Virus record (IMG/VR): IMGVR_UViG_3300023117_000010
Coordinates: 28,174-92,173 of that record
From: a virus
Direction: 5' to 3' (one strand)
DNA length: 64,000 bases
Shown here: positions 1 to 64,000 of the stretch, one piece after another
Layout: the number at the start of each line of letters is the position of its first letter
Numbering within the stretch: position 1 is the stretch's first letter
Translations under genes and position numbers: made by a program
The notes under the pieces: generated by a model
Seen by the model: only the letters and a program-made list of their open reading frames with translations
Database searches by the model: none
Told to the model about the DNA's origin: nothing

Positions 1-4
1 TAGT

Positions 5-268
5 ATGGCTATTGAGGCAATAGATCGTAGTAACGTCAGCCTGCTTGATGTTAGGGCATCAGAAGTCGTTGAGGATATTCGCGCTTGGTTTACACACCCA
101 GAGGACGATTCATATTCTCTTAGCGATTCTTTTTGGAATCAGGTTGAAACTTTTATTTATGATGAGCAAGATGCTGAAATGCATGAAGCGCAGGAATGGC
201 AGCATGAAATTAGCATGATGAATGCTAGCCGACAGCGCGAACTTGTAGAGGAAATGAGAGGTTGGTAG
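5..268 (+). CDS. hypothetical acidic protein
   Basis: This 87-residue protein is rich in Asp and Glu and has no cysteine, signal peptide or membrane segment; I do not recognise a family. Its stop lies one base before the next ATG, so it is part of a run of small plus-strand genes. The window begins four bases before this ATG with no in-frame stop, so a longer N-terminus cannot be excluded. Confidence 0.6.
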   Translation: MAIEAIDRSNVSLLDVRASEVVEDIRAWFTHPEDDSYSLSDSFWNQVETFIYDEQDAEMHEAQEWQHEISMMNASRQRELVEEMRGW

Positions 269-269
269 T

Positions 270-782
270 ATGTATTTCCCAAAGAAGAGGGTTTCCCTAA
301 ATATTGCAGAGACTTCCTATGTCATGAATGCAATCTATGAACTAATCCATCAGGATAATAAGAATTATCAAATTTCAAGCAATTATCATCAGAGTCTTTT
401 GGACCTATTCAATGGTTGCAAGTATCTTTGGAGCGATCATGAGTGGGAAGTCTATAAGTATGTCGTTACCTTTGAGAAGTCTCAGCGGGGGTGGGAGATA
501 GATCGGGATGCAGAGTGGGAAATCAATATCTTGGATTGCGATTCTATTATATTCACCCTACAGCATACTTTTATGCGAGCATCTAAGGACTTCATCAACG
601 GAGACAAGGATTGTAAAAGGCTGATGGAAGTAATGAGCGAAATCCTCATTCCTCGGTTCACTAATACTTTCAACGATGATGAGTGGAAGTATTATTTTTC
701 TCTAATTGAAGATAATGATTCAGACGATGAAGTTAGTCAGCCACTTGATATTCACAATCAAGATACCCAAGAGGTCAGATAA
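270..782 (+). CDS. hypothetical protein
   Basis: A 170-residue unrecognised protein with many aromatic and acidic residues and an acidic tail rich in Asp/Ser (roughly residues 145-165). The start is supported by a GAGAGG sequence eight bases upstream, inside the end of the previous gene. It shares a TAATG junction with the next tiny reading frame. No catalytic motif is visible. It lies in a run of small plus-strand genes, a typical place for early accessory functions, but no role can be assigned. Confidence 0.65.
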   Translation: MYFPKKRVSLNIAETSYVMNAIYELIHQDNKNYQISSNYHQSLLDLFNGCKYLWSDHEWEVYKYVVTFEKSQRGWEIDRDAEWEINILDCDSIIFTLQHTFMRASKDFINGDKDCKRLMEVMSEILIPRFTNTFNDDEWKYYFSLIEDNDSDDEVSQPLDIHNQDTQEVR

Positions 783-841
783 TGTTTGTTGTTTTTTGTA
801 TCCTGTTTGTTTTGGCACCACTTTTATTTCTAATAAGATAG
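782..841 (+). CDS. possible 19-residue membrane micropeptide
   Basis: The ATG overlaps the stop of the upstream gene in a TAATG junction, which would allow translational coupling. It encodes 19 residues, nearly all hydrophobic (MFVVFCILFVLAPLLFLIR), long enough for a single membrane span. It fills the otherwise empty gap before the next gene. The short length makes chance possible, so the call rests on position and composition only. Confidence 0.3.
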   Translation: MFVVFCILFVLAPLLFLIR

Positions 842-849
842 GAGAAGTT

Positions 850-1056
850 ATGAACAATCAAATCTCAATCACTCTCTATGATGGGCGCGTTGCTCATGTT
901 GAGTCAAGAGAAGATGTAAATGTTGTTATTTTTAATTATGGAAATGTAAAAAAGAATAAGTTTTCAAAGAAGAAGTTTGATATCATTTCTATTGAAAATC
1001 ATCATGTTGAAGGAAAGGGTGATGATGCAATTGTAGGAGTTAGTGATGAAATTTGA
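850..1056 (+). CDS. hypothetical protein
   Basis: A 68-residue protein of unknown function. A longer frame opens at 706 inside the preceding gene, but the ATG at 850 has a GGAGAAG ribosome site directly upstream (841-847) and is the better start. The N-terminal half looks beta-rich; the middle is Lys-rich (residues 34-42). The end overlaps the next gene's start by a few bases. Confidence 0.6.
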   Translation: MNNQISITLYDGRVAHVESREDVNVVIFNYGNVKKNKFSKKKFDIISIENHHVEGKGDDAIVGVSDEI

Positions 1057-1264
1057 TGAAGCAATCCCCTGTATGACAATGGGAAACATGGTTTCTAACG
1101 ATTCTCTTACATCTAGTGTCTCAAAATCTAATTCAAGGTGCTATACTTGTGGGTGTAAGGTAAGCATATACAACCCAAGAAAGCGTTGCTTCCCTTGTCG
1201 AAAGAAAGAAGTAGAGATTATTTCTAATTCTATTGATTCTATATTTGAAGGAGGTCAGAAATGA
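1046..1264 (+). CDS. small zinc-ribbon-like protein
   Basis: A 72-residue protein with a four-cysteine arrangement: CYTCGC in the middle and CFPC about 16 residues later, each as Cys-x-x-Cys, as in treble-clef or zinc-ribbon knuckles. The spacer is basic (NPRKR), suggesting nucleic-acid or protein contact. A GTG three bases upstream (1043) would add one residue; ATG at 1046 is preferred. It overlaps both neighbours slightly. The function is unknown; the metal site is inferred from cysteine spacing. Confidence 0.6.
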   Translation: MKFDEAIPCMTMGNMVSNDSLTSSVSKSNSRCYTCGCKVSIYNPRKRCFPCRKKEVEIISNSIDSIFEGGQK

Positions 1265-1437
1265 CAAAGACGAATTTTGCAGATCCTTATGATGATTTTG
1301 ATGATGAGTTTGTTGAGTGGGTTGCTGAACTGTTGAAAGACTTTGATGATGTTGATAGTTTTTCCGATTACGACAACTCACAGGACGATTTCTTTTGGAT
1401 CAAGGAATTGAAGGGGGTAGACTTTGATGATGAGTGA
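1261..1437 (+). CDS. small highly acidic protein
   Basis: A 58-residue frame starting at an ATG that overlaps the previous stop (ATGA), behind a GGAGGTCAG ribosome site at 1250-1258. Asp and Glu make up more than a third of the residues, with DDFDDE and DDVDSFSDYD stretches, so the protein would be strongly acidic. Small acidic phage proteins often mimic DNA or bind basic host proteins, but nothing here proves that. It overlaps the next gene's start by about ten bases. Confidence 0.55.
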   Translation: MTKTNFADPYDDFDDEFVEWVAELLKDFDDVDSFSDYDNSQDDFFWIKELKGVDFDDE

Positions 1438-2023
1438 AACTGATCTTTGGTCTGTTATTTATCCCGATGATTATGTTCCCGTTCGTGGAGACACTATTCG
1501 TTATTATGATTTGAATTGGCGTTCTGCTGTAGTCTTGAACTCACAAGATGATGAGGTAACTTTTCTTACTCCTGAAAATAAGACTAGGACATTCAACAAG
1601 AGTAATGTTAAGGTTGCTCACGATATGCGTATGCGACTTCTCGCAATGCTCAACGATGATGATGCTGCAAAGAACCGTCAGCAATTTCTTGATGAGTATA
1701 TTGCTAAGGCAGCAAAGAACGAGAAGAACGCATTGGAGGCCAAGGCAGAAGCCTCTCAGAAGCGTTCTAACGGCAAGGGTAAGGTGGCCCGCATGGAGCC
1801 TAACCGCGCACAAGAAGTCTCACAACTTGTCAAGGCCGTGACAGAACTGATTGAGAAGTCAGACAAGCCTATGTATAAGAACGATATTGTTAATTCTGTC
1901 AAGATGAACCCCACTACCTATTCTCTTGTTATGAAGAAGGTTATCGGAGGCCACAAGATCATTAAGGCTGGCAAGAAGAGGGGAACCAATTATCGCGTTG
2001 CTGGACGCACATACGGCGAGTAA
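1427..2023 (+). CDS. hypothetical protein with C-terminal winged-helix-like region
   Basis: A 198-residue protein. Residues 1-70 look like a small beta domain (predicted strands around DTIRYYDLNWRSAVVLN), residues 75-120 are a basic, Ala/Lys/Glu-rich helical linker, and residues 125-190 resemble a small winged-helix fold (helices around the MYKNDIVNSVKMNPTTYSL segment, then a basic wing). This suggests a DNA- or RNA-binding protein, by inference. ATG 1427 was chosen because a GGGGG sequence (1413-1417) lies nine bases upstream. A terminator follows. Confidence 0.65.
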   Translation: MMSETDLWSVIYPDDYVPVRGDTIRYYDLNWRSAVVLNSQDDEVTFLTPENKTRTFNKSNVKVAHDMRMRLLAMLNDDDAAKNRQQFLDEYIAKAAKNEKNALEAKAEASQKRSNGKGKVARMEPNRAQEVSQLVKAVTELIEKSDKPMYKNDIVNSVKMNPTTYSLVMKKVIGGHKIIKAGKKRGTNYRVAGRTYGE

Positions 2024-2040
2024 ATAAAAGTATAAAATGA

Positions 2041-2065
2041 GAGGGGGAGCAATCCCCCTCTTTTA
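2041..2065 (+). terminator. rho-independent terminator
   Basis: An 8-bp perfect stem GAGGGGGA/TCCCCCTC closes a GCAA tetraloop and is followed by TTTTAT. It sits 17 bases after a stop codon and ends the first plus-strand gene run. Confidence 0.85.
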
Positions 2066-2092
2066 TGTCATTTTAATTGAGAAGGACTTTAT

Positions 2093-2383
2093 ATGAATTC
2101 AAGTAAAGCAAATCACTTCTATAAAGCATGGGAAAAGTTTGTAGAACTAACAGACTCGGCTTATGCTGATTACGTTGTTGCATCTGACATTGTTAGTCTT
2201 GTAAAGAAACCATCTTTCAATGACCCGACCGTTGATAATAATATTATTGCTGTCCAATATCAGATATACAGCAAACTAAATCAGCGTCTACGTTTTTACA
2301 AAACACGATATAAAACACTAGAGAATACTAGAGATAATGCATTTAAGATATGGATAGAACTCAAAAAGGAGGAAAAGAAATGA
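2093..2383 (+). CDS. hypothetical protein, helical
   Basis: A 96-residue protein, mostly predicted helical and basic toward the C-terminus (ending in a Lys/Glu-rich tail). An AAGGA ribosome site lies just upstream of the ATG. It overlaps the next gene in an ATGA junction. No family recognised. Confidence 0.6.
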   Translation: MNSSKANHFYKAWEKFVELTDSAYADYVVASDIVSLVKKPSFNDPTVDNNIIAVQYQIYSKLNQRLRFYKTRYKTLENTRDNAFKIWIELKKEEKK

Positions 2384-2628
2384 GTGAGTCAATTAGAAAC
2401 ATTAATGCTGGAGATACAATTATCTATAAGGGTTTTAGTGAAGAGATAAAGTATTTTGTGACAAATAAAAAGACCACAGAATCTTTTAACCCAAAAAATC
2501 GGGAAGTTAAAATAAGTGGAACTCTTGCTTGCAAGTCTTTAAAAGAAGATTCAATTGATAGATATAATAACTTTTATTGCGTGGCAGATGGTATGATTCC
2601 CAACGTGCAAGTAATTAGACGAGCATAA
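2380..2628 (+). CDS. hypothetical protein
   Basis: An 82-residue protein of unknown function, probably beta-rich. The frame is open from 2350, but the ATG at 2380 has an AAGGAGG ribosome site (2366-2372) and is the likely start. Its stop codon abuts the stop of the convergent minus-strand gene with no gap, so no terminator separates the two transcription directions here. Confidence 0.65.
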   Translation: MSESIRNINAGDTIIYKGFSEEIKYFVTNKKTTESFNPKNREVKISGTLACKSLKEDSIDRYNNFYCVADGMIPNVQVIRRA

Positions 2629-3084
2629 TTAACTTAATAATTCATCAGGAGAATCAGGAATAGAGTCTACGAATTCTTGTATAAAACTTTCTTCCTGTTC
2701 ATGTAGTCTTTGTTTGACATTTGTTCTGAACTCTTTAACGAACTGATCGAATTCATCAAAGTTTTCTTTTAGATGATTTATAGATTCAATAATCATTACT
2801 ATTGAGTCTCCAAAGATAGAAACAAGGCGCATCATTTCGCTGCCCGGCTTTGTCTTGGCTATTTCAGACATTTCTTCAGCATCAACTTGCATAATAAATG
2901 AGTCTATCTCTTCTCCAACGCTCATGCAGAGGCGATAGATGCCTTCAGCAACAACAGCACTTGTCTTTTCCATAGACATAGTTTTCGCTTCATCTGAATT
3001 AGCCTTGACAAACATCATAAACTGTTCTTGATTTAGTGGGCCAATTTGTGGTTCACTATCTTCGTTTTGAAAATCATCATTCAT
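2629..3084 (-). CDS. hypothetical acidic helical protein
   Basis: A 151-residue acidic protein with predicted long helices and few aromatic residues; unrecognised. A GTG at 3099 would add five residues, but ATG 3084 has a GAGGAA ribosome site at good spacing. It is the last gene of the long minus-strand block and abuts the convergent plus-strand gene. Confidence 0.65.
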   Translation of the reverse strand: MNDDFQNEDSEPQIGPLNQEQFMMFVKANSDEAKTMSMEKTSAVVAEGIYRLCMSVGEEIDSFIMQVDAEEMSEIAKTKPGSEMMRLVSIFGDSIVMIIESINHLKENFDEFDQFVKEFRTNVKQRLHEQEESFIQEFVDSIPDSPDELLS

Positions 3085-3355
3085 AATTCTGTTCCTCACT
3101 TATTTCTAAATTAACCATTAGACTTTCTATTTGTTGATTTATTATCCCAACATTGTCAAGTATAACTTCTTTTATTCTTTCTGTTTCTGCTGTTGCAAGC
3201 CTTCTCATGGCTTCATCCCTTTGGATAAATAGATTGATTAGTTGAGAATATATGAACAACTTGTTCTCAATAATTTCTTTTTTTTCTGAAACTTCTATCA
3301 ATCTATTCCAAAGATGTTCAGCAGTATAGAACCGCCAAGGATTATCTTCTGACAT
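3077..3355 (-). CDS. hypothetical protein
   Basis: A 92-residue, largely helical protein rich in Glu, Ile and Leu, with heptad-like spacing around residues 20-80 that could form a coiled coil. It overlaps the downstream gene by eight bases and abuts the upstream one, as is usual in this packed block. No known family. Confidence 0.6.
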   Translation of the reverse strand: MSEDNPWRFYTAEHLWNRLIEVSEKKEIIENKLFIYSQLINLFIQRDEAMRRLATAETERIKEVILDNVGIINQQIESLMVNLEISEEQNYE

Positions 3356-3619
3356 TTACTTTAAGAATTCGTTATTCTCATTCCAATGTTGTTTTTCTTG
3401 ATCAGAACGAGAAGCAAGTTTATATAAATCACCATCTGACTTTTCGGAAGCCCAAATAGAAAGACCCTTCTTCTTTGTCTTGGCGATTACATGAAGTTTA
3501 TCTCCCTTGATATGACACTTACCGGGGATATGCCTTTCGTCTGCCTGCCAAGCACTTCTGTTCATCCATCCCTTTAACTCTTCTTCTGGGTTCCTACCTT
3601 CTCCCATAGGTTCCATCAT
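3356..3619 (-). CDS. hypothetical basic protein
   Basis: An 87-residue basic protein. The frame stays open upstream to 3934, but that part runs antiphase through the whole end of thyX; the ATG at 3619, one base after the thyX stop, is the plausible start. The sequence is Lys-rich in the middle (KTKKKG) with Trp-containing segments. No family recognised. Confidence 0.6.
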   Translation of the reverse strand: MMEPMGEGRNPEEELKGWMNRSAWQADERHIPGKCHIKGDKLHVIAKTKKKGLSIWASEKSDGDLYKLASRSDQEKQHWNENNEFLK

Positions 3620-3620
3620 A

Positions 3621-4475
3621 TTACCCACGTTCTTCCTCCTTAAATATGTGAGGCGCAATTCTTGCGAGGCGCGATTGTACAATTCTTGCGACTTCTTGGA
3701 AGGTTGCGTCTGCTTCCGGTGTATTTCTTTTTTGTAGATACTCGTACCATGATCGGAAGTTTCCTGTGACCACGATTTTAGTTTCTGTACATTCTGGTAA
3801 TATTGCTCTGGCTGCTTCTCTACTCTTCTTTTTGAGAGAAAAAGACTCCGTACCAATAAGGTTATAAAGATCATTAAGTTTACCAAAATACTTCTTGCCC
3901 AAACTTTCCCCATATTCATGAAACTCCTGTTCAATATCTTTTTCTTCCCACAAAGCAGGAGGGATAACTAACTCAACCTTGTCTGGAACATAAAACCTTT
4001 GAGACAACTGAGAATAATTGAAATGACGATGCCTTACTTGTTCATGGCTCCAAAATCTAGGAACACGATCAAAATATAATGTAACACTTGAATGCTCTAG
4101 AATAGAGTAATGACCAACTTCCATAATATGCTCTAGATATTCAGAAGCACTTTTGCGTCCTGCCTTGTCCCCAAAGGATTGATAACAAACCCTTCCGGCA
4201 AATACAGGAACCTGCTCTTCTAGAGTGGCATCATATTCAATGCTATGATCAAACTCTGCCGACAACTGTTTAAAAGATGAAGGGATTTCATTTAGATCCC
4301 AATAAGGTCTTGAAGTTTGAATAGGAACAATTCTAGGATGCCCCATAAAGATTCTAGAATATTTTCCTTCAATAACAGTTCTATATGTTATAGGACTTGT
4401 ATCTGAATAAATATCTGATTCAATATGTTTAGAATAATTCAGTTTTTTATTATTAATGAACTTATCCCAAATCAA
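3621..4475 (-). CDS. thyX: flavin-dependent thymidylate synthase ThyX
   Basis: Converts dUMP to dTMP using FAD and methylenetetrahydrofolate. The family signature RHRX7S is present: RHR at residues 148-150, then seven residues and Ser158, followed by QR. The upstream EHSSVTLYF and YSILEH segments also match the family. At 284 residues it is somewhat longer than many ThyX proteins, with about 85 extra N-terminal residues. The start is a TTG overlapping the previous stop (TTGA), chosen because an AGGAGG site lies five to six bases upstream. With dUTPase, deaminase, dNMP kinase and RNR elsewhere in the window it forms the phage dNTP supply. Confidence 0.95.
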   Translation of the reverse strand: MIWDKFINNKKLNYSKHIESDIYSDTSPITYRTVIEGKYSRIFMGHPRIVPIQTSRPYWDLNEIPSSFKQLSAEFDHSIEYDATLEEQVPVFAGRVCYQSFGDKAGRKSASEYLEHIMEVGHYSILEHSSVTLYFDRVPRFWSHEQVRHRHFNYSQLSQRFYVPDKVELVIPPALWEEKDIEQEFHEYGESLGKKYFGKLNDLYNLIGTESFSLKKKSREAARAILPECTETKIVVTGNFRSWYEYLQKRNTPEADATFQEVARIVQSRLARIAPHIFKEEERG

Positions 4476-4744
4476 AATGGCCTCCTATCGCCACATTTAG
4501 AACAACGAGTTAAATAATGTCTGTGTGGTCCAGCACAGTCCTCTCTGTTACAAAACCATTCTTCTTTAGGTAGAGCATCTTTACCAAAATTACGGGGAGC
4601 AACATTAGAAAAGAATTTACCTTCCATAATCTTGCGAGAATGCATATCTGTTCCAAGATATTTCAAAGGACCATTAGTAGTTCCTTCTGGAATACCATCC
4701 CTAACAGGATCTATGTCTCTTACTCTAATCTCTTTATCACTCAT
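4472..4744 (-). CDS. small zinc-finger protein
   Basis: A 90-residue protein whose last 30 residues contain Cys and His in metal-binding spacing: CNREDC, then HRH, then CSKC just before the C-terminus. This looks like a compact zinc finger or ribbon. The first 60 residues are not recognised. It is immediately upstream of thyX and overlaps its TTG start, suggesting coupled translation. Function unknown. Confidence 0.6.
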   Translation of the reverse strand: MSDKEIRVRDIDPVRDGIPEGTTNGPLKYLGTDMHSRKIMEGKFFSNVAPRNFGKDALPKEEWFCNREDCAGPHRHYLTRCSKCGDRRPF

Positions 4745-4753
4745 CTTAATTCC

Positions 4754-5014
4754 TTATGGTGAAATAATTTTAGGGTCTGCGCCTACTCCTTGCATCAATG
4801 AAGCAATTTGACTTAACACAAATGAAAGATTTGCAACACTTGAAAATCTTCCAGCAAGGTTTATTGCTTCATCAACAGTAAGAAATACTTCGCTCTTATT
4901 ATTATTTATATCTGTAACCATAAGCCTTACACCTAATCCGTACAGAGGATGTTCTGTAATGCCTACGGAAACGTTTTTACCGCCTAACTCTTCCTTGTTC
5001 TCTTCTTCTGACAT
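4754..5014 (-). CDS. hypothetical protein
   Basis: An 86-residue protein with an acidic N-terminus, a predicted beta region (GLGVRLMVTDIN) and a hydrophobic helical C-terminal half, too short and mixed to be called a membrane span. It lies between two small genes with normal spacing. No family recognised. Confidence 0.55.
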   Translation of the reverse strand: MSEEENKEELGGKNVSVGITEHPLYGLGVRLMVTDINNNKSEVFLTVDEAINLAGRFSSVANLSFVLSQIASLMQGVGADPKIISP

Positions 5015-5026
5015 ATTTACCTTTCT

Positions 5027-5251
5027 TTATATCTGCCAAGGCTTGCTTGAAAACAATTCCAACTGATTGTCAAAAACAACATCTGGATAAACAGCCTCTT
5101 CTTTTATTGTATCAAATTTTTCACCATCTGACCTTGCTCTTACACCATATTCATCTATAATAACTTCAATACGGTCTGTGGCATCTACAGTCAAGTGATG
5201 AGGTAGTTCATCATCTAATTGATTATCAACAACAATATTTATTCTACGCAT
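5027..5251 (-). CDS. hypothetical protein
   Basis: A 74-residue protein beginning MRRINIVVD, probably beta-rich. ATG 5251 has GGAG six bases upstream, inside the end of the preceding gene; an in-frame ATG at 5266 would add five residues but is too close to its own GGAG. Function unknown. Confidence 0.55.
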   Translation of the reverse strand: MRRINIVVDNQLDDELPHHLTVDATDRIEVIIDEYGVRARSDGEKFDTIKEEAVYPDVVFDNQLELFSSKPWQI

Positions 5252-5630
5252 AATCCTCTCCAACATTTCTCCAAAATTGGAATACCGAACTTAAAAGGCC
5301 AGCGCGAATAGCAGCGGCAACTGCTTCGGCTGGCACACCAATTGACATATATTCTTCAATTTCATTTATACTAATTTGTTCTACTGATTCTTTATCTTTT
5401 ATTCTTGTCAAGAGTTGAACAAAGATAATATCTTCTTGTTCTTCTGTCCTATGAAAAACAACACCCTGAGTACCTAGTGCAGAAGCAAAATCTACAAACC
5501 ATTTTTCTTCAGGATTGTTTTCATAAATCTCTTTTTGTCTTTCTAGTTGTAATTCATTAAATTGACTTCTAAACTCATGAACCATTTCTGGATCAAACAT
5601 TTTATCGAATTCATTTCCATCTATAGACAT
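5244..5630 (-). CDS. hypothetical protein
   Basis: A 128-residue acidic protein, predicted mostly helical, with a hydrophobic Ala-rich stretch near residues 98-118. No cysteine cluster or nucleotide-binding motif is visible. It overlaps the next gene by eight bases. Unrecognised. Confidence 0.6.
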   Translation of the reverse strand: MSIDGNEFDKMFDPEMVHEFRSQFNELQLERQKEIYENNPEEKWFVDFASALGTQGVVFHRTEEQEDIIFVQLLTRIKDKESVEQISINEIEEYMSIGVPAEAVAAAIRAGLLSSVFQFWRNVGEDYA

Positions 5631-5656
5631 TGTAAGTACCTAGATAAATAATTGAA

Positions 5657-6223
5657 TCAATCCATAATATCCTCAACTATTTTAATTGCCCTTTCTTTTA
5701 ACTGCTCCAAAGAACCATCGTTTACCAATTCATAATCAACAAAGTAGTTATTTAAACTGTTCTCTGAAACATGATTGTCAATATTTTGTAGATCAGGTCT
5801 TTTTAAACTAACTATCTTCCCACCTAGTTCTCTAATTCTTAACGCTTCATTAGAAAAACGAACATCAGTAATGATCCACAATTTATTATTATGAGATTTT
5901 ATTCCTCTTTTATTAGGGCGAGGCAAAACTTTATCTACCCAAAAATCTTCACCAAAGATTTCTCTATGTGCTTCGGTTCCATATCTTTGAGCAAAACTTC
6001 TCCAAGTATATGAATGTTCGTAGTTTTCACTTTCAACTTTAAACATTGCGCCTTCTCTTTTTAGAATATCAATTTCTCTAACTGAAATTCCAAACAGAGC
6101 CGCTAGACTTTCTTTAATCTTATCTGCAAAAGCAAATCTAATTGCATCAGGATACTCTGACTGTATTAAATTATACACAGTATCTTTTCCTGCTCTTTGC
6201 ACCCCATGCAATCCGATTATCAT
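5657..6223 (-). CDS. deoxynucleoside monophosphate kinase
   Basis: Phosphorylates dNMPs to dNDPs with ATP. Residues 7-15 (GVQRAGKDT) form the P-loop in the G-x4-GKD-T version typical of phage dNMP kinases such as T4 gp1. Further on are FADKIK and the DVRFSNEA segment, which match the same family. Length 188 residues. Its ATG overlaps the previous stop (ATGA). It belongs with ThyX just downstream and with the plus-strand RNR, dUTPase and deaminase as the nucleotide supply pathway. Confidence 0.85.
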   Translation of the reverse strand: MIIGLHGVQRAGKDTVYNLIQSEYPDAIRFAFADKIKESLAALFGISVREIDILKREGAMFKVESENYEHSYTWRSFAQRYGTEAHREIFGEDFWVDKVLPRPNKRGIKSHNNKLWIITDVRFSNEALRIRELGGKIVSLKRPDLQNIDNHVSENSLNNYFVDYELVNDGSLEQLKERAIKIVEDIMD

Positions 6224-6492
6224 TCTTCGCTCTCACCCGCAGTCATGTTCTCATAAAAGTCATCAATTTCATTCTGAATAGATTGTTCAGCATGAACCCT
6301 AAGTTCTTCTTCAATCTCTGCACGACGAACACGAACATACTCATCATAAGTTACTTGATCCTCTGGATCATCAGGTCTAGGAGCCAAAGGCTCTTCGTGC
6401 CCAAATGTCCTTGAAAAAACAACATTCTCATACTGATTACGAGGATTTGTAACCTTTGAAGTTAACCCAACACTAACTTTAATAACTGTCAT
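6220..6492 (-). CDS. hypothetical acidic protein
   Basis: A 90-residue protein with an N-terminal strand-like segment, a Pro-rich middle (PRPDDPED) and a charged helical C-terminus ending in GESEE. No family recognised. Its end overlaps the dNMP kinase start, so the two are probably co-translated. Confidence 0.55.
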   Translation of the reverse strand: MTVIKVSVGLTSKVTNPRNQYENVVFSRTFGHEEPLAPRPDDPEDQVTYDEYVRVRRAEIEEELRVHAEQSIQNEIDDFYENMTAGESEE

Positions 6493-6498
6493 TTTTAC

Positions 6499-6708
6499 TT
6501 ATCCTTTGTTTACAGCAATAGCAAGACTATTAAAATTATCTGACTTAATTGAATCTTCTGCGTGGGAAACAATCTTTTTTACAATATCATCTGAAATTGG
6601 ATTCCCTTGCATATCGTAAACTGTAATACAGACAGAACGAGGGTACTGTTTGTATGCTGTCCAACCTTCGTTCTTACGACGCTTACGATTATTGTTATTA
6701 TTACTCAC
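6499..6708 (-). CDS. hypothetical protein with Asn-rich N-terminus
   Basis: A 69-residue protein starting with a run of five Asn and a basic RKRRK patch, followed by a small alpha/beta-like domain. The basic N-terminus could contact nucleic acid. Unrecognised. It sits just downstream of the metallophosphoesterase gene. Confidence 0.55.
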   Translation of the reverse strand: MSNNNNNRKRRKNEGWTAYKQYPRSVCITVYDMQGNPISDDIVKKIVSHAEDSIKSDNFNSLAIAVNKG

Positions 6709-6716
6709 TATAACTC

Positions 6717-8015
6717 CTAACTAATTGAACCGAGATTAATACGTTCGAAAGATGTAATACCATGACGCCGATTAATAGTAATAAGCGCCTGTTGTGCCTC
6801 ATCGCCAGCATGCATTGTATCGAATGCATACTCATCTGGCCCCTTAATAGAACCATTGACAATAAGATCACACCCACGACCGGGCCACCAAAGCAATTGG
6901 TGGAAATGCCCCATCATGAGCATATCTACGGGAGGCATTCCAAGACTCTTAAGACCTTCTTGGAATGCCGCCCGCTTTCTCGCAAGACCGTAAAACGGAA
7001 TGCCTGCGAAACTTGTAGACTTATATCCATCGCCATGAGTGAACCCAACCTTGTGTCCCTCAATGTCGTGAACATAAATCAAATCCTTTGGTACGATAAC
7101 TTTTACATTATCAATATCACGGACAATGGCCTTAACCATTTCACCCATGATATATTCTAGGTTATCATACTTTCGCTTATGGCGTGGCTTCTTTGTTAAG
7201 CGTGGGTGATTACCGGGCATAACAATAACCTCAACCTCTGGAAAGTTCTCAGAAAGCGAACCAATAACATCAACCATCAGATGCGCCATGCGAACTAGTT
7301 GATCTGAAACAGGAGACTCATTTGATTCAGCCAACTCTTCATGAATATTACCACTAATCATATCGCCAAGAAACACAGCGACAATCTTATTGATTGGATG
7401 ATCTTGACTGTTAAGTTGACGAAAACGTATAATTTTCTGAGTAAGAAACTCTATACGACGCTCACAAACATCCATGTTATATCTAATGTCATACATATCT
7501 ACAGTCTCTCCGTAATGAGCATCGGAGATAAGCGCAACCATCGTGTGTGGGTCATCACCTTCTGTTGGAGAAGGACCGGCTCTAAAGATTGGTTCATAAG
7601 GATTAGTTTCCATAGCACCGATTATCTTTTGAGCGACACGATCATCTGCATCTAAGACTGATTCATAATCTTTAATAAGTTTAACAGAACGCTTTATGTC
7701 AGTTGACTGTCTAAGCAGTTCACGGTTTGCTTCAACTAACTCACGACGCAAACGATCTTGTTCTGTATCTTCATTATTAAGACGCCTATTAGCAGAAGCA
7801 ATAGGAGACTTATTTACATCAAATGTATAAATCTCACTATCCCAACGATCAATAGCCCTGCGAACAGAACGCTCTGACGTTGAAATGCCATAACGATCAA
7901 CAAGAAGCCGCGCAATAGCAGTCATTCCCATTCCGGCTAGGTGAGCATCTATGATGATATCTTTGAAATCATCAAGAGGCGAACCTGACACACCTGAAGG
8001 TTCATTAGTACCCAT
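6717..8015 (-). CDS. metallophosphoesterase with N-terminal helix-turn-helix
   Basis: A 432-residue calcineurin-like phosphoesterase. The metal motifs are in order: SDAHYG (Asp165, His167), GDM (Asp218), GNH (Asn269, His270), then THGD and GHFH. These are typical of the Mre11/SbcD and DNA-repair exonuclease branch. Residues about 20-60 look like a helix-turn-helix (TAIARLLVDRYGISTSERSV), and residues 85-120 a charged helix. So it may be a DNA-directed nuclease or phosphatase. It lies directly downstream of the portal gene in the virion block, an uncommon place for a repair enzyme. Family certain; substrate unknown. Confidence 0.85.
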   Translation of the reverse strand: MGTNEPSGVSGSPLDDFKDIIIDAHLAGMGMTAIARLLVDRYGISTSERSVRRAIDRWDSEIYTFDVNKSPIASANRRLNNEDTEQDRLRRELVEANRELLRQSTDIKRSVKLIKDYESVLDADDRVAQKIIGAMETNPYEPIFRAGPSPTEGDDPHTMVALISDAHYGETVDMYDIRYNMDVCERRIEFLTQKIIRFRQLNSQDHPINKIVAVFLGDMISGNIHEELAESNESPVSDQLVRMAHLMVDVIGSLSENFPEVEVIVMPGNHPRLTKKPRHKRKYDNLEYIMGEMVKAIVRDIDNVKVIVPKDLIYVHDIEGHKVGFTHGDGYKSTSFAGIPFYGLARKRAAFQEGLKSLGMPPVDMLMMGHFHQLLWWPGRGCDLIVNGSIKGPDEYAFDTMHAGDEAQQALITINRRHGITSFERINLGSIS

Positions 8016-8024
8016 TAAAACTCC

Positions 8025-10145
8025 TTACTCGTTTGTGTTATTAGTTTCTTCTTGAGGTTTTTCGGGTTTTATATCTTCTCTAATTAAAGAAATTTTCTTA
8101 GAATTCTTAGGTAGATTTAACTTCTCTACCAATCTTCCTTCTTTTTCTTCAACGACTTTACTCATACTAGATCTACCACCGGGAGGTTGAATCGGAGTTC
8201 TTTCATTAGAAATTTCTGGCATTCCACCCGGAGTTGTTGACATAGGTGCTGCTGCTGGAGGTAATCCACCCGGCTCTGGAGGCATCTCAATACCCATAGG
8301 ACCAGAGACAGGACCAGCCTGACCCATATCACCCATCATAGCATCCATTCCCATTTGATTCAAGCCCTGATCCATTGCGGGGAATTCATTTGGATCTAAT
8401 CCAGCATTTGGATCAAGTCCTGCTGCCATAATTTCTTGTAATAGATCCGCAGGGATAGGTAGGTTCTTAGCCTTAAGTAATCTGTAAATCTTAACTTTGG
8501 CTTCTTGTTGTGCAACTGTCTTTTCAATTGCTTCTTCTTCAAATTTAGCAAGTTCTTCTTTGAATGTATAGGGCAAGCCAACCATGAATGTTTGATCTGA
8601 TATTGGAACACCAGAAGACTTGAGTTGTGCAAGGAATTGACGTTGAGTTGCTTCATCACGAAGATCAAGAACTTTCATATTAATCTCTGGAATGAGCAAT
8701 TTGTGTCTTTCAACAACCATGATGTTTCCTTCTTCATCATATTCAACATGCTCTTCCATTATTGGGACTCTAGTATCTCCGCGTTGTTCATAGTCATAAT
8801 GTTCATTTGCTTCAGCAACAACTCTTGCTCTTTCCATAAAATGTCTTTTTAGGAAGTTTTGGTATGTGCGGAGAATTTGATTTAAGAACTCAGCCTGCAA
8901 TGCTGAAGATGCGTATGGTTGAGAATTAGAACCAGCAGATAGTAGACTTGGATTAACTCCAAACAACTGCATCAATCTACGCTCAATACGATCAAAATCC
9001 TCGCCTAGATTTGGCATTTGTTCACGACCAAATACGTTTTGAATATCTACTCCAAAGTGGTGAACAAGAACTCGGAAATCAGAAGCAAGAGCGATATCAA
9101 TATCATCACGGAATGCTTCACACTCATCTGGACCGGGCATCCACGGCACACCATCACCGATATCTTGAACACCCAACTTAGCAAGAATCAGCGGAGAATA
9201 AAGACGTTCAGCAATAGCATCCTGTGAAGCCATTAACTTCTCTTCATGGATAAGTGTACGCAATCCTCTTAACAGAAGCGGAGTGCCATGAACATCCCAA
9301 TCATTAATTTTAAATGCTACTTGCTTCATAAGAATATTAGAAACAGGAATGTTTTCATTCTTAGTAAGATAAGGGATTAGTTCCGGCCAATCTCTTTCAA
9401 GAGTAGTATAATCTTGAGTAGGGCTTTTCTTTGTTGCTAGTTCTCTTAAGAATTCAGGAGGCTTAATCTCAAACTGTTGAGTACCAAGAAGCGGATATTG
9501 TTTAAGAACAACATCTTCTGGGTTAATCAGTTCTTCCCTTTCCCAAATACCTAAAGTATCATTAAAAGATCCTAGCGGGAAAGCCTGTCCTACGGTCCAG
9601 TATTCACGACCCATTCGTACAAGAAACTCTTGGTAATCAAGACGGTCAAAGAAAAGATCTTCATACCATTGAGTAAGTTTTGGATCTTTTGATGTTAGTT
9701 CAATTCCTACTAGGGGGAATCTAGTAAAAATATCAATAAGAATAGGAACTAAGTAGTGTGTCATATAATACAGACGCAACCACTGATACAATTTACGACG
9801 GTGAGTATCGTTTTGAATATTCCACGGAATCCCAGAAAGTTCCCAATACTCTACAGGATCATAGAAACGAGGGATAGCAGCAATATAATCACCACCACCG
9901 GCTGCTGTCTTTTGAACAGAAGATACTCTTCGATTGCGAGCAAATTCAGAGGCAAGCGCTCTATTAGCCCTCATATCTCCAATTGTTGCTTGGAGTCCAT
10001 CTGGGCCGTTTGGGTCACTTCCTGCAAGGTTATAAGCCTCCCAAGCAGCCATTTTCTTACGAATATCATGCTTGGGAAGCGTACCACCTAATTCTTTAAT
10101 TACTCTTGCTTGCTCTTCTGGAGTTAATTTAGGGAATTCTGGCAT
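8025..10145 (-). CDS. portal protein
   Basis: A 706-residue protein with the general features of phage portals: an N-terminal region, then an alpha/beta stem region (IPRFYDPVEYWELSG; LVPILIDIFTRFPLVGIELTSKD), a long central domain, a helical wing/crown region and a disordered Met/Pro/Gly-rich C-terminus (about residues 585-660). It would form the dodecameric DNA gate at the capsid vertex. It follows the terminase and two large structural genes in transcription order. A KTAA motif at residues 79-82 matches the recurrent motif noted in the findings. An extended -10 promoter precedes it. Confidence 0.85.
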   Translation of the reverse strand: MPEFPKLTPEEQARVIKELGGTLPKHDIRKKMAAWEAYNLAGSDPNGPDGLQATIGDMRANRALASEFARNRRVSSVQKTAAGGGDYIAAIPRFYDPVEYWELSGIPWNIQNDTHRRKLYQWLRLYYMTHYLVPILIDIFTRFPLVGIELTSKDPKLTQWYEDLFFDRLDYQEFLVRMGREYWTVGQAFPLGSFNDTLGIWEREELINPEDVVLKQYPLLGTQQFEIKPPEFLRELATKKSPTQDYTTLERDWPELIPYLTKNENIPVSNILMKQVAFKINDWDVHGTPLLLRGLRTLIHEEKLMASQDAIAERLYSPLILAKLGVQDIGDGVPWMPGPDECEAFRDDIDIALASDFRVLVHHFGVDIQNVFGREQMPNLGEDFDRIERRLMQLFGVNPSLLSAGSNSQPYASSALQAEFLNQILRTYQNFLKRHFMERARVVAEANEHYDYEQRGDTRVPIMEEHVEYDEEGNIMVVERHKLLIPEINMKVLDLRDEATQRQFLAQLKSSGVPISDQTFMVGLPYTFKEELAKFEEEAIEKTVAQQEAKVKIYRLLKAKNLPIPADLLQEIMAAGLDPNAGLDPNEFPAMDQGLNQMGMDAMMGDMGQAGPVSGPMGIEMPPEPGGLPPAAAPMSTTPGGMPEISNERTPIQPPGGRSSMSKVVEEKEGRLVEKLNLPKNSKKISLIREDIKPEKPQEETNNTNE

Positions 10146-10178
10146 CTATCTTATATCCAAACTGTAGTTTACAAATTT

Positions 10179-10207
10179 ATTATATCAGATATAATAGTTT
10201 TTGTCTA
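10179..10207 (-). promoter_or_regulatory. promoter for portal gene
   Basis: On the minus strand the -10 is TATAAT, preceded by TGA to give TGATATAAT (extended -10), with TAGACA as -35 at 10202-10207 and a 17-base spacer. The -35 overlaps the stop of the upstream gene. The predicted start of transcription is about 25 bases before the portal ATG. Confidence 0.6.
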
Positions 10208-12619
10208 ACGCTCTTCATAAGGAGAGCGATAGACCTCATCGTATACTTCCTGTGGAGATTGGTGATCAAGGAAGTAATCGTCTTCGACACCTTGCTTCTT
10301 ATCTATCATATAATCTGCATATTCTATTGCAAGATCATGAGCATCATCTTCCCCATGCCCCTCTTCTATAAGTTCTGGATATCTTTCGTTGTAGTAGTCC
10401 ATCCATTCTTCGCTAGAATCTGATATTTTTCTAGAAGATTGCTTTGGGACATTATCCTCTTGCTTAACACCTTTACCATCCATCTTTGAACGGTCGGCTT
10501 CACCCTTGTACTTATCTTTATTCTTTTCAGTACGTTCATCGTTGTCAGCGTATGGGGCTTCGCCACCCGGCTGTACAAACTCACGAACATCTTCATACTC
10601 AGGGCCGGGGTCTTGATGTTCTACACCGATAGCCTTTGAAGTTTCTTCAACATTAATGTTGCGATACTTATCTCCTTCTTTGCCACCGATTTCCTTATCA
10701 ATGTTTACGCTATCTGAATCTTCAGAAGCAACAGGCAGGCCGGGCGCACTTACTTGAAGTTGAGCCATTTCGCCTACTGATTCTACAATAATTGAAGCGT
10801 ATTTTTCATTTAAGCCTTTATTCATGTAAACCTCTATTAATTTCTCTTCAATTGGAGTGAGTGAGGATGTGGCAGTTAAACCTTCCATCATCTTCTTTCT
10901 TCTTTTAGGATTCATTGTTTGATTTGGTGGCGGGTTTCCTTGTAGACCTTTTACCATTTGATCATTATTTCTACCGTCACCTTGTCCTCCAGCACCAGAC
11001 ATATCTTGTGTTATTTGATCGTCTGGATTATTATTGTTTACATTTGGGTTATTATTCATATTTGGAGGAAGTGGCCCTCTATCTGCATCAACTCCCTTTG
11101 AACGCAAAGGATAACCTTTTTGTCCATAAAGATTACTTCTCATAATATAGTCATGCCATGTTTGATTAGGAATTTCATACTGTTGTCTCTTATTGGCTCC
11201 AGCAGGATATGGGTCTGGTCTACCAACGGACTTTTCAACTTCTTGAAGAGGTTGGCGCCCGTCTGGACCTACTGGATATGATTGCCATCTTCTTTTGAGT
11301 TCATCCCAAATAGGACCACTGTATAACTGCATTGCTTCTTTTTTGATAAACTCGTCTTCAATTCCAATAAACTTTGAAACAGACGCTTCTCTAGTTGAGA
11401 TTCTTTGAGGATTAATTTCATAAGCAATTAAGTTTGCTTCTGTCATTAAATCTACTAGTTCATTTTTATTATTGCTATAAAATTCTCTAACTTCAGGACG
11501 CCTATCTCCTTTAAGAACTTCCCAGAGTTGTCTAGCAGCACTTGCAATTTTTTCATGAGCGCCTTCTGCGCTTGTTTCAGGGTTCATCCAATCTTCAACC
11601 CATTTGTCTGCAAGTTTAGAGTGACCAGACTGTTCTGCCATAGAAATTAATTTTTGACCGATAGGAAGAAGCGAGTTTTCTACACTCGCTTCTCTTTGTT
11701 TATCAATCAAATCCATGCCACATTGATCACACTTGCCTGAATGTCCTGTGTATTTAGAAATGTCTGACATTTCCATTTGACTTATTGGAGATAAAGAATC
11801 TTCCCATTCTAAATTATCTCCTGTCATTTCTTGAGCGCAATGAGGACAGAGGAAGTGATCGTTACCTTTGATCTGATAAGCAGCATAATTACCTGCACCA
11901 GCGGTCTTCTCTTCCTTATTTTCTTCATCAGTTTCTTCAGAAGACTTGTTGCGATTTCTCCACTTATCTCCGTGACCCGAGCGGTCCCAAAGTTCTTGAT
12001 GGAGTTCTTCTAGATCTTCACCCATAGGCTCTTCAAGTCTCTTTAATTGTTGAACAAGGTTTTTAATTTTATTCAGCAATTCTTCATCAGAAAGATCTTT
12101 ATGAGCAGAAGCAGTTCTGTCCCATTCTTCGTATTGATTAGGATCGTTTTCCCACATATCAGTTACAGGGCGAGATTCTACAGCCTCAACAAAAGAATCA
12201 ACTATCTCTCCATAAAGATCTACTTGATTTTGCATATCTAGTGAAGATAACTTTTGTTCCCAGTCTGTTGCTAACTCTTCAAATCCTGCTTCTTTCATTA
12301 CTTTAAGATAATCTTCAATACCCGGGGCAATAACTGGTCCTTCATTTTCTTCGGGCATAAAGTTCTCTGCATTTTTAGTTAAGTAAGAAACAGTGGCTTC
12401 GTAAACCATTTTAGGATCTACATCATATTGATAAGCAAACTTATCAGTAACGTCTTTAATTTCCTTTTCAATAATACTAACTCTGTTAACATTTTCATCA
12501 ATAAAGTTGCCAAACCTTTTTTCTGTTTCCATCTGAGATGCAAGGATAGCACTACGAGGATTTTTCTCTTTTGCGTCTGCTTGCATTTGCAATTCTATAT
12601 TTTCAAATAAATCGCTCAT
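10205..12619 (-). CDS. large structural protein, zinc-ribbon containing
   Basis: An 804-residue acidic protein between portal and terminase, so probably a virion or head-assembly component; no family recognised. It is long, charged and probably partly disordered. A possible zinc ribbon spans residues 258-300 (CPHC ... CDQC). Residues 515-545 are Asn/Gly-rich. The motif (K/R)-x-A-(A/S/G) recurs at residues 168, 238, 309, 357 and 410. ATG 12619 forms a TAATG junction with the upstream gene; an ATG at 12631 is less likely. It could include scaffold, capsid or inner-virion functions. Confidence 0.6.
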   Translation of the reverse strand: MSDLFENIELQMQADAKEKNPRSAILASQMETEKRFGNFIDENVNRVSIIEKEIKDVTDKFAYQYDVDPKMVYEATVSYLTKNAENFMPEENEGPVIAPGIEDYLKVMKEAGFEELATDWEQKLSSLDMQNQVDLYGEIVDSFVEAVESRPVTDMWENDPNQYEEWDRTASAHKDLSDEELLNKIKNLVQQLKRLEEPMGEDLEELHQELWDRSGHGDKWRNRNKSSEETDEENKEEKTAGAGNYAAYQIKGNDHFLCPHCAQEMTGDNLEWEDSLSPISQMEMSDISKYTGHSGKCDQCGMDLIDKQREASVENSLLPIGQKLISMAEQSGHSKLADKWVEDWMNPETSAEGAHEKIASAARQLWEVLKGDRRPEVREFYSNNKNELVDLMTEANLIAYEINPQRISTREASVSKFIGIEDEFIKKEAMQLYSGPIWDELKRRWQSYPVGPDGRQPLQEVEKSVGRPDPYPAGANKRQQYEIPNQTWHDYIMRSNLYGQKGYPLRSKGVDADRGPLPPNMNNNPNVNNNNPDDQITQDMSGAGGQGDGRNNDQMVKGLQGNPPPNQTMNPKRRKKMMEGLTATSSLTPIEEKLIEVYMNKGLNEKYASIIVESVGEMAQLQVSAPGLPVASEDSDSVNIDKEIGGKEGDKYRNINVEETSKAIGVEHQDPGPEYEDVREFVQPGGEAPYADNDERTEKNKDKYKGEADRSKMDGKGVKQEDNVPKQSSRKISDSSEEWMDYYNERYPELIEEGHGEDDAHDLAIEYADYMIDKKQGVEDDYFLDHQSPQEVYDEVYRSPYEER

Positions 12620-15459
12620 TATAGTAACCATCCTTCGTCTTCTTCATCATCATTTTTATAAAAATCAGAATTATTTAATCTTTCGTATGAATCCCAATAG
12701 TCTTTATATTTACCTTCTGGACTGTCTCTAAATTCATCATCTTTTCGCCACTGTTCTTCCATTTCTTCATGTTCTGCTCTATATAAAGGATCTTCTTCAA
12801 GTCGTCTTTCGTGTTCTTCATCCCAAGCCCTATTTGCGGCTTCCATTTCTGGAGTTATTTCACTATCTGAAAGTTCTCCAAGATATTCATTCAAAAGATC
12901 CATCAAACTTTTTTCTCCTGCGTAAGACTCAATTGCAAAATTATTAATACCGGGCAAAAGGTTTTCAAGTTCTTGAATAGAAGTTATATTATTATACTTA
13001 GGATTTAAGGACTGAATTTTTAGTACAGCATTTTGAATGGCTTCTTCTTGATTTAATCCCACTTCTTTTCCTCTTTTAATAATTCCATTAATAAGCATAA
13101 ATGCAACTTCTTCAGGCCCCCGAGAGGCAGTCTTAACATCTGCAACAACTTTTCTTCTGACATTTTCTACATTTTTCATAAATTCAGATATAAGATCTTG
13201 TCTCTTACCATCTTCTACAAAAGCAACCTTTTGTGAAAATTCATTAAATGCCATCTTAGCAACTTCTTGAGCATCGCTAAGAATTGATGTAGATAGATTA
13301 TTAACAAACCCAATTGAATCTGTAATTACTACCTGATTCCAATCAATTGAAGCGGCTTCTTTTTCCATCTCATCAGCAATAATAACCATAGATTCTCCAC
13401 CACCGGGACCGACTTGACTGCCGAGGGAGGCTTCTCTGGCAAATTCGTATTTCGGCAAAGAGTCTACATATTCTTGCTCGCCCATAAATTGATCATTAGA
13501 AAGGCTTGCTTGACAAAATAGGATTTCATTATTAATAGCATCTCTTGCTTCAACAAGCATTCCTACTTCGCCAACATTTTTAGTAATGGCAAGTTTATTA
13601 TTGATTTCGCTAAGTAAAGCGCGTGATTCCTTAATTCTATCTGAGTAAGTATTACGGTTCTTAGAATTCTGCAAAGAATCAAACCACTCTCCATCTAGAT
13701 GAGAGGTTATCTTAATAAATAAATCTTCGTTTGCAGAAGATACTTTTTGATCCTCTACAACTTCTACATCTTCAAGCATAAATTCATATTCGGAACCATT
13801 TTCAGATACAACACTTGCCATTTTGCCATACAGGGTTTCCCAAACATTTGAAACCTTGCCGACTCCGACGTTGGATCTGACAAATACTCCCGGTCTGATG
13901 GAAGGATCATCTTCCAACTTTAGTTTGTCAGCCACTTCATCTGCCTCCTGTTTATCAGCGCCTTCATTTTTTAATATTTCTACAATATCCCCTCTAGTCA
14001 TTTGAGGATCTTTTGCAACATAATCTTTTGCCATATCTTCAAAGAATCCATCCGAATCAGATTCAGCAAAAAAGTCTCCATCAGCAGTGTCACCCGGGGC
14101 ACTCATATATCCGCCACCAGTTCCGCTAAAATCGTTTGGACCGGGAGCGCCCTCTAAACTATCATTCAGACCACCCGGACCATCTATATCCATACCAGCA
14201 CTATATGGGAAATCTCCACTTGCACCCAAATCTAAATCTTCTGGGGCATCGCTTGGAGCGCCTGACATTTCTTCTTCACCCGCACCTTCTGCTCCATCTC
14301 TTGGAATAGCAGCAGCATGAGCCTCTTCATCAGAAGCCCCATTTTCTTTTAGAATTGTAATAATTTGATCTTTATCAACTCCAGAATCTTGTAGGGCTAA
14401 ACCAATTTCTCTCCATGATAGATCAACTGAAGTTTTTACACTTGAAAATCTCCAAGGCTCTTCATAGTAACGATCATAAAATTCTGGGTCTGCCCCCATA
14501 TACAAAAATTGTTTTTTATTACCCTCTTCGTCAAATTCTGGCTCTACAAGACGATTTTCAAACTTTTGTTTTTGTGAAGCCCAATATCTTTGAACATGAT
14601 CAATCATCCATTCCCAGATTTCTTGCCAATTAATCATATTTTCTTGAATAGCATGTTGAGGGTGTGTTTCTTCAACAGATTGATTATATGGCTCTACCGC
14701 CATATGCATTACTTCTTTTACAAAATCTTCTGGGTTTCTAATCATATGATTAGTGATCATAGCAAATAAAACATCATAGGGGCGAGAGCCGCCGTTCATT
14801 CCACCCATCATAATAGCCTCAACATCTGGGTTTAAGGCGTCCCCTTTGCCCATAATAAGATCTTTGATCATCTCTGTACTATCATTTGAGGCGGCTTCTT
14901 TAGCAAAAAGTTCTTTATTGAGTTGTGATATGGAGTTTTGAGAAACATCAAACTTTTCAAGGATATTTCTTAAAGTTTCAGGATTCATATTAGCCTTGTC
15001 TTCTTCAGCAGAATTGATTAATTCTTTAATTGCCTCTGGAGGAATATCGTCATATTTATAACCGGGATCAGCATAATCAGCATAAGCATTATCTTCATGA
15101 GGTTTTTCTGTAAACTTATTTACATCTTGATCACCTTCATCAAGATTAATATTTTTAATAGCATCTACGGCCTCATCTCTTAGATATCCTATTTCAAGTA
15201 ATTTATCTAAGATTTCTCCCATATCTATATTAGCCTCATACATGGCTTTGGCTGCTTGTAGTGCGTTTACCCCAGAAGACTTTAAGTTTTCTTTAATATG
15301 AGGATTTTCTTTAAATACAAGCATTATAGCCATTTTTGCTATTTTGGGATCAAAACCTGCTGCTACCATTTCATTTGAAATGTTACCAATATTACTATAT
15401 CTAATTTCGGGCAATTGACTAGCATAATTTATTGCGCTAGATAAATCGTATTTAGCCAT
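12619..15459 (-). CDS. very large acidic structural protein
   Basis: A 946-residue protein, strongly acidic, with Gly/Asp/Pro-rich disordered stretches (about residues 385-465) separating helical parts. Residues 1-110 are helical with UBA-like repeats (MVAAGFDPKIAK; LLEIGYLRDEAVDAI; later LQDSGVDKDQIITILKENGA). Its position between TerL and portal suggests a virion or morphogenesis role, but no domain is firmly recognised. Motifs of the KEAA/REAS type occur at residue 187 and several later places. The ATG has an AAGGA site six bases upstream. Confidence 0.6.
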   Translation of the reverse strand: MAKYDLSSAINYASQLPEIRYSNIGNISNEMVAAGFDPKIAKMAIMLVFKENPHIKENLKSSGVNALQAAKAMYEANIDMGEILDKLLEIGYLRDEAVDAIKNINLDEGDQDVNKFTEKPHEDNAYADYADPGYKYDDIPPEAIKELINSAEEDKANMNPETLRNILEKFDVSQNSISQLNKELFAKEAASNDSTEMIKDLIMGKGDALNPDVEAIMMGGMNGGSRPYDVLFAMITNHMIRNPEDFVKEVMHMAVEPYNQSVEETHPQHAIQENMINWQEIWEWMIDHVQRYWASQKQKFENRLVEPEFDEEGNKKQFLYMGADPEFYDRYYEEPWRFSSVKTSVDLSWREIGLALQDSGVDKDQIITILKENGASDEEAHAAAIPRDGAEGAGEEEMSGAPSDAPEDLDLGASGDFPYSAGMDIDGPGGLNDSLEGAPGPNDFSGTGGGYMSAPGDTADGDFFAESDSDGFFEDMAKDYVAKDPQMTRGDIVEILKNEGADKQEADEVADKLKLEDDPSIRPGVFVRSNVGVGKVSNVWETLYGKMASVVSENGSEYEFMLEDVEVVEDQKVSSANEDLFIKITSHLDGEWFDSLQNSKNRNTYSDRIKESRALLSEINNKLAITKNVGEVGMLVEARDAINNEILFCQASLSNDQFMGEQEYVDSLPKYEFAREASLGSQVGPGGGESMVIIADEMEKEAASIDWNQVVITDSIGFVNNLSTSILSDAQEVAKMAFNEFSQKVAFVEDGKRQDLISEFMKNVENVRRKVVADVKTASRGPEEVAFMLINGIIKRGKEVGLNQEEAIQNAVLKIQSLNPKYNNITSIQELENLLPGINNFAIESYAGEKSLMDLLNEYLGELSDSEITPEMEAANRAWDEEHERRLEEDPLYRAEHEEMEEQWRKDDEFRDSPEGKYKDYWDSYERLNNSDFYKNDDEEDEGWLL

Positions 15460-15492
15460 TAAGAATCCTTAAATAAATGCATTTACTACCAA

Positions 15493-17427
15493 TTATAGTG
15501 TCGGACGACGGGTTTTACTGTAACCGAACCTACTAGGAGTTTGTTTTGCACTTCTTGTTCTCATAGGTTTAGGCTTTTTTGAATAAAAATGAGCAAAAGA
15601 TTCGGGAGTTTCAGCACCGATTGCGTTTTTAGTATAACCTCCCATAGCACCCATCGCCATCCCCGAAGATAGACCTTCTAGATTAATAAAATCACCTACT
15701 AGGTAGTCTACAACTTCCATTAAACAGTCTGCGATATCCTTTGTGGTAACAGGACCAACATTTTGTTTTACGACACGATTTCCCTTTTGCTGCAAGAACT
15801 TTAATTCATTTTTAGTAAGTTCTAGAAGAGGAAAGTCAGCAGGAGCATGTACAAGACCTAAATTGATAGCAGTTTTAAATCTTTCCGCTCTAGCATAATT
15901 AAGTTTTTCAGTAGCGACAACCTCTCTAATCATAGTATCGCCAACTTGGTTTCTACGAGTCTGCTTTCTTAACCATTGAATTAAACCTTTTGATTGGAAT
16001 TGGTCGAAACTAAAATCTTTTGGTCTAAAATTAATAATATTTTCAAGAATTTCATCTTGAACATCCAAATAGTTAATAGTATGATCTGGAAAGTCAGCAG
16101 GAATCCACGCATGGATATAATCAAAAAATACATGAGGTACATTTCTTCCCTGATCATCTAAATGATGTTCAACATGCCCAATAGCAAGACCAAAATTAGC
16201 AGTAGTTGTTGAAGGGTCACAATGTCCCTTAAAAAGAACTTCTGGACCATAACCAGAACGATCTTGCTTTGTCTTTAATGTTCTTCCATTCCAAGTCTTA
16301 AACACATCGTCAACTTTATTAGGATCTAAGAATCCATCTACAACTTCTGCAAACTTGGAACGACGTTCAACTGAAAACTTTTCTGGGTTACGCTCTTCTT
16401 CAAGAGCCATTGCCTCATCCTCTACTGGAGAAAGCACGATTGCATTTTTAAATCTTCTTTCGGGATCTTTGTCCCAATCTTTATACAATTCCCAAGAAGG
16501 AAATTGAAAACCCATCATTCTATAGTCCAAAATTTCAGAAGACTTTTGTTCTTGTTCAGGCAAAATATCCATTGCAACAAGATAATTATTATAAAACTTA
16601 CCGACTTTTGTATATGGAGAAGAATTTTCAAAGATAAGAGCATCTTCTTTAAACTGGTCAAGAGCGGGTCGCGCTGCTTCTATGATTTCATCTGCTCCCG
16701 ATTTACTATTAATTCCTTCCATCATGTGAGCCATCTCATCCATAATAAGAACCATTGTAGCCTCTCCACGAATAGTAGAAGCGTTAGCAGCCGATGGTTT
16801 TATTCTAATCGAAGCCAAATCGCGTTCACTTTTAAAAGCACTTCTTGCTTTTAGTTGATTTGCTTTTTCAATATCTGCGGGAGTCATGAGACTAATTTCT
16901 TTTTCAAGAAATTTAGACCAATAAGGTTTTAATGCATCGCATGATGTGATAGATCCTGTGATATCTGCAAACTGATATCTTTTTGCTTGGTCTTCTGATG
17001 CAGCAATCGTTGTTACCCAAATTGCTTTATCTCGGTCAATACCATACTTATCTTGAGGATTGTCCATGTTAATTAAATCATAAATCTTTTTAGCAACGGC
17101 AAGACCTGTTATGTGGCCCTTAGAAGAACGACGCCCTCCAATCAACATCACTTCTCTAAAATGATTATATCCACGGTCCCTTAGAATTCCAACTCTTTCT
17201 CTTATCTGCGGAGAAAGCATAACTTCGCCAGACTTATTATAAACCCATTCGTCAAGGATATCTTCCTCAAAAGGAGTAAGTTCTTCTAAAAAGATTAATT
17301 TTAATAAAACTCTTTGTCTTGGATAAAGAGGTTTATTACAGTACTCATCTGATTCAGCAAATTCTACAATTGAAACTTTCTTGTCTTTAAGATTTAAAGA
17401 AAAGAAATCAATAAGATCAGTTCCCAT
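15493..17427 (-). CDS. terL: terminase large subunit
   Basis: The ATP-driven DNA packaging motor and nuclease. The ATPase domain has a Walker A-like loop at residues 97-105 (GGRRSSKGH) and a Walker B VLIMDEMAH near residue 230. The C-terminal half contains an RNase H-type nuclease region beginning FKGHCDPS, near residue 400, with further acidic residues downstream. Length 644 residues fits large phage terminases. The ATG overlaps the upstream stop in a TAATG junction. Upstream is an HTH protein that could be the small subunit; downstream follow structural genes and portal. Confidence 0.9.
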   Translation of the reverse strand: MGTDLIDFFSLNLKDKKVSIVEFAESDEYCNKPLYPRQRVLLKLIFLEELTPFEEDILDEWVYNKSGEVMLSPQIRERVGILRDRGYNHFREVMLIGGRRSSKGHITGLAVAKKIYDLINMDNPQDKYGIDRDKAIWVTTIAASEDQAKRYQFADITGSITSCDALKPYWSKFLEKEISLMTPADIEKANQLKARSAFKSERDLASIRIKPSAANASTIRGEATMVLIMDEMAHMMEGINSKSGADEIIEAARPALDQFKEDALIFENSSPYTKVGKFYNNYLVAMDILPEQEQKSSEILDYRMMGFQFPSWELYKDWDKDPERRFKNAIVLSPVEDEAMALEEERNPEKFSVERRSKFAEVVDGFLDPNKVDDVFKTWNGRTLKTKQDRSGYGPEVLFKGHCDPSTTTANFGLAIGHVEHHLDDQGRNVPHVFFDYIHAWIPADFPDHTINYLDVQDEILENIINFRPKDFSFDQFQSKGLIQWLRKQTRRNQVGDTMIREVVATEKLNYARAERFKTAINLGLVHAPADFPLLELTKNELKFLQQKGNRVVKQNVGPVTTKDIADCLMEVVDYLVGDFINLEGLSSGMAMGAMGGYTKNAIGAETPESFAHFYSKKPKPMRTRSAKQTPSRFGYSKTRRPTL

Positions 17428-17753
17428 TATTCAATTTCCTCAATGTCTTCATTTAATTCTTTTGCTTTCTTGACTTCATACTGCTTTTTATCGAAATCAA
17501 AGCCAGATATAGGATCAACCCGATCAATTATATTAACAATAAGTTTCGGGTAGTCATCTCCTTCTTCAAGGTGCCAATCTGCGTCTGCTTCAAACCCGGC
17601 GTCATGAAGTTTACCTTCTAACTCAACAATCATATTCCACATATTTTCAAAGTTACCAGTGGCATCTTTATATTTATATTCAATTCTGCCAACCACATCT
17701 TTGATTTTTATAATCTCTTCATCATAAAGATTAATCGCACTACTCTGTTCCAT
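17427..17753 (-). CDS. hypothetical acidic protein
   Basis: A 108-residue acidic protein located between the possible small terminase subunit and TerL; unrecognised. ATG 17753 was chosen because GAGG lies six bases upstream; in-frame TTG and ATG codons at 17759 and 17756 are alternatives. It overlaps both neighbours, suggesting coupled translation with the packaging genes. Confidence 0.6.
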   Translation of the reverse strand: MEQSSAINLYDEEIIKIKDVVGRIEYKYKDATGNFENMWNMIVELEGKLHDAGFEADADWHLEEGDDYPKLIVNIIDRVDPISGFDFDKKQYEVKKAKELNEDIEEIE

Positions 17754-18465
17754 CATCAACCTCTTCCTGTTCTACTGTGACTATTTCTTTATAGTCACCC
17801 AAATCTTGTGGCATTTCTGGCTCTCCTACGGAAGCCTTAGTATTCTCTGCTTCAATGGCTAAAGTCTCTCCTTGAGCAATTTCTTTTGCTCTTGCCGCTA
17901 CTTCAGCATGTAGTTCTGGAGGGACTATTTCCCTAATTGCTTGAACCATTGACTTAACTTGAAGCATCATCTTTTCTTCAAGAACAGAATACCCTCCACT
18001 CATTAATTCTTCACGCAATTCAATTGCTTTAATAATATCTTTAGGTTCTACATGAAAGTCTTCATATATTAATTGATCCCATCCTTTTTGAATAAAAACA
18101 TCTAAGTAAGCCTTCCCAGAAATAATTCGAATATCATTTTCGGCATTTGCCTTTTCATATTCTTCTGCATGTTTATCAATAATCGCACGATAAGCAGACT
18201 TTTCTAAATTAAGATGAGATTCTTTATGCCGTTGCACAGAACGATAACTAATATCTTCTCCTGCTGATTGCAAAGACTCAGCAATTTTGCGAACACTAAA
18301 TCCACGAATTAACATCATATCAACATTAACGCGCCATTTAGATTGACATACTTTACAACGACTAGATGTGAAAACATCAAAGAGTTCATTATCTCCTGCT
18401 GCTGGTAGTTTTCCTCCATCTTTATTATTCTTTTTTTCTGGCTTATTATTTGGAATCTTTGGCAT
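17740..18465 (-). CDS. HTH protein, candidate terminase small subunit
   Basis: A 241-residue protein with a Lys-rich N-terminus, one CKVC pair near residues 37-40, and a helix-turn-helix at about residues 50-80 (SVRKIAESLQ ... YRSVQRHKES). Two long helical regions follow, then an acidic tail. DNA-binding small proteins immediately upstream of terL are usually the small terminase subunit, which recognises the packaging site. That role is inferred from position and the HTH; the family itself is not recognised with certainty. Confidence 0.55.
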   Translation of the reverse strand: MPKIPNNKPEKKNNKDGGKLPAAGDNELFDVFTSSRCKVCQSKWRVNVDMMLIRGFSVRKIAESLQSAGEDISYRSVQRHKESHLNLEKSAYRAIIDKHAEEYEKANAENDIRIISGKAYLDVFIQKGWDQLIYEDFHVEPKDIIKAIELREELMSGGYSVLEEKMMLQVKSMVQAIREIVPPELHAEVAARAKEIAQGETLAIEAENTKASVGEPEMPQDLGDYKEIVTVEQEEVDDGTE

Positions 18466-18471
18466 AATTAA

Positions 18472-18810
18472 TTACCTATAAAAACTTGCACCATTAACTT
18501 TACGCTGATGTTCGCTGTTAACTTTGCGACCTTCAGGATGAGTTCTATTATACATTCCTTGTTCTACAGAAGGATCTGGCACCCCACTATTAGGATAGAT
18601 TTCTCTCCTATACCTAGTTCTCATATGTTCTTTAAAAAGAATAGGATTCTTATGATGAATTCTGTTACCTGCTCTTACATCTGCTTTTAAGATCATATCG
18701 GTAATGTAATCTAATTGAGCAGGAGTTAGAGTAGGATCATTAATATCAAATTCATAATATTCTTCTTCAAAAGTTAAATCTTCAAATTTATTATTAACTT
18801 CTTCACTCAT
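18472..18810 (-). CDS. hypothetical protein
   Basis: A 112-residue protein, acidic in the first 40 residues and basic after that (RTRYRREIY, HQRKVN). ATG 18810 has GGAG six bases upstream; a TTG at 18822 is less likely. Its start overlaps the end of the sigma-like gene. No family recognised. Confidence 0.6.
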   Translation of the reverse strand: MSEEVNNKFEDLTFEEEYYEFDINDPTLTPAQLDYITDMILKADVRAGNRIHHKNPILFKEHMRTRYRREIYPNSGVPDPSVEQGMYNRTHPEGRKVNSEHQRKVNGASFYR

Positions 18811-19141
18811 CAGACTCTCCAAAGTATATATCCGCTAACTGCTTTGATGCCGCTTCAACATACTGCCCGACAGACACTGTAGTTATACCCATAATTTCAG
18901 CAACATCTTTTTGTTTTTTATCTAAAATAACATTTAAATAAAAAGCCTGTTTCTTTCTTGGACTCAATTCATTAAGACCCATTCCTAAGTCATAAAAAGA
19001 AATTGCAACATTTTGATGTTCAATTACTGTTTCCCCAGTTGACCTAACATACTCTCTAAATTGCATATAGTTTCTATACAATTCTCTCATAACTTTATGC
19101 TTACTAACTGGTTCTATTTTTCTTTTTTTAGACTTTTTCAT
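18803..19141 (-). CDS. sigma-70 region 4-like regulatory protein
   Basis: A 112-residue protein whose C-terminal half (about residues 58-105) matches a sigma factor region 4 helix-turn-helix: LSPRKKQAFYLNVIL, then KQKDVAEIMGITTVSVGQYV. The N-terminus is very basic. Region 2 is absent, so it cannot act as a complete sigma factor alone; it may bind -35-type sites or RNA polymerase, as phage late-transcription factors do. It lies between ruvC and the packaging genes, where replication meets late genes. A GGAG site precedes its ATG. Confidence 0.75.
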   Translation of the reverse strand: MKKSKKRKIEPVSKHKVMRELYRNYMQFREYVRSTGETVIEHQNVAISFYDLGMGLNELSPRKKQAFYLNVILDKKQKDVAEIMGITTVSVGQYVEAASKQLADIYFGESDE

Positions 19142-19673
19142 TACTCTCCTTTACCTCAAAATGAAATCTAGGAAAGTAACTCATGCCAACAGCAATAGCG
19201 TCTGTTTCGTCAAAGGGTATATCAGTTAACTTCCGCCCCTGCACTATTTCAGGGTATTGATCTATAACTAATCGTCTGATAATTGCTTTACTTACTGAAG
19301 AATCTCCAGTTAAAACATTTTTAACTGATCTGGCAGATATATCTATCCACTCTAATTCATCTTCATATGCCATCACCTTACAAACTGCCATAACAGATAG
19401 AACTAATGGGACTTGTGGAGAAACACCAAAATTCCCTTTATTTGAAATTGGAGGAACAATTTCAGATATCACTCTTGTTATATTATTTTCTTCTAACAAG
19501 TCTCCAAACCAGTGGTACATATCATATATACCAGAATTTAAATACTCTTGATACTTTTCTTCTTTCTTTCTCTCTCTAGTTGAGTAGACTCCATGTTTTT
19601 TAATAACAGTACCTTCATCAAAGATACAATACCCGAATCTTTTAAATCCGGGGTCAATCGAAAGTAGTCTCAT
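19128..19673 (-). CDS. ruvC: RuvC-like Holliday junction resolvase
   Basis: A 181-residue RNase H-fold endonuclease. The catalytic acids fit RuvC: Asp7 in LLSIDPG, Glu71 in VISEIVPP, and the paired acids in FDETDAIAVG near residues 150-156. It would resolve branched DNA before packaging. ATG 19673 overlaps the upstream stop (ATGA) and has GGGGAG just upstream; the TTG at 19703 is rejected. It sits beside two PD-(D/E)XK nucleases and RecA, forming a recombination cluster. Confidence 0.85.
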   Translation of the reverse strand: MRLLSIDPGFKRFGYCIFDEGTVIKKHGVYSTRERKKEEKYQEYLNSGIYDMYHWFGDLLEENNITRVISEIVPPISNKGNFGVSPQVPLVLSVMAVCKVMAYEDELEWIDISARSVKNVLTGDSSVSKAIIRRLVIDQYPEIVQGRKLTDIPFDETDAIAVGMSYFPRFHFEVKESNEKV

Positions 19674-20362
19674 TGGCTCCCCTCTGTAATTATTCGTTCC
19701 CAAACTCTAGTCCATTTTGCATATATGTCATCCAAAAGAGACTGATCATATTGAATGCTTATTTCTCTGATATCGTGAGCAGGTAAACCACCTTTACCGG
19801 GAGTTCCACCTTTCCTAATAGCAAGAATAAAAGCCTGATCTATTCCTGTCCAATGCATATAGCAATTTAATTGGGCTGTCCATTTTGCTAATGTTGGAGG
19901 ATAGGGGCCAGTATCAAATTCAATATCGTTCATAGTTTTCATATCCACTATAAACGTTCCTTTGTTTGGGAATTCTGCAATGGTATCTACAGTGCCCTTC
20001 CCTGTCCATCCAGATTCATGATGATATGTATATGTTCTTTCTACATTTTCTGGTTTTGCATAACCCATATCAACAATAATATTTTGATAGTAAGCGTGCC
20101 AGAAATGACCACAATCAAAGACTCTTCTTAATCCTGCTGATATTCTTTTAGACTCTTTTCCTGTAAGCCTTTTGTATAATTCTTCCTCTGAAGCAAAGCA
20201 ATCACCAGAAGGGTGAAAACATTGATCTGGTTCTTTGCGACGATCATTTTCTATTTCAATGATCCATTTGTCAGGGAATTCCCCCTTATTCTGATACATC
20301 TCAATTCTAGAGGCTAAGATACTTCCATCTGACAATTTTTTCATGAGTTTAGTGTCTAACAT
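19670..20362 (-). CDS. PD-(D/E)XK exonuclease (RecB/Cas4-like)
   Basis: A 230-residue nuclease of the PD-(D/E)XK fold. The core is GTVDTIAEF (Asp126) followed by IVDMKTMN (Asp140, Lys142), and then a Gln/Tyr helix (QLNCYMHWTG) as in RecB-type nucleases. Length and motifs match phage exonucleases that work with a recombinase to make 3' single-stranded tails. It lies in the recA-ruvC cluster, sharing short overlaps with its neighbours. No Cys cluster of the Cas4 iron-sulfur type was seen. Confidence 0.8.
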   Translation of the reverse strand: MLDTKLMKKLSDGSILASRIEMYQNKGEFPDKWIIEIENDRRKEPDQCFHPSGDCFASEEELYKRLTGKESKRISAGLRRVFDCGHFWHAYYQNIIVDMGYAKPENVERTYTYHHESGWTGKGTVDTIAEFPNKGTFIVDMKTMNDIEFDTGPYPPTLAKWTAQLNCYMHWTGIDQAFILAIRKGGTPGKGGLPAHDIREISIQYDQSLLDDIYAKWTRVWERIITEGSQ

Positions 20363-20708
20363 CTTCCACCATTTCTAAGTCATCGTGAATTGATCTAACT
20401 ACTAAATCAATCATTTTGCCAGACTCATCTTCAAACCGTATAAACATACATGGCCTCCTGCCTTGTTCTTGCGCTTCTTCAACAATTTTATTCCAAGTCT
20501 CTTTTTTAATAGAAAAAGATTTCTTTTCAGTTGTTTTACATTCAGCAGTATAATTATACGTTTCTATTTCAAAACGAACATCTCCCCGATCTACCCAAGA
20601 AGCCCCGGATGATGGAGAGCGCTTTCCTTTATACATTTTTGCTATATAGTTTTCATGATTTTGCGCTCTAAGCGTTTTTGTTTTACTCAAGATTTTGTCC
20701 CCCATCAT
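20349..20708 (-). CDS. small PD-(D/E)XK endonuclease, Holliday-resolvase-like
   Basis: A 119-residue protein with a compact nuclease core: a GKRSPSSGA loop, then RGDVRFE (Asp43), then AECKTTEKKSFSI (Glu56, Lys58). This order is that of small PD-(D/E)XK nucleases such as Hjc-like resolvases. With RuvC two genes downstream, the phage has two candidate junction-cutting enzymes. It overlaps the upstream gene. Precise substrate is inferred, not shown. Confidence 0.7.
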   Translation of the reverse strand: MMGDKILSKTKTLRAQNHENYIAKMYKGKRSPSSGASWVDRGDVRFEIETYNYTAECKTTEKKSFSIKKETWNKIVEEAQEQGRRPCMFIRFEDESGKMIDLVVRSIHDDLEMVEDVRH

Positions 20709-20877
20709 CTGCCCAATTTAATAGTTGGGTTGGATAATCTTCTGTCCAATACTTGTTTTCTTTTTTATATTCTATTAACATATTATCATAATTTGAGTTT
20801 TTTGTTAAGTTTTTAAAAAATTTTAAAGTATTTTTATTTATTTCTTTTATCTGGCTAGAGTCATAATAATAAATCAT
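20683..20877 (-). CDS. hypothetical protein
   Basis: A 64-residue protein, rich in Lys, Asn and Tyr in the N-terminal two thirds. Its ATG overlaps the recA stop (ATGA) and its end overlaps the next nuclease gene, so it is in the recombination operon. No family recognised. The DNA here is especially AT-rich. Confidence 0.6.
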   Translation of the reverse strand: MIYYYDSSQIKEINKNTLKFFKNLTKNSNYDNMLIEYKKENKYWTEDYPTQLLNWADDGGQNLE

Positions 20878-21872
20878 TTTTCTAAAAAGATTTCTTCTTT
20901 TAGTTTATCTACCTGATCTGGGTTTTCCTTAAAAAACTCAACAACTGCATTTCTGCCCTGAAAAGATTTGTCTGCAATGTCATACCAAGCACCACGCTGA
21001 TTAATAACTCCAGATCTAAGACCAACACTAACAATAGATTCAATTATATCTATGCCAACTTCGTTATCTTCTGTTTTAGTATGATATAAATCCCATTCAG
21101 CGTTTCTCTTTGGAGGACTTACTTTTGATTTTGTCACAGTAGCAACTGGCCTAAACCCAATCTCAACTGGTTCAGTTTCGCCGGGAACTTTTGCCTTCTT
21201 GATTCCCTCGCTCTTCCCCTTCTTAACTTGAATAATTACAGCGCAAGCATGATGAAGGGCGTGACCACCCGGAGCGTGTACAATTGGAAGTCCTTGACGA
21301 TTTGCAGTATCTCTAACTTGGTTTAATAATAGACATACTTTTTTAGTTTCAGCAACGCGAGGAAGTAATTGCTTGACCATCTGAGTAATCAACCCAGATT
21401 GTCCATAAGCCTGCTTTTTCCCATCTTCATCTAATTCTCTTTCTGAAGCCATTGCTCCAATGGAGTCTACTACAACTATGTCTAATGCAGGCTCGTTTGC
21501 AAAGTAAACCGCTTGCTTTGCAGTATCTTCTGCTGACTTGGGGGTGCTAACAATTAATCTGTCAGTATCTACTCCAAAATGTCTAGCAAACACAGGATCA
21601 AAAGAGCCTTCAAGATCTACATAGCCAGCATAGCCACCCTTCTTGTGAACTTCAGCAATAGCCATACATGCCATTACGGATTTACCCACACTTTCTGGGC
21701 CAAATACCATCGTAATACCACCTTTAGGGTATCCACCAATTCCTAATGCATAATCAAGAGAAGGGATACCACTTGAAGAGGCTTCTATGTCCACTTTTTG
21801 ACTCGCAATTCTAACATAGTCTGTTCCAAACTCTTTCGTTGCTTTCTTCAATAATTCTTCAACAGCACTCAC
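20874..21872 (-). CDS. recA: RecA-like recombinase
   Basis: A 332-residue strand-exchange ATPase. Walker A is GPESVGKS at residues 58-65; Walker B is DIVVVDSIGA; NQVRDTANRQG and HAPGGHALHHACAVI correspond to the L2/C-terminal core of RecA. The first-strand IPSLDYALGIGGYPKGGI region is also typical. The start is GTG with GGAGG seven bases upstream, inside the dnaE stop region. It should load on ssDNA generated by the adjacent nuclease. Core residues look intact. Confidence 0.95.
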   Translation of the reverse strand: MSAVEELLKKATKEFGTDYVRIASQKVDIEASSSGIPSLDYALGIGGYPKGGITMVFGPESVGKSVMACMAIAEVHKKGGYAGYVDLEGSFDPVFARHFGVDTDRLIVSTPKSAEDTAKQAVYFANEPALDIVVVDSIGAMASERELDEDGKKQAYGQSGLITQMVKQLLPRVAETKKVCLLLNQVRDTANRQGLPIVHAPGGHALHHACAVIIQVKKGKSEGIKKAKVPGETEPVEIGFRPVATVTKSKVSPPKRNAEWDLYHTKTEDNEVGIDIIESIVSVGLRSGVINQRGAWYDIADKSFQGRNAVVEFFKENPDQVDKLKEEIFLEK

Positions 21873-24800
21873 ACAAGTTCCTCCAAATTAGTAAGATTAA
21901 CTCCACGGTTGGTTGATTTAACGCTTGCAATTACCGGAGTACACTCCTGTAGTATATCAGAAAATGCCAATAGATGTTGCTCAAATACCGCAAACTCCAG
22001 AGTCTGATCACCATATTCTAGAGTAACGAAAGCCATATCTTGCCCCTTTTTTGTTTTTAATTCTCTTATTGATTTAATCTCACCCGCAACAATATAATTG
22101 CCCGGAGTTTTTAACTCACCAAAATCAATAACACATTCTTGCTGAATAACTTCTTTATATTTATCCAAGACTTTAGGTGCATCATTAGTTAAAATGATAC
22201 CAAGTAACTCTTTTTCAAATTCTCTTCTTTCTCTTTTTGAAAGTTGTCTTGTTTCAAGAAAATCAAACGCTCCAGCATTAAACAATGCTTTTGCTTTATT
22301 TGCGCCAAGACGCTGCTTAGGAGAAGGACCATCTACTTCACCGTTCTTCTTTTTAGAAAGAAACTCTTTGTTTTGACTTTCTAACAAAGCAAGCATTTGG
22401 TCATAAGATTCAAATGGACGATTCTCAATTACCCATTCTGCGCCCTTTGATACTCCCTTAATATCTTTTAAACCAAGATAAATCTCTCCGTCAATAATAT
22501 CCGTCTGAAACATAGACTTATTAACATCTGGTGGGTTTACTTTAATACCCATACGTTGTGCTTCCGCGATGAAGCGAGGAACATCATCTCTTGTATCTTC
22601 CTTCCGAATACATGCAAGTAAATATTCAGCAGGATACATATATTTAGTCCAAAGAGTCCAAAGAGTGATAATTCCATACGCAACAGAATGTGCTTTATTA
22701 AAGGCATACTTAGAAAACCCAAGAAGTTCGTTCCACAACTCGTTTGCAGACTTTTCATCCATGTTTTGGATGGCCTTTTCCATGTAACGAGGATAGAACT
22801 CTTCCATTTCTTTTACTTTCTTTTTACCCATAATTCGACGCACATCATCTGCCTCTTCAAGAGTAAAACCCATCTTTGTAAACAAAGAGATTACCTGCTC
22901 TTGATATACAAAAACGCCGTATGTATCTTCAACAATGTCTGCAATAAAGGGATGAAGAACTTCATAATCAGTTCCCCCTCTTCTGTCTATATACATATCA
23001 ACATATCCGGCTCTAAGGGGGCCGGGTCGGTTAAGTGCAACAAGCACAGCGAGGTCTTCAATATTTCGACACTTCATATGAGAAGCAATCCTTTTTGCAA
23101 TACCTCCATCTTCTACTTGGAAAACTCCAATAGTTAGACCACGATCTAGAAGATCCCAAAACTTTTTATTCTCTAGATCTTCGTTATGATGTAACTTCTT
23201 GAAATCCCAATCAACATCATGATTTCTTTTAATTAACATCTGTGCTTCTTTAAGAACAGAAAGATTCTTAAGGGCAAGAAAATCTAATTTCATAAACCCA
23301 AGACTTTCAATTTCATGCATATCGAATTGAGTTGCAATTTCGCCATCTTTGCGACCCGCGCTTTTATCTAATCTAAGAGGACAAATAGCAGCAAGAGGTT
23401 CATCGCCAACAACAAAACCACTAGCATGAACACTGCTGGCAAATATTCGACCATGCAAGTCTCCTGCGAGATTAAATAGATCTGGATACTTTGCAATCCA
23501 GCCTTGTAGTTCGCCAACTTCTACAATATCATCCCAATCAGCCATAAGGCCAGCATCTGTAGTTGTATCAACAATGTTTTTAATTTCTTCAATATCTCTA
23601 ATAGGTATTTCTAGAAATTTACCAACCCTTTCTAGGGCAGACTTACCATGCAACTTCATAACAGTGCCGATATGAGTTACACAATCTTCGCCAAAGGTAT
23701 CACGCATAAATTGCTTGATCTTGTCACGATCTTCAATAGCAAAATCTGTATCAATATCAGGCAGACCACCCTTTTCACGACCTTTATTATAAAAGCGCTC
23801 AAAGATAAGTCCATACTTAATTGGATCAATATCTGTAATCCCAAGAAGATATGCGACAAGGCTGCCGCCTACAGAACCACGACCCGGACCTCTAAGAACA
23901 TCGCTATTTTCAGCATATTCATTAACAAGATGTTCAATCAAAAAGAAATCAGACAGTTCTGCTTCAAAAATAGCGTCAAGTTCTTTTTCAACTCTTTGCA
24001 TGTAAATACTTTCAGTATCTAATTCTGACACCTTCTGATAATAACCTTCTTCTACAAGACCAACCAGTTTTGAAGGACCGTCTTGCCCCCAAGTTGGAAT
24101 TCTTTTTCTTTTCATTGGAAGTTCAACTTCACTCATTTCAGCAATAATATGAGTATTATTAATTGACTCTTCAACCACACTTTTTGGAAGGTAGTTTAAA
24201 GATTCACGAATCCCATCTTCATCCATGATCCACATGCAAGGTGGGTGATTTCTATCTACTTCTGAAATCTTCTTTCTCATTGACATATTGACAAATGCTT
24301 CGTGATTATGATATTGATCACCACAAGCATAATGAGCATCAGTAGCATAGACAAAAGGAATCCCCTTCTTTTGTCCAAGACGTACTAATTCAGTATTTAC
24401 TTCTCTTTGATTATCACTGTCATATGTATGAAGTTCTATGTAAAATTTATCATCAAAAATATTTAAATATTGATCTAATATTGACTCTGCATTTGCTTCT
24501 TCAAGAATGGCAGAAGATACTTTACCGCCCATACAAGCAGAAGTCAGAATAAGCCCCTCTTTGTGTTGTTCAAGAATCTCCCAGTCAACGCGAGGCTTAT
24601 GATAAAACCCCTCAAGGTATGCGCGAGTTGATAGTGTCCAAAGATTATTAACGCCTTCTTGATTATAAGCAAGAATAATCAAATGACTTCTATCATTTTT
24701 TGGACGATTACCTTTAAGATCAGATTTGTGATGATTTAATCTGCTATCTCTAGCCTGATACGACTCAATACCGAGGATTGGCTTTATTCCACGCTCTGTT

Positions 24801-24958
24801 GCTTTTCTATAAAACTCCACATGCCCAGCCACAGTTCCATGATCAGTTAATGCAACAGCGTTAGAACCAATCTCTTGAACACGATCAAGAATTTCTTCTA
24901 CTGTTGCATAACCATCAAAAATAGAATAATGGCTGTGTTGATGAAGTGGTACGGCCAA
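21869..24958 (-). CDS. dnaE: DNA polymerase III alpha subunit
   Basis: A 1029-residue C-family replicative polymerase. The N-terminal PHP domain starts HQHSHYSIFDGY and includes LTDHGT, so its metal ligands look intact. The palm has GPGRGSVGGSLVAYLLG and PDIDTDF, which carries two of the catalytic Asp residues. The finger region VYQEQVI and the C-terminal OB-like region follow. It is slightly shorter than the bacterial enzyme (about 1160). The start is a TTG with AGGAG five bases upstream. No inteins or introns interrupt it. It replaces the host replicase during infection. Confidence 0.97.
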   Translation of the reverse strand: MAVPLHQHSHYSIFDGYATVEEILDRVQEIGSNAVALTDHGTVAGHVEFYRKATERGIKPILGIESYQARDSRLNHHKSDLKGNRPKNDRSHLIILAYNQEGVNNLWTLSTRAYLEGFYHKPRVDWEILEQHKEGLILTSACMGGKVSSAILEEANAESILDQYLNIFDDKFYIELHTYDSDNQREVNTELVRLGQKKGIPFVYATDAHYACGDQYHNHEAFVNMSMRKKISEVDRNHPPCMWIMDEDGIRESLNYLPKSVVEESINNTHIIAEMSEVELPMKRKRIPTWGQDGPSKLVGLVEEGYYQKVSELDTESIYMQRVEKELDAIFEAELSDFFLIEHLVNEYAENSDVLRGPGRGSVGGSLVAYLLGITDIDPIKYGLIFERFYNKGREKGGLPDIDTDFAIEDRDKIKQFMRDTFGEDCVTHIGTVMKLHGKSALERVGKFLEIPIRDIEEIKNIVDTTTDAGLMADWDDIVEVGELQGWIAKYPDLFNLAGDLHGRIFASSVHASGFVVGDEPLAAICPLRLDKSAGRKDGEIATQFDMHEIESLGFMKLDFLALKNLSVLKEAQMLIKRNHDVDWDFKKLHHNEDLENKKFWDLLDRGLTIGVFQVEDGGIAKRIASHMKCRNIEDLAVLVALNRPGPLRAGYVDMYIDRRGGTDYEVLHPFIADIVEDTYGVFVYQEQVISLFTKMGFTLEEADDVRRIMGKKKVKEMEEFYPRYMEKAIQNMDEKSANELWNELLGFSKYAFNKAHSVAYGIITLWTLWTKYMYPAEYLLACIRKEDTRDDVPRFIAEAQRMGIKVNPPDVNKSMFQTDIIDGEIYLGLKDIKGVSKGAEWVIENRPFESYDQMLALLESQNKEFLSKKKNGEVDGPSPKQRLGANKAKALFNAGAFDFLETRQLSKRERREFEKELLGIILTNDAPKVLDKYKEVIQQECVIDFGELKTPGNYIVAGEIKSIRELKTKKGQDMAFVTLEYGDQTLEFAVFEQHLLAFSDILQECTPVIASVKSTNRGVNLTNLEELV

Positions 24959-24966
24959 GTTTTCTC

Positions 24967-25509
24967 CTAGATATTAGTTATTGGGATTGGATCACCTTGA
25001 CTCTTGCGAGCCTCTTTAGCAAGTTTATCACAATAATCGTTTAACTTATCACCACTATGGGCTTTTACTTTTATAAACTCAACATCGTTTATATTCAACA
25101 AATAAATTAACTCTTTCCAAAGAACGGCATTTGGTGTAGCCAATCCATTTCTTTTAACCCAATTATTTTTTTCCCAGTCTTTCCACCAAGAATTTTTAAG
25201 GGTGTTAATCATATAAGCAGAATCAGAGTAAAGTTCTATTTGACACTTTTGATTTACAAGAGACTTTATGCCCTCAATTGCTGCTTTAAGTTCCATGCTG
25301 TTATTTGTAGCACCAATCTCATAGCCATAGTTTTGGTTAATAAAGCCTTCTTCGCCTAAAATAATATAAGCCCAACCACCTTCATTGGTAACATGCGAAG
25401 AAGAACCGTCTGTATATAAATAGTAGAGGGGGAGGTCTTGCCTCCCCCTCTTTTTGTTTTTACTTTGCTGCTGCTTGTCGCTTAATCCGTTCGAAAGCAG
25501 ATTCTGCAT
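24967..25509 (-). CDS. rnhA: ribonuclease H (type 1)
   Basis: Cuts RNA in RNA-DNA hybrids, for example Okazaki primers. With ATG 25509 as residue 1, the catalytic acids are Asp34 (YTDGSS), Glu73 (NSMELKA), Asp96 (YSDSAY) and the final Asp in NDYCDKLAKEA, preceded by the KAHSG loop. The start is uncertain: no ATG, GTG or TTG lies between the ssDNA-binding protein stop and the domain, so the first start inside the upstream gene (25509) is chosen, giving a basic 25-residue N-terminal extension. A strong hairpin (25425-25451) lies within that extension. Frame is open further to 25551. Confidence 0.85.
   Translation of the reverse strand: MQNLLSNGLSDKQQQSKNKKRGRQDLPLYYLYTDGSSSHVTNEGGWAYIILGEEGFINQNYGYEIGATNNSMELKAAIEGIKSLVNQKCQIELYSDSAYMINTLKNSWWKDWEKNNWVKRNGLATPNAVLWKELIYLLNINDVEFIKVKAHSGDKLNDYCDKLAKEARKSQGDPIPITNI
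25425..25451. other. strong GC-rich hairpin at ssb/rnhA junction
   Basis: An 11-bp perfect inverted repeat with a five-base loop, in an AT-rich context. On the plus strand it is followed by a T-rich run and looks like a textbook rho-independent terminator, but no plus-strand gene precedes it. On the minus strand it lies just after the ssDNA-binding-protein stop and inside the RNase H coding frame. Confidence 0.7.
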
Positions 25510-26311
25510 CCTCTTCTGCTTCTGCGTTTTCCTTCTTGCGGATTGGACCACTATTATTCTCTTCCTTGTTTACATACATTTGCTTTTGAGTTTGCCAAAG
25601 GTCTTCGTTTCCAAGATACATCTCATACCTCTCCTTAGAACCAAGTCCTTCAAGAATCTCATTAATTGAGGGAATGTTTATATCACGATAGTCAATCAAT
25701 TCTGCCTTATCAACTTCATACCCATGATAAGTTGTTGACTGATCTGCTCCTTCACGAATGATCTTCCAAGGATTGGCAGTAATAGGGCCAATCTGATCAC
25801 TGTGGCTAGTGAACTGCTGCCAGAAGTTTTGAGCAGCCTGAAATACAACGACGTACTCAGGGAAAAAGATTTCTGTACCATCCTTAGTAGTATACTCATT
25901 TCCACGAATGTTAAAAGAAGCAATATCTGAAATTCTTTTAGTTGACGCAGATGAATCGTATACAGGATCAAGCAATACCGCTACAGCAGCAAAATTTTCC
26001 TTCGGAACGTGACCAATCTTGTCACAAAGAATACAGGAACCATCTCCATCATCCCAAGCATCCATCTTGCGACAGGCAAAATCACGATAACCCGTCTTTG
26101 TTTCTCCATTCTGTTCCCAAGAAACCTTCACATAACGGTGAAGGCTCACTAGAGGCACTTCATCAATATCAGTAAAAAATTGAAGGAAAGCCTCTTCTCC
26201 ATCCTTAAGGGAAAGGAAGGGAACAAAGTCAGTTGCACGATGGGTTCTTGCACCACCGCCACCTTGACTCTTCTGCTTAATCAAATCACTACCTGTTTTA
26301 AATGTCGGCAT
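25460..26311 (-). CDS. ssDNA-binding protein, gp32-like
   Basis: A 283-residue protein with the layout of T4 gp32-type ssDNA-binding proteins: a Gly-rich N-terminus, a beta-rich OB region with an embedded zinc site (Cys80, then Cys93 and Cys96 in SCILCDK, with His58 or His101 as possible fourth ligands), and a charged C-terminal segment rich in Glu and Lys. Its position next to primase, RNase H and polymerase supports this. The gene has its own extended -10 promoter. Assignment is from layout and zinc motif, not from a specific signature. Confidence 0.7.
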   Translation of the reverse strand: MPTFKTGSDLIKQKSQGGGGARTHRATDFVPFLSLKDGEEAFLQFFTDIDEVPLVSLHRYVKVSWEQNGETKTGYRDFACRKMDAWDDGDGSCILCDKIGHVPKENFAAVAVLLDPVYDSSASTKRISDIASFNIRGNEYTTKDGTEIFFPEYVVVFQAAQNFWQQFTSHSDQIGPITANPWKIIREGADQSTTYHGYEVDKAELIDYRDINIPSINEILEGLGSKERYEMYLGNEDLWQTQKQMYVNKEENNSGPIRKKENAEAEEDAESAFERIKRQAAAK

Positions 26312-26354
26312 TATGTCTCACTTTCTTTCGTGTTTTTGACTTGCCATAAAACAT

Positions 26355-26363
26355 ATTATATCA
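26355..26363 (-). promoter_or_regulatory. extended -10 promoter upstream of ssb-like gene
   Basis: The minus strand reads TGATATAAT here, an extended -10 in the gap before the ssDNA-binding-protein ATG. No convincing -35 is seen. The same nine bases recur at other intergenic sites in the window. Confidence 0.55.
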
Positions 26364-26366
26364 AAT

Positions 26367-26522
26367 TTATTCTTTATTTTCATTTAATTCTTTATTAAGT
26401 TCTTCTTTTTCTTCCTTAGTCAATTGATCATAATTTACTTTACCAACTCTTCTAAAGTAATTTTGAACTTTTTCAGTTTTGACTGTAAGAGATTCAGAAT
26501 TTGTAAACTTTGTAAAAGCCAT
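26367..26522 (-). CDS. small hypothetical protein
   Basis: A 51-residue, Lys/Glu-rich protein starting at an ATG that forms a TAATG junction with the primase stop; the open frame upstream inside primase is a shadow. Predicted mostly helical C-terminally (KEEKEELNKELNENKE). It lies between primase and the ssDNA-binding protein. Unrecognised. Confidence 0.6.
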   Translation of the reverse strand: MAFTKFTNSESLTVKTEKVQNYFRRVGKVNYDQLTKEEKEELNKELNENKE

Positions 26523-27499
26523 TATTTCCTCCAGTGGACGTAATATTCTGCTTTGTTCAAATACTTCTCCCACTCATCGTAGGGGATATCAGCAGGGTCG
26601 CCCTTCGGTACTTCAACAGGAGGGACTATATAAACTTCGCAATAGTCCTTCAGATAATTAAGTGCCGTTAAAGTGGCTTTTGCTCCTGCTTCATCGTTAT
26701 CAAACCATAAAAATATATTCTTATAGTCCCACAACAAAGACATTTGCTCTTCTGTTATTGAAGCCCCAAAAGTGGCTACAACATTATGATAACCAACACC
26801 CCACATTATTGCAGCCGTCTTTGGTGACTCAACAACAATTATATAATCTGTATCATTATTGCATTTACAATCTTTATGATAAAGGGTAGTTGCCTTTGGA
26901 AAATCAAGAGTATTTATATACTTTGCTCTTTTTGTTCCGCTCAAATCTCTCGTTTGCCAACCGACAATTTGATTATTAACCATATGAGGGAAAATAACAC
27001 CGTCTTGCTTTTCATCATAGGTAATCATAAAATGCTCTATTGCCTCGTCTGTTAAACCTTGGGTATACATCCACGGATGCTTTTTATTTTCGTGTGATAT
27101 TTTATAAAAAGGAAGTTCTCTTTTCCCAATAGTTTTTCTTGGAGGCTCTTCTTCTAAAACTCTAGCAAGAAGTTCTTCTTTATCCCAATCATCATCAAGT
27201 ATATTAAAATAATTAGATTCAATCCATTTTTCCGATTCATCATAAGAATCGAATCCTTTGATTTGATAAACCATATTAACAATGTTTCCACCGCCACATG
27301 CAAAACAGTGGTACAAACCATACTTATTAGAAGTTGGATTAATGTTTATACTAAAACTTGGATTACTATCATCATGAAAAGGACAACGGCACCATAGTTC
27401 GCCGCGAGAGTCTTCATAAAACTCTTCGTCAGGAAGGATATCTTTAACAATATTTTCTACCGGGATTTTATTCCGATGCTCTTGAAACAACCGGGCCAT
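26522..27499 (-). CDS. dnaG: DnaG-type DNA primase
   Basis: Synthesises RNA primers for replication. The N-terminal CHC2-type zinc finger is complete: Cys39, His42, Cys65 and Cys68 (CPFH ... CFAC). The Toprim domain follows with the VVESPKTAAI glutamate motif and WFDNDEAGA as the DxD motif. At 325 residues it is shorter than bacterial DnaG and lacks a helicase-binding C-terminal domain, as in many phages. Its start overlaps the end of the helicase gene, consistent with coupled expression. Confidence 0.92.
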   Translation of the reverse strand: MARLFQEHRNKIPVENIVKDILPDEEFYEDSRGELWCRCPFHDDSNPSFSININPTSNKYGLYHCFACGGGNIVNMVYQIKGFDSYDESEKWIESNYFNILDDDWDKEELLARVLEEEPPRKTIGKRELPFYKISHENKKHPWMYTQGLTDEAIEHFMITYDEKQDGVIFPHMVNNQIVGWQTRDLSGTKRAKYINTLDFPKATTLYHKDCKCNNDTDYIIVVESPKTAAIMWGVGYHNVVATFGASITEEQMSLLWDYKNIFLWFDNDEAGAKATLTALNYLKDYCEVYIVPPVEVPKGDPADIPYDEWEKYLNKAEYYVHWRK

Positions 27500-28709
27500 T
27501 GAATGTAAATTCTGTTTTGTTTTGCAAGTTTATCTTTATACCCCACATAGCGTTACTTTTACAGTATCTTCCTTCAAGGATTCTCATTCTTACCATATTC
27601 AAATCTGCTTCGTCCTCATTTCTATGAAGAGCAATAAGAAGATCTGCTGTTTCTTCAATTGAACGAGACAAACCGATCTTATCTGCGCCAGCAAGATCTT
27701 CTACTTGAGCGGCTTCACGATTAAACTGACAAACACAAATATATGGAATTTCTTGTTTTGTAGCAGCAACCTTCATTGCATGAACAATTGACTTGGTATT
27801 CTCGTCTGTTCTGCCAGAGTTATTTTCTGGATGGACAAAAGAAAGTTGATCAACTAGAACAACATCGGCATCTACCTTAGTTGATTCAAGAACAAAATTC
27901 GAAACCTTACGCTCTTCAAATCCGGGGTGAACAATATAAGCGGGACCAAGAGCATTGAACTCTTCCATTGCTGTTTCAATCTTTTTCCATTCTGAAGGCA
28001 TCAATGAATTCTTTACCATCCTGCTATAACTTACTCCACTTACCATGCACATCAAACGCTTATACATATCTTTTTCAGTGAGTTCTAGAGTAAATAAGAT
28101 CGGCACAAGCCCTTGTCTTCTCTGTTCAACAAAAGCATTTAGTAAAAACCAAGACTTAAATCTTTTAGGACGAGCCACAAAGAATGTTAGATGGCCCGGG
28201 CCTGCGCCACCTGTATGCTCATCAACATCCGGGAATCCATATGTAGCGCCTTGCTCGCTATTTTCAGCAGACTGCTTAAACTCTTCAATAACCTCTTTAT
28301 AGTCTTCAGAAGAAAGAATATGCTTCTTACTGCTTACTTGTGACCACATATTGTGAGCATTAGAGATTAGAGTTTCAACAAAATGCTCTGGCTCTCTAGC
28401 GTCTGCCAAGTCATTAAGAATAGACTTATGACGAGAACGGATAAACCTCTCCTTAAGTTTATCCGCAAGAAAAGCAGGCTCTACGCTTGGGCCTGTCTTT
28501 TGGATATTCTCAAACTCGTAATCAATAACCTTTTCATTAGGTGGAGTTCCATACTCTGTTAGATAGTTAAAGATGAATTGTACAAATGGTTTCAGGTTGG
28601 TATCTCTAACCATATGAGGACCAACACCAGCATTCTTAAGTTCAATAAGGTTTTCTGGAACTAGAATTTGTTGAACAAGTTCGTTATCAAGATCAATTCT
28701 ATCACTCAT
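27468..28709 (-). CDS. dnaB: DnaB-like replicative helicase with degenerate Walker A
   Basis: A 413-residue helicase with an N-terminal helical domain and a C-terminal RecA-fold motor. Family motifs include LFTLELTEKDMYKRL (as in the DnaB SLEM region), VVLVDQLSF (Walker B) and VCQFNREAA (as in SQLNR). The Walker A is ARPKRFKSW at residues 179-187 where DnaB has ARPGxGKT, so the second Gly is replaced by Phe; Lys and Ser remain. It is flanked by the loader and primase, so the replicative role is very likely despite the odd P-loop. Confidence 0.88.
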   Translation of the reverse strand: MSDRIDLDNELVQQILVPENLIELKNAGVGPHMVRDTNLKPFVQFIFNYLTEYGTPPNEKVIDYEFENIQKTGPSVEPAFLADKLKERFIRSRHKSILNDLADAREPEHFVETLISNAHNMWSQVSSKKHILSSEDYKEVIEEFKQSAENSEQGATYGFPDVDEHTGGAGPGHLTFFVARPKRFKSWFLLNAFVEQRRQGLVPILFTLELTEKDMYKRLMCMVSGVSYSRMVKNSLMPSEWKKIETAMEEFNALGPAYIVHPGFEERKVSNFVLESTKVDADVVLVDQLSFVHPENNSGRTDENTKSIVHAMKVAATKQEIPYICVCQFNREAAQVEDLAGADKIGLSRSIEETADLLIALHRNEDEADLNMVRMRILEGRYCKSNAMWGIKINLQNKTEFTFNGPVVSRASE

Positions 28710-29482
28710 CGAATGGGCCTTACCTCTTTGTTTGTAATTAACATATCAACTATATCTTTTGCTTGTGATGCTCTAACATCTGAACCAGAAACTTGTATCG
28801 GAATCTGAACCATATTCAGTAGACTCCATACTCTAGGATACCATTTTTCATGCTGTTCTGTATCCAAGTTCGTGCCAATAAGCGTTGGCAAAGAGTTTTC
28901 TACTCTGTATCTTATCACACTTTCGTATACTTCAGAAAAATATTCGTGCTGACGAGAAGACATAGGTTCAATAACCTCATCAAGTGCAAAAATTTCAGCA
29001 GAACGAACGTTGTTCATTAAATACTTCTTACTATCCACTTCAGAGTATTGGGTAACAACGTTTGTAAAGGAATCAAACCAAGCCTTATAACCTTCTTTGA
29101 TAAGAGACTTGAGTATAAGTATTTGAGCAAACGTTTTGCCTGTTCCTAGTGGTCCATAAAAAGTTACACCACGGCCATATCTTGCATTAGAATCAAAGTT
29201 TTCTATGTACTCTTCCAAGAAGAGTCTAAGATCATCTTTTTCTTCATATAGATCATCAAAAGAAAGAGAATGATATCTGATCCCGATATTTGCATAAAGA
29301 TAATGTCTTCTTAGGCCCCTCTGAACATCACAATCACATATATGTTCTTCACCTTCGAAAACATACTTTTCATTATCATTACAAGTTGGGCAAACATTTG
29401 CTGTCGCTCTTAAAGTGGGGAATCTTTCCCAAAGATTCTCATATTCACTGTTTGAAATATTTCTCCATACTATATTAGTCAA
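28706..29482 (-). CDS. dnaC: DnaC-like helicase loader ATPase
   Basis: A 258-residue AAA+ ATPase directly upstream of the helicase gene. Residues 31-51 hold a Cys4-type motif (CPTC ... CDC). Walker A is GPLGTGKT at 110-117, Walker B is FALDEV, and LIGTNLD matches sensor I of DnaC/DnaA-like proteins. It should load the DnaB-like helicase. The TTG start overlaps the previous stop; GGAG lies about 13 bases upstream, so the exact start is not certain. Confidence 0.88.
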   Translation of the reverse strand: MTNIVWRNISNSEYENLWERFPTLRATANVCPTCNDNEKYVFEGEEHICDCDVQRGLRRHYLYANIGIRYHSLSFDDLYEEKDDLRLFLEEYIENFDSNARYGRGVTFYGPLGTGKTFAQILILKSLIKEGYKAWFDSFTNVVTQYSEVDSKKYLMNNVRSAEIFALDEVIEPMSSRQHEYFSEVYESVIRYRVENSLPTLIGTNLDTEQHEKWYPRVWSLLNMVQIPIQVSGSDVRASQAKDIVDMLITNKEVRPIR

Positions 29483-29951
29483 TTGTTATTATCTTCTCCT
29501 TAAGATAAAACTCTTTAATTGCATTCTTAATACATCTGTCCATATAGAAAGAAAAAGTATCCTCTTCTTTTTTATAAGGCAGATAATATATCTTATCATA
29601 CCACAAAGAGTCTAGTGCTATTCTACCCATCGCCATCATATGCCATAAAATATCAAATTTTTTCTCTGTATCTTCTATAAGAGTTGCTTTATATGCAAAA
29701 TGACAATATGTATATAGTGGCCCGGCTGTTATTATATAATCTTCTTTTTCATATTTATATTCCTTAAGAAGAACATCTCCAGCGAATATAAAATCTGTTC
29801 TATAATCACTAAATTGACCTAATGCAAGATCAGTCTTTTTTACAAATTTTTGAGGAAGCCGATCTAAGATTTTTAAATTTCTTTCTTGACTTATTTTTTT
29901 AGCCATCTTACTTTTTCCGCTTCCGGGCGCACCTAACATTAAAATCTTCAT
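29475..29951 (-). CDS. P-loop nucleoside kinase-like protein
   Basis: A 158-residue protein beginning with a strand and a classical P-loop, GAPGSGKS at residues 8-15, the form found in adenylate-kinase-like and other small phage kinases. A DRLPQKF segment and Tyr-rich C-terminus follow. The substrate is unknown; candidate roles are nucleotide or polynucleotide phosphorylation. It lies immediately upstream of the helicase loader and forms a TAATG junction with the gene before it. Confidence 0.65.
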   Translation of the reverse strand: MKILMLGAPGSGKSKMAKKISQERNLKILDRLPQKFVKKTDLALGQFSDYRTDFIFAGDVLLKEYKYEKEDYIITAGPLYTYCHFAYKATLIEDTEKKFDILWHMMAMGRIALDSLWYDKIYYLPYKKEEDTFSFYMDRCIKNAIKEFYLKEKIITID

Positions 29952-30481
29952 TAGTCTTCTTTTTTCCTTGATTTAGAAACAACAAAAGAAACAGAAGGCT
30001 TATCCATTTTAATAGTTTCTTCTAACACATTAAGAAATTCTGGATTTTCTTCCAATCTTTGATTGATTTTTTCTTCGTTTATTTCAGGAACCATCATTAC
30101 AATATCTGAAAAGATTTCTGGATAGCCTTTTTGTAATTCCCAAAGGTCTACCCTAACCTTTCCTTTTGATATTCTTCGATAAGCCTGCCCTCCATCTGAA
30201 AATTCCATCTTTTTAGGAACAAACTCATCTTTCTCTTTTATTGTAGCAGTTCTATTGTCTTCATTAATTTTTACAATTTCATATGAAGGAAATCTTCCTT
30301 CAAGATATGAATTTGTATTTTCTACAAACTCTGGAATAAAAACAACTTTAATTTCAGCATCTCTTGCTGAATCTACCAATTCTTCAAGTTCTTTTTTAAA
30401 TGTTTTTATTTCTTTATCAATTTCAGATTTTTTATCTTGAAGTTCTTTGATTTTTTCGTAAATATCATTTTGTTCACTCAT
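29951..30481 (-). CDS. hypothetical protein with N-terminal coiled coil
   Basis: A 176-residue protein. Residues about 5-45 form a Lys/Glu/Leu-rich coiled coil, followed by an alpha/beta region and a basic C-terminal tail (SKSRKKED). The frame extends upstream to 30547, but ATG 30481 has GGAGG upstream and overlaps the previous stop. No known family. It lies in the replication operon between the SWIM-like protein and the kinase. Confidence 0.6.
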   Translation of the reverse strand: MSEQNDIYEKIKELQDKKSEIDKEIKTFKKELEELVDSARDAEIKVVFIPEFVENTNSYLEGRFPSYEIVKINEDNRTATIKEKDEFVPKKMEFSDGGQAYRRISKGKVRVDLWELQKGYPEIFSDIVMMVPEINEEKINQRLEENPEFLNVLEETIKMDKPSVSFVVSKSRKKED

Positions 30482-30662
30482 AATCTTCCTCCAAAATTTT
30501 TTTAACATGAGAACAAGTTCCATTAAAGCGAAACCCCCGGCAATCACAAAAAGGATCGCACAAGGGGTAGCCTATACCTACAACTGTATATACGTTTCCT
30601 CTTGGAGAAACGACTTTTACTTCATTTGGATAATCTTCAATTATTTTCGGTTTTTGATTCAA
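30474..30662 (-). CDS. small SWIM-type zinc-finger protein
   Basis: A 62-residue protein whose C-terminal half carries a SWIM-like zinc motif: CDC followed about ten residues later by CSHV (C-x-C ... C-x-H). The N-terminal half is a short beta region. SWIM fingers bind DNA or proteins. The same CxC...CSHV motif is found at the end of the CCA-adding enzyme in this window. It lies in the replication operon; its role is unknown. Confidence 0.7.
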   Translation of the reverse strand: MNQKPKIIEDYPNEVKVVSPRGNVYTVVGIGYPLCDPFCDCRGFRFNGTCSHVKKILEEDYE

Positions 30663-31014
30663 GTACAGTCTCTTTATAAGATTCGTATTTTACATTAATA
30701 TGTTTTAAATATTCTTGCATAAGCGTAATTAATCTGAAAGTTATAATTTGACTAACAATATCATGTAAATTATATTTTCCACCTTGTTCAAATTCAACTA
30801 TATCATACATCATATCTTTATCTTCTACAACAACATCAAGTAAATTTACTTGTTCTATAATTTCAGATTCAAACAAAGCCCCAACAGCAATATCTAAAAG
30901 CACATTAAATTTAACTGGAAGGTCTATTTGTTTAGAGTTCAACAAGTTTTCTAACGTAGTGAGAGTTTTTTTTGAAATTTCAAATAAAGTTTTTTGTTCT
31001 ATTATTTCACTCAT
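30637..31014 (-). CDS. hypothetical helical protein
   Basis: A 125-residue, predicted all-helical protein with many Leu, Ile and Glu residues and no cysteine. ATG 31014 is chosen because it overlaps the end of the upstream mini-gene; the open frame to 31059 is antiphase to that gene. Unrecognised. Confidence 0.6.
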   Translation of the reverse strand: MSEIIEQKTLFEISKKTLTTLENLLNSKQIDLPVKFNVLLDIAVGALFESEIIEQVNLLDVVVEDKDMMYDIVEFEQGGKYNLHDIVSQIITFRLITLMQEYLKHINVKYESYKETVLESKTENN

Positions 31015-31117
31015 CTTCTTCCCAAAAAAGGTCTTCAAATGGACAGTCTGTATTGCCACAGTACATTGGATTTAATTCATTACACTTGGAGCAAACAATA
31101 CTGTTTTGATCGTTCAT
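31007..31117 (-). CDS. 36-residue zinc-ribbon microprotein
   Basis: A short frame with a strong GGAGG site nine bases before its ATG, fitting exactly between two genes. It has four cysteines in the pattern CSKC ... C-x4-C (residues 9, 12, 20, 25), as in zinc ribbons, followed by an acidic tail (EDLFWEEDE). Its position in the replication operon and its clear ribosome site make it likely to be expressed. Confidence 0.6.
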   Translation of the reverse strand: MNDQNSIVCSKCNELNPMYCGNTDCPFEDLFWEEDE

Positions 31118-31118
31118 T

Positions 31119-31406
31119 TTATTTTTCCTCCGTTTTATGTCCGAATGCAAATTCTCCACACTCTTCGCATAAAGAAATAAATCTATTTTTAGAATCTATA
31201 GCCCAAAGAACATCGTCATGAGAACACTTTTCTGTTTCATCGTTAGGCCAAATTTTTTTTAAATTAGAGTCGGTTGCAATCATTCTCCACACAAATGTTT
31301 TACCAAACTCTTGTGTTTTTTGACCTTTGAGTTCTAATAAAACATCTCCTTTTGATGGAGAAAATTTTTTAATACCACAATCTTCATTATGGTCTTCTTC
31401 AGACAT
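31119..31406 (-). CDS. hypothetical protein with Cys motifs
   Basis: A 95-residue protein with an early CxI segment, a CSHDD segment in the middle and CEEC near the C-terminus, so possibly a zinc-binding protein. AAGGA precedes the ATG at normal spacing. It heads the group of small zinc proteins upstream of the replication genes. Unrecognised. Confidence 0.55.
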   Translation of the reverse strand: MSEEDHNEDCGIKKFSPSKGDVLLELKGQKTQEFGKTFVWRMIATDSNLKKIWPNDETEKCSHDDVLWAIDSKNRFISLCEECGEFAFGHKTEEK

Positions 31407-31414
31407 AAAAATCC

Positions 31415-34400
31415 TTAGATAAATAAATCAAAATCTTCTATAAAAAAATCTTTTAGAGGAATTTCTTCTAGATCTATTTTATCATTTTTGCTTGTTTGCA
31501 TCAATGTTGGATAATGCGTACCTTCTAAATTTAAGCGATCCATATTGCGAGCAATACCTTGTTCTTCAATAAGCGCCCTTTGCTCGTTTGTACTTAAGGT
31601 GGACTCAGATAGGAAAGAAGTTTTTTGAGAATCTTTTTCAATTGGCTCAAAACTATAATTTGATTGCCTTATTTCTGATTCACTAAGACTTACATCTAAG
31701 TCGCCTCTTGGGATATATAGATCCAAACGAGTTCCATTGTTTACTATTCTAACATAGTCAGGAATTTCATAATCAGATGAAGTCATCTTATACAATTTAT
31801 CTTTAACTAAAACATTTCCTCTTACGTCTTTCCATGCAGCAACTTTTGAAGTTGTTGCTGAAGAAAGCCCTTGACCAGCGTTAGTGGCTGTTTGACCGGC
31901 AGAAGACTGTTGTTCAGCAGTTTGCATTGGGTGCCCCGATGACTGTTGTTGCTGTTGTTGTCTTTGCAACCACTGTCTTGTCATATCAGTTGGCACGTTT
32001 GGATACATTTCTTGCAATTGCGCCTCTTCTTCTTGTTGCTGTTGAAGTTGCCCAAGAACGCCGGGATCTGGAGTCGCATCAGAACCTGCTTGATAGGCTT
32101 GCTGTGTCATAACAGCATCGCCCATTTGAGATGTTTGTTGAGCAATCCCCATTGTCTGATTATACGATTGATCGTAAGGAGATGGAGTTTGTGCTAACGT
32201 ATTGTTGGGTAATGATGTGAAATCAGATTCTTTTTTTTTAGATTCTCTTGGTAAATCTATTCCAAACTGCCCTAACGCTCTTCTGTCTCTTTCATCCATT
32301 TGAAAATCTTCTGGGTCTTTAATAATTGTTCTGGGATCTGCAAAAACACCTTGCTCTTCTTGCAGTCTTTCTGACTTTTCGATATCTTCAGGAAGAAAAC
32401 CAATTTCTGGACCAATGTTGTCTTTAAACATTCCAGAAACTCCTTGAATTTCATCAATTATTGCTTTTATTCCAGCATTAAACTCTTCTACACCCATGCC
32501 TAATGAGTCTAACTGTTGCATCATAGCGTCTGTATTACCCATTATCTCTGGAGGCATAACTTCAGCAAGCATTTGAAGTCCTTGTTTTATTCTTTCATTT
32601 TGTGCCTGAAGACTTCTAATGGCTAACACAAAAACTTCTTCAACTAACTCTTTTGCTTCCATAGGGTCTATATCTCTTCCACTTTGTTCGATAGATTCTT
32701 CAACTACTTCATCTGAATAAACATTATTTATTGCAGTTTCAAGATAGTTTTCAGCATAATCTTCAATAAATGCTTCAATATTTTCTAGATCGGCCATAGC
32801 CTTTCTTGAATCTCCAGTATTTACGACTTCTTGTGCAAGAAAATGGTAAGGATAGAACAATTTTTTTTCTAAATACGCTTGAGGCATTAATTGCAATGCA
32901 TCTTCATCATGTTGCAATTCTTGATTCATAAGAAGATAATCAGCAGCAGCAACTTTTTCTTGTTGCGGAGTAATCATTCCAGAAGTTTCTTGCTGATTAA
33001 TCTTTTCTTCAGAATTTGCTCCTACATTTTCTCCTTTTGAGGGGAATTTGTTATTAGTTCTTTCTTTCTTTGCTTTTTCTTTTTTCTCTTTTTCAACATC
33101 TTCAAGCACTTCCATGATATCCATCTGATGCATACCTTCTGGTAAATCATGCGGGTCATTCCCTGCTTCTTTCCATTCAATTCCCATATTAACAATTGAA
33201 GGATCTACTAGCGGATCATTGCTGGCTACTCTCTTTACCTGTTCAAGCGCCCAAATAGTATATTCGTGCCCATATGATGGATAAAGAGTATTAATAATAT
33301 CGCTTTCGTGAGTTCCCGCTTCCATAAAAGCCGCTACTCTTGCGAGAACTGGACGGTCTTCTTCTACATAACCATCAAATTTTGATTCATCAAGAGAAGC
33401 AAAAACTGGCTTTACTCTAAGAGAATCGTGAGATGCCGCTACTGCTCCGGGAATAAGAGTTTGTTGGTTTTGAGGCATCTTAGGTGGCGTTCCTACTCCA
33501 TCAATCGGAATAGGACTCATATTTGTATTTGTTGGAGACATAGCATCTGTGGGAGATGATGGTTCTGGCAATCCAGTATTTCCTTCTGGGGGAGCCTCTT
33601 CCTCTAACCCAACAGGGGTATTCAAAACAGAATTGTGATATTGTTCTGGAACAGCAGTTAAAATAGAAGAAAGTTCAGCAATTGTTTCCGCTTCGTGAGC
33701 ATAACTATAAAGTGCCCACCAGACAGCGCGGTTCTCTGTAACTTCACCAGATTTTGCCCATTGAGTTAACGCAGAATTAACTTGCGCTCTTAATGATTCA
33801 ATATCTGAATCCTTCTTCTTAATTCCTGAAGCGGCTTCAAACATTAAATTATCTGAGATGTGATCAAATGGCATATCAGAACGGCTTACTGATGCTTGTG
33901 GAGCCATACCCGGGGCTGTTGTATTCATCATTTGAATTGGTTGAACGGCTTCCTCTTGTCCACCACCACCAAACAAATTACCAACAATTGGAACGTTACG
34001 AAGAGCATTACTAAGACCTACTGCTGAAAGACCCTTTTTTACATATGGCATAATTTTGGGCAAACCAGATTTAACCAATTGTGGGCCAAATACGGCGGCA
34101 GCAGCCGCTAGGGGTAGAGCAGACTCTTTTTGATAATTAGAAACAGAACTAATTCCGTTATAATTTTTATCTTGCGTATTCATCACTTCAATAATAAAAC
34201 CAGTTCCGGGTAGATCTTCTTCTCCCAATTCTGGGTCTGAACAAGTAGTTAAGAAATCCATAAGATAGCCCTCAAATTCATCAACATCTTCAGTCTTAAA
34301 CTCTTCTTTTCTACGAAGAGAGTTTACATTCTGTAAAAGTTGCTGAACAAAACTATCTGGCTCACTTAGGGGGTCGGGCCATTCCTCTCCCTCTGGATCA

Positions 34401-34483
34401 TAATTTTCATCGGCTGGACTTACTTTTTCACCCATTGCTAATTTTCTATCTTTCTTGGACATTTTAAACGCGAAATCAGACAC
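31415..34483 (-). CDS. large multidomain structural protein, Gln-rich
   Basis: A 1022-residue protein between the tail-fibre module and the replication genes. It is acidic and partly disordered. Residues about 120-175 are hydrophobic with Ala/Gly runs (AAAAAVFGPQLV ... VGNLFGGGG), which may be membrane-active. Residues about 790-880 are extremely Gln-rich. The recurrent motif (K/R)-x-A-(A/S) appears several times (KRVASND, EKVAAADY, SKVAAWKDV). The start is GTG with AAGGAG five bases upstream. Its size and repeats suggest a virion or inner-virion protein; no family recognised. Confidence 0.55.
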   Translation of the reverse strand: MSDFAFKMSKKDRKLAMGEKVSPADENYDPEGEEWPDPLSEPDSFVQQLLQNVNSLRRKEEFKTEDVDEFEGYLMDFLTTCSDPELGEEDLPGTGFIIEVMNTQDKNYNGISSVSNYQKESALPLAAAAAVFGPQLVKSGLPKIMPYVKKGLSAVGLSNALRNVPIVGNLFGGGGQEEAVQPIQMMNTTAPGMAPQASVSRSDMPFDHISDNLMFEAASGIKKKDSDIESLRAQVNSALTQWAKSGEVTENRAVWWALYSYAHEAETIAELSSILTAVPEQYHNSVLNTPVGLEEEAPPEGNTGLPEPSSPTDAMSPTNTNMSPIPIDGVGTPPKMPQNQQTLIPGAVAASHDSLRVKPVFASLDESKFDGYVEEDRPVLARVAAFMEAGTHESDIINTLYPSYGHEYTIWALEQVKRVASNDPLVDPSIVNMGIEWKEAGNDPHDLPEGMHQMDIMEVLEDVEKEKKEKAKKERTNNKFPSKGENVGANSEEKINQQETSGMITPQQEKVAAADYLLMNQELQHDEDALQLMPQAYLEKKLFYPYHFLAQEVVNTGDSRKAMADLENIEAFIEDYAENYLETAINNVYSDEVVEESIEQSGRDIDPMEAKELVEEVFVLAIRSLQAQNERIKQGLQMLAEVMPPEIMGNTDAMMQQLDSLGMGVEEFNAGIKAIIDEIQGVSGMFKDNIGPEIGFLPEDIEKSERLQEEQGVFADPRTIIKDPEDFQMDERDRRALGQFGIDLPRESKKKESDFTSLPNNTLAQTPSPYDQSYNQTMGIAQQTSQMGDAVMTQQAYQAGSDATPDPGVLGQLQQQQEEEAQLQEMYPNVPTDMTRQWLQRQQQQQQSSGHPMQTAEQQSSAGQTATNAGQGLSSATTSKVAAWKDVRGNVLVKDKLYKMTSSDYEIPDYVRIVNNGTRLDLYIPRGDLDVSLSESEIRQSNYSFEPIEKDSQKTSFLSESTLSTNEQRALIEEQGIARNMDRLNLEGTHYPTLMQTSKNDKIDLEEIPLKDFFIEDFDLFI

Positions 34484-34526
34484 TTTAACTCCTTGTTATG
34501 AAGATCTACCCTTTATTATCAGGAAA

Positions 34527-35942
34527 CTACAACAATACAGGTTCCGTACCACCAACAGATATATCAATTATATCACCCGTTACGCTGCCATGAACAGTTG
34601 GAGTGTCATTAACATTTAATACAATAGGAGCGGCTGTTCCAATTGCAGTTTTTTCTTTAAATGTAATCAATTGGATAGTGTTTGGGCTTATACTTATATT
34701 AAAATCAGTGACTACAAAAATATCAAAATCTTCTTTAAGAATTGTTGCCCGAGCAATTTCAGATATTAAGAAAAAATAGTCTAATCTTGAATAATTTGCA
34801 TCATAATATGGGATTTCTATTAATGTTGCTGTTTCTTTAACGTTTAATAACAATCCATTATTAATTTCTGTCAATTGTCCAACATCATCTGTTGATGCGG
34901 ATACTTCGACTCCGACAAAATCTTGCAATGTGCTGATATCAGAAGCAATCGCTCCAATTATTGGAGTGTCTGTAAGATTTGATTCATCTAAAGATGATAA
35001 AGAATTAGAAACTGCTTCAAATAGTGTAATATTTTCAATTACATAAACTTCAATTGATACATTTTCAGATAGTTGAATTTGCTCCAACCCAATAGCATCG
35101 GCTTCTAATGAATCAAATTGATCTGATGCTGACGAGGTATCTGAACTTCCAATATCATTAGATATATTAGGTGTTTCTATTAAAGATGAAGAATCTGAAC
35201 TTTCAGCATTTACATTTGACAAAGTAGATTCTGAAAGTTGTGCATCGTCGCTGATTTCAGGGGCTATTTCAACAAACTCTGCAAGATTTGACTGATCTTG
35301 CGATCTAAACCCGATGTTAGAAGTATCTTCAAAAAGATTTGAAAGGTCATCAGATGACAATTCAGCAGATATTAAAGGAATATCCGTTGTAGAAATATTA
35401 TCAGTTCCGGGCGCTTCTGCTGCAACAAAATTGCTTGATTCTAGTAGAAAACCATCTGAATCAGAGGCTACTAGATCTGTAAAGACTTGAACGTTTTCAG
35501 ATTCAATTCCTGAGTCAAGAGCATTTAGATCTATTGTGTTGACAAACTCAGATAATGTAGAAAAATCTTGTATATTGTCTAATAATATTTGAGTTATTTC
35601 TACTAATAGAGAACTATCACTAGAACTCAATGATGCTGCAATAGATTCAGAAAGGGCTATGCTATCTTGATTTGTAAGAAACAAGCCACCGTTTGAATCT
35701 GACAACGATAAACTATCGCTAGAAGATAGTCTTATATCAATGAATTCATTAAAAGTTACACTATCTATGTTTGCAACTGAAACAGAAAGTGTAAGTAAAA
35801 TATCTGTTAAAGATAAAGAATCAACAACAGAATCTAAAAAGATTGATGAAACATTATCTATTAATACAGCAGAATCTGAAGATGTAACTGTTTTATATGG
35901 AATAGTAATTACATCATCAATAAATGTAAAATTAGTAGTCAT
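34527..35942 (-). CDS. Ser/Asp-rich repeat protein, probable tail fibre component
   Basis: A 471-residue protein made largely of degenerate repeats with a pattern such as D-x-x-x-L-x-E/D and many SSDS and LSES segments, running from about residue 20 to 370. The last 100 residues differ and look beta-rich. Composition is almost free of Lys, Arg, Cys and His in the repeat region. It is at the end of the tail-fibre module, so a fibre or adhesin role is inferred. No ribosome site is evident before the ATG. Confidence 0.55.
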   Translation of the reverse strand: MTTNFTFIDDVITIPYKTVTSSDSAVLIDNVSSIFLDSVVDSLSLTDILLTLSVSVANIDSVTFNEFIDIRLSSSDSLSLSDSNGGLFLTNQDSIALSESIAASLSSSDSSLLVEITQILLDNIQDFSTLSEFVNTIDLNALDSGIESENVQVFTDLVASDSDGFLLESSNFVAAEAPGTDNISTTDIPLISAELSSDDLSNLFEDTSNIGFRSQDQSNLAEFVEIAPEISDDAQLSESTLSNVNAESSDSSSLIETPNISNDIGSSDTSSASDQFDSLEADAIGLEQIQLSENVSIEVYVIENITLFEAVSNSLSSLDESNLTDTPIIGAIASDISTLQDFVGVEVSASTDDVGQLTEINNGLLLNVKETATLIEIPYYDANYSRLDYFFLISEIARATILKEDFDIFVVTDFNISISPNTIQLITFKEKTAIGTAAPIVLNVNDTPTVHGSVTGDIIDISVGGTEPVLL

Positions 35943-35952
35943 GTTTATTTAA

Positions 35953-36831
35953 TTAAGTTTTAATAATGTAATTCATTACAAGATAGGGCTGCATATTTGT
36001 ATGCGGTGAGTTCCCACCAGTATTTCCAACAGATATACCAGTTGTATTACTATCAACTACTTGACCGGGAAAACTACTATTTGGTGATTGACCAGCACCT
36101 TGGAGAGAAGTCGCGCCACCGGGACTGTTACTAGTTGTATAATTTATAGTCATTGTATGACCATGACCGGGATCGGTAATTGGGTGGCTGTGGGAGGGAA
36201 GTTGACTAGTTGATAAGGTAACATTTTCTGTTCCACCTGAATCACCTTCTGTTCTTCCATTTCCTGTGCCAATTGGCATCCTAGTTGAAAGATCTGGGAC
36301 ATTAAAGGCAGTACCACTAGCAGTACCACTATAAGTATATCCAATTACACCAAAAAGCCCGGGATAATCTGCCGTTCCATAACTTGTTCCATCACATAAT
36401 AAATAACCAGATGGGGCAACTGTACCCGCAAAAGACAAAACTGCTCCTGTTGGATTAAATCTTTCATCAGTAGATAAGTTTGAAACTGAACCTGCAATTG
36501 AAGAAACTGAGCCAAGCGTGGCATTATCAGTGTAGACTAAGTTGCTTGTGTCTGTAATCCCATGAACGGATGTTGTAGCAGCGTTATGAGTAATTACAGA
36601 CCCTTGAGTTGCAGTTACAGACCCTTGAGTTGCAGTTACAGACCCTTGAGCGTTAGTTACGCTTCCAGCAATAGCAGTAACTGAATTAGATACTGTTGTA
36701 ACTGTCCCTGCTACATAATTTAATTCGCTTTCAACATCAAGAATGCCTTCTTCTATATTATTAAGATTGGCCGATGAAATGGGAGTATTTGTGCTTGGTG
36801 AATCTTCCCATGTAGTTCTACTATATGCCAT
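35953..36831 (-). CDS. tail fibre protein with tail-collar domain
   Basis: A 292-residue protein. The N-terminal part includes coiled or repeat segments (AGSVTNAQGSVTATQGSV). Residues from about 130 contain the phage tail-collar domain: SGYLLCDGTSYGTADYPGL, then FNVPDLSTRMPIG, then LPSHSHPI and an HTNMQPYLVMNYIIKT end. Such proteins form the distal tip of tail fibres. The gene at 60724-61320 is a close paralogue. AAGGAG precedes the ATG. Confidence 0.88.
   Translation of the reverse strand: MAYSRTTWEDSPSTNTPISSANLNNIEEGILDVESELNYVAGTVTTVSNSVTAIAGSVTNAQGSVTATQGSVTATQGSVITHNAATTSVHGITDTSNLVYTDNATLGSVSSIAGSVSNLSTDERFNPTGAVLSFAGTVAPSGYLLCDGTSYGTADYPGLFGVIGYTYSGTASGTAFNVPDLSTRMPIGTGNGRTEGDSGGTENVTLSTSQLPSHSHPITDPGHGHTMTINYTTSNSPGGATSLQGAGQSPNSSFPGQVVDSNTTGISVGNTGGNSPHTNMQPYLVMNYIIKT
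36596..36658. repeat. three 21-bp tandem repeats
   Basis: Three direct copies of a 21-base unit, the first two identical and the third changed near its end, each encoding GSVTATQ or a variant in the shaft of the collar-domain fibre. Such in-frame repeats can lengthen or shorten the fibre. Confidence 0.9.
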
Positions 36832-36879
36832 TTTTTCTCCTTGGAATTCCTATTAATTAAATTGTCGGAAAACACAGAA

Positions 36880-36895
36880 ACCCGCCGTAGCGGGT
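36880..36895 (-). terminator. rho-independent terminator
   Basis: The stem ACCCGC/GCGGGT with a four-base loop is followed on the minus strand by TTTCTGTGTTTT. It lies 29 bases after the stop of the 36924-37496 gene and before the collar-domain gene. Confidence 0.75.
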
Positions 36896-36923
36896 AACTG
36901 ATATTAAATTTATTTAGTTTGAC

Positions 36924-37496
36924 TTAAGCCAATGAAAGTGATACAGAAAATGTCCATGTTGAAGCAGAAGTTTTTGAACCAAGATCTTCTTGCTTGCGAT
37001 TGAGCATTCTTCCACCAGATGAGCCATTAAATACACCCCACTCATACCAAGTGAAGTTTGCATCTGCGGTTCCAAACGTAGAACGGAAAGTAATCGTACC
37101 GGCTCCTGCACCAGTTCCGTCTGAGTGTTGTGGATATGTTGCATCCATTCCTACACGAATTTGATTAGCAGTTCCGGCTGACGCTTGTAAATCATTTTGA
37201 GTAGCAGCAGCGGCAATTGTACCATTTCCTACTCCAATGTGAGCATTAGTATTGTCAAAGTAAGTTAGATTTTGACCACTTGATGCATCGCCATTTCCAA
37301 TAAGAGTTTGCCAAATGCAAGAAGCCCCACCATTCATAAGAAGATTGCCCTCTTTTTCAACAACTTCATAAGGCTCAGATAAATCGTTGCCATGATACTT
37401 TTCGACCTTCCAACGGGCTTTCCATTGAACAGGTTGGTGAGTCTCATAATTAGCGCCAATTACGCTAGCCTCACCCATTTTTGCTGATTCATTCAT
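36924..37496 (-). CDS. tail-module protein, paralogue A
   Basis: A 190-residue protein. It is clearly homologous to the gene at 41415-41966: both have a W(K/R)xxWxVxKY start, then EPYE(V/T)V, GNLL(M/L)xGGAS, a YFDNTNAHIGVG-type segment, YPQHSDGTG and a WxEWGVFNG segment. Such proteins are often encoded among tail-fibre genes and may link fibres or form part of the baseplate. ATG 37496 has AAGGA upstream; the frame opens to 37526. It lies between a terminator and the high-GC island. Confidence 0.65.
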   Translation of the reverse strand: MNESAKMGEASVIGANYETHQPVQWKARWKVEKYHGNDLSEPYEVVEKEGNLLMNGGASCIWQTLIGNGDASSGQNLTYFDNTNAHIGVGNGTIAAAATQNDLQASAGTANQIRVGMDATYPQHSDGTGAGAGTITFRSTFGTADANFTWYEWGVFNGSSGGRMLNRKQEDLGSKTSASTWTFSVSLSLA

Positions 37497-37631
37497 TTTA
37501 AATAATTCCTTTCTTTTTACGCGCATAAAAAGAGTTTAAACCTTTCTTATATTAGAATAAGGAAAAGTTTGTAATAAAGGGATAAAAATACAAGAACAAA
37601 AACCGGCGAATAGGAACAGGATGCTTATGCG

Positions 37632-38609
37632 CTAGGCAATCTCGTATGTCGTGGTAAACGAGATAAAGTCGCCAGACGCGACGGCCTTACTTGGGCTTGC
37701 ACCAAACCGACCGCCGCCATAGGCAGCAAACGGTGCAGAGTCATAGCCGAAAGCGATTGAGGTTGCAGTTGGCAGCGTTTCTACATTGAGTTGCCAGCGG
37801 AGCGTTCCGTCCCAGTAAACGGCGTTGCCAATCACGGTGTAGTCGCCAGCGGCTTCTGCCGAGTAGGGGAGGTTGCGAATCTCTATCTGCTGCCCAGCAA
37901 CTCCTGCCTGAGTCGCGCTGACCTTCGCCTGCACGATTGCAGTGTCACCGATGCGGGTGTAGCGGGCGTGAGGGGTGGTGCTGGTCAGGTTGCCGTTTTG
38001 GTACAACTGCGGCGTCCACGTTGACCAGCCGCCAAGAGAGTTGGTCTGCACCCACGCGCTTGAGTCGTAAGTCAACTCGCGGTCGTTGTCAGTCTGGTAA
38101 ATCTTCTGCCCCTCAAACGGACTCGCGGGCCGCGTGGAGGAAGTGCAGATGATGGTGCTTGTGGTGACGGCGGGCCACTGGGTTGCTTGGACGATCTTGC
38201 TGACGCGGATAAAACCGGGACCGCCGTTTGTCGTGGGGGCGGTGTCAAACTGGAATGTTCCAGAACTAGCGTTGACAAGTGCGCTCCACTGGAAAGTGTG
38301 CGAACCGGCTGGTGGTGTGAGGCGAACCTTCGCGTAGAACGGCGTTGTGTCGTTGACCTGCACACCGACACGCTGCTGAAATGAGCCGTCAACGTAAAGG
38401 GACGACACCAAGTAGTAGTTACCGATAACGGAATAAGGGCAGAACATTTCTACAATGATTGGCGAGCCATCGCACACCGCCGTTACGGAACCGCCCACGT
38501 TCTGACCAGTTGTTGACGTAACGACAACCGCGCTTGTCAGGTCAAGATGGGCCAACTCCACCAGCCCGCCGCTCGCCGTCACTACCTGTGTGTCTGTGAG
38601 TGAGGTCAT
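37632..38609 (-). CDS. high-GC tail fibre/adhesin protein 1
   Basis: A 325-residue beta-rich protein with no catalytic motif. It is paralogous to the next gene upstream: both share GGLVEL near the start, VCDGSP(I/V)(I/V)VE, GSHTF(Q/R), and RVSKIVQ. The C-terminal part contains WTPQLYQNGN and a repeated beta pattern like receptor-binding tips. The DNA is much richer in GC than the surroundings. It shares an ATGA junction with its neighbour. Receptor binding is inferred from its position in the tail module. Confidence 0.7.
   Translation of the reverse strand: MTSLTDTQVVTASGGLVELAHLDLTSAVVVTSTTGQNVGGSVTAVCDGSPIIVEMFCPYSVIGNYYLVSSLYVDGSFQQRVGVQVNDTTPFYAKVRLTPPAGSHTFQWSALVNASSGTFQFDTAPTTNGGPGFIRVSKIVQATQWPAVTTSTIICTSSTRPASPFEGQKIYQTDNDRELTYDSSAWVQTNSLGGWSTWTPQLYQNGNLTSTTPHARYTRIGDTAIVQAKVSATQAGVAGQQIEIRNLPYSAEAAGDYTVIGNAVYWDGTLRWQLNVETLPTATSIAFGYDSAPFAAYGGGRFGASPSKAVASGDFISFTTTYEIA
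38188..38209. repeat. 22-base exact repeat shared by the two high-GC fibre genes, copy 1
   Basis: An identical 22-base sequence also occurs at 39168-39189 and encodes RVSKIVQ in each paralogue. Its perfect conservation indicates recent duplication or recombination. Confidence 0.85.
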
Positions 38610-39637
38610 GCGGACACCGCCTTGACGTATGCGTTTCCAAAGGTGTTGAGGTACGCAGTATTCGGATAACTCAACTGAACGTAGAAGCGATACGACTTGC
38701 TTGCGTACAGGTACGCGGTCATTGGGTTCGGAGTGCTAAACCGCGTGTGGTAGTAGTAGCCGTTGAAGTCTTGGCAGTAGTTCAACTGGATGTACTGAGA
38801 ACCGTCAGTTGCTCCAAAGTGAATGTAGATGCCAATGCCGGTGTTCAGTTCAATCATCCCCGACCTTTGAGAAATCTCGTACCATCCGTCCCACGGCGGA
38901 GTAAAGGTCAGACTGTTGTAGTCACCACCTGTCTGCTGGACGATGCTGGATGTGGTCAAGGTCATTCTGTTAGAGCCGGATGACCATCGGCAAAGAGTCG
39001 CCTGTCCAAGCGGTAGCCACTTGGTGCCGTCGTACTGCATTGGAAGCACCGCGCCAATGTTCCCCGCAGCAGAGTGCCTGTAGTGAACAACGTCGCCGTT
39101 TTCTGGATTCGAAGGCAACTGCGTCACAATAGGCGGGGTCCAGAAGGGCTTGAGGCCGTCGTTCTGCTGGACGATCTTGCTGACGCGGAGAAACTGCGGA
39201 GGGTATGGCGAACCTGCTCCAACGTATCCGTTCCTTGATGCGTTGCTGACGTAGCCGCCAACCCTAAAAGTGTGCGAACCAACAGCCGGGGTCATGCGGT
39301 ATTGCAGCGCCACAGGGACAAGATGCCCAATAGCGTTCGTGCGGTTGGCGACCCTTCCCCAACTGTCCTCTTGCACAGAACCGTCATAGACAAGAGAGAA
39401 GTTGAGTTGGTCGCCGGTTCCCGCAGCGTCCTGCGTTGCCCTAGCGATTGGCGCGTAGTATTCGACAAGAACTGGTGAGCCGTCGCAAACCAACGTCATT
39501 TCCGGCGTAAGCCAGTCGGGTGACGCAGACGATGTAGCAGTGAGGGTGACGGCGTTATCGTTCTCCGAGTACCCCAACTCCACCAGTCCACCCGGAGTGA
39601 TGGGCTGCGCCCCGCCGAACGCTGACAGGTTCGCCAT
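38606..39637 (-). CDS. high-GC tail fibre/adhesin protein 2
   Basis: A 343-residue protein, beta-rich, paralogous in its first half to the downstream gene. The second half (from about residue 215) resembles C1q/TNF-like beta-sandwich tips, with SLTFTPPWDGWYEISQRSGM and a Tyr-rich end, suggesting a trimeric receptor-binding head (inference). GGAGG precedes the ATG and lies inside the low-GC upstream gene. Codon use is GC-rich unlike the flanking genes. Confidence 0.7.
   Translation of the reverse strand: MANLSAFGGAQPITPGGLVELGYSENDNAVTLTATSSASPDWLTPEMTLVCDGSPVLVEYYAPIARATQDAAGTGDQLNFSLVYDGSVQEDSWGRVANRTNAIGHLVPVALQYRMTPAVGSHTFRVGGYVSNASRNGYVGAGSPYPPQFLRVSKIVQQNDGLKPFWTPPIVTQLPSNPENGDVVHYRHSAAGNIGAVLPMQYDGTKWLPLGQATLCRWSSGSNRMTLTTSSIVQQTGGDYNSLTFTPPWDGWYEISQRSGMIELNTGIGIYIHFGATDGSQYIQLNYCQDFNGYYYHTRFSTPNPMTAYLYASKSYRFYVQLSYPNTAYLNTFGNAYVKAVSA
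39168..39189. repeat. 22-base exact repeat shared by the two high-GC fibre genes, copy 2
   Basis: Second copy of the 22-base sequence at 38188-38209, in the same orientation and reading frame context. Confidence 0.85.
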
Positions 39638-40521
39638 CAGTCAGCCTCCGTAAAATAACTAATAACTTGACTTCCGCTAGACGCTATAGCATATATTGCA
39701 GAGGTTGGAGCCTTATCAATTACTAATGATTGACTGGGGGCAAGTCTGGCGCCTGTATTGACAACAATTGCAGTTGATCCGCCAATCCATACATAGTCAC
39801 TCCCAAGATTTTGGAGTAAAATTGTTCTTCTGTTTGCATCTGCTGTTAATACTGTTCCCATACTAGTAGTAATACTAGCAGATCCTTGATCAATTGTCGA
39901 ACCACGTTCAATAACATTTGCAGTTCCCGCAACAGAAACTGTACCCTGAGTGTATATAGCGCCTGTGTCTGCGTTAGTAACGGTAGTTGTTCCAGCGACA
40001 TAAGCGGGAGCAGAGGCTGGAATAGTTACTGTACCAGCAATATATCCGGGAGCAGTGTTTGGTATTGTTGCAGTAGTAGTCCCCTGTACATAAAGTGCGT
40101 CAGTTGATGGATTTGTAACTGTTGTAGTACCTTGTATATACAAAGCGCCAGTATCAGCATTAGTTGCAGTTGTTGTTCCTGCAACATAAGCAGGGGCTGT
40201 GTTTGGTATCGTTGCAGTTGTTGTTCCTTGCACATAAAGTGCGCCAGTATCAGCATTGGTTGCCTCAACAGTTCCGCCAACAAACCAGTTACCTGATTGG
40301 ATTGCAGTGACGGGCCAAGTTCCAGAACCAACATCAGCAGTTACAGTCCAAGCGCCACCTTGATTGACGGTTCCACCTACATTCCACACTCCAGATTGAA
40401 TAGCATTTACATTCCATGTTGCGTTTTGATAAACCGTACCAAGCACAGGAACCGTTGTTGACGGATCAGCAGTTACTGTACCTTGAACCTTAACGGTATT
40501 TACTACAATTGGAGCGCCCAT
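39637..40521 (-). CDS. repeat-containing tail fibre shaft protein
   Basis: A 294-residue protein with about 14- to 16-residue repeats such as TNADTGALYVQGTTTAT and IPNTAPAYVAGTTT, running from roughly residue 85 to 200, preceded by a Trp-containing set (WNVNAIQSGVWNVGGTV). The C-terminal 80 residues form a different, probably folded domain. It resembles phage fibre shafts. Its ATG forms a TAATG junction with the upstream gene. DNA composition returns to normal AT-rich here. Confidence 0.7.
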   Translation of the reverse strand: MGAPIVVNTVKVQGTVTADPSTTVPVLGTVYQNATWNVNAIQSGVWNVGGTVNQGGAWTVTADVGSGTWPVTAIQSGNWFVGGTVEATNADTGALYVQGTTTATIPNTAPAYVAGTTTATNADTGALYIQGTTTVTNPSTDALYVQGTTTATIPNTAPGYIAGTVTIPASAPAYVAGTTTVTNADTGAIYTQGTVSVAGTANVIERGSTIDQGSASITTSMGTVLTADANRRTILLQNLGSDYVWIGGSTAIVVNTGARLAPSQSLVIDKAPTSAIYAIASSGSQVISYFTEAD

Positions 40522-40874
40522 TATGCTGTAATCCTATTCACGAATCCACCGACATTAACAACTGATCCAACGTCGGCATATGCTTTCACAACAAGTCCAT
40601 TTTGTAAAACAAAAGACGGGATAATTTCAATAAGACCCACATCTGGAGGAAGTGTGAATGAAACTTCATTATTTGCACCAGTTCCACCGTACTCAATTGT
40701 TAGAGTTGCATCGCTAGTGTGATAATTGGTTGCAAAAATGTGAAGTTCATCAATGTCATCGGTGCCGGATACGGCAGTATGGATTGTATTAGCCCCAGCA
40801 GTTGATGTTCCTGTTATTTGAATAAACCTACCATTAGTAGATCCAGATAGTAAAAGTTTGCTAATAGATGCCAT
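40521..40874 (-). CDS. tail-module protein, beta-rich
   Basis: A 117-residue beta-rich protein with few charged residues, in the middle of the tail-fibre operon, with TAATG-type junctions at both ends. The composition (Thr, Gly, Val, Ala) fits a small virion protein. No family recognised. Confidence 0.55.
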   Translation of the reverse strand: MASISKLLLSGSTNGRFIQITGTSTAGANTIHTAVSGTDDIDELHIFATNYHTSDATLTIEYGGTGANNEVSFTLPPDVGLIEIIPSFVLQNGLVVKAYADVGSVVNVGGFVNRITA

Positions 40875-41410
40875 TATCCGAATACCTCTTTGTTAAGTTT
40901 GACTAAGAGGGCTAAATCATCCCCTCCTACATTAAGATTCGTGCCAACAACAAATGTTCCATCTGTTGTTAATTCAGCAGAACCTGAACGATATAATTTT
41001 GTATCTTCTGTCGCAGAACCTGAACCCCACTCAACCGTACCACCAGCATCAATTGTTAAACGAGGATTACTATCATCATCGTCTTTTATCTGGAAATTAT
41101 TATCATCAAGAGCAGTTCCTTGAAGTAATGATTGTTGTGGATGATCTACATAATAACGAGAAGTTGCAGTTCCAAAAGAAGAAGATATTTCTATATCATA
41201 TACACCAATTGTGAGCCAACCATCAAACGATCCGTCAGCATTAGAAATAAGTGGTTGAGTGACTGTGCCCGAACCAGTTTCAGCATCATAAACAGTCGCT
41301 ACGCTAGCGCCGGGGACGGTGGTAATGTTTGCAGTGGCCCCCTCAATAGCGTTACCATTTAAATCTAATACTTTTCTAGTTATTGGTGTTCTTAAAGAAT
41401 CGTAACTCAT
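40874..41410 (-). CDS. tail-module protein
   Basis: A 178-residue beta-rich protein. Residues 1-95 look like an Ig/CNA-type carbohydrate-binding or fibre domain (ATANITTVPG ... DGWLTIGVYDIEIS). The rest contains segments like LTIDAGGTVEWGSGSATEDTKLYRSG, found in fibre proteins that display GSxxxD repeats. A fibre or baseplate role is inferred from context. Confidence 0.6.
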   Translation of the reverse strand: MSYDSLRTPITRKVLDLNGNAIEGATANITTVPGASVATVYDAETGSGTVTQPLISNADGSFDGWLTIGVYDIEISSSFGTATSRYYVDHPQQSLLQGTALDDNNFQIKDDDDSNPRLTIDAGGTVEWGSGSATEDTKLYRSGSAELTTDGTFVVGTNLNVGGDDLALLVKLNKEVFG

Positions 41411-41414
41411 ATTT

Positions 41415-41966
41415 TTAACTCAATGTAATATTGATAGTAATTTCCCAAGTTTCGCCAACTTGCTTTGTCCCGATGTAATCAACTTTTCTATTCAATACAC
41501 GACTTGTTGCAACTGTTCCATTTAATATTCCCCACTCATTCCAAGGAAACACGGCAGCGGCACTTCCAAAAGAACTTCTAAAAGATATCGTTGAATTAGC
41601 AGAACCCGTTCCGTCTGAATGAAGTGGATACCCTGTTTCCATCGTACCATATGCTCTATAGGTGTCTGTTGTTCCTAAAGCCCCAGTGTCTAAATCTGTT
41701 TGATTAGCAGTTGCCGGAAGAATAGATGTTCCAATTCCAATATAGGCATTATTTGCATCAAAGTATGATAAAGCAGAACCTCCACCACTAATTCCATTTC
41801 CTAGCATGAATTCCCACATAGCAGATGCTCCACCGTGTAGCAATAGATTTCCTTGTCTTTTAACAGTTTCATAAGGTTCTATTAATTGTTTTTTAACTAT
41901 CTCAATAGAATCTGCTTTATATTTATTAACTTCCCAATTAACTTTCCACTTAAAAGAATCTGACAT
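41415..41966 (-). CDS. tail-module protein, paralogue B
   Basis: A 183-residue protein homologous to the 36924-37496 gene along most of its length (WKVNWEVNKY, EPYETV, GNLLLHGGASAMW, YFDANNAYIGIG, YPLHSDGTG, WNEWGILNG). The shared features are typical of small tail proteins that occur in multiple copies in such modules. ATG 41966 has AGGAAA upstream; the frame opens to 41987. Both copies lie within about 5 kb, separated by the fibre genes. Confidence 0.65.
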   Translation of the reverse strand: MSDSFKWKVNWEVNKYKADSIEIVKKQLIEPYETVKRQGNLLLHGGASAMWEFMLGNGISGGGSALSYFDANNAYIGIGTSILPATANQTDLDTGALGTTDTYRAYGTMETGYPLHSDGTGSANSTISFRSSFGSAAAVFPWNEWGILNGTVATSRVLNRKVDYIGTKQVGETWEITINITLS

Positions 41967-41967
41967 T

Positions 41968-42363
41968 TTATTTCCTATAATAAGCAATTATTGAATCGTT
42001 TACACCCGGAGCGGTTGCCATTGTAATAGTAGACGTTCCTAGTGTATAATCTCCAGCCGTTCCTGAAGTCATCAAAAGTCCTCCTACATAAAGTCTTAGA
42101 CTTTCTGGGGGAGTTGGAGTTCCCGCAAGCGTAAAGGTCACATTTACGTTATTTTTAGTTCCTGAAGGAACTTCGTTATCAACAAAAGTAGTTGATGTTG
42201 GTAATGCTGTTGGCACATATGCTGTTCCGTTAAAAATCAACGCTTGACCAGAAGTTGCTGAACCAGCAGATAGGTTAGAAACGCTTAAACCAGCAGTGCC
42301 GATATCTGCATCTTCTATATTTAGAGGGCCTAATCTGCTTTTTGGTACTTTTGAATTACTCAT
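41968..42363 (-). CDS. tail-module protein, beta-rich
   Basis: A 131-residue Thr/Gly/Ser-rich protein with a short basic N-terminus and then beta strands (ALIFNGTAYVPT; LRLYVGGLLMTSG). Similar small proteins cap or decorate fibres. It directly precedes paralogue B. No firm family. Confidence 0.55.
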   Translation of the reverse strand: MSNSKVPKSRLGPLNIEDADIGTAGLSVSNLSAGSATSGQALIFNGTAYVPTALPTSTTFVDNEVPSGTKNNVNVTFTLAGTPTPPESLRLYVGGLLMTSGTAGDYTLGTSTITMATAPGVNDSIIAYYRK

Positions 42364-43239
42364 TTAAATAATTCTCCATTTGCTTTTTGATGTAGTGTTA
42401 AAATAATTCATCCAATATTGTTCATGTTGTTTTTTAGGACTTACTATATCAAGAACAGGACTTTCTTCTAATGATTGTATATTTTGTGGTGTTTGATTTT
42501 GTGCAGAAAAAGTTTTATTGTATTCTTCTAAGGTTTCTTCTGGAACTTTTAAGAACATTTCAACTATTTGTTGAAGATAAAGACTAGTATTTTTAGAAAA
42601 GTTTGTTTTGAGCCATTCTTGTGGAGTTGAACTTTTTTTAAAATTTTCTACTTCTTTTTCTTGTGCCTGTTCAATTTCTTTTAGCACTTTATAGTATTTA
42701 TTATCAATAAAAGTTTTTTTTGCTTCAATATTTTCCATATAAAATTTATTATATTGATTATTAATATTTAAATATTCGTCGAAAGTTAAGTTTCTATTTT
42801 GATTTTGTAAACGTTCTTGTAGAAGTTGAAGATAATAAAGAGAATCATTAAGTTTTTTATCAGTTTTAAATATTTCTTGTGAAATTCTGTTATAAAACAA
42901 GTCATGAACATATTTTGGTAAATCAATTGAATAAGTATTCATAACTTTTGCAAATTCAAATATCGTATACTTACTGTTTTCTTTCCACCAAAAAAGGCCA
43001 CCGACTGACGCTATGTAGTTGTTTTGTTTTGCTCTTGCAATTCTAGCATTAATTTGTTGATAATTTGGTTGTTCAAACCCATACCAATAGTTGCGCCAAT
43101 TTTCACTTTGCCATAAGTCTTCAGTTGAAAAACCAAATTCGCCATTAGCATGGTTTCTTGTTAGCGCAAATTGTCTAATTATATTTGCACCTTCTTCAAT
43201 TGAAGGCCCAAGTCCCCTTGGCATAGATTTTTTCCACAT
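42364..43239 (-). CDS. hypothetical protein ending in KWRII
   Basis: A 291-residue protein with many Asn, Lys and aromatic residues, mostly helical, unlike the beta-rich proteins around it. No catalytic motif is visible. Its C-terminus (TSKSKWRII) resembles the KWKRI ends of two large proteins at 45201-47183 and 51116-52687. It is at the start of the tail-fibre module. Function unknown; possibly an internal virion protein. Confidence 0.55.
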   Translation of the reverse strand: MWKKSMPRGLGPSIEEGANIIRQFALTRNHANGEFGFSTEDLWQSENWRNYWYGFEQPNYQQINARIARAKQNNYIASVGGLFWWKENSKYTIFEFAKVMNTYSIDLPKYVHDLFYNRISQEIFKTDKKLNDSLYYLQLLQERLQNQNRNLTFDEYLNINNQYNKFYMENIEAKKTFIDNKYYKVLKEIEQAQEKEVENFKKSSTPQEWLKTNFSKNTSLYLQQIVEMFLKVPEETLEEYNKTFSAQNQTPQNIQSLEESPVLDIVSPKKQHEQYWMNYFNTTSKSKWRII

Positions 43240-43240
43240 A

Positions 43241-43618
43241 TTAATTCATTCCTGTTGGATTTGTTCTTGGAGGTCTACGATCTGGGAAATAACTTGGTCC
43301 TCTAGAGGGTCTAGTCCCTCTAACAACTCTTTTAAAATTAGAAGTAAAACTTTCTGCTTTAATAAGATGAGGTTCAAGTGGTCCCGTTGTATGTAAATCG
43401 TAAGTAACAATAGTAGTTATATCGTCAGAATACATAACTGTTCCGACTTGACCTTCTCGTATCCTAACTTTTTGATTAATTTGAGTATCTGGAGTTGGCC
43501 CGCTTTTACCGGGATTAACTGTAGGATCTGTTGGATGATCCTGTGGACGATACTCAACTACAGTACCCTCAATCTCAACTAAATTTTTAACGTATTCCCC
43601 GCTTTTAAATGCACTCAT
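43241..43618 (-). CDS. hypothetical basic protein
   Basis: A 125-residue protein: a beta-rich domain (VEIEGTVVEYR ... QVGTVMYSDDITTIVTYDL) then a basic Pro/Arg-rich tail (RGTRPSRGPSYFPDRRPP). It could be a small virion or neck protein. It is the first gene after the lysis-module terminator. Confidence 0.55.
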   Translation of the reverse strand: MSAFKSGEYVKNLVEIEGTVVEYRPQDHPTDPTVNPGKSGPTPDTQINQKVRIREGQVGTVMYSDDITTIVTYDLHTTGPLEPHLIKAESFTSNFKRVVRGTRPSRGPSYFPDRRPPRTNPTGMN

Positions 43619-43650
43619 CTCTTATATTAAGTCAAAGTCATACAATAAAA

Positions 43651-43674
43651 ATGAGCCTCACAATGGAGGCTCAT
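43651..43674 (-). terminator. rho-independent terminator after holin
   Basis: A 9-bp stem (ATGAGCCTC/GAGGCTCAT) with a six-base loop is followed on the minus strand by TTTTTATT. It lies 14 bases downstream of the holin stop and separates the lysis genes from the fibre module. Confidence 0.8.
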
Positions 43675-43687
43675 TTCTTTTAATTTA

Positions 43688-44059
43688 TTACTGTTCTGGA
43701 GTAATCGGTGGACTAAGATCTGTATCTGAAACTACAGGATCGTCAACAAATACTTCCACATCATTGCCAACATCTGCGGTCAAAGATGCAGGATTTGCAT
43801 AGGCTTCAGCACTAGCAAGTTGCACCTTTGAATTAGCAAAGTATGAACGTGATGCTGCTACAATAGCCTGAGAAAGAGCAGAAACAATACCTGCGATAGT
43901 CGCTAACCAAAAACCGTACTTATCAGATACTTCTGCTGGCAAAGCGCCAGTAAGCGTTGTTAGAAAAGTTGCTACAGAAAGCAAACCAGCAGTTACTGCG
44001 GTAATAATACCAGTAATAGTTACTGGACCCCAACCAACGCTAATGTTTGGTGTGTTCAA
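43688..44059 (-). CDS. holin
   Basis: A 123-residue membrane protein with two hydrophobic spans, about residues 13-40 (VTITGIITAVTAGLLSVATF) and 48-70 (FWLATIAGIVSALSQAIVAA), and an acidic cytoplasmic tail. This matches holins of actinophages, which permeabilise the membrane for the endolysin encoded immediately upstream. The start is a TTG with AGGAG six bases upstream. A terminator follows. Confidence 0.8.
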   Translation of the reverse strand: MNTPNISVGWGPVTITGIITAVTAGLLSVATFLTTLTGALPAEVSDKYGFWLATIAGIVSALSQAIVAASRSYFANSKVQLASAEAYANPASLTADVGNDVEVFVDDPVVSDTDLSPPITPEQ

Positions 44060-44073
44060 TTTAATCTCCTAAG

Positions 44074-44832
44074 TTAATTAACTTTCTTACTAAAACGACG
44101 CAATCTTCTACCTAAGCGCTTCTCTAGAGATTTTTGCGCCGCATTTCTATACTCTATCTTATTCCAAGGACCGTAATAACGCAAGTCACCTACTCGGATA
44201 AAGTATCTTTTATTTCTTCCCTCTCCACGACTGACTGGAGCGAGAGTTGTTCCACGATAAAGTGGGCTATTTTTAATTTGATTTAGTACCTTATCACGAT
44301 ATTCTTTTTTCTTCCAGCGTGCAATCTTACCATTGACTGTAAGAAGTTTTTGTTGCGCTCCTAAATCTTCTAGCCAATATTTACGACGAACTGGATTTGG
44401 AACATAATCATCTACAGCAGGAGGTACAATAATTGTTGCTCCAGCAATCGGTCTACGACCTGTTGCTACCATATTATTTTTATTACCTTCTATTGTTGAT
44501 ACTGTTCCGTCGCTGTTGTGAGCAGTGATAATAGCAACGTGAGTACCACAATTTACCCACAAAGATCCGGGCGGGATCTTCCCTTTTCCATTCCACTTAT
44601 ATTTTTTACCTTTTTGGCAAATAACAGCAGTAGAAGGGTGATTGATTCCTGCATCATCAACTCCTGCTTCTGAAAACATTGCGTCTGAAAACATTCCGCA
44701 CCAAGGTTCGCCTTTCATGCCCCATCTGGCTTCCCAGCGGTCAATATCTTTTCCACGGTTTGAGCCATAGGGTACTTCTCTGACTCCTAAATATTGAAAT
44801 GCTTTTTTTACTACTTTTTCACCTTTTGTCAT
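44074..44832 (-). CDS. endolysin with CHAP domain
   Basis: A 252-residue peptidoglycan hydrolase. The N-terminal CHAP domain has the catalytic Cys45 in GEPWCGMFSDAM, His98 in CGTHVAIITAH and the STIEGN motif at about residue 115. The C-terminal 100 residues are strongly basic and may bind the wall. Cysteine peptidases of this type cut peptidoglycan cross-bridges or act as amidases. It lies between the holin and a coiled-coil membrane protein, forming a lysis cassette. Confidence 0.88.
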   Translation of the reverse strand: MTKGEKVVKKAFQYLGVREVPYGSNRGKDIDRWEARWGMKGEPWCGMFSDAMFSEAGVDDAGINHPSTAVICQKGKKYKWNGKGKIPPGSLWVNCGTHVAIITAHNSDGTVSTIEGNKNNMVATGRRPIAGATIIVPPAVDDYVPNPVRRKYWLEDLGAQQKLLTVNGKIARWKKKEYRDKVLNQIKNSPLYRGTTLAPVSRGEGRNKRYFIRVGDLRYYGPWNKIEYRNAAQKSLEKRLGRRLRRFSKKVN

Positions 44833-44841
44833 TTTACACCT

Positions 44842-45198
44842 TTATGGAATCATATAGCCTAGTACTAGTCCTAAGACAGCACCTACTAATGGACCTATCA
44901 TAGCAGCAATAATTGCAACTGTCAAGGTTCTTCTATAATTTCTATCTTCTGTTGTTTCTGTTTTTTCTTCAAACATTTTCTTTTCAGTTTGATTTAGTTG
45001 ATACTTAAGTTGATCAATCTGTAATGCTTGAATTTCATTTTTTATACTTTCGATTTGTTCCCCCAACCCTGAAAACTTTTCATCTAGTGCTATTGTCAAA
45101 CTATCAAACGCATCTCTGCTTTCCTGTCTAAAATCTTCAAATTCTCTATAGTTAACATAAGAAGGTTGACCATTCATTTCGGGAAAACTGCTTGACAT
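44842..45198 (-). CDS. coiled-coil protein with C-terminal membrane span (XhlA-like)
   Basis: A 118-residue protein. Residues 25-90 are a charged helical coiled coil (EQIESIKNEIQALQIDQLKYQL), and the last 25 residues form one membrane span (VAIIAAMIGPLVGAVLGLVLG). This layout resembles XhlA-type proteins next to holins and endolysins. A second holin or lysis regulator role is likely from context. ATG 45198 has AAAGGA about eight bases upstream; the frame opens to 45216. Confidence 0.65.
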   Translation of the reverse strand: MSSSFPEMNGQPSYVNYREFEDFRQESRDAFDSLTIALDEKFSGLGEQIESIKNEIQALQIDQLKYQLNQTEKKMFEEKTETTEDRNYRRTLTVAIIAAMIGPLVGAVLGLVLGYMIP

Positions 45199-45200
45199 TT

Positions 45201-47183
45201 TTAAATCCTTTTCCATTTATTTTTAATTGACGATCTTCTTTCCCCCTCTTCAAAATTAGGTGGAGCAGGAGATTGTCCTTGCGGCATAGGAGGAAACTCA
45301 GAATTTTGATTTTCTAACTCTAACGGATTACCTGCTTGAGAAACATCTTGTTGAACAACTTGATAGTTTGGAGCATCTGGTTCAAAACTGTAAGTTTGAT
45401 TAGGATCAAACTCTGCTCCAAAATACCCTACTGGTAAGGATCTTGACTCCCAAAACATTGCCATAACGTGAGAACATGGCCGACCTTCAAATTTCTTATA
45501 TTTTCTTGTTCTTCCGTATGCATACTGACCCCATTTACACTCACAGTTCCAATGCGTAATTCTTTGACTGCTAGGGTCTTCTCTATATATTATGCATTCG
45601 TAAATACCATTATCACCCTGTACTACTCCTTCAACTGCATTTTCAGCATTGGTGTTTATTACTACTTGACCGCCATCTTTTAGACGTTTTGCTTTCATTT
45701 CAACGTCGCGCCAAGCGGCTTCTCTTCTAATTTGCTTTGATATTTCAAGAATTGCTGACTCTACATTTGATGAACTTTTATAGAAGTTATTAATAAATGA
45801 AGACAAGTTATCTTTTGTATTCATTTCAGGATTGTCAACAACAATATCCATCAAAGATTTCAGTATTTCTCCCACTTGAGGGCCACTATCAATGCCTAAA
45901 AGTTGCATAACTTCGTTGCCATTAATTGCTAAATCTTTGGGAGTAAAAGCATTTTGTGCTTCATATTCAGCATCAATTAATTGCCTCATTAAATCAGACA
46001 TTTCTCTTGTAGCACTATCATTGCCTTTACCTAAATAATCTGACTCTTTAAGATCAAGTAAATTATGAGCAATTTCGTAAGAACCGGCTTGATTAAGAAA
46101 CTTTCTTGCTCCCTTTGATGAATTAAAAATGGGGAACATATGATTTTGAATTAATTGTTTAATTCTTGCTATTCTGTTTGCAGGATATCTTAATCTTCTT
46201 AAAATATCTTCAGCCATTTGTGCGCCAACAGTTTCATGGTCTTGTCCTTGACCAGAATCATTTTTATAATAGTGACCATTTCCCTCTTCGTCGTACCAAA
46301 CAGAATCTGGTTTGCCAATATCGTGAAACAAAGCCGCGAGTCTCATATCTGTATCATCAGATCTGCGAGCCATATTTTTGACAACTTCCATCAGGTGAGT
46401 CCCTAGATCATAATTATGATGTTTGTTTTTTTGATCGTAACCAAATGTTGTATGAACTTCTGGCAAGAAGTGTTCTAATACTCCGGTTTGTTGACCAATT
46501 TGTATTGCTTGATGAGGATGTTCTCCGCTGAGTATTTTATCTAATTCCATGCCCATAATCTCTGGAGCGATTTTAGCCAAGTACGGGCCATATTTACGCA
46601 TTTGTTCTTTAGTTTTTTCATCTGGTTGTAAACCGTGCTTGCTTATTGCAGTTAATGCTCTAAGCGTTCTTGAAGGATCATCTCTAAAAGAGTTTTCATT
46701 GATAACTCTTAACAATCCCTTTTCAATATCATCAATTCCATTTAAAGGATCTACAATCTCTCCGGTTTGAGCGTTTACGGCAATTGCGTTTGCAGTAAAA
46801 TCTCTTCTTTCTAAATCTCTTTCAATTCGAATAGACGGATCACTTTTAAATTCCCAATCTTTACTTTCTTCTCCAACCTTAGTTTCTATTCTTGGTAAAG
46901 CAATTTCTACTTCTTCGTTTTGATATCTAAACCTATATACTGGAAACTGTTTTCCAGTTTTATTTAATGTTGCATTTGGGAAATTACTTAATACAGACTT
47001 AATTGTATCTTCGTCTACTCTTGCTACCAAATCTATGTCTTTTGGTTTCTTTTGAAGAAGAACATCTCTAACCGCTCCACCAACTACATAAACTTCTCCA
47101 AATGGAGATAATAGTTCAACAACTGTTTTTGCCGCAGGATTATTTCTTACTAATCTTAGTATATATTCACTTAGATTATCCAT
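45201..47183 (-). CDS. CCA-adding nucleotidyltransferase fused to HD and SWIM domains
   Basis: A 660-residue protein. Residues 30-200 match tRNA nucleotidyltransferase/poly(A) polymerase: VVGGAVRDVLL, DIDL (Asp49, Asp51), ERRDFTANAIA and FRDDPSRTLRA. An HD phosphohydrolase domain follows (ALFHDIGK near residue 290). Residue 487 begins RREAAW, the recurrent motif, and after it a SWIM zinc finger (CECKWG ... PCSHV, about 548-575), a Pro-rich stretch and the end KNKWKRI. It would add or repair CCA ends on tRNAs; the window's tRNA genes lack encoded CCA. It is placed among virion and lysis genes rather than beside the tRNAs. Confidence 0.85.
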   Translation of the reverse strand: MDNLSEYILRLVRNNPAAKTVVELLSPFGEVYVVGGAVRDVLLQKKPKDIDLVARVDEDTIKSVLSNFPNATLNKTGKQFPVYRFRYQNEEVEIALPRIETKVGEESKDWEFKSDPSIRIERDLERRDFTANAIAVNAQTGEIVDPLNGIDDIEKGLLRVINENSFRDDPSRTLRALTAISKHGLQPDEKTKEQMRKYGPYLAKIAPEIMGMELDKILSGEHPHQAIQIGQQTGVLEHFLPEVHTTFGYDQKNKHHNYDLGTHLMEVVKNMARRSDDTDMRLAALFHDIGKPDSVWYDEEGNGHYYKNDSGQGQDHETVGAQMAEDILRRLRYPANRIARIKQLIQNHMFPIFNSSKGARKFLNQAGSYEIAHNLLDLKESDYLGKGNDSATREMSDLMRQLIDAEYEAQNAFTPKDLAINGNEVMQLLGIDSGPQVGEILKSLMDIVVDNPEMNTKDNLSSFINNFYKSSSNVESAILEISKQIRREAAWRDVEMKAKRLKDGGQVVINTNAENAVEGVVQGDNGIYECIIYREDPSSQRITHWNCECKWGQYAYGRTRKYKKFEGRPCSHVMAMFWESRSLPVGYFGAEFDPNQTYSFEPDAPNYQVVQQDVSQAGNPLELENQNSEFPPMPQGQSPAPPNFEEGERRSSIKNKWKRI

Positions 47184-50100
47184 TTAAATTCCTCTTCGCC
47201 TACTTGTATCTGGGGCAAATCCTTCAGAACCCCAACTATCTTCTCCCTTATAAGGTTCTGTAGTCGCTAATAAACCTTCTTGTACCCTTTCCCATCTTTC
47301 GAATTCTTCTGTGCTAGGTTCTGGCGGCATCATATAAAAGTTTATTTGCCCACCAGCAATTCCTCCTGCTCCAGCGTCTGGATTTTCATTCATATAAATA
47401 GTATTTTTTGCATATTCTAATAAATTAATTAATTCATTCATGCTTCTTTCCAAAAATCTAGAATTATATGATCCAAGTTGAAATCTGTCATTGAACATTT
47501 TATTTATTGGATTTACAATTGCATTTAATCCTGTTTCTTTAGCAATGTAGTATACAATATCTCTTAGTTCTCTAAGTTTTGTTTCATACAGACCAGAATC
47601 ATCAACTTCTTTTCGCAGAAGGTCTTGTTGTATCAATTTTCTTTCTTTATCCGAATCACTATCTCCCGGCTGAATTTGTTTTTCTTCAAGTTCTAAAGGA
47701 GGTCCAGTTAATGTATTTTCATTTTGATTAAACCAAATTGTTCTTTGAATAGGAGAGTTTAAATTTCTTTCAAAAAAATTTCTCGTCAATTCTTTTATTT
47801 CTTCAGACAAATTAATTGCATATTGAACATAATTTATTAAATATGTTCTTGATTGATTAATTTCTTCTTTAGGCATTGATTTTGGCTCTATTTGAAATTC
47901 AACGTAAGAATTTTCAAAGTCGTAATTATAGTTCCAACTTCCATATTCACTTTCTAGACTTTTAGAAATTTCTGAATCATCAAACAAATGGTATATATCA
48001 TTTACCGAAGTTGTATAATCAACACTTGAAATTAAATCTTTTAAAACTATTCTAATTCCATTTAAAATTGCAATTTTGTTTTTTTTGTTTTCTTTGTAAA
48101 ACATAGATGTTTGTTTTTGTACATAAAAATCAAAAGCATTTACATAGGTATTAATAATTTTTTCAATTTGTCCTGTAGAAATAGAGGTTAAAATAATATA
48201 TGTTCCAAGTCCTTTTACTGATTCATAAAAATCCCATATTTCATCTGAAATATTATTTTCTTCATCAAAAAGCAAATTTTCGTATTTTTCTACAATAGAA
48301 TTTATAAAATTAAAAACATTTGAATATGACCCGTCAAAAGTATATGGCTCTACTATTCTAACGAGAGCATATCCATAGTCATCTCTTTCTAGTTCCTCTA
48401 CCGGGGTGTCTTCATCTGGATAATAATAATTCATCATATCAAACAAATAAGCGCTCTCGCCATAGTCACCTTCTACCCATTGCCAGAGCGTTTCTAATTC
48501 ATCACCACTAGATATTTCGGGTATATTTGAAAGTCCCCAAAAAACATCTGGTTCCATATGATATTCAGTTGTTTCTATATCTTCTTCTGCAACGGGCAAA
48601 TCGCTCTCATAATAAAGACCACTTCTTTGTCCTTCTGGTTTATCAAACCAATCGTGACCAGCACCATATGCCGCAACTGCTTTGAGTCCTTTTATTTCTT
48701 CTTCATAAGCCCATCGGGGGTAATCAAATGGAAGTGGTATGCTTTTTATTGCCTCTTTGTGTTGTTCGACTGCATCTTCTGTGCTTGATGCGTTATAAAC
48801 ATACTCTTTACCATTTCTTGTTCTGACTATATATTTATTTGGATTTTTGCTTTGTCTTTGAAAACTTTCTTGTCCGAAGAAAGCATTTAAAATCTTTTGT
48901 TCATTTTGTCTTACGGCATGATCCTGACGACCAAACGCTTGTCCCAGAATCACCCCTTCTTTATCTAATTCCAAAGTTGTCCAAGGAACTCCATCCGGGT
49001 CGCGCACAGAATAAACAGTATTAAGATCTTCATCCCTTCTTCTAATATGAGGCTGTTCCCAACTTCCAATACAGTGGTTACATATCCTTCCTTCTAATTC
49101 TAAATCGTCTGTACTTTCAAGTCGGTATACTCCCCAAACTCCCGGTTTTGCTTTTTCGGGATTACCTTTTTTAACTTCAAAAGTAAAAACAGGACTATCT
49201 GATTCGTATGCGACTTCTCCTTCTTTAAATTGTCTTAATAATTCTTTATATTCTTCTCTTTCTTTTGTTTCTGTTTCTATCTGACGAAGAGAAAGGCTTA
49301 GTTCATTAAAACTATCCATTCCTTCTAAATTTGTAGGAAATCTTAAGTCTTTATATTCATTTAAGAGATATTGAAGCCTTATACTGTTCATATATTGAAT
49401 TGCATTTACGGCACCTTCAAATATAGTATTTCTAGCCGGATAGTTAGACCTGTTTTGTACATAGAAATCTAAAACTTCTTCTGGACGCATTTTAAATATT
49501 GATCCGTCTAAAATCATATCTAATATATTTTCAAAATTTTCTACATAGTTTCCATATCTATCGGTTAATAGCATAGAAACTTTATTTAAGGTAGTCAAAA
49601 ACCCAAAATCTAAATGATTATCTTTTTTCATTTCTTTAATTTTTTGATTAAAAAGATTTTCAATTTTTTGCAATTTATTGTTTAATTGATTATTGTCTGA
49701 GTTTTGTAAACTAAACCACCAGCGCCAACTAAAATCTATTTCTTCATCTAAAGAAATATCTGTGTAAAGTAAGCGATCTATTGTCCCAATAAACTCTGAT
49801 TCGGCGCTCCAGTCATATGATTCGCCAAGAAACTCATAGTTTTCACTATTAATAAAATCTCCAACTTTTGTATTTTTACCAAAGTTTCCCGTCCAAAGTT
49901 TTCTAAAATCTTCTTTATAAGATTGTAAATAATCTTTATCTCTATATAAAGGATCAGTTGGTCCACTAAAAAGATACATTCTATATGCATTATTATTGAT
50001 CATCACATCATTTCTTTGTACTGCTTTTTTGTACAAAGAAATAATTCCTCCCCAAAATTTAATGCTTTCTTCCGTTAAAACGCCCATATCAACAATAGAT

Positions 50101-51131
50101 TGTAAACGCTCTTTCCAAACGGGGTATCTTTTATTCCATTTTGATTCTTCACTGATCTGCTTATCAAGGATTTTTTGAGCGATTTGCTTTATCTTGGATT
50201 CTTCACCCTCGTTGCTATTTTTATTAAAACTGAATTTAAAATCTTCACTATCGGTTTTATTTATATTATTATAATATTGAGCAACTGCTTTTAGGTCTTT
50301 TTTGCCAAAGGTGCAGTCGCAAGGATACCCTTTAGAGTTTAGATGTGTTTTTTGACGAAAAGATCTATTATAAAAAGTAGATTCATAATAATAATTTACA
50401 AAATCGTCTTTTGTAAATGCTTCTTTTTGAAAAGCAATTCTTTGTCCAACATTTTTTAGGCGATCAAATGTTCCGTTATTATCTAAAAATTTATAAATAA
50501 CATTACCTTCGCTGTAATCGCCATAGTCAATCTGATCTTCTTTTCTTTTTTGATGCACTTTTTTATACATTGCCTTAGCATCTTCATATTTATGATTATC
50601 AATCAAAGTATTAATTTTGTCAGATACCTGAACCCCCATTAGAATCCAATCAGGCTTTTCTTTTTTAATATCTGTAGTTGGTCTTTTTGGTTTAAGAACC
50701 CATTCGTTTTTTTGAAAATCCCACGCGCTTCTAAGACCGAGAATAAAAAGGTCTTCAATGTCTACACCAATTGGTTGAACAAAATGTTGATATTGGTGTT
50801 TAGTTCTAGGAAAGAAGGTGCCGTCTAAAGATTCAATCACAATAGCAATAAGATCTGCACGATCTTCTTCATCAAACTCGTCGGCGTTACAAACAATAGA
50901 AATGTCTACATCTGATTTTTCCGAATATTGATATGTACAAAGAGAACCTGTTAAATAGAAATCAAAAGCATATGGGTTAAAGTTGTTTTGTCTAAAAACT
51001 TCTCTAACGTGATCTAAGTGATATTCAAAAAAAGCACTTTTGGGAGTCATCCCGTTAAATACATCTTGATCTAAAGTATCGTGAATCGGATCTAGAATGT
51101 TAGACTTTTTATGGATTAAATTCTCTTCCAC
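47184..51131 (-). CDS. giant protein with nucleotidyltransferase and PcfJ-like regions
   Basis: A 1315-residue protein. Residues about 60-80 carry a Pol-beta-type nucleotidyltransferase motif (LTGSLCTYQYSEKSDVDISI: GS followed by DVD). Around residues 685-760 there is a segment (LEGRICNHCIGSW ... VYSVRD ... TTLEL ... GQAFGRQ) resembling PcfJ-like proteins. Remaining parts are acidic and helical. GTG 51131 is preferred because GGAAGG lies seven bases upstream; TTG 51146 is also open. It ends in SRRRGI. It lies next to the CCA-adding protein and may be a virion-borne enzyme (inference). Confidence 0.6.
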   Translation of the reverse strand: MEENLIHKKSNILDPIHDTLDQDVFNGMTPKSAFFEYHLDHVREVFRQNNFNPYAFDFYLTGSLCTYQYSEKSDVDISIVCNADEFDEEDRADLIAIVIESLDGTFFPRTKHQYQHFVQPIGVDIEDLFILGLRSAWDFQKNEWVLKPKRPTTDIKKEKPDWILMGVQVSDKINTLIDNHKYEDAKAMYKKVHQKRKEDQIDYGDYSEGNVIYKFLDNNGTFDRLKNVGQRIAFQKEAFTKDDFVNYYYESTFYNRSFRQKTHLNSKGYPCDCTFGKKDLKAVAQYYNNINKTDSEDFKFSFNKNSNEGEESKIKQIAQKILDKQISEESKWNKRYPVWKERLQSIVDMGVLTEESIKFWGGIISLYKKAVQRNDVMINNNAYRMYLFSGPTDPLYRDKDYLQSYKEDFRKLWTGNFGKNTKVGDFINSENYEFLGESYDWSAESEFIGTIDRLLYTDISLDEEIDFSWRWWFSLQNSDNNQLNNKLQKIENLFNQKIKEMKKDNHLDFGFLTTLNKVSMLLTDRYGNYVENFENILDMILDGSIFKMRPEEVLDFYVQNRSNYPARNTIFEGAVNAIQYMNSIRLQYLLNEYKDLRFPTNLEGMDSFNELSLSLRQIETETKEREEYKELLRQFKEGEVAYESDSPVFTFEVKKGNPEKAKPGVWGVYRLESTDDLELEGRICNHCIGSWEQPHIRRRDEDLNTVYSVRDPDGVPWTTLELDKEGVILGQAFGRQDHAVRQNEQKILNAFFGQESFQRQSKNPNKYIVRTRNGKEYVYNASSTEDAVEQHKEAIKSIPLPFDYPRWAYEEEIKGLKAVAAYGAGHDWFDKPEGQRSGLYYESDLPVAEEDIETTEYHMEPDVFWGLSNIPEISSGDELETLWQWVEGDYGESAYLFDMMNYYYPDEDTPVEELERDDYGYALVRIVEPYTFDGSYSNVFNFINSIVEKYENLLFDEENNISDEIWDFYESVKGLGTYIILTSISTGQIEKIINTYVNAFDFYVQKQTSMFYKENKKNKIAILNGIRIVLKDLISSVDYTTSVNDIYHLFDDSEISKSLESEYGSWNYNYDFENSYVEFQIEPKSMPKEEINQSRTYLINYVQYAINLSEEIKELTRNFFERNLNSPIQRTIWFNQNENTLTGPPLELEEKQIQPGDSDSDKERKLIQQDLLRKEVDDSGLYETKLRELRDIVYYIAKETGLNAIVNPINKMFNDRFQLGSYNSRFLERSMNELINLLEYAKNTIYMNENPDAGAGGIAGGQINFYMMPPEPSTEEFERWERVQEGLLATTEPYKGEDSWGSEGFAPDTSRRRGI

Positions 51132-52687
51132 TTCAATACCTTCCAACTTGATTCTTTTGTATTGTTAATCCAATGTTCGTAAATTTCTTGCCAGTTCACT
51201 TTGGACTCATCTAGCCAATGATTTGCTATATCTGTCGGTTCAGGAATTCCCATTAGGCCATAAACAATCTCTCGCATTTTTCTAATATAATCTTCTTGAG
51301 CCTCTGGATCGTCTGGATATCTTCTTTCAGCATCGCTTCGCCATTTTTGATCATCATTTTCTAATTGCATTAAAATTTCTTCTTCATCGGTATATTCAGC
51401 AAAATCGTTTCTAAGTTGTTCATTATATGGACCAATTACTCTTTCGATTGCTGCCATAGCAAAGTCATCAACAGAAATATTTTTCTTTGCTAACTCCGTG
51501 AAATACAAATAGTCATCATAATCGTTTTCCATCATAAGATTAACGTTCCAAGTTTCCCAGTTTGTCCAGCCATTATGATCTGAGATTTTATTCCATTTAG
51601 ACCCTTTCCACCAACTTTCGGGTTCCCACTTATCTAGAATTTGATTTTTTCTTTGTAAAGAATAAACTTCATCGTAACCTAATTCTTCGTTTACTTTTTC
51701 AAACCAATGACCTAAAATTTCATCAAAGTCTACTTTCAGAATATCATCAATTCGTTCTGTTTCGTCACAGGTTCTGTTATGTACATCAATAACCATTTCT
51801 TCAATTTTTTCACGCCAAACTTCTTTTAATTCAAAAAAAGTTTCACTTGGGTATTTACTAATGGCTTTTTTTGCTAAATCTAAAAAATATTTATATATAT
51901 TAAATTCGTTTTCCATAATGTTATTTGTCAAAAACGTTTCCCAGTTTGTCCAGCCTCCATAGTCAGAAACTTTTTCCCATTTAGAAAACAAATTAAATGA
52001 ATTGCCAAATTCTCTTAATAGTAAAGATCGAACTTCATTCCAGTTTATCATTCCCTCATCTATGATATATTCCGCAGGATCAAATGGAACTCCATCCATT
52101 TCCCATTTATCCATCATTGCTTGAGTTAAAGAATTAGCAAGTTGTTGATCGCCTCTTGATATATTATTTGCAAAATATTCTACATAAGCAAAAACTTCTT
52201 CTTCTGATAAGGCTCTCCATTGCTTTGCGTTTCTAGGAAGGTTGTCAGGGAATTGCTTAAAAGTGTTTTGATTAAACTTCTTTATAAAAGGAATAAAGTA
52301 TCTTCTTACATCATCGGGAGTAGGATTTGCTTCAAAAAGTTTATCTAGATTTAACATACTATCTTGACCATGTTCAGCAATTAAAAACTGGGCGACCAAC
52401 TTTTCTTCTTGACTTGAGGCAAGTCTAACGTTTGAAACTTTATTTAAACTCACTACCTCTACTCTTTCTCTAACAATCTCTTTATCTGGTTCAGACGCTT
52501 TCCATAGACGAACAAAATAATCTAAATTTATTGGAACTTTAACATCTTCTTTATATAAAGAAATAGATTTATCAGCAGGAAGATAGTCTCCTGTGATATA
52601 ATTATCTTCTAGGGGTTCTTCAAAATCAAAATTATTTACAAAGTGAATTTGATCTTGATCTATATTCCAAATAAATCTATATTGCAT
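51116..52687 (-). CDS. protein with two GWTNWET repeats, ending in KWKRI
   Basis: A 523-residue protein containing two copies of a ~45-residue unit near residues 235-280 and 365-408, each with SKW(E/N)K(V/I)SD, then GWTNWET and a helical LAKK(A/N)IS end; the GWTNWETW motif is one seen in small phage proteins of unknown function. Related MINWNEV and VNWQEI segments also occur. The C-terminus is VLKWKRI. It is the first gene of the long minus block, facing the dUTPase across a divergent gap. Function unknown. Confidence 0.6.
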   Translation of the reverse strand: MQYRFIWNIDQDQIHFVNNFDFEEPLEDNYITGDYLPADKSISLYKEDVKVPINLDYFVRLWKASEPDKEIVRERVEVVSLNKVSNVRLASSQEEKLVAQFLIAEHGQDSMLNLDKLFEANPTPDDVRRYFIPFIKKFNQNTFKQFPDNLPRNAKQWRALSEEEVFAYVEYFANNISRGDQQLANSLTQAMMDKWEMDGVPFDPAEYIIDEGMINWNEVRSLLLREFGNSFNLFSKWEKVSDYGGWTNWETFLTNNIMENEFNIYKYFLDLAKKAISKYPSETFFELKEVWREKIEEMVIDVHNRTCDETERIDDILKVDFDEILGHWFEKVNEELGYDEVYSLQRKNQILDKWEPESWWKGSKWNKISDHNGWTNWETWNVNLMMENDYDDYLYFTELAKKNISVDDFAMAAIERVIGPYNEQLRNDFAEYTDEEEILMQLENDDQKWRSDAERRYPDDPEAQEDYIRKMREIVYGLMGIPEPTDIANHWLDESKVNWQEIYEHWINNTKESSWKVLKWKRI

Positions 52688-52764
52688 AATTATTCTCTTT
52701 AGATATCTATATCTTAAGGCTTAGAATAACAACCTTATTTAGTGAAAAAGGGGTCATTACTTAA

Positions 52765-53199
52765 ATGTTTCATTTACCTATTATTTTATCAAATAATAAC
52801 GCTGTAGTCCCAGAAGTTGCTCACAATGGAGATGCTGGTCTTGACTTGGTTGCCTGTGAAGACTATACTCTATACTTGGGTGAAGTAAATTCAGTTAGTA
52901 CCGGGATAGGCATTGCTATTCCATTAGGATATTGCGGATTAGTACTTCCGCGCTCTTCTATGGGCAAGAAAGGCATTATCATCCCTAACGCTCCCGGACT
53001 TATTGATTCTGGATACCGTGGAGAAGTAAAAGTAATGCTTTTAAATTTGTCTAACAATATCTATAAGATTAAAAAGGGAGACAAGATCGCGCAATTAGTT
53101 ATTGTTCAACATGAGCGCGTTTCTCTTGAAGAAGTTAACGAACTTCCACCTTCACACGACGGTAGGGGTGTCGGCGGGTTCGGATCTTCTGGAAAGTAA
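52765..53199 (+). CDS. dut: dUTPase
   Basis: Hydrolyses dUTP to dUMP, keeping uracil out of phage DNA and providing substrate for ThyX. All five trimeric dUTPase motifs are present: DAGLDL (residues 23-28), PRSSMGKKG, GLIDSGYRGEV, KKGDKIAQLVI and the C-terminal GRGVGGFGSSG arm. Length 144 residues is normal. It begins the plus-strand block; no strong ribosome site is seen apart from a GGGG at about 52751. Confidence 0.95.
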   Translation: MFHLPIILSNNNAVVPEVAHNGDAGLDLVACEDYTLYLGEVNSVSTGIGIAIPLGYCGLVLPRSSMGKKGIIIPNAPGLIDSGYRGEVKVMLLNLSNNIYKIKKGDKIAQLVIVQHERVSLEEVNELPPSHDGRGVGGFGSSGK

Positions 53200-53263
53200 G
53201 ATCTAAATTATTTTTAGTTACTGTAATGTAAAGTGTACTTTGTTGTATTTAAAGGAGCGTAGA

Positions 53264-55072
53264 ATGGAAGAGAACGAGAAGCAGCAAAAGTTTAGTCCGT
53301 CTGGACTTGGAGAGATTATTTTTAAAGAGAGATACGCTAGAAATGAAGAAGAGACTTGGGAAGAAGCCTGCGAAAGAGTTGCGCGTCATATCGCTGACGC
53401 AGAGACTAATGGAAAAGTTAACAAGTACTCAGAAAAATTTTATGAGGAATTGGTAACAAATAGGTTTATGCCCGGTGGTCGTATTTGGTACGGGGCTGGT
53501 CGTCCAAAGGGACAGTTACTTAACTGTTTTGTTATTCCAGTAGACGATTCCCGAGAAGGTTGGGGAAAGATGCTTTATGACACTACTGTTATTTCAGGTT
53601 TAGGTGGCGGCATTGGAGCAAACTATTCAAAGCCCCGTCCTCGCGGATTCGCAATTAAGGGAACTGGTGGAGTATCAACAGGTGCTGTGTCTGCTATGAA
53701 GATGCAAGACGGTATCGCTAATGAACTTCGTCAAGGCGGTGGGCGTCGTGCTGCTCTTATGCAGTGCCTTAATATTAATCACCCAGATCTTGAAGAGTTT
53801 CTTCACGTTAAACTAGATCGTCAAGAACTTGAAAATGCAAACATTTCTGTTGTTCTTAATATGCCAACAGAAGAATTTGTAAGATTAGTTCAAGAAGATG
53901 GTGATATTGTATTAGAATTCAATGGACTCCCAACTGGTGAAATCCTTAAGGCTAAAGAAGTTTGGGAGACTCTTGTAACAAATGCGTGGAATTCTGGTGA
54001 GCCGGGTGTTCTTAATGGGCACCTTGCAAACAAGATGAACAACATATACTACTATGAAGAACTTATTTCTACTAATCCTTGTGGTGAAATTTGGTTAGGC
54101 GCATATGATTGTTGTGATCTTGGCTCTTTGGTCCTTCCAAGATTTGTTAAGGACGGAGAATTTGATTGGGACCAGTTTGATGCTTCAATTCGTCTTGCTG
54201 TTCGTTTCTTAGATAATGTACTTGATGTTAATCATTTTCCTCTTCCTGAGATTCAAGAGAAGTGCCACATGAACCGTCGCCTTGGCGCTGGCGTTATGGG
54301 ACTTCACACTATGCTTTTAAAATTGGGTCTTCGTTACGATTCAGAAGAAGGATTTGAATTCGTTAATAAACTATTTGAGTTTTACAAGAATGTAGCCTAT
54401 GATGCTTCTGCAACTCTTGCTGCTGAGAAGGGACCATTCCCCGGTTTTGATCGTGACAAATATTTGCAAGGTGGTTTTGCTAAGACGCTTAAGCGTGGTA
54501 TTCGTAACAAGATCAAGGCTCACGGTCTTCGCAACTGTGCCCTTATGACTATTGCTCCTACCGGAACTACTTCTATGGTATCTGGTGTAACTAGCGGCAT
54601 TGAGCCTTTGTTTGCTCCCGTATACTGGCGTCGTTATCGTGTTAGCGATGAAAAAGGTCGTGACCAGAAAAAACAAGAACTTGTTATTACAGATGAATAT
54701 AAGGAGTTTGGTGAGATTGCCGTTGGTGCTTATGACATTCCTGTAGAAGCACATTTTGAAATGCAGAAGACTGTGCAAAAGCACATTGATAATGCAGTAT
54801 CAAAGACAATTAATCTTCCAAAAGAGTATCCACTTGACAATCTTAGCGACTTATGGTTACAATACCTTGATTCATGCAAGGGAACAACTATTTATCGTCA
54901 AGGTTCTCGCGGAGAAGAGCCACTAGAACACATTCCTGTAGCAGAGGCTAAAAAGATTATTGAAGAGCAAGGTATTGTCATTGAAGGATCTAACTTTGCT
55001 GAACTTAATTCTCTTGAGTGTGTTGGTGGGGTTTGCGATATTCCAGATTTAGAAGAAGTTGCTGCTGCATAA
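53264..55072 (+). CDS. nrdJ: class II ribonucleoside reductase (B12-dependent)
   Basis: Reduces ribonucleotides to deoxyribonucleotides using adenosylcobalamin. Conserved elements: FMPGGRIWYGAG at the N-terminus, GLGGGIGANYS, STNPCGEI (active-site cysteine and glutamate), the APTGTTSMVSG loop and the redox cysteines in LECVGGVCDI near the C-terminus. At 602 residues it is a compact monomeric-type enzyme, and no small subunit gene is seen. ATG 53264 has AAAGGAG upstream; the upstream open frame to 53240 is ignored. It is followed by the tRNA cluster. Confidence 0.92.
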   Translation: MEENEKQQKFSPSGLGEIIFKERYARNEEETWEEACERVARHIADAETNGKVNKYSEKFYEELVTNRFMPGGRIWYGAGRPKGQLLNCFVIPVDDSREGWGKMLYDTTVISGLGGGIGANYSKPRPRGFAIKGTGGVSTGAVSAMKMQDGIANELRQGGGRRAALMQCLNINHPDLEEFLHVKLDRQELENANISVVLNMPTEEFVRLVQEDGDIVLEFNGLPTGEILKAKEVWETLVTNAWNSGEPGVLNGHLANKMNNIYYYEELISTNPCGEIWLGAYDCCDLGSLVLPRFVKDGEFDWDQFDASIRLAVRFLDNVLDVNHFPLPEIQEKCHMNRRLGAGVMGLHTMLLKLGLRYDSEEGFEFVNKLFEFYKNVAYDASATLAAEKGPFPGFDRDKYLQGGFAKTLKRGIRNKIKAHGLRNCALMTIAPTGTTSMVSGVTSGIEPLFAPVYWRRYRVSDEKGRDQKKQELVITDEYKEFGEIAVGAYDIPVEAHFEMQKTVQKHIDNAVSKTINLPKEYPLDNLSDLWLQYLDSCKGTTIYRQGSRGEEPLEHIPVAEAKKIIEEQGIVIEGSNFAELNSLECVGGVCDIPDLEEVAAA

Positions 55073-55079
55073 GGTTAGT

Positions 55080-55088
55080 TGCTATAAT
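55080..55088 (+). promoter_or_regulatory. extended -10 promoter before tRNA cluster
   Basis: TGCTATAAT, a perfect TATAAT with the extended TGn element, lies 13 bases before the tRNA-Asn gene. No -35 match was found; the placement fits a tRNA operon promoter. Confidence 0.5.
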
Positions 55089-55101
55089 TAAATAGCAACG
55101 T

Positions 55102-55173
55102 TCGGGAGTAGTTCAGTGGTAGAACAGTCGGCTGTTAACCGATATGTCGCAGGTTCGAATCCTGCCTCCCGAG
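55102..55173 (+). tRNA. tRNA-Asn(GTT)
   Basis: A complete cloverleaf: TCGGGAG/CTCCCGA acceptor, anticodon loop with GTT, T-loop TTCGAAT with GCAGG/CCTGC stem. No encoded CCA. Confidence 0.95.
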
Positions 55174-55176
55174 TAT

Positions 55177-55247
55177 GCGGCTATAGTTTAGGGGTAAAAC
55201 GTTGGCCTTCCAAGCCATATTCGTCGGTTCGATTCCGACTAGCCGCT
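55177..55247 (+). tRNA. tRNA-Gly(TCC)
   Basis: GCGGCTA/TAGCCGC acceptor, CTTCCAA anticodon loop (TCC), T-arm GTCGG/CCGAC. Reads GGA/GGG. No encoded CCA. Confidence 0.93.
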
Positions 55248-55254
55248 TGCAGTA

Positions 55255-55263
55255 TGATATAAT
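55255..55263 (+). promoter_or_regulatory. extended -10 promoter (TGATATAAT)
   Basis: TGATATAAT, identical to the motif at other intergenic sites, lies about 25 bases before the next small gene's ATG. No -35 match. Confidence 0.5.
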
Positions 55264-55287
55264 GTAAAAAACAGATTGGAGTATGAT

Positions 55288-55467
55288 ATGGTTAATGAGC
55301 GTAAGAAGAACACAGATCCTCGCAAGGGGACTCCCGAAGTACTTCATCCAAATAAGTCAGAGCAGGATCGCATGCCTTCGGCAGAGCGTCCTCGCGTTAA
55401 GAAAGCCCAACAGTGGGCAGATCAGATGCAAAAGGATAGACCAAGCGGTATAGGATTAACAGGTTAA
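55288..55467 (+). CDS. small basic hypothetical protein in tRNA cluster
   Basis: A 59-residue, strongly charged and probably disordered protein (NERKKNTDPRKG ... QMQKDRPSGIG). GGAG lies six bases before the ATG; an in-frame TTG at 55276 is less likely. It lies between tRNA-Gly and tRNA-Arg. No family recognised. Confidence 0.6.
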   Translation: MVNERKKNTDPRKGTPEVLHPNKSEQDRMPSAERPRVKKAQQWADQMQKDRPSGIGLTG

Positions 55468-55474
55468 TAATCCT

Positions 55475-55547
<73 letters not shown>

Positions 55548-55550
55548 TTT

Positions 55551-55624
55551 GGGCGAGTAACTCAGTTGGTCAGAGTGCCTGCTTTACACGCAGGAAGTCG
55601 GGGGTTCAAGTCCCTCCTTGCCCA
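55551..55624 (+). tRNA. tRNA-Val(TAC)
   Basis: GGGCGAG/CTTGCCC acceptor with one G-T pair, CCTGC/GCAGG anticodon stem with TAC, T-loop TTCAAGT. No encoded CCA. Confidence 0.94.
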
Positions 55625-55627
55625 TGA

Positions 55628-55709
55628 GGGGAAGTGGTGAAATTGGCAGACACGACGGACTCAAAATCCGTTGCCGCAAGGCGTGGGGGTTCAAGTCCCT
55701 CCTTCCCTA
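55628..55709 (+). tRNA. tRNA-Leu(CAA)
   Basis: Class II tRNA with a long variable arm; GGGGAAG/CTTCCCT acceptor, ACGGA/TCCGT anticodon stem, CAA anticodon (reads TTG). No encoded CCA. Confidence 0.93.
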
Positions 55710-55710
55710 C

Positions 55711-55782
55711 TGGCCCATCGTTCAACGGTTAGGACGCGACTCTTATAAAGTCGTAATCTGGGTTCGATTCCCAGTGGGCCGA
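55711..55782 (+). tRNA. tRNA-Ile(TAT)
   Basis: TGGCCCA/TGGGCCG acceptor (T-G at the end), CGACT/AGTCG anticodon stem with loop CTTATAA, anticodon TAT, T-arm CTGGG/CCCAG. It would read ATA directly without lysidine modification. No encoded CCA. Confidence 0.9.
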
Positions 55783-55823
55783 TGAAAAGAACTAATATGA
55801 GCATACATGACAAAAAGAAATAA

Positions 55824-55906
55824 GGGGGCGTGGCGGAATTGGCATACGCAGAGGACTTAAAATCCTTAACCTGTAAGGTTTGTGGGTTCGACTCCCACCG
55901 CCCCTA
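55824..55906 (+). tRNA. tRNA-Leu(TAA)
   Basis: Class II tRNA with long variable arm; GGGGGCG/CGCCCCT acceptor, loop CTTAAAA with TAA anticodon (reads TTA/TTG), T-arm GTGGG/CCCAC. No encoded CCA. Confidence 0.94.
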
Positions 55907-55966
55907 CTAAAAAAATAGTGCATAATTATTTTCTATTACGGAAACTAATAACAAAGGATTGCGACT

Positions 55967-56173
55967 ATGGTTGAAGAAGAAACAATGACTAATGATATAG
56001 ATTATAGACCAATGGATGATCCGTTTGATGAGTTCCAAAGGGCTAAATCTGACTACATTCATATAAGTAAAACTTATAAAAATTATTTTTCTGCTGAATC
56101 ATACCTAGAAGCAGAAGAAAAAGCATGGATAAGATTACAAAATGCTTTAAAAGATCCAAACTTAGAACTATAA
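55967..56173 (+). CDS. small acidic hypothetical protein
   Basis: A 68-residue acidic, mostly helical protein with several Tyr residues, lying between two tRNA genes. AAAGGA is found about ten bases upstream of the ATG. Unrecognised. Confidence 0.6.
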   Translation: MVEEETMTNDIDYRPMDDPFDEFQRAKSDYIHISKTYKNYFSAESYLEAEEKAWIRLQNALKDPNLEL

Positions 56174-56188
56174 AAACTATTTTGGTTT

Positions 56189-56197
56189 TGATATAAT
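56189..56197 (+). promoter_or_regulatory. extended -10 promoter before tRNA-Glu
   Basis: TGATATAAT, the same motif as at 55255, ends 12 bases before tRNA-Glu. No -35 match was found. Confidence 0.5.
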
Positions 56198-56208
56198 CAA
56201 ACTTATAG

Positions 56209-56281
56209 GGCGCATTCGTCTAGTGGTCTAGGACTCGGGACTTTCATTCCCGCAACAGGGGTTCGAACCCCCTATGCGCTA
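56209..56281 (+). tRNA. tRNA-Glu(TTC)
   Basis: GGCGCAT/ATGCGCT acceptor, CGGGA/TCCCG anticodon stem, loop CTTTCAT with TTC, T-arm AGGGG/CCCCT. No encoded CCA. Confidence 0.93.
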
Positions 56282-56306
56282 TCACTATTTAAAAATAGGA
56301 GGAATA

Positions 56307-56474
56307 ATGGCAAGAGCAAAGCATCGGTGGCGTAGACAACGTGATCAAATGTGGGCGTTAATAAATAAAGTTGAACGTCAACGAAAGCATCAAGAAATGC
56401 TAGAAGAGCATAAAAATATTAAAAAGGCTGGGTTGCGACCCACTAAACAAGAAGAAGTACAAGTTACTGAATAA
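56307..56474 (+). CDS. small basic hypothetical protein
   Basis: A 55-residue, Arg/Lys/Gln-rich protein (ARAKHRWRRQRDQ at the start) likely to bind nucleic acid. AGGAGGA precedes the ATG; the frame upstream overlaps tRNA-Glu and is ignored. It lies between tRNA-Glu and tRNA-Gln. Confidence 0.6.
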   Translation: MARAKHRWRRQRDQMWALINKVERQRKHQEMLEEHKNIKKAGLRPTKQEEVQVTE

Positions 56475-56481
56475 GTTTTAC

Positions 56482-56552
56482 TCCGGGATCGTCTAATGGT
56501 AGGACAGAAGGCTTTGGACCTTCTAATCTAGGTTCGAATCCTAGTCCCGGAT
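56482..56552 (+). tRNA. tRNA-Gln(TTG)
   Basis: TCCGGGA/TCCCGGA acceptor, GAAGG/CCTTC anticodon stem, loop CTTTGGA with TTG, T-arm CTAGG/CCTAG. No encoded CCA. Confidence 0.94.
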
Positions 56553-56598
56553 TTTATTTATCTTTTATTACTAAGCATAAGTAATAGAGGATAATATT

Positions 56599-56823
56599 AT
56601 GAATATCTATATACTTTCTTGGGTGCTTGCAGTACTCAGTTTAATTGGAATGTGGAATGTAGGGAAATACCGACTTTGGGCTTGGATTTATTTAGGTTGC
56701 CTAGAAATCCTTTGGACTTTTTATGGTATAATGACTAAACAATACGGATTTATCTTACTCACCGTTGGATACATAACGATTTATGTGATAAACTATAAAA
56801 GATGGAAACAGAAAGAAAACTAA
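56599..56823 (+). CDS. small integral membrane protein
   Basis: A 74-residue protein with two to three hydrophobic spans (about residues 3-22, 27-46 and 50-67) and a basic C-terminal tail (NYKRWKQKEN). GAGGA precedes the ATG. No catalytic residues; an inner-membrane protein of unknown function, perhaps acting on the host envelope. Confidence 0.65.
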   Translation: MNIYILSWVLAVLSLIGMWNVGKYRLWAWIYLGCLEILWTFYGIMTKQYGFILLTVGYITIYVINYKRWKQKEN

Positions 56824-56910
56824 TTGAATTGGCAGTGGTATGACTGGTTTTTCTTTGTAGTCCTTGTTATAATATTCTTATGGTTTTTATATTGGGGACT
56901 TAAAGATTAA
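56824..56910 (+). CDS. possible 28-residue single-span microprotein
   Basis: A TTG-started frame that begins directly after the stop of the upstream membrane-protein gene and encodes NWQWYDWFFFVVLVIIFLWF and then YWGLKD, a single Trp/Phe-rich membrane span. The only upstream site is a weak AGAAAG. The strong composition supports it; the start does not. Confidence 0.4.
   Translation: MNWQWYDWFFFVVLVIIFLWFLYWGLKD
56865..56873 (+). promoter_or_regulatory. possible extended -10 before tRNA-Lys
   Basis: TGTTATAAT lies 43 bases before tRNA-Lys, inside the possible membrane microprotein. A match to the TGnTATAAT pattern; no -35 found. Confidence 0.35.
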
Positions 56911-56915
56911 TATAT

Positions 56916-56987
56916 GGCTCTATGGCGTAATGGCAGCGTAGGGGACTTTTAATCCTTCAGGTCTAGGTTCGAATCCTAGTGGGGCCA
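56916..56987 (+). tRNA. tRNA-Lys(TTT)
   Basis: GGCTCTA/TGGGGCC acceptor with two G-T pairs, GGGGA/TCCTT anticodon stem, loop CTTTTAA, T-arm CTAGG/CCTAG. No encoded CCA. Confidence 0.92.
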
Positions 56988-56989
56988 CT

Positions 56990-57154
56990 ATGACTAATCA
57001 ACAAATATTATATGCAATAGAAAAATATCCTGATAATATGATATCTTCAATTGAAGTTATATGTGATATCTATAACATAGACATTTTTCATGCTTATGCT
57101 ATAGTTCAAGATGAGCATGGACCGTTATATGATAACTCTCCATTATTAAAATAA
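56990..57154 (+). CDS. small hypothetical protein
   Basis: A 54-residue frame (MTNQQILYAIEKYPDN ...) starting two bases after tRNA-Lys; the tRNA's own GGGG end could serve as ribosome site. Helical and rich in Ile, Tyr and Asp. Unrecognised. Confidence 0.5.
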   Translation: MTNQQILYAIEKYPDNMISSIEVICDIYNIDIFHAYAIVQDEHGPLYDNSPLLK

Positions 57155-57174
57155 TATAGAGAAAGGACTGTAAT

Positions 57175-57702
57175 TTGAATACAGCCACTGACAGCCGTAA
57201 TGTTATTGATTACTATAAGTATTGGAATGAGGATGCTATTAAGGCATCTTTAGATAAGGTGAGGTTTCCGTTTGTTGTTGCAATCGAAAACTTTGACAAG
57301 GATTTTAATATTTCCACTACCATTCGTAATTGTAATGCTTTTACTGGAAAAGAAGTATGGATTCTTGGGCGTCGAAGGTGGGACCGTCGCGGTGCTGTCG
57401 GTACTCATCACTATGAGCATCTTAAGTTTGGTGCATCTCTACAGAATACGGTAGATGCTCATCCTGACTATCGTGTGGTAGTATTTGAAAACTACAATAA
57501 TGCACAGGATATCCGTGAGTATGATTGGAACGAAAAGACTATTATGGTTTTTGGGCAGGAAAGCATTGGAGTTACCGACAAGGCTATGGATCTTGCTGAC
57601 GACGTTGTTTATATTCCTCAGTTTGGATCTACCCGCTCTCTTAATGTTGGAGTGGCTAGCGGTATCGCAATGTATTCTTATATTCAGCAGTTTGGAGGTT
57701 GA
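57175..57702 (+). CDS. SpoU/TrmH-family RNA methyltransferase
   Basis: A 175-residue 2'-O-ribose methyltransferase of the SPOUT fold. The three motifs are present: NISTTIRNCNAF (motif 1), FGQESIGVT (motif 2) and IPQFGSTRSLNVGVASGIAM (motif 3). It would use SAM to methylate a tRNA or rRNA. Its place right after the tRNA cluster suggests that phage or host tRNAs are the target. The start is a TTG with GAAAGGA about eight bases upstream. Confidence 0.88.
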   Translation: MNTATDSRNVIDYYKYWNEDAIKASLDKVRFPFVVAIENFDKDFNISTTIRNCNAFTGKEVWILGRRRWDRRGAVGTHHYEHLKFGASLQNTVDAHPDYRVVVFENYNNAQDIREYDWNEKTIMVFGQESIGVTDKAMDLADDVVYIPQFGSTRSLNVGVASGIAMYSYIQQFGG

Positions 57703-57704
57703 TA

Positions 57705-57866
57705 ATGAGTTATCGAATTAAAGAAATTCGCACTACATTGGCACAGGCTAATTATTATCCAGCAGGGTTGAGTGCAGATCTAGACGCGCAGTTGCGAGAT
57801 AAGATGCAAAGCGATATTGAATGGTTGTTGAATGAACTTGAACGTCTGCTAAAGGAAACAGTATGA
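57705..57866 (+). CDS. small hypothetical protein
   Basis: A 53-residue, helical protein (MSYRIKEIRTTLAQAN ...) starting two bases after the previous stop, with GGAGG upstream. It overlaps the next tiny frame in ATGA. Unrecognised. Confidence 0.6.
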   Translation: MSYRIKEIRTTLAQANYYPAGLSADLDAQLRDKMQSDIEWLLNELERLLKETV

Positions 57867-57955
57867 GTGACCGCCTCGCAGAGATACGCGCACGGCTGGA
57901 TGCGGCTCCATCGGCTTGCGACTGGTGGGTAGAAAAACTTCCAGATAAGGAGTAA
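57863..57955 (+). CDS. 30-residue microprotein
   Basis: A short frame whose ATG overlaps the previous stop, ending just before the deaminase ribosome site. The sequence (AEIRARLDAAPSACDWWVEK) resembles the conserved start of small actinophage proteins of unknown function. AAAGGA lies upstream. Moderate support. Confidence 0.5.
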   Translation: MSDRLAEIRARLDAAPSACDWWVEKLPDKE

Positions 57956-57958
57956 TTA

Positions 57959-58387
57959 ATGGCTAATAAGATTGAAGAGTTTCTTGCTGTAACTGAGAAT
58001 ATGGCAGAGCGCTCTACACTTAAGCGCTTTCAGGTCGGTGCCCTTATCCATAGAGATGGAGAGATTAGTACCGGATGGGCGCATATGTCCGATCTTAAGT
58101 TGCAGAGTTATATTTCTATTCATGCAGAGATTCATGCCCTTTGGAGGGCTAACCCTAAGTTCCTTGAAGGAGCAGATTGTTTTCTTGTAACTCTATCTGC
58201 CAAGAGTAAGAATCGCACTAATAGCAAGCCCTGTAAGTCTTGTATGGCCCACCTTTACGATGCGGGTATTCGTAAGGTCTATTATTCTGTAAGTAATGAT
58301 GAATATGGCGAGATTGATTTTAGGCATGGTTTTCCTGATATCAAGATGATTAAGGCTCGCACGGCAGAAGATTGGAGTAATAATTAG
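57959..58387 (+). CDS. cytidine/deoxycytidylate deaminase-family protein
   Basis: A 142-residue zinc deaminase. The catalytic motif HAE is at residues 55-57 (SIHAEIHAL) and the second zinc motif PCKSC at 91-95 with the following GIRKVYYSV segment. This is the dCMP/cytidine deaminase fold; deamination of deoxycytidylate to dUMP for ThyX is the likely role, given the RNR, dUTPase and ThyX in the window. AAGGAG lies six bases before the ATG. Other substrates such as tRNA or blasticidin-like bases cannot be excluded. Confidence 0.82.
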   Translation: MANKIEEFLAVTENMAERSTLKRFQVGALIHRDGEISTGWAHMSDLKLQSYISIHAEIHALWRANPKFLEGADCFLVTLSAKSKNRTNSKPCKSCMAHLYDAGIRKVYYSVSNDEYGEIDFRHGFPDIKMIKARTAEDWSNN

Positions 58388-59482
58388 ATGTATGACTATC
58401 TAGTGGTTGGAGCAGGATTATTTGGAGCAACGTTTGCTCGCATCATGACCGATTCTGGAAAAAGTTGTTTAGTAATTGATAAGCGAGAGCATATTGGCGG
58501 CAACGTATATACAGAAAAGCATGAGGGCATTCATGTTCATAAATATGGTCCTCATATTTTTCATACATCAAATCAAGATATTTGGGATTTTGTAAATAAA
58601 TATGCAGAGTTTAATAATTATACTCATAGGGTTAAGGCATTCTATAAAAGAAAATTTTATACTTTACCTTTCAATTTAAAAACATTTAATGAAATTGCTA
58701 ATGCTTCTAGTATTAAACAATTGCAAGGTTGGATTGAACAATGGAACGAACTACCAAACAAACAATCTAATTTAGAAACTTGGGCAATATCACAAGTAGG
58801 TCCAGAAGTTTATAAAACGCTTATTAAAGGCTATACAGAGAAGCAGTGGGGCAAACCTCCGTCAGAGTTGCCAGCAGATATTATTAAACGTCTTCCTATT
58901 CGTATGACTTTTGATGATAACTATTTTAATGATACTTATCAGGGTATCCCAGTAAACGGATATACAGATATGATATCTAATATTCTTAAAGATATTCCAT
59001 ATCTAACAAATATGCCATATGCTCATCATCTTAAAGAATTGGCTCATAAAGTCGTTTACACAGGACCAATTGATGAGTTTTTTGATTATGAACTGGGTAA
59101 ACTTGAATATCGTTCATTAGATCTTGTAAATGAAGTTTATGAGTCTGAATATTATCAAGGTTGTGCCCAAATAAATTATACAGAAAAGTTTATTCCTCAT
59201 ACGAGAATTGTTGAGCATAAGCATTTCTACCCCGGACTAAAAACAGACAAAACAATCATTACTAGAGAATTTCCTACAAAGTTTGGCGAACCTTATTACC
59301 CAATAAACGATAAGAAAAACAACGATCTATATAATGAATATAGAAAAATGGCTAAGGTAAAAGCACCAAAAGTTATTTTTGGAGGTAGGCTTGGCAACTA
59401 TAAATACTATGATATGCATCAAGTTATTGGACAAGCAATGAAATATGCTAAACTAGAAAAAGAAGAAAAAACGAACAATTAA
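58388..59482 (+). CDS. glf: UDP-galactopyranose mutase
   Basis: A 364-residue FAD enzyme converting UDP-galactopyranose to UDP-galactofuranose. The dinucleotide-binding motif GAGLFG is at residues 8-13, followed by REHIGGNVYTE and HKYGPHIFHT, both diagnostic of Glf. KGYTEKQWG and GRLGNYKYYDMHQVIG near the C-terminus also match. Galactofuranose is used in actinobacterial cell walls and some O-antigens, so the phage may alter the host surface or feed glycosylation. It sits directly after the deaminase gene with no gap. Confidence 0.95.
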   Translation: MYDYLVVGAGLFGATFARIMTDSGKSCLVIDKREHIGGNVYTEKHEGIHVHKYGPHIFHTSNQDIWDFVNKYAEFNNYTHRVKAFYKRKFYTLPFNLKTFNEIANASSIKQLQGWIEQWNELPNKQSNLETWAISQVGPEVYKTLIKGYTEKQWGKPPSELPADIIKRLPIRMTFDDNYFNDTYQGIPVNGYTDMISNILKDIPYLTNMPYAHHLKELAHKVVYTGPIDEFFDYELGKLEYRSLDLVNEVYESEYYQGCAQINYTEKFIPHTRIVEHKHFYPGLKTDKTIITREFPTKFGEPYYPINDKKNNDLYNEYRKMAKVKAPKVIFGGRLGNYKYYDMHQVIGQAMKYAKLEKEEKTNN

Positions 59483-59495
59483 ATAGTGGTTACTT

Positions 59496-59777
59496 GGGGA
59501 TGAATTAGTTTCGACCTATAGAGAAGCCAAATCAATCAGCGGTTAGTTACCTCATAACTCCTGCTTGGATAAGCAAATAAACATAAATGGCAACTTAAAT
59601 GAAGTCATCGTTCCAGACACTTTCCCCGCCTCATGGGTAGAGGAATTTGCTGGAGTAGCCGCTTAGTCTACAACTACTAAGCACAGTAGTAAACCGAAGT
59701 ACAATGTAGTATAATATGCTGTATAAGTTGATTTGAGGGAACTATATGGGACACCGGGGCAGAGCCGGTCATCTCCA
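59496..59777 (+). ncRNA. ssrA: tmRNA with long tag
   Basis: Rescues stalled ribosomes. The 5' end GGGGATG and the 3' end CATCTCC form the acceptor stem, and TTCGACCTATAGAGAAGCC is the usual 5' domain. The resume codon is GGC (59589) after ATAAAT, followed by an open frame of 25 codons beginning GNLNEVIVPDTF and ending EEFAGVAA before TAG (59664-59666). Bxz1 mycobacteriophage tmRNA also has a tag of about 25 residues. The T-loop is GGCAGAG (59758-59764) rather than TTCRANY. No encoded CCA. Confidence 0.88.
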
Positions 59778-59782
59778 TACAA

Positions 59783-59855
59783 CGCGGGGTGGAGAAGTGG
59801 TTATCTCGTCGGCTTCATGCGTCGAAGATCGAAGGTTCGAATCCTTCCCCCGCTA
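59783..59855 (+). tRNA. tRNA-Met(CAT), initiator-like
   Basis: Anticodon CAT. The acceptor starts CGCGGGG and ends CCCCGCT, so position 1-72 is a C-T mismatch, and the D-stem has A11-T24; both resemble initiator tRNA. The anticodon stem TCGGC/GTCGA lacks the three G-C pairs usual in initiators. T-arm GAAGG/CCTTC is normal. No encoded CCA. It starts six bases after the tmRNA. Confidence 0.9.
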
Positions 59856-59883
59856 TATGTTACATAACAAAAATAAAATTAAG

Positions 59884-59913
59884 AAGGCCCGCATAAAGCG
59901 GGCCTTTATTTTT
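59884..59913 (+). terminator. rho-independent terminator
   Basis: A 9-bp perfect stem AAGGCCCGC/GCGGGCCTT with a five-base loop and TATTTTT. It ends the tmRNA/tRNA-Met transcript. Confidence 0.92.
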
Positions 59914-59970
59914 GGGTTAGTAACACTAATTGCAAACTTACTATATAAGAAAGGAGTAGTATATAAGAAG

Positions 59971-60063
59971 ATGATAGGACAGTTTATTATTATTTATAGC
60001 GCCGCTTTGCTTGACATACTGTATGGTGCTGCTGCTATAATACATAAAGGAAAGGATGAATAA
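59971..60063 (+). CDS. 30-residue membrane microprotein
   Basis: A short frame (MIGQFIIIYSAALLDILYGA ...) with one hydrophobic span, preceded by AAGGAG at 59951-59956 (14 bases from the ATG). The longer open frame to 59746 covers the tmRNA end, the tRNA and the terminator and is rejected. It overlaps the next gene in TAATG. Confidence 0.45.
   Translation: MIGQFIIIYSAALLDILYGAAAIIHKGKDE
60011..60041 (+). promoter_or_regulatory. promoter before 60063 gene
   Basis: TTGACA (60011-60016) and TATAAT (60036-60041) with a 19-base spacer; the -10 is extended (TGCTATAAT). It lies inside the membrane microprotein gene. Confidence 0.5.
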
Positions 60064-60311
60064 TGGAAGTATGGATTAGAGATAATGAAAGTGTGGCTCT
60101 TTTATATAGAGTCCATGAAGAAGAGCGCACAATGTTTAAAGAATTTGCATTTGATTTTTACCAACGCTCACCCCTCGGATGGGTAAAAATTGGCAACACG
60201 CATAATTTTTCATCAAAAAAGACCGCCATTAAAAGTTTGTCTAGAATGGGTTATCAGAAAGATCCTGATCAGAAAGATCTATATCCAGTTGGGGATCTTC
60301 TTTCGCTATAA
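60063..60311 (+). CDS. hypothetical protein
   Basis: An 82-residue charged protein with no known family. AAAGGA lies before the ATG, which overlaps the preceding stop. Its last 71 bases overlap, in antisense, the end of the convergent minus-strand gene, an unusual arrangement for this compact genome. Confidence 0.6.
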   Translation: MEVWIRDNESVALLYRVHEEERTMFKEFAFDFYQRSPLGWVKIGNTHNFSSKKTAIKSLSRMGYQKDPDQKDLYPVGDLLSL

Positions 60312-60711
60312 GAAGTTCAAGAGTTTGCTCTGATTCTTCCTCTACCTCTCTCATTATGGCTAAAATATTCTCTAAAGAAAAATCTATCTGGTCGTAAGAG
60401 GGGTTTCCAATAGATAGATGCATAATTTTTTTACACCATTCTATTGCCTCTTTAACATTATAACGATCAGATAGTTCCTTCTTAATACAGCGTGGGGGAC
60501 GAACTCCAATAAAAAATGCATGAGTTCCTTCTTTGTCTTTTAGAAAGTCCTCAAGCATATCTGCTCGTATTTCTTCTGTTTGGTTATTAGCAAAAGAAGA
60601 GATGAGTAAGTTGCCCTTACCCTTTGGTTCAATAAGATAAATACCTTTTTTATCTTCTATACTAAGTATTTGTTCTTCTATTTCTTGAAAAGAACCATAT
60701 TTAATAATCAC
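60241..60711 (-). CDS. hypothetical acidic protein (leaderless start)
   Basis: A 156-residue alpha/beta, acidic protein with a GVRPPRC segment and one C-terminal disordered acidic tail (LDIDLSDQDLSDNP). Its start codon is GTG at 60711, and a TATAAT lies only seven bases upstream, so the mRNA probably begins at the start codon. It overlaps the converging plus-strand gene by 71 bases. No family recognised. Confidence 0.65.
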   Translation of the reverse strand: MIIKYGSFQEIEEQILSIEDKKGIYLIEPKGKGNLLISSFANNQTEEIRADMLEDFLKDKEGTHAFFIGVRPPRCIKKELSDRYNVKEAIEWCKKIMHLSIGNPSYDQIDFSLENILAIMREVEEESEQTLELLIAKEDPQLDIDLSDQDLSDNPF

Positions 60712-60717
60712 TATTAC

Positions 60718-60726
60718 ATTATATCA
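60718..60726 (-). promoter_or_regulatory. extended -10 promoter, leaderless
   Basis: Minus strand reads TGATATAAT, then GTAATA, then the GTG start. The -10 to start-codon distance places transcription start on or next to GTG. Confidence 0.65.
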
Positions 60727-61320
60727 TGTTTTAATAATATAATTCATTACTAGATAGGGTGGCATATTTGTGTGAGAAGATCCCCCACCAGTATTATTAA
60801 TTGTCACATTTGCGTATCCAGTATTTGTTGTTAGCGACCCGTTTGCTCCATAAGTGGCAACATCAAATGCTCCAGTATCACCACCACCTAAACTATCACC
60901 ACCAGCACTTGTTGGGTATGTATGAGTGTGACCAGAATCTGTTGCAACGTGAGAGTGAGAAGGTATTTGTGTTACATCAAGAGTAACATTTTCTGTTCCT
61001 CCAGCATCTCCTTCTGACCTTCCATTTCCCGTACCGATAGGCATACGAGTAGAAAGATCTGGAACATTAAAGGCAGTACCACTACCACCATAATTGTATT
61101 GAACAACTGCGAATAAATCTGGGTAATCTGCTGTACCGATAGATGCTCCATCGCACAATAAGTATCCACTAGGGGCAGAAGTTCCCGCATAAGGTAAAAC
61201 GGCTCCTACTGGGTTAGCGTAACTATTTAAATGGTTTAAATTGTCTCTTACTTCTGTATTCCACATTGTAACGGTTAAAGTTCCGTTACCAACGGCAGTA
61301 GATGGTGTTGTGTAACTCAT
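60724..61320 (-). CDS. tail fibre protein with tail-collar domain, paralogue
   Basis: A 198-residue tail-collar protein. From about residue 38 it reads GAVLPYAGTSAPSGYLLCDG, then GTADYPDLFAVVQYNYGGSG, FNVPDLSTRMPIGTGNGR, and PSHSHVATDSGHTHTYP, ending PPYLVMNYIIKT. It is a close paralogue of the 35953-36831 gene, but with a short N-terminus instead of the repeat shaft. Probably a second fibre tip. It overlaps the promoter region of the leaderless gene downstream. Confidence 0.88.
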   Translation of the reverse strand: MSYTTPSTAVGNGTLTVTMWNTEVRDNLNHLNSYANPVGAVLPYAGTSAPSGYLLCDGASIGTADYPDLFAVVQYNYGGSGTAFNVPDLSTRMPIGTGNGRSEGDAGGTENVTLDVTQIPSHSHVATDSGHTHTYPTSAGGDSLGGGDTGAFDVATYGANGSLTTNTGYANVTINNTGGGSSHTNMPPYLVMNYIIKT

Positions 61321-61341
61321 TTTTGTTCCTTAATATTTATC

Positions 61342-64000
61342 CTAATCATTACCAAAAGTAGACTCATCAAATATAGCCTGATCGAATATAATTCCTTGAT
61401 TTGTATCTTCTGTTGCTGAAAAAGAATCGTCAACAGTAATTGATCTGCTAGACAATTCTCTTAATCTCCCCATCTTTGCATAATGAGGAATTATTTCATA
61501 TCCATATATCCAAGCGTTTGTTGTGTATGCTCTTGCTCTAACTTTTAATTTATTATATTCAGAAATTGCTGCAATATAATCCTTATTTATTTCATTTTGA
61601 TCAAGAACTTCTTGATGGATAGAGATATTATCTATGAATATAAACGGGTAGTCTGGATTAAAACTATTAAAAGTATTATGAGGAATAGTTGCTGTTGGTC
61701 CCGGTATTTTTAATTTATAATCAAAAATTAGATCTGATGACAAGTTTTCATTAGCGATCAAATCTCCATCCCAGTATAAAGTTAAAATACTTCCGTGATA
61801 GTCATATGTAAAACATGCTGTATGCCAATTTTGATCGTTCCAAGTAGGAACAGTTGCAGTTACTGTTCCTACATTATTAGAAGTAAAGACTAAATTGTTT
61901 GTATTTTGAATTGAGAAAGACCAACTATTTGTATCAGAAGCAAGAGCATCTTGACAAGAAAGAATTGTAATATCATTATTAATTGTGTCTGTATAAAATC
62001 TTATTGAACCAGTTATATTTGTTGCAGAACCCACTCCAATTCCAAATATTTCTCCTAAAGTTACAGTTCCTCTTGTTTCTAAATAACTTTCAGTACCTCC
62101 ATAAATTGCAATTGCTTTGTTATTTTTAAACTTTTTAACACTTTCAGGAATATAATAATCATTTGCTCCAACAGAACCTACTCCAGAAATTGCAATTGAC
62201 TCTCCTGTTGGAGATAACCAGCCGGGAGTATTCACAAGATAGTCATTTAGGCTACCAATACTTGTTGTTATAAATTCTCCAACCGTATAACTAACGTCGT
62301 CTTTTGGCAGCACATATCCAGCATCCCCTGTATTAAATTCCCAAAGTATATAAGGATTTTTATTAATGATTGATGTATAGTAATTTTGAGATGCAAAATT
62401 GATAGATTTGTATTCTCCATTGATTGCATCTAAAAATGGAACATAAGTTCTTCCGTCGTTATTTGATGCTTCCCATTCTACTGCCTCTAGCGTTAGTTGA
62501 ACATCTTCAATCCAAAAATATCCATAGGGATCTGTAATGGGTGGGATAGGTTCTATTTCTCCATAATGACCAATTTCTAAAACAAATTGATTATTATAAA
62601 GCACATTAGTTGATAATGGAATATCAACTTCATTCCATTCGTTTGGTACAAGATCGGGCAAATCTTGAAGATAAAGAACTCTTGTTTTATTTTCGTTCCA
62701 AAATACAATTCTAAAATCTCCAACATTTAATAAATCATTAAATCTTATTTTTGTTTTAAATATAAGTTTTGAAAAATCATTAATTTTTAATTTTGACTTA
62801 TATTGAACAGCAGCAATTTTTGCATCTTCTTTTTTAATAATTTTAAGAGATTTTGATCTATAAAATATATTTGTATCTTCTTCTACAACAACATCATCAA
62901 TATCTGCATTTTGTGGATTTGCAATAAAGCCGCATTCTGTTTTTCCTGAAAAATTAAAATTGTTAGTATTTTGTACTCTTTCAAAATCTTCAATATTTCC
63001 AGATAGTAATTCAATATCTGGAACAGAACTTGAAAATAAACTGACTGCTTTTACAGGACTATAAGAATTAAAAGTTTTAGATTCATATTCTGCAAGAACT
63101 GCTTCTTTTGAATAAATGTAATCTACATTAAATCCACCTACTTCAGAAGGTTTAAATTGATATCCTGCATACCCTTTACCATAATCATCTAAATCTATAT
63201 CTAAGACTTTGCCTCTAAGCCAAGGATTAGAAATATTTTGTTTTCCTGTTTCAATAATTCTTTCTTTTACAAAACCAGAGCCATCTTCACTTGAAAATAA
63301 TATTGATTCCCATTTATTTCCAACAAAGTTTGTTACAAAAAAATAATCTCCTTGCGTTATGGGTTCGTCGTGGATAATATTAAAAACTTCATTATCTAAA
63401 TTACCTAAATGGTCTTCATACATTTTAATTTCTATATTATTTGATGTAATTAACAATTTAGAACGTAAATATGAATTAGCGTCTGCTGCAATCGTAGGAT
63501 AAAAAGCAGTCCCGGGATATAAACCGCTGGTACTTGGATAAGTAACACTACCACCACTAATAGCCGCTGTTCCAAAAATAAAATCAGGATTTACTCTCCC
63601 AAACATGGAAAATTCTGTTGTTCCAGAACTCGGCGCAGTCTGCAAACTAATTTTTGCAACATATGTAAAATCTTTAACTTTTAAACCATTTTGTATTAAA
63701 ACAGGCATATCATTTTGAGATACAGTGGGCCAAGTTTCTCTACTCAAAACTCCAGTTTTATTATTTACATTAGCATAAGAGTGTGAATATGTGGTTGGAA
63801 CCATTTTTAGTTGACCAGTTCTAAATACAAAAGACCCACCATTGCTAACTATATTAAATTTAATTCTTTTTAAAGATGAAAGATCAACGACTCCAGAATC
63901 AGGAATTGATTGATTTGTCAAAACATTTCTATTAATTTTCCATAAATGGTCTGCGGTCCCAGCGTCAATTATTGGTATCTCTAATTCGCTTGAATCAAAT
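61342..64000 (-). CDS. large tail protein with LamG-like region, 5'-truncated by window
   Basis: The reading frame stays open to the window edge, so at least 886 residues are encoded and the start lies beyond position 64000; the TTG at 63921 is probably internal. The sequence is beta-rich; near the C-terminal third it has a concanavalin/LamG-like segment (HTACFTYDYHG ... LYWDGDLIANENL ... FIDNISIH). It ends with FDQAIFDESTFGND. Virion fibre or tail-tip protein is inferred, directly upstream of the collar-domain gene. Confidence 0.7.
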   Translation of the reverse strand, partial: FDSSELEIPIIDAGTADHLWKINRNVLTNQSIPDSGVVDLSSLKRIKFNIVSNGGSFVFRTGQLKMVPTTYSHSYANVNNKTGVLSRETWPTVSQNDMPVLIQNGLKVKDFTYVAKISLQTAPSSGTTEFSMFGRVNPDFIFGTAAISGGSVTYPSTSGLYPGTAFYPTIAADANSYLRSKLLITSNNIEIKMYEDHLGNLDNEVFNIIHDEPITQGDYFFVTNFVGNKWESILFSSEDGSGFVKERIIETGKQNISNPWLRGKVLDIDLDDYGKGYAGYQFKPSEVGGFNVDYIYSKEAVLAEYESKTFNSYSPVKAVSLFSSSVPDIELLSGNIEDFERVQNTNNFNFSGKTECGFIANPQNADIDDVVVEEDTNIFYRSKSLKIIKKEDAKIAAVQYKSKLKINDFSKLIFKTKIRFNDLLNVGDFRIVFWNENKTRVLYLQDLPDLVPNEWNEVDIPLSTNVLYNNQFVLEIGHYGEIEPIPPITDPYGYFWIEDVQLTLEAVEWEASNNDGRTYVPFLDAINGEYKSINFASQNYYTSIINKNPYILWEFNTGDAGYVLPKDDVSYTVGEFITTSIGSLNDYLVNTPGWLSPTGESIAISGVGSVGANDYYIPESVKKFKNNKAIAIYGGTESYLETRGTVTLGEIFGIGVGSATNITGSIRFYTDTINNDITILSCQDALASDTNSWSFSIQNTNNLVFTSNNVGTVTATVPTWNDQNWHTACFTYDYHGSILTLYWDGDLIANENLSSDLIFDYKLKIPGPTATIPHNTFNSFNPDYPFIFIDNISIHQEVLDQNEINKDYIAAISEYNKLKVRARAYTTNAWIYGYEIIPHYAKMGRLRELSSRSITVDDSFSATEDTNQGIIFDQAIFDESTFGND

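Follow-up and report, generated by a model that had tools for sequence, protein, structure and literature searches.

In Escherichia coli tmRNA, U54 and U55 (tRNA-convention numbering) carry m5U and pseudouridine. Guanines have been described in the T-loops of other tmRNAs: the accessible text of Burks 2005 (PMC1168896) gives two in Reclinomonas mitochondria and one in Caulobacter (U342G). The reading frame of E. coli tmRNA is set by the A at position -4 (A86), according to the available part of PMC2481249. In the tmRNA database, tags most often have a length of 10 residues, according to the available part of PMC11915505. Longer tags are found in phages: in the Bixzunavirus phages Bigswole and Colt, ARAGORN reads a tag of 25 residues, ATDTDATVTDAEIEAFFAEEAAALV.

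Here, a one-piece tmRNA gene is described from a window of 64,000 nucleotides, bases 28174-92173 of a 92,173-base IMG/VR virus record. The new core of this work is a long-tag one-piece phage tmRNA in a putative alternative elbow state that is missed by ARAGORN. No prior description of its T-loop, or of the coupling between positions 18 and 55 reported below, was found in the literature, which was searched mostly without subscription papers, so that earlier notice is possible; the GGCAGAG in PMC5876405 is part of a primer.

Architecture of the tmRNA gene

The gene lies between a UDP-galactopyranose mutase gene and a tRNA-Met gene, towards the end of a series of 11 tRNA genes that extends from 55101 to 59855 (Table 1). 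It has the standard one-piece order: a 5' half followed by a 3' half; a D-loop with TTCGAC; and GAC before the T arm. RF00023 matches positions 59496-59780 over the complete model (1-374), with 39.1 bits and an E-value of 3.1e-14 in a 501-base search. This is less than the Rfam gathering score of 47, which is a detection threshold and not a structural feature; at that threshold, an Rfam search of the window reports tRNAs only and misses the tmRNA. A sequence-only reading had proposed a phage tmRNA with a clear acceptor, and the end-to-end model fit and seven acceptor pairs, with G3-U70 and A73 present, bear this out. Re-reading of the sequence also agrees with its description of a non-TTC T-loop closed by an intact five-base stem: the loop is GGCAGAG, not of the TTCRANY type. 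A single copy of the 5' motif GGGGNTGANNNNGTTTCGAC is present in the window, and 0 of 100 shuffles contain it. The minimum free energy (MFE) fold has a z-score of -1.76, with 11 of 200 shuffles folding equally well, and its 3' pseudoknot region is short, as judged from the MFE fold only.

CCA is encoded neither on the tmRNA nor on any of the 11 tRNAs. The phage has a CCA-adding tRNA nucleotidyltransferase, which could complete the 3' ends of both. This protein has 660 residues, and its extra C-terminal part matches phage families of unknown function. A SpoU-family RNA methyltransferase is encoded at 57175-57702, in the stretch that separates the tRNA cluster from the tmRNA. On the 3' side of tRNA-Met, at 59886-59913, an inverted repeat (GGCCCGC/GCGGGCC) followed by TTTATTTTT is the likely terminator of the tmRNA/tRNA unit.

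Table 1. Positions within the window of the tmRNA gene, its parts and the associated genes
Feature	Position	Strand	Remarks
One-piece tmRNA (ssrA)	59496..59777	+	RF00023 and sequence; mature part ends with discriminator A, without an encoded CCA
Acceptor stem, 5' strand GGGGATG	59496..59502	+	Alanine identity pair G3-U70, the U being 59774
D-loop A18 G19	59507..59508	+	A18 59507, G19 59508; AG, not GG, then TTTCGAC
Tag frame, 25 residues GNLNEVIVPDTFPASWVEEFAGVAA	59589..59666	+	Resume codon GGC; residues 59589-59663, stop TAG 59664-59666; covariance model alignment, reading, substitutions in relative L068
T arm ACCGG-GGCAGAG-CCGGT	59753..59769	+	Stem 59753-59757/59765-59769; loop 59758-59764; G55 59759, C56 59760
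Acceptor stem, 3' strand CATCTCC, and A73	59770..59777	+	Strand 59770-59776, A73 59777; TAC follows instead of CCA
tRNA-Met	59783..59855	+	Directly 3' of tmRNA; last of 11 tRNAs starting at 55101
UDP-galactopyranose mutase gene	58388-59482		Upstream neighbour of tmRNA
CCA-adding tRNA nucleotidyltransferase	45201..47183	-	PolyA_pol 1.9e-27, phrog_2244 1.2e-71
Large terminase	15493-17427		Source of kinship comparisons

The tag reading frame

The consensus resume G of the covariance model aligns to 59589, the same base from which the sequence-only reading had opened its 25-residue frame. The comparison with mycobacteriophage Bxz1 made there also holds, as its relatives Bigswole and Colt have tags of equal length. 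The resume codon is preceded by CATAAAT, which places U at -5 and A at -4.

Sequence searches gave eight matches (seven plus one), of which six are relatives of the window. The other two were rejected as relatives: L520 has the T-loop TTCGATT, and L521 lacks a T arm under the fixed reading criteria. The gene is identical in five IMG/VR relatives (L023, L035, L045, L054 and L066). The sixth, L068, has diverged and keeps the acceptor, the T arm and the frame. Within that frame there are seven substitutions, all transitions: six are silent third-position changes, including TAG to TAA, and one replaces V with I. When seven transitions were drawn at random, 124 of 20,000 draws changed one residue or none. 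Because the substitutions are mostly silent, the 25-residue tag is probably translated and under selection, on the basis of this one diverged relative.

Coupling of elbow positions 18 and 55

The window tmRNA falls into what is here defined as the GGC-elbow class, a T-loop N-G-C together with a D-loop A-G, by virtue of G55, C56, A18 and G19. The association between the two loops was examined with a script using fixed criteria: GAC; five paired T-stem bases; a seven-base loop with C third; seven acceptor pairs; A73; and TCGA. Base 18 was not fixed by the patterns and models that supplied the loci. The collection comprised 163 tmRNA loci with 114 distinct signatures. G55 occurred with A18 in 44 of 44 signatures, and U55 with G18 in 70 of 70. 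Both combinations are found in both gene forms, with G55 and U55 in 16 and 20 one-piece and 28 and 50 two-piece signatures, respectively. Fisher's test gives p = 1e-32, a value that ignores kinship among phylogenetically non-independent signatures. Position 19 is A in one two-piece signature.

The natural reading of this pattern is a tertiary contact between positions 18 and 55 that could take the form of either G-U or A-G while G19-C56 is retained. The tmRNA elbow thus appears to have two exchangeable states, G18-U55 and A18-G55. Phrappuccino (A18, GGC) and the phage of L713 (G18, TTC; tmRNA locus L728) are neighbours in the terminase tree, and their tags are strongly similar (0 of 4000 shuffles). 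The two thus differ in both elbow bases while the tag is kept. Among 198 genomes from the phylum of the cellular contig L476, 59 match a one-piece G18+TTC pattern and none match A18+TTC; the other 139 match neither, the pattern restricting gene length and the TTTCGAC motif. Lacking U54 and U55, the GGC state would be unable to bear the m5U and pseudouridine marks.

Two loci lay outside the coupling filters: L662, for which no 5' end was found, and L731, whose T-loop apparently has eight bases. The latter (L731 1501-1933) is the tmRNA of a 167-kb phage placed near Myrna in the terminase tree; it has a GG D-loop, and ARAGORN is silent on it.

Because the D-loop matches it, the T-loop of the window tmRNA is read as an alternative elbow state and not as loss or damage. 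The earlier description of this loop as non-consensus stands; its treatment as a lone oddity or defect does not, since it belongs to a recurrent class coupled to the D-loop. The coupling would point to a sharply defined tertiary contact in tmRNA that is open to testing, and would explain non-consensus T-loops that otherwise resemble decay.

Distribution of the GGC-class T-loop

Matches to loose gapped patterns were kept only if the acceptor and T-stem pair, and the counts of GGC-class occurrences are minima. GGCAGAG with a perfect stem is present in at least 13 viral two-piece tmRNA loci and, among the matches listed, in one-piece tmRNAs, both those of the window's family and those of L014, L047, L053 and L059. 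The loop GGCAGTG is found, again among the matches listed, in Phrappuccino and in the cellular actinobacterial contig L476. Seven bacterial two-piece genes were read. Six are alphaproteobacterial, with GGCAGTA or GGCGGTA in four and TGC in two; the seventh, from Noviherbaspirillum, has TTCGATT. Among two-piece signatures with a GGC- or TGC-class loop, whether viral or bacterial, GGCAGAG is the most frequent (12 of 28). In the phylum of the genome of L476 (titled Actinomycetota bacterium), 16 of 396 genomes, that of L476 among the 396, match the GGC pattern. For 11 of the 16 the match lies in the T arm of a tmRNA, its stem fully paired; the 10 of these for which a 5' end was found are all one-piece and all A18. 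Taken together, the sequences place GGCAGAG in a recurrent class that extends over two-piece tmRNAs of viruses and Alphaproteobacteria, several phage tmRNAs of the one-piece form and some from Actinomycetota.

Detection by gene finders

ARAGORN makes no call for the tmRNA of the window. Run on one example per signature, it called 0 of 16 one-piece genes of the GGC class and 18 of 20 of the TTC class; among two-piece genes, the corresponding counts were 21 of 28 (GGC/TGC) and 47 of 50 (TTC). A high covariance model score is of no help, as both L014 (90 bits) and L476 (95.2 bits) went uncalled. With RF00023, the five cellular one-piece genes tested that share this elbow state all exceed the cut-off, at 71-95 bits. 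The Rfam model recovers these cases, so cellular GGC-class genes are not invisible to every tool. The scores of other one-piece genes of the class are 44.4 for L047 and 33.6 for L637, below 47, and 54.4 for L053, above it; L059 gave no listed match. In genome profile searches with RF00023, the window's tmRNA was missed in its own record, where the four hits were three window tRNAs and one hit outside the window, and the tmRNA in the record of L068 was missed likewise.

According to the available part of PMC11915505, hits of Aragorn and BLASTN supplied the main batches of the 2025 tmRNA database, and a pass based on Rfam was added later for low-yield bacterial taxa. Some cellular cases may, through that later pass, already be in the database. 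The ARAGORN gap suggests that present counts of phage tmRNAs, and of some actinobacterial ones, are too low.

The 329-kb viral contig L059 also contains, at 7476-7685, a match to bacterial RNase P RNA class A that covers the whole model with 69.5 bits (gathering 100) and lies about 3 kb from its GGC-class one-piece tmRNA. An RNase P RNA may thus be encoded by this large phage itself.

Related phages and their tags

The best isolate matches to the large terminase are from Rhodococcus phages E3 and Finch, Gordonia phages, Phrappuccino and Bixzunavirus phages, with 35-38% identity among the matches listed (about 36% for Bigswole). Three of nine such isolates searched contain a tmRNA above the cut-off: Bigswole, Colt and Phrappuccino, the last with a frame of 28 residues, ADNNDALVSDADFAEIEAFANDSALVSA. 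RF00023 searches covered 48 of 55 viral relatives found by terminase and gave matches above the cut-off in at least 5 of the 48, a lower bound because the genome profile search missed the tmRNAs of the window and L068. Of these five, two have Bxz1-type tags, one has ANDNDATVTEADFAEIEAFANDSVLV and a fourth has the frame ADINDARFTDADFDAIEAYANEGVLV; the tag of the fifth, read by eye, is GTHEDATVTEADFAEIEAFANDSVLV, which also starts with GGC. A pattern search matched 3 of the 48, the sole addition being the known L068 copy. In the terminase tree (FastTree, midpoint root, no support values), the window's group lies apart from the isolated actinophages, and an actinobacterial host for the window phage would be a guess.

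The tags of the Bxz1 type, Phrappuccino, L727 and L728 were compared with each other, and in these six comparisons the score was reached by 0 to 7 of 4000 shuffles; by this measure, these four tags are homologous to one another. The summed score of the window tag against the four was reached by 57 of 10,000 shuffles, or 85 of 10,000 with the first and last three residues fixed. Against single tags, the counts were 30 (Phrappuccino), 95 (L728), 190 (L727), 496 (Bxz1 type) and 2488 (L637) of 4000 shuffles, and against six control tags they were 834 to 2980 of 4000. This is no more than suggestive of homology between the window tag and those of the Bxz1 lineage.

Long tags are also present elsewhere. 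The viral two-piece tmRNAs L006, L039 and L088 have tags of 26, 31 and 29 residues, so that such lengths also occur outside the Bxz1 lineage. A viral one-piece tmRNA at L637 2532-2956 has the loop GGCAGTA and an apparent 39-residue frame, and lies among 10 tRNA genes.

Proposed function and alternatives

Taken in aggregate, the data make it very likely that the gene encodes a working one-piece phage tmRNA in the A18-G55 elbow state that tags stalled proteins with GNLNEVIVPDTFPASWVEEFAGVAA. The architecture, frame, tag selection and elbow coupling are read from the sequence, and from them a route may be proposed by which the RNA would be charged, use SmpB, form the 18-55 contact, rescue ribosomes and decide what becomes of the proteins it tags. 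The 3' end of the tmRNA would be finished by the phage's own CCA-adding enzyme, and the RNA charged with alanine. With host SmpB, the charged tmRNA would enter ribosomes that have stalled on broken mRNA in the infected cell. Translation would then switch to the tmRNA frame at GGC 59589, appending (Ala-)GNLNEVIVPDTFPASWVEEFAGVAA, and the ribosome would be released at TAG, leaving a tag that ends in GVAA. In the elbow, an A18-G55 contact would replace G18-U55 while G19-C56 is kept, giving a non-consensus T-loop without U54 and U55 and without a broken fold.

Several lines of evidence favor a working tmRNA: the full-length RF00023 fit; G3-U70 and A73; UA at -5/-4; the conservation in L068; the elbow coupling, with no A18+TTC match in the 198 genomes; the cellular genes in the same state at 71-95 bits; and the CCA enzyme. 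Counted against it are the sub-gathering score of 39.1 bits, the silence of ARAGORN, the short 3' pseudoknot region, the fold z-score of -1.76 and the dependence on a single diverged relative. No SmpB gene was found in the 92-kb record, itself possibly a fragment, so function would depend on the host. The same absence would suit a decoy, an RNA that titrates SmpB or alanyl-tRNA synthetase and inhibits host trans-translation in the manner of the tag-less DS6A type; in the available parts of PMC11915505 and PMC4131195, a DS6A-like RNA inhibits endogenous tmRNA. DS6A, however, is described as having little beyond the tRNA-like domain, whereas a full frame is present here, and its retention through mostly silent changes is needless for a decoy. 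The decoy is judged improbable.

A score under the model threshold and a non-consensus T-loop are also what a decaying relic of a captured host gene might show. The acceptor and T stems are nevertheless perfect, L068 keeps the frame, and the T-loop is common to other lineages and matched by the D-loop; decay is considered very improbable. Finally, GGCAGAG being the commonest loop among the GGC- and TGC-class two-piece signatures (12 of 28) could point to half of a permuted two-piece tmRNA. Against this, the 5' end and T arm are in standard order, 257 bases apart, and RF04321 yields only two disjoint fragments (23.2 and 16.8 bits). The permuted form was rejected, as the 3' tRNA part does not precede the 5' part in the gene, and this alternative is hardly credible.

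Beyond the working tmRNA, a wider proposal is offered tentatively, as something that may well prove incorrect: two elbow states whose bases are exchanged jointly, in phages as well as bacteria; a second-state one-piece class that a main gene finder cannot call; and, in this lineage, a long, lineage-conserved phage tag that sends stalled proteins to a non-host fate. Long phage tags, with the signs of selection seen here, make it possible to ask if phages rewrite the fate of stalled proteins. The sequence-only reading had suggested that such a tag could lead proteins to a different protease or shield them, so that the phage may retune host trans-translation; this part of it stands as a hypothesis.

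Comparison with known systems

The window tmRNA resembles the Bxz1 type (Bixzunavirus; read in Bigswole and Colt) in its one-piece form, its position among tRNA genes, its 25-residue tag and a distant shared terminase. It differs in its elbow, as the Bxz1 type has the T-loop TTCGAGT with a GG D-loop and is called by ARAGORN, and in the end of the tag, which is ALV in the Bxz1 type and VAA here. Mycobacterium phage Phrappuccino (L162) is closer in this respect: it is one-piece, with a GGC-class loop (GGCAGTG) and an AG D-loop, and ARAGORN misses both. Its acceptor is GGGCCTG, however, its RNA is longer (a covariance model match of 411 nt), and its tag is only weakly similar. The alphaproteobacterial and viral two-piece tmRNAs (RF01849, RF04321) share the combination of a GGC or TGC T-loop with an AG D-loop, but have a permuted gene order and two RNA pieces. 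Some Actinomycetota one-piece tmRNAs (KLAP93, L476 and others) likewise combine an AG D-loop with a GGC-class loop, GGCAGTG or GGCAGTA; in contrast to the window gene, they are cellular, and their predicted tags are of ordinary length, e.g. AAESSPKLALAA.
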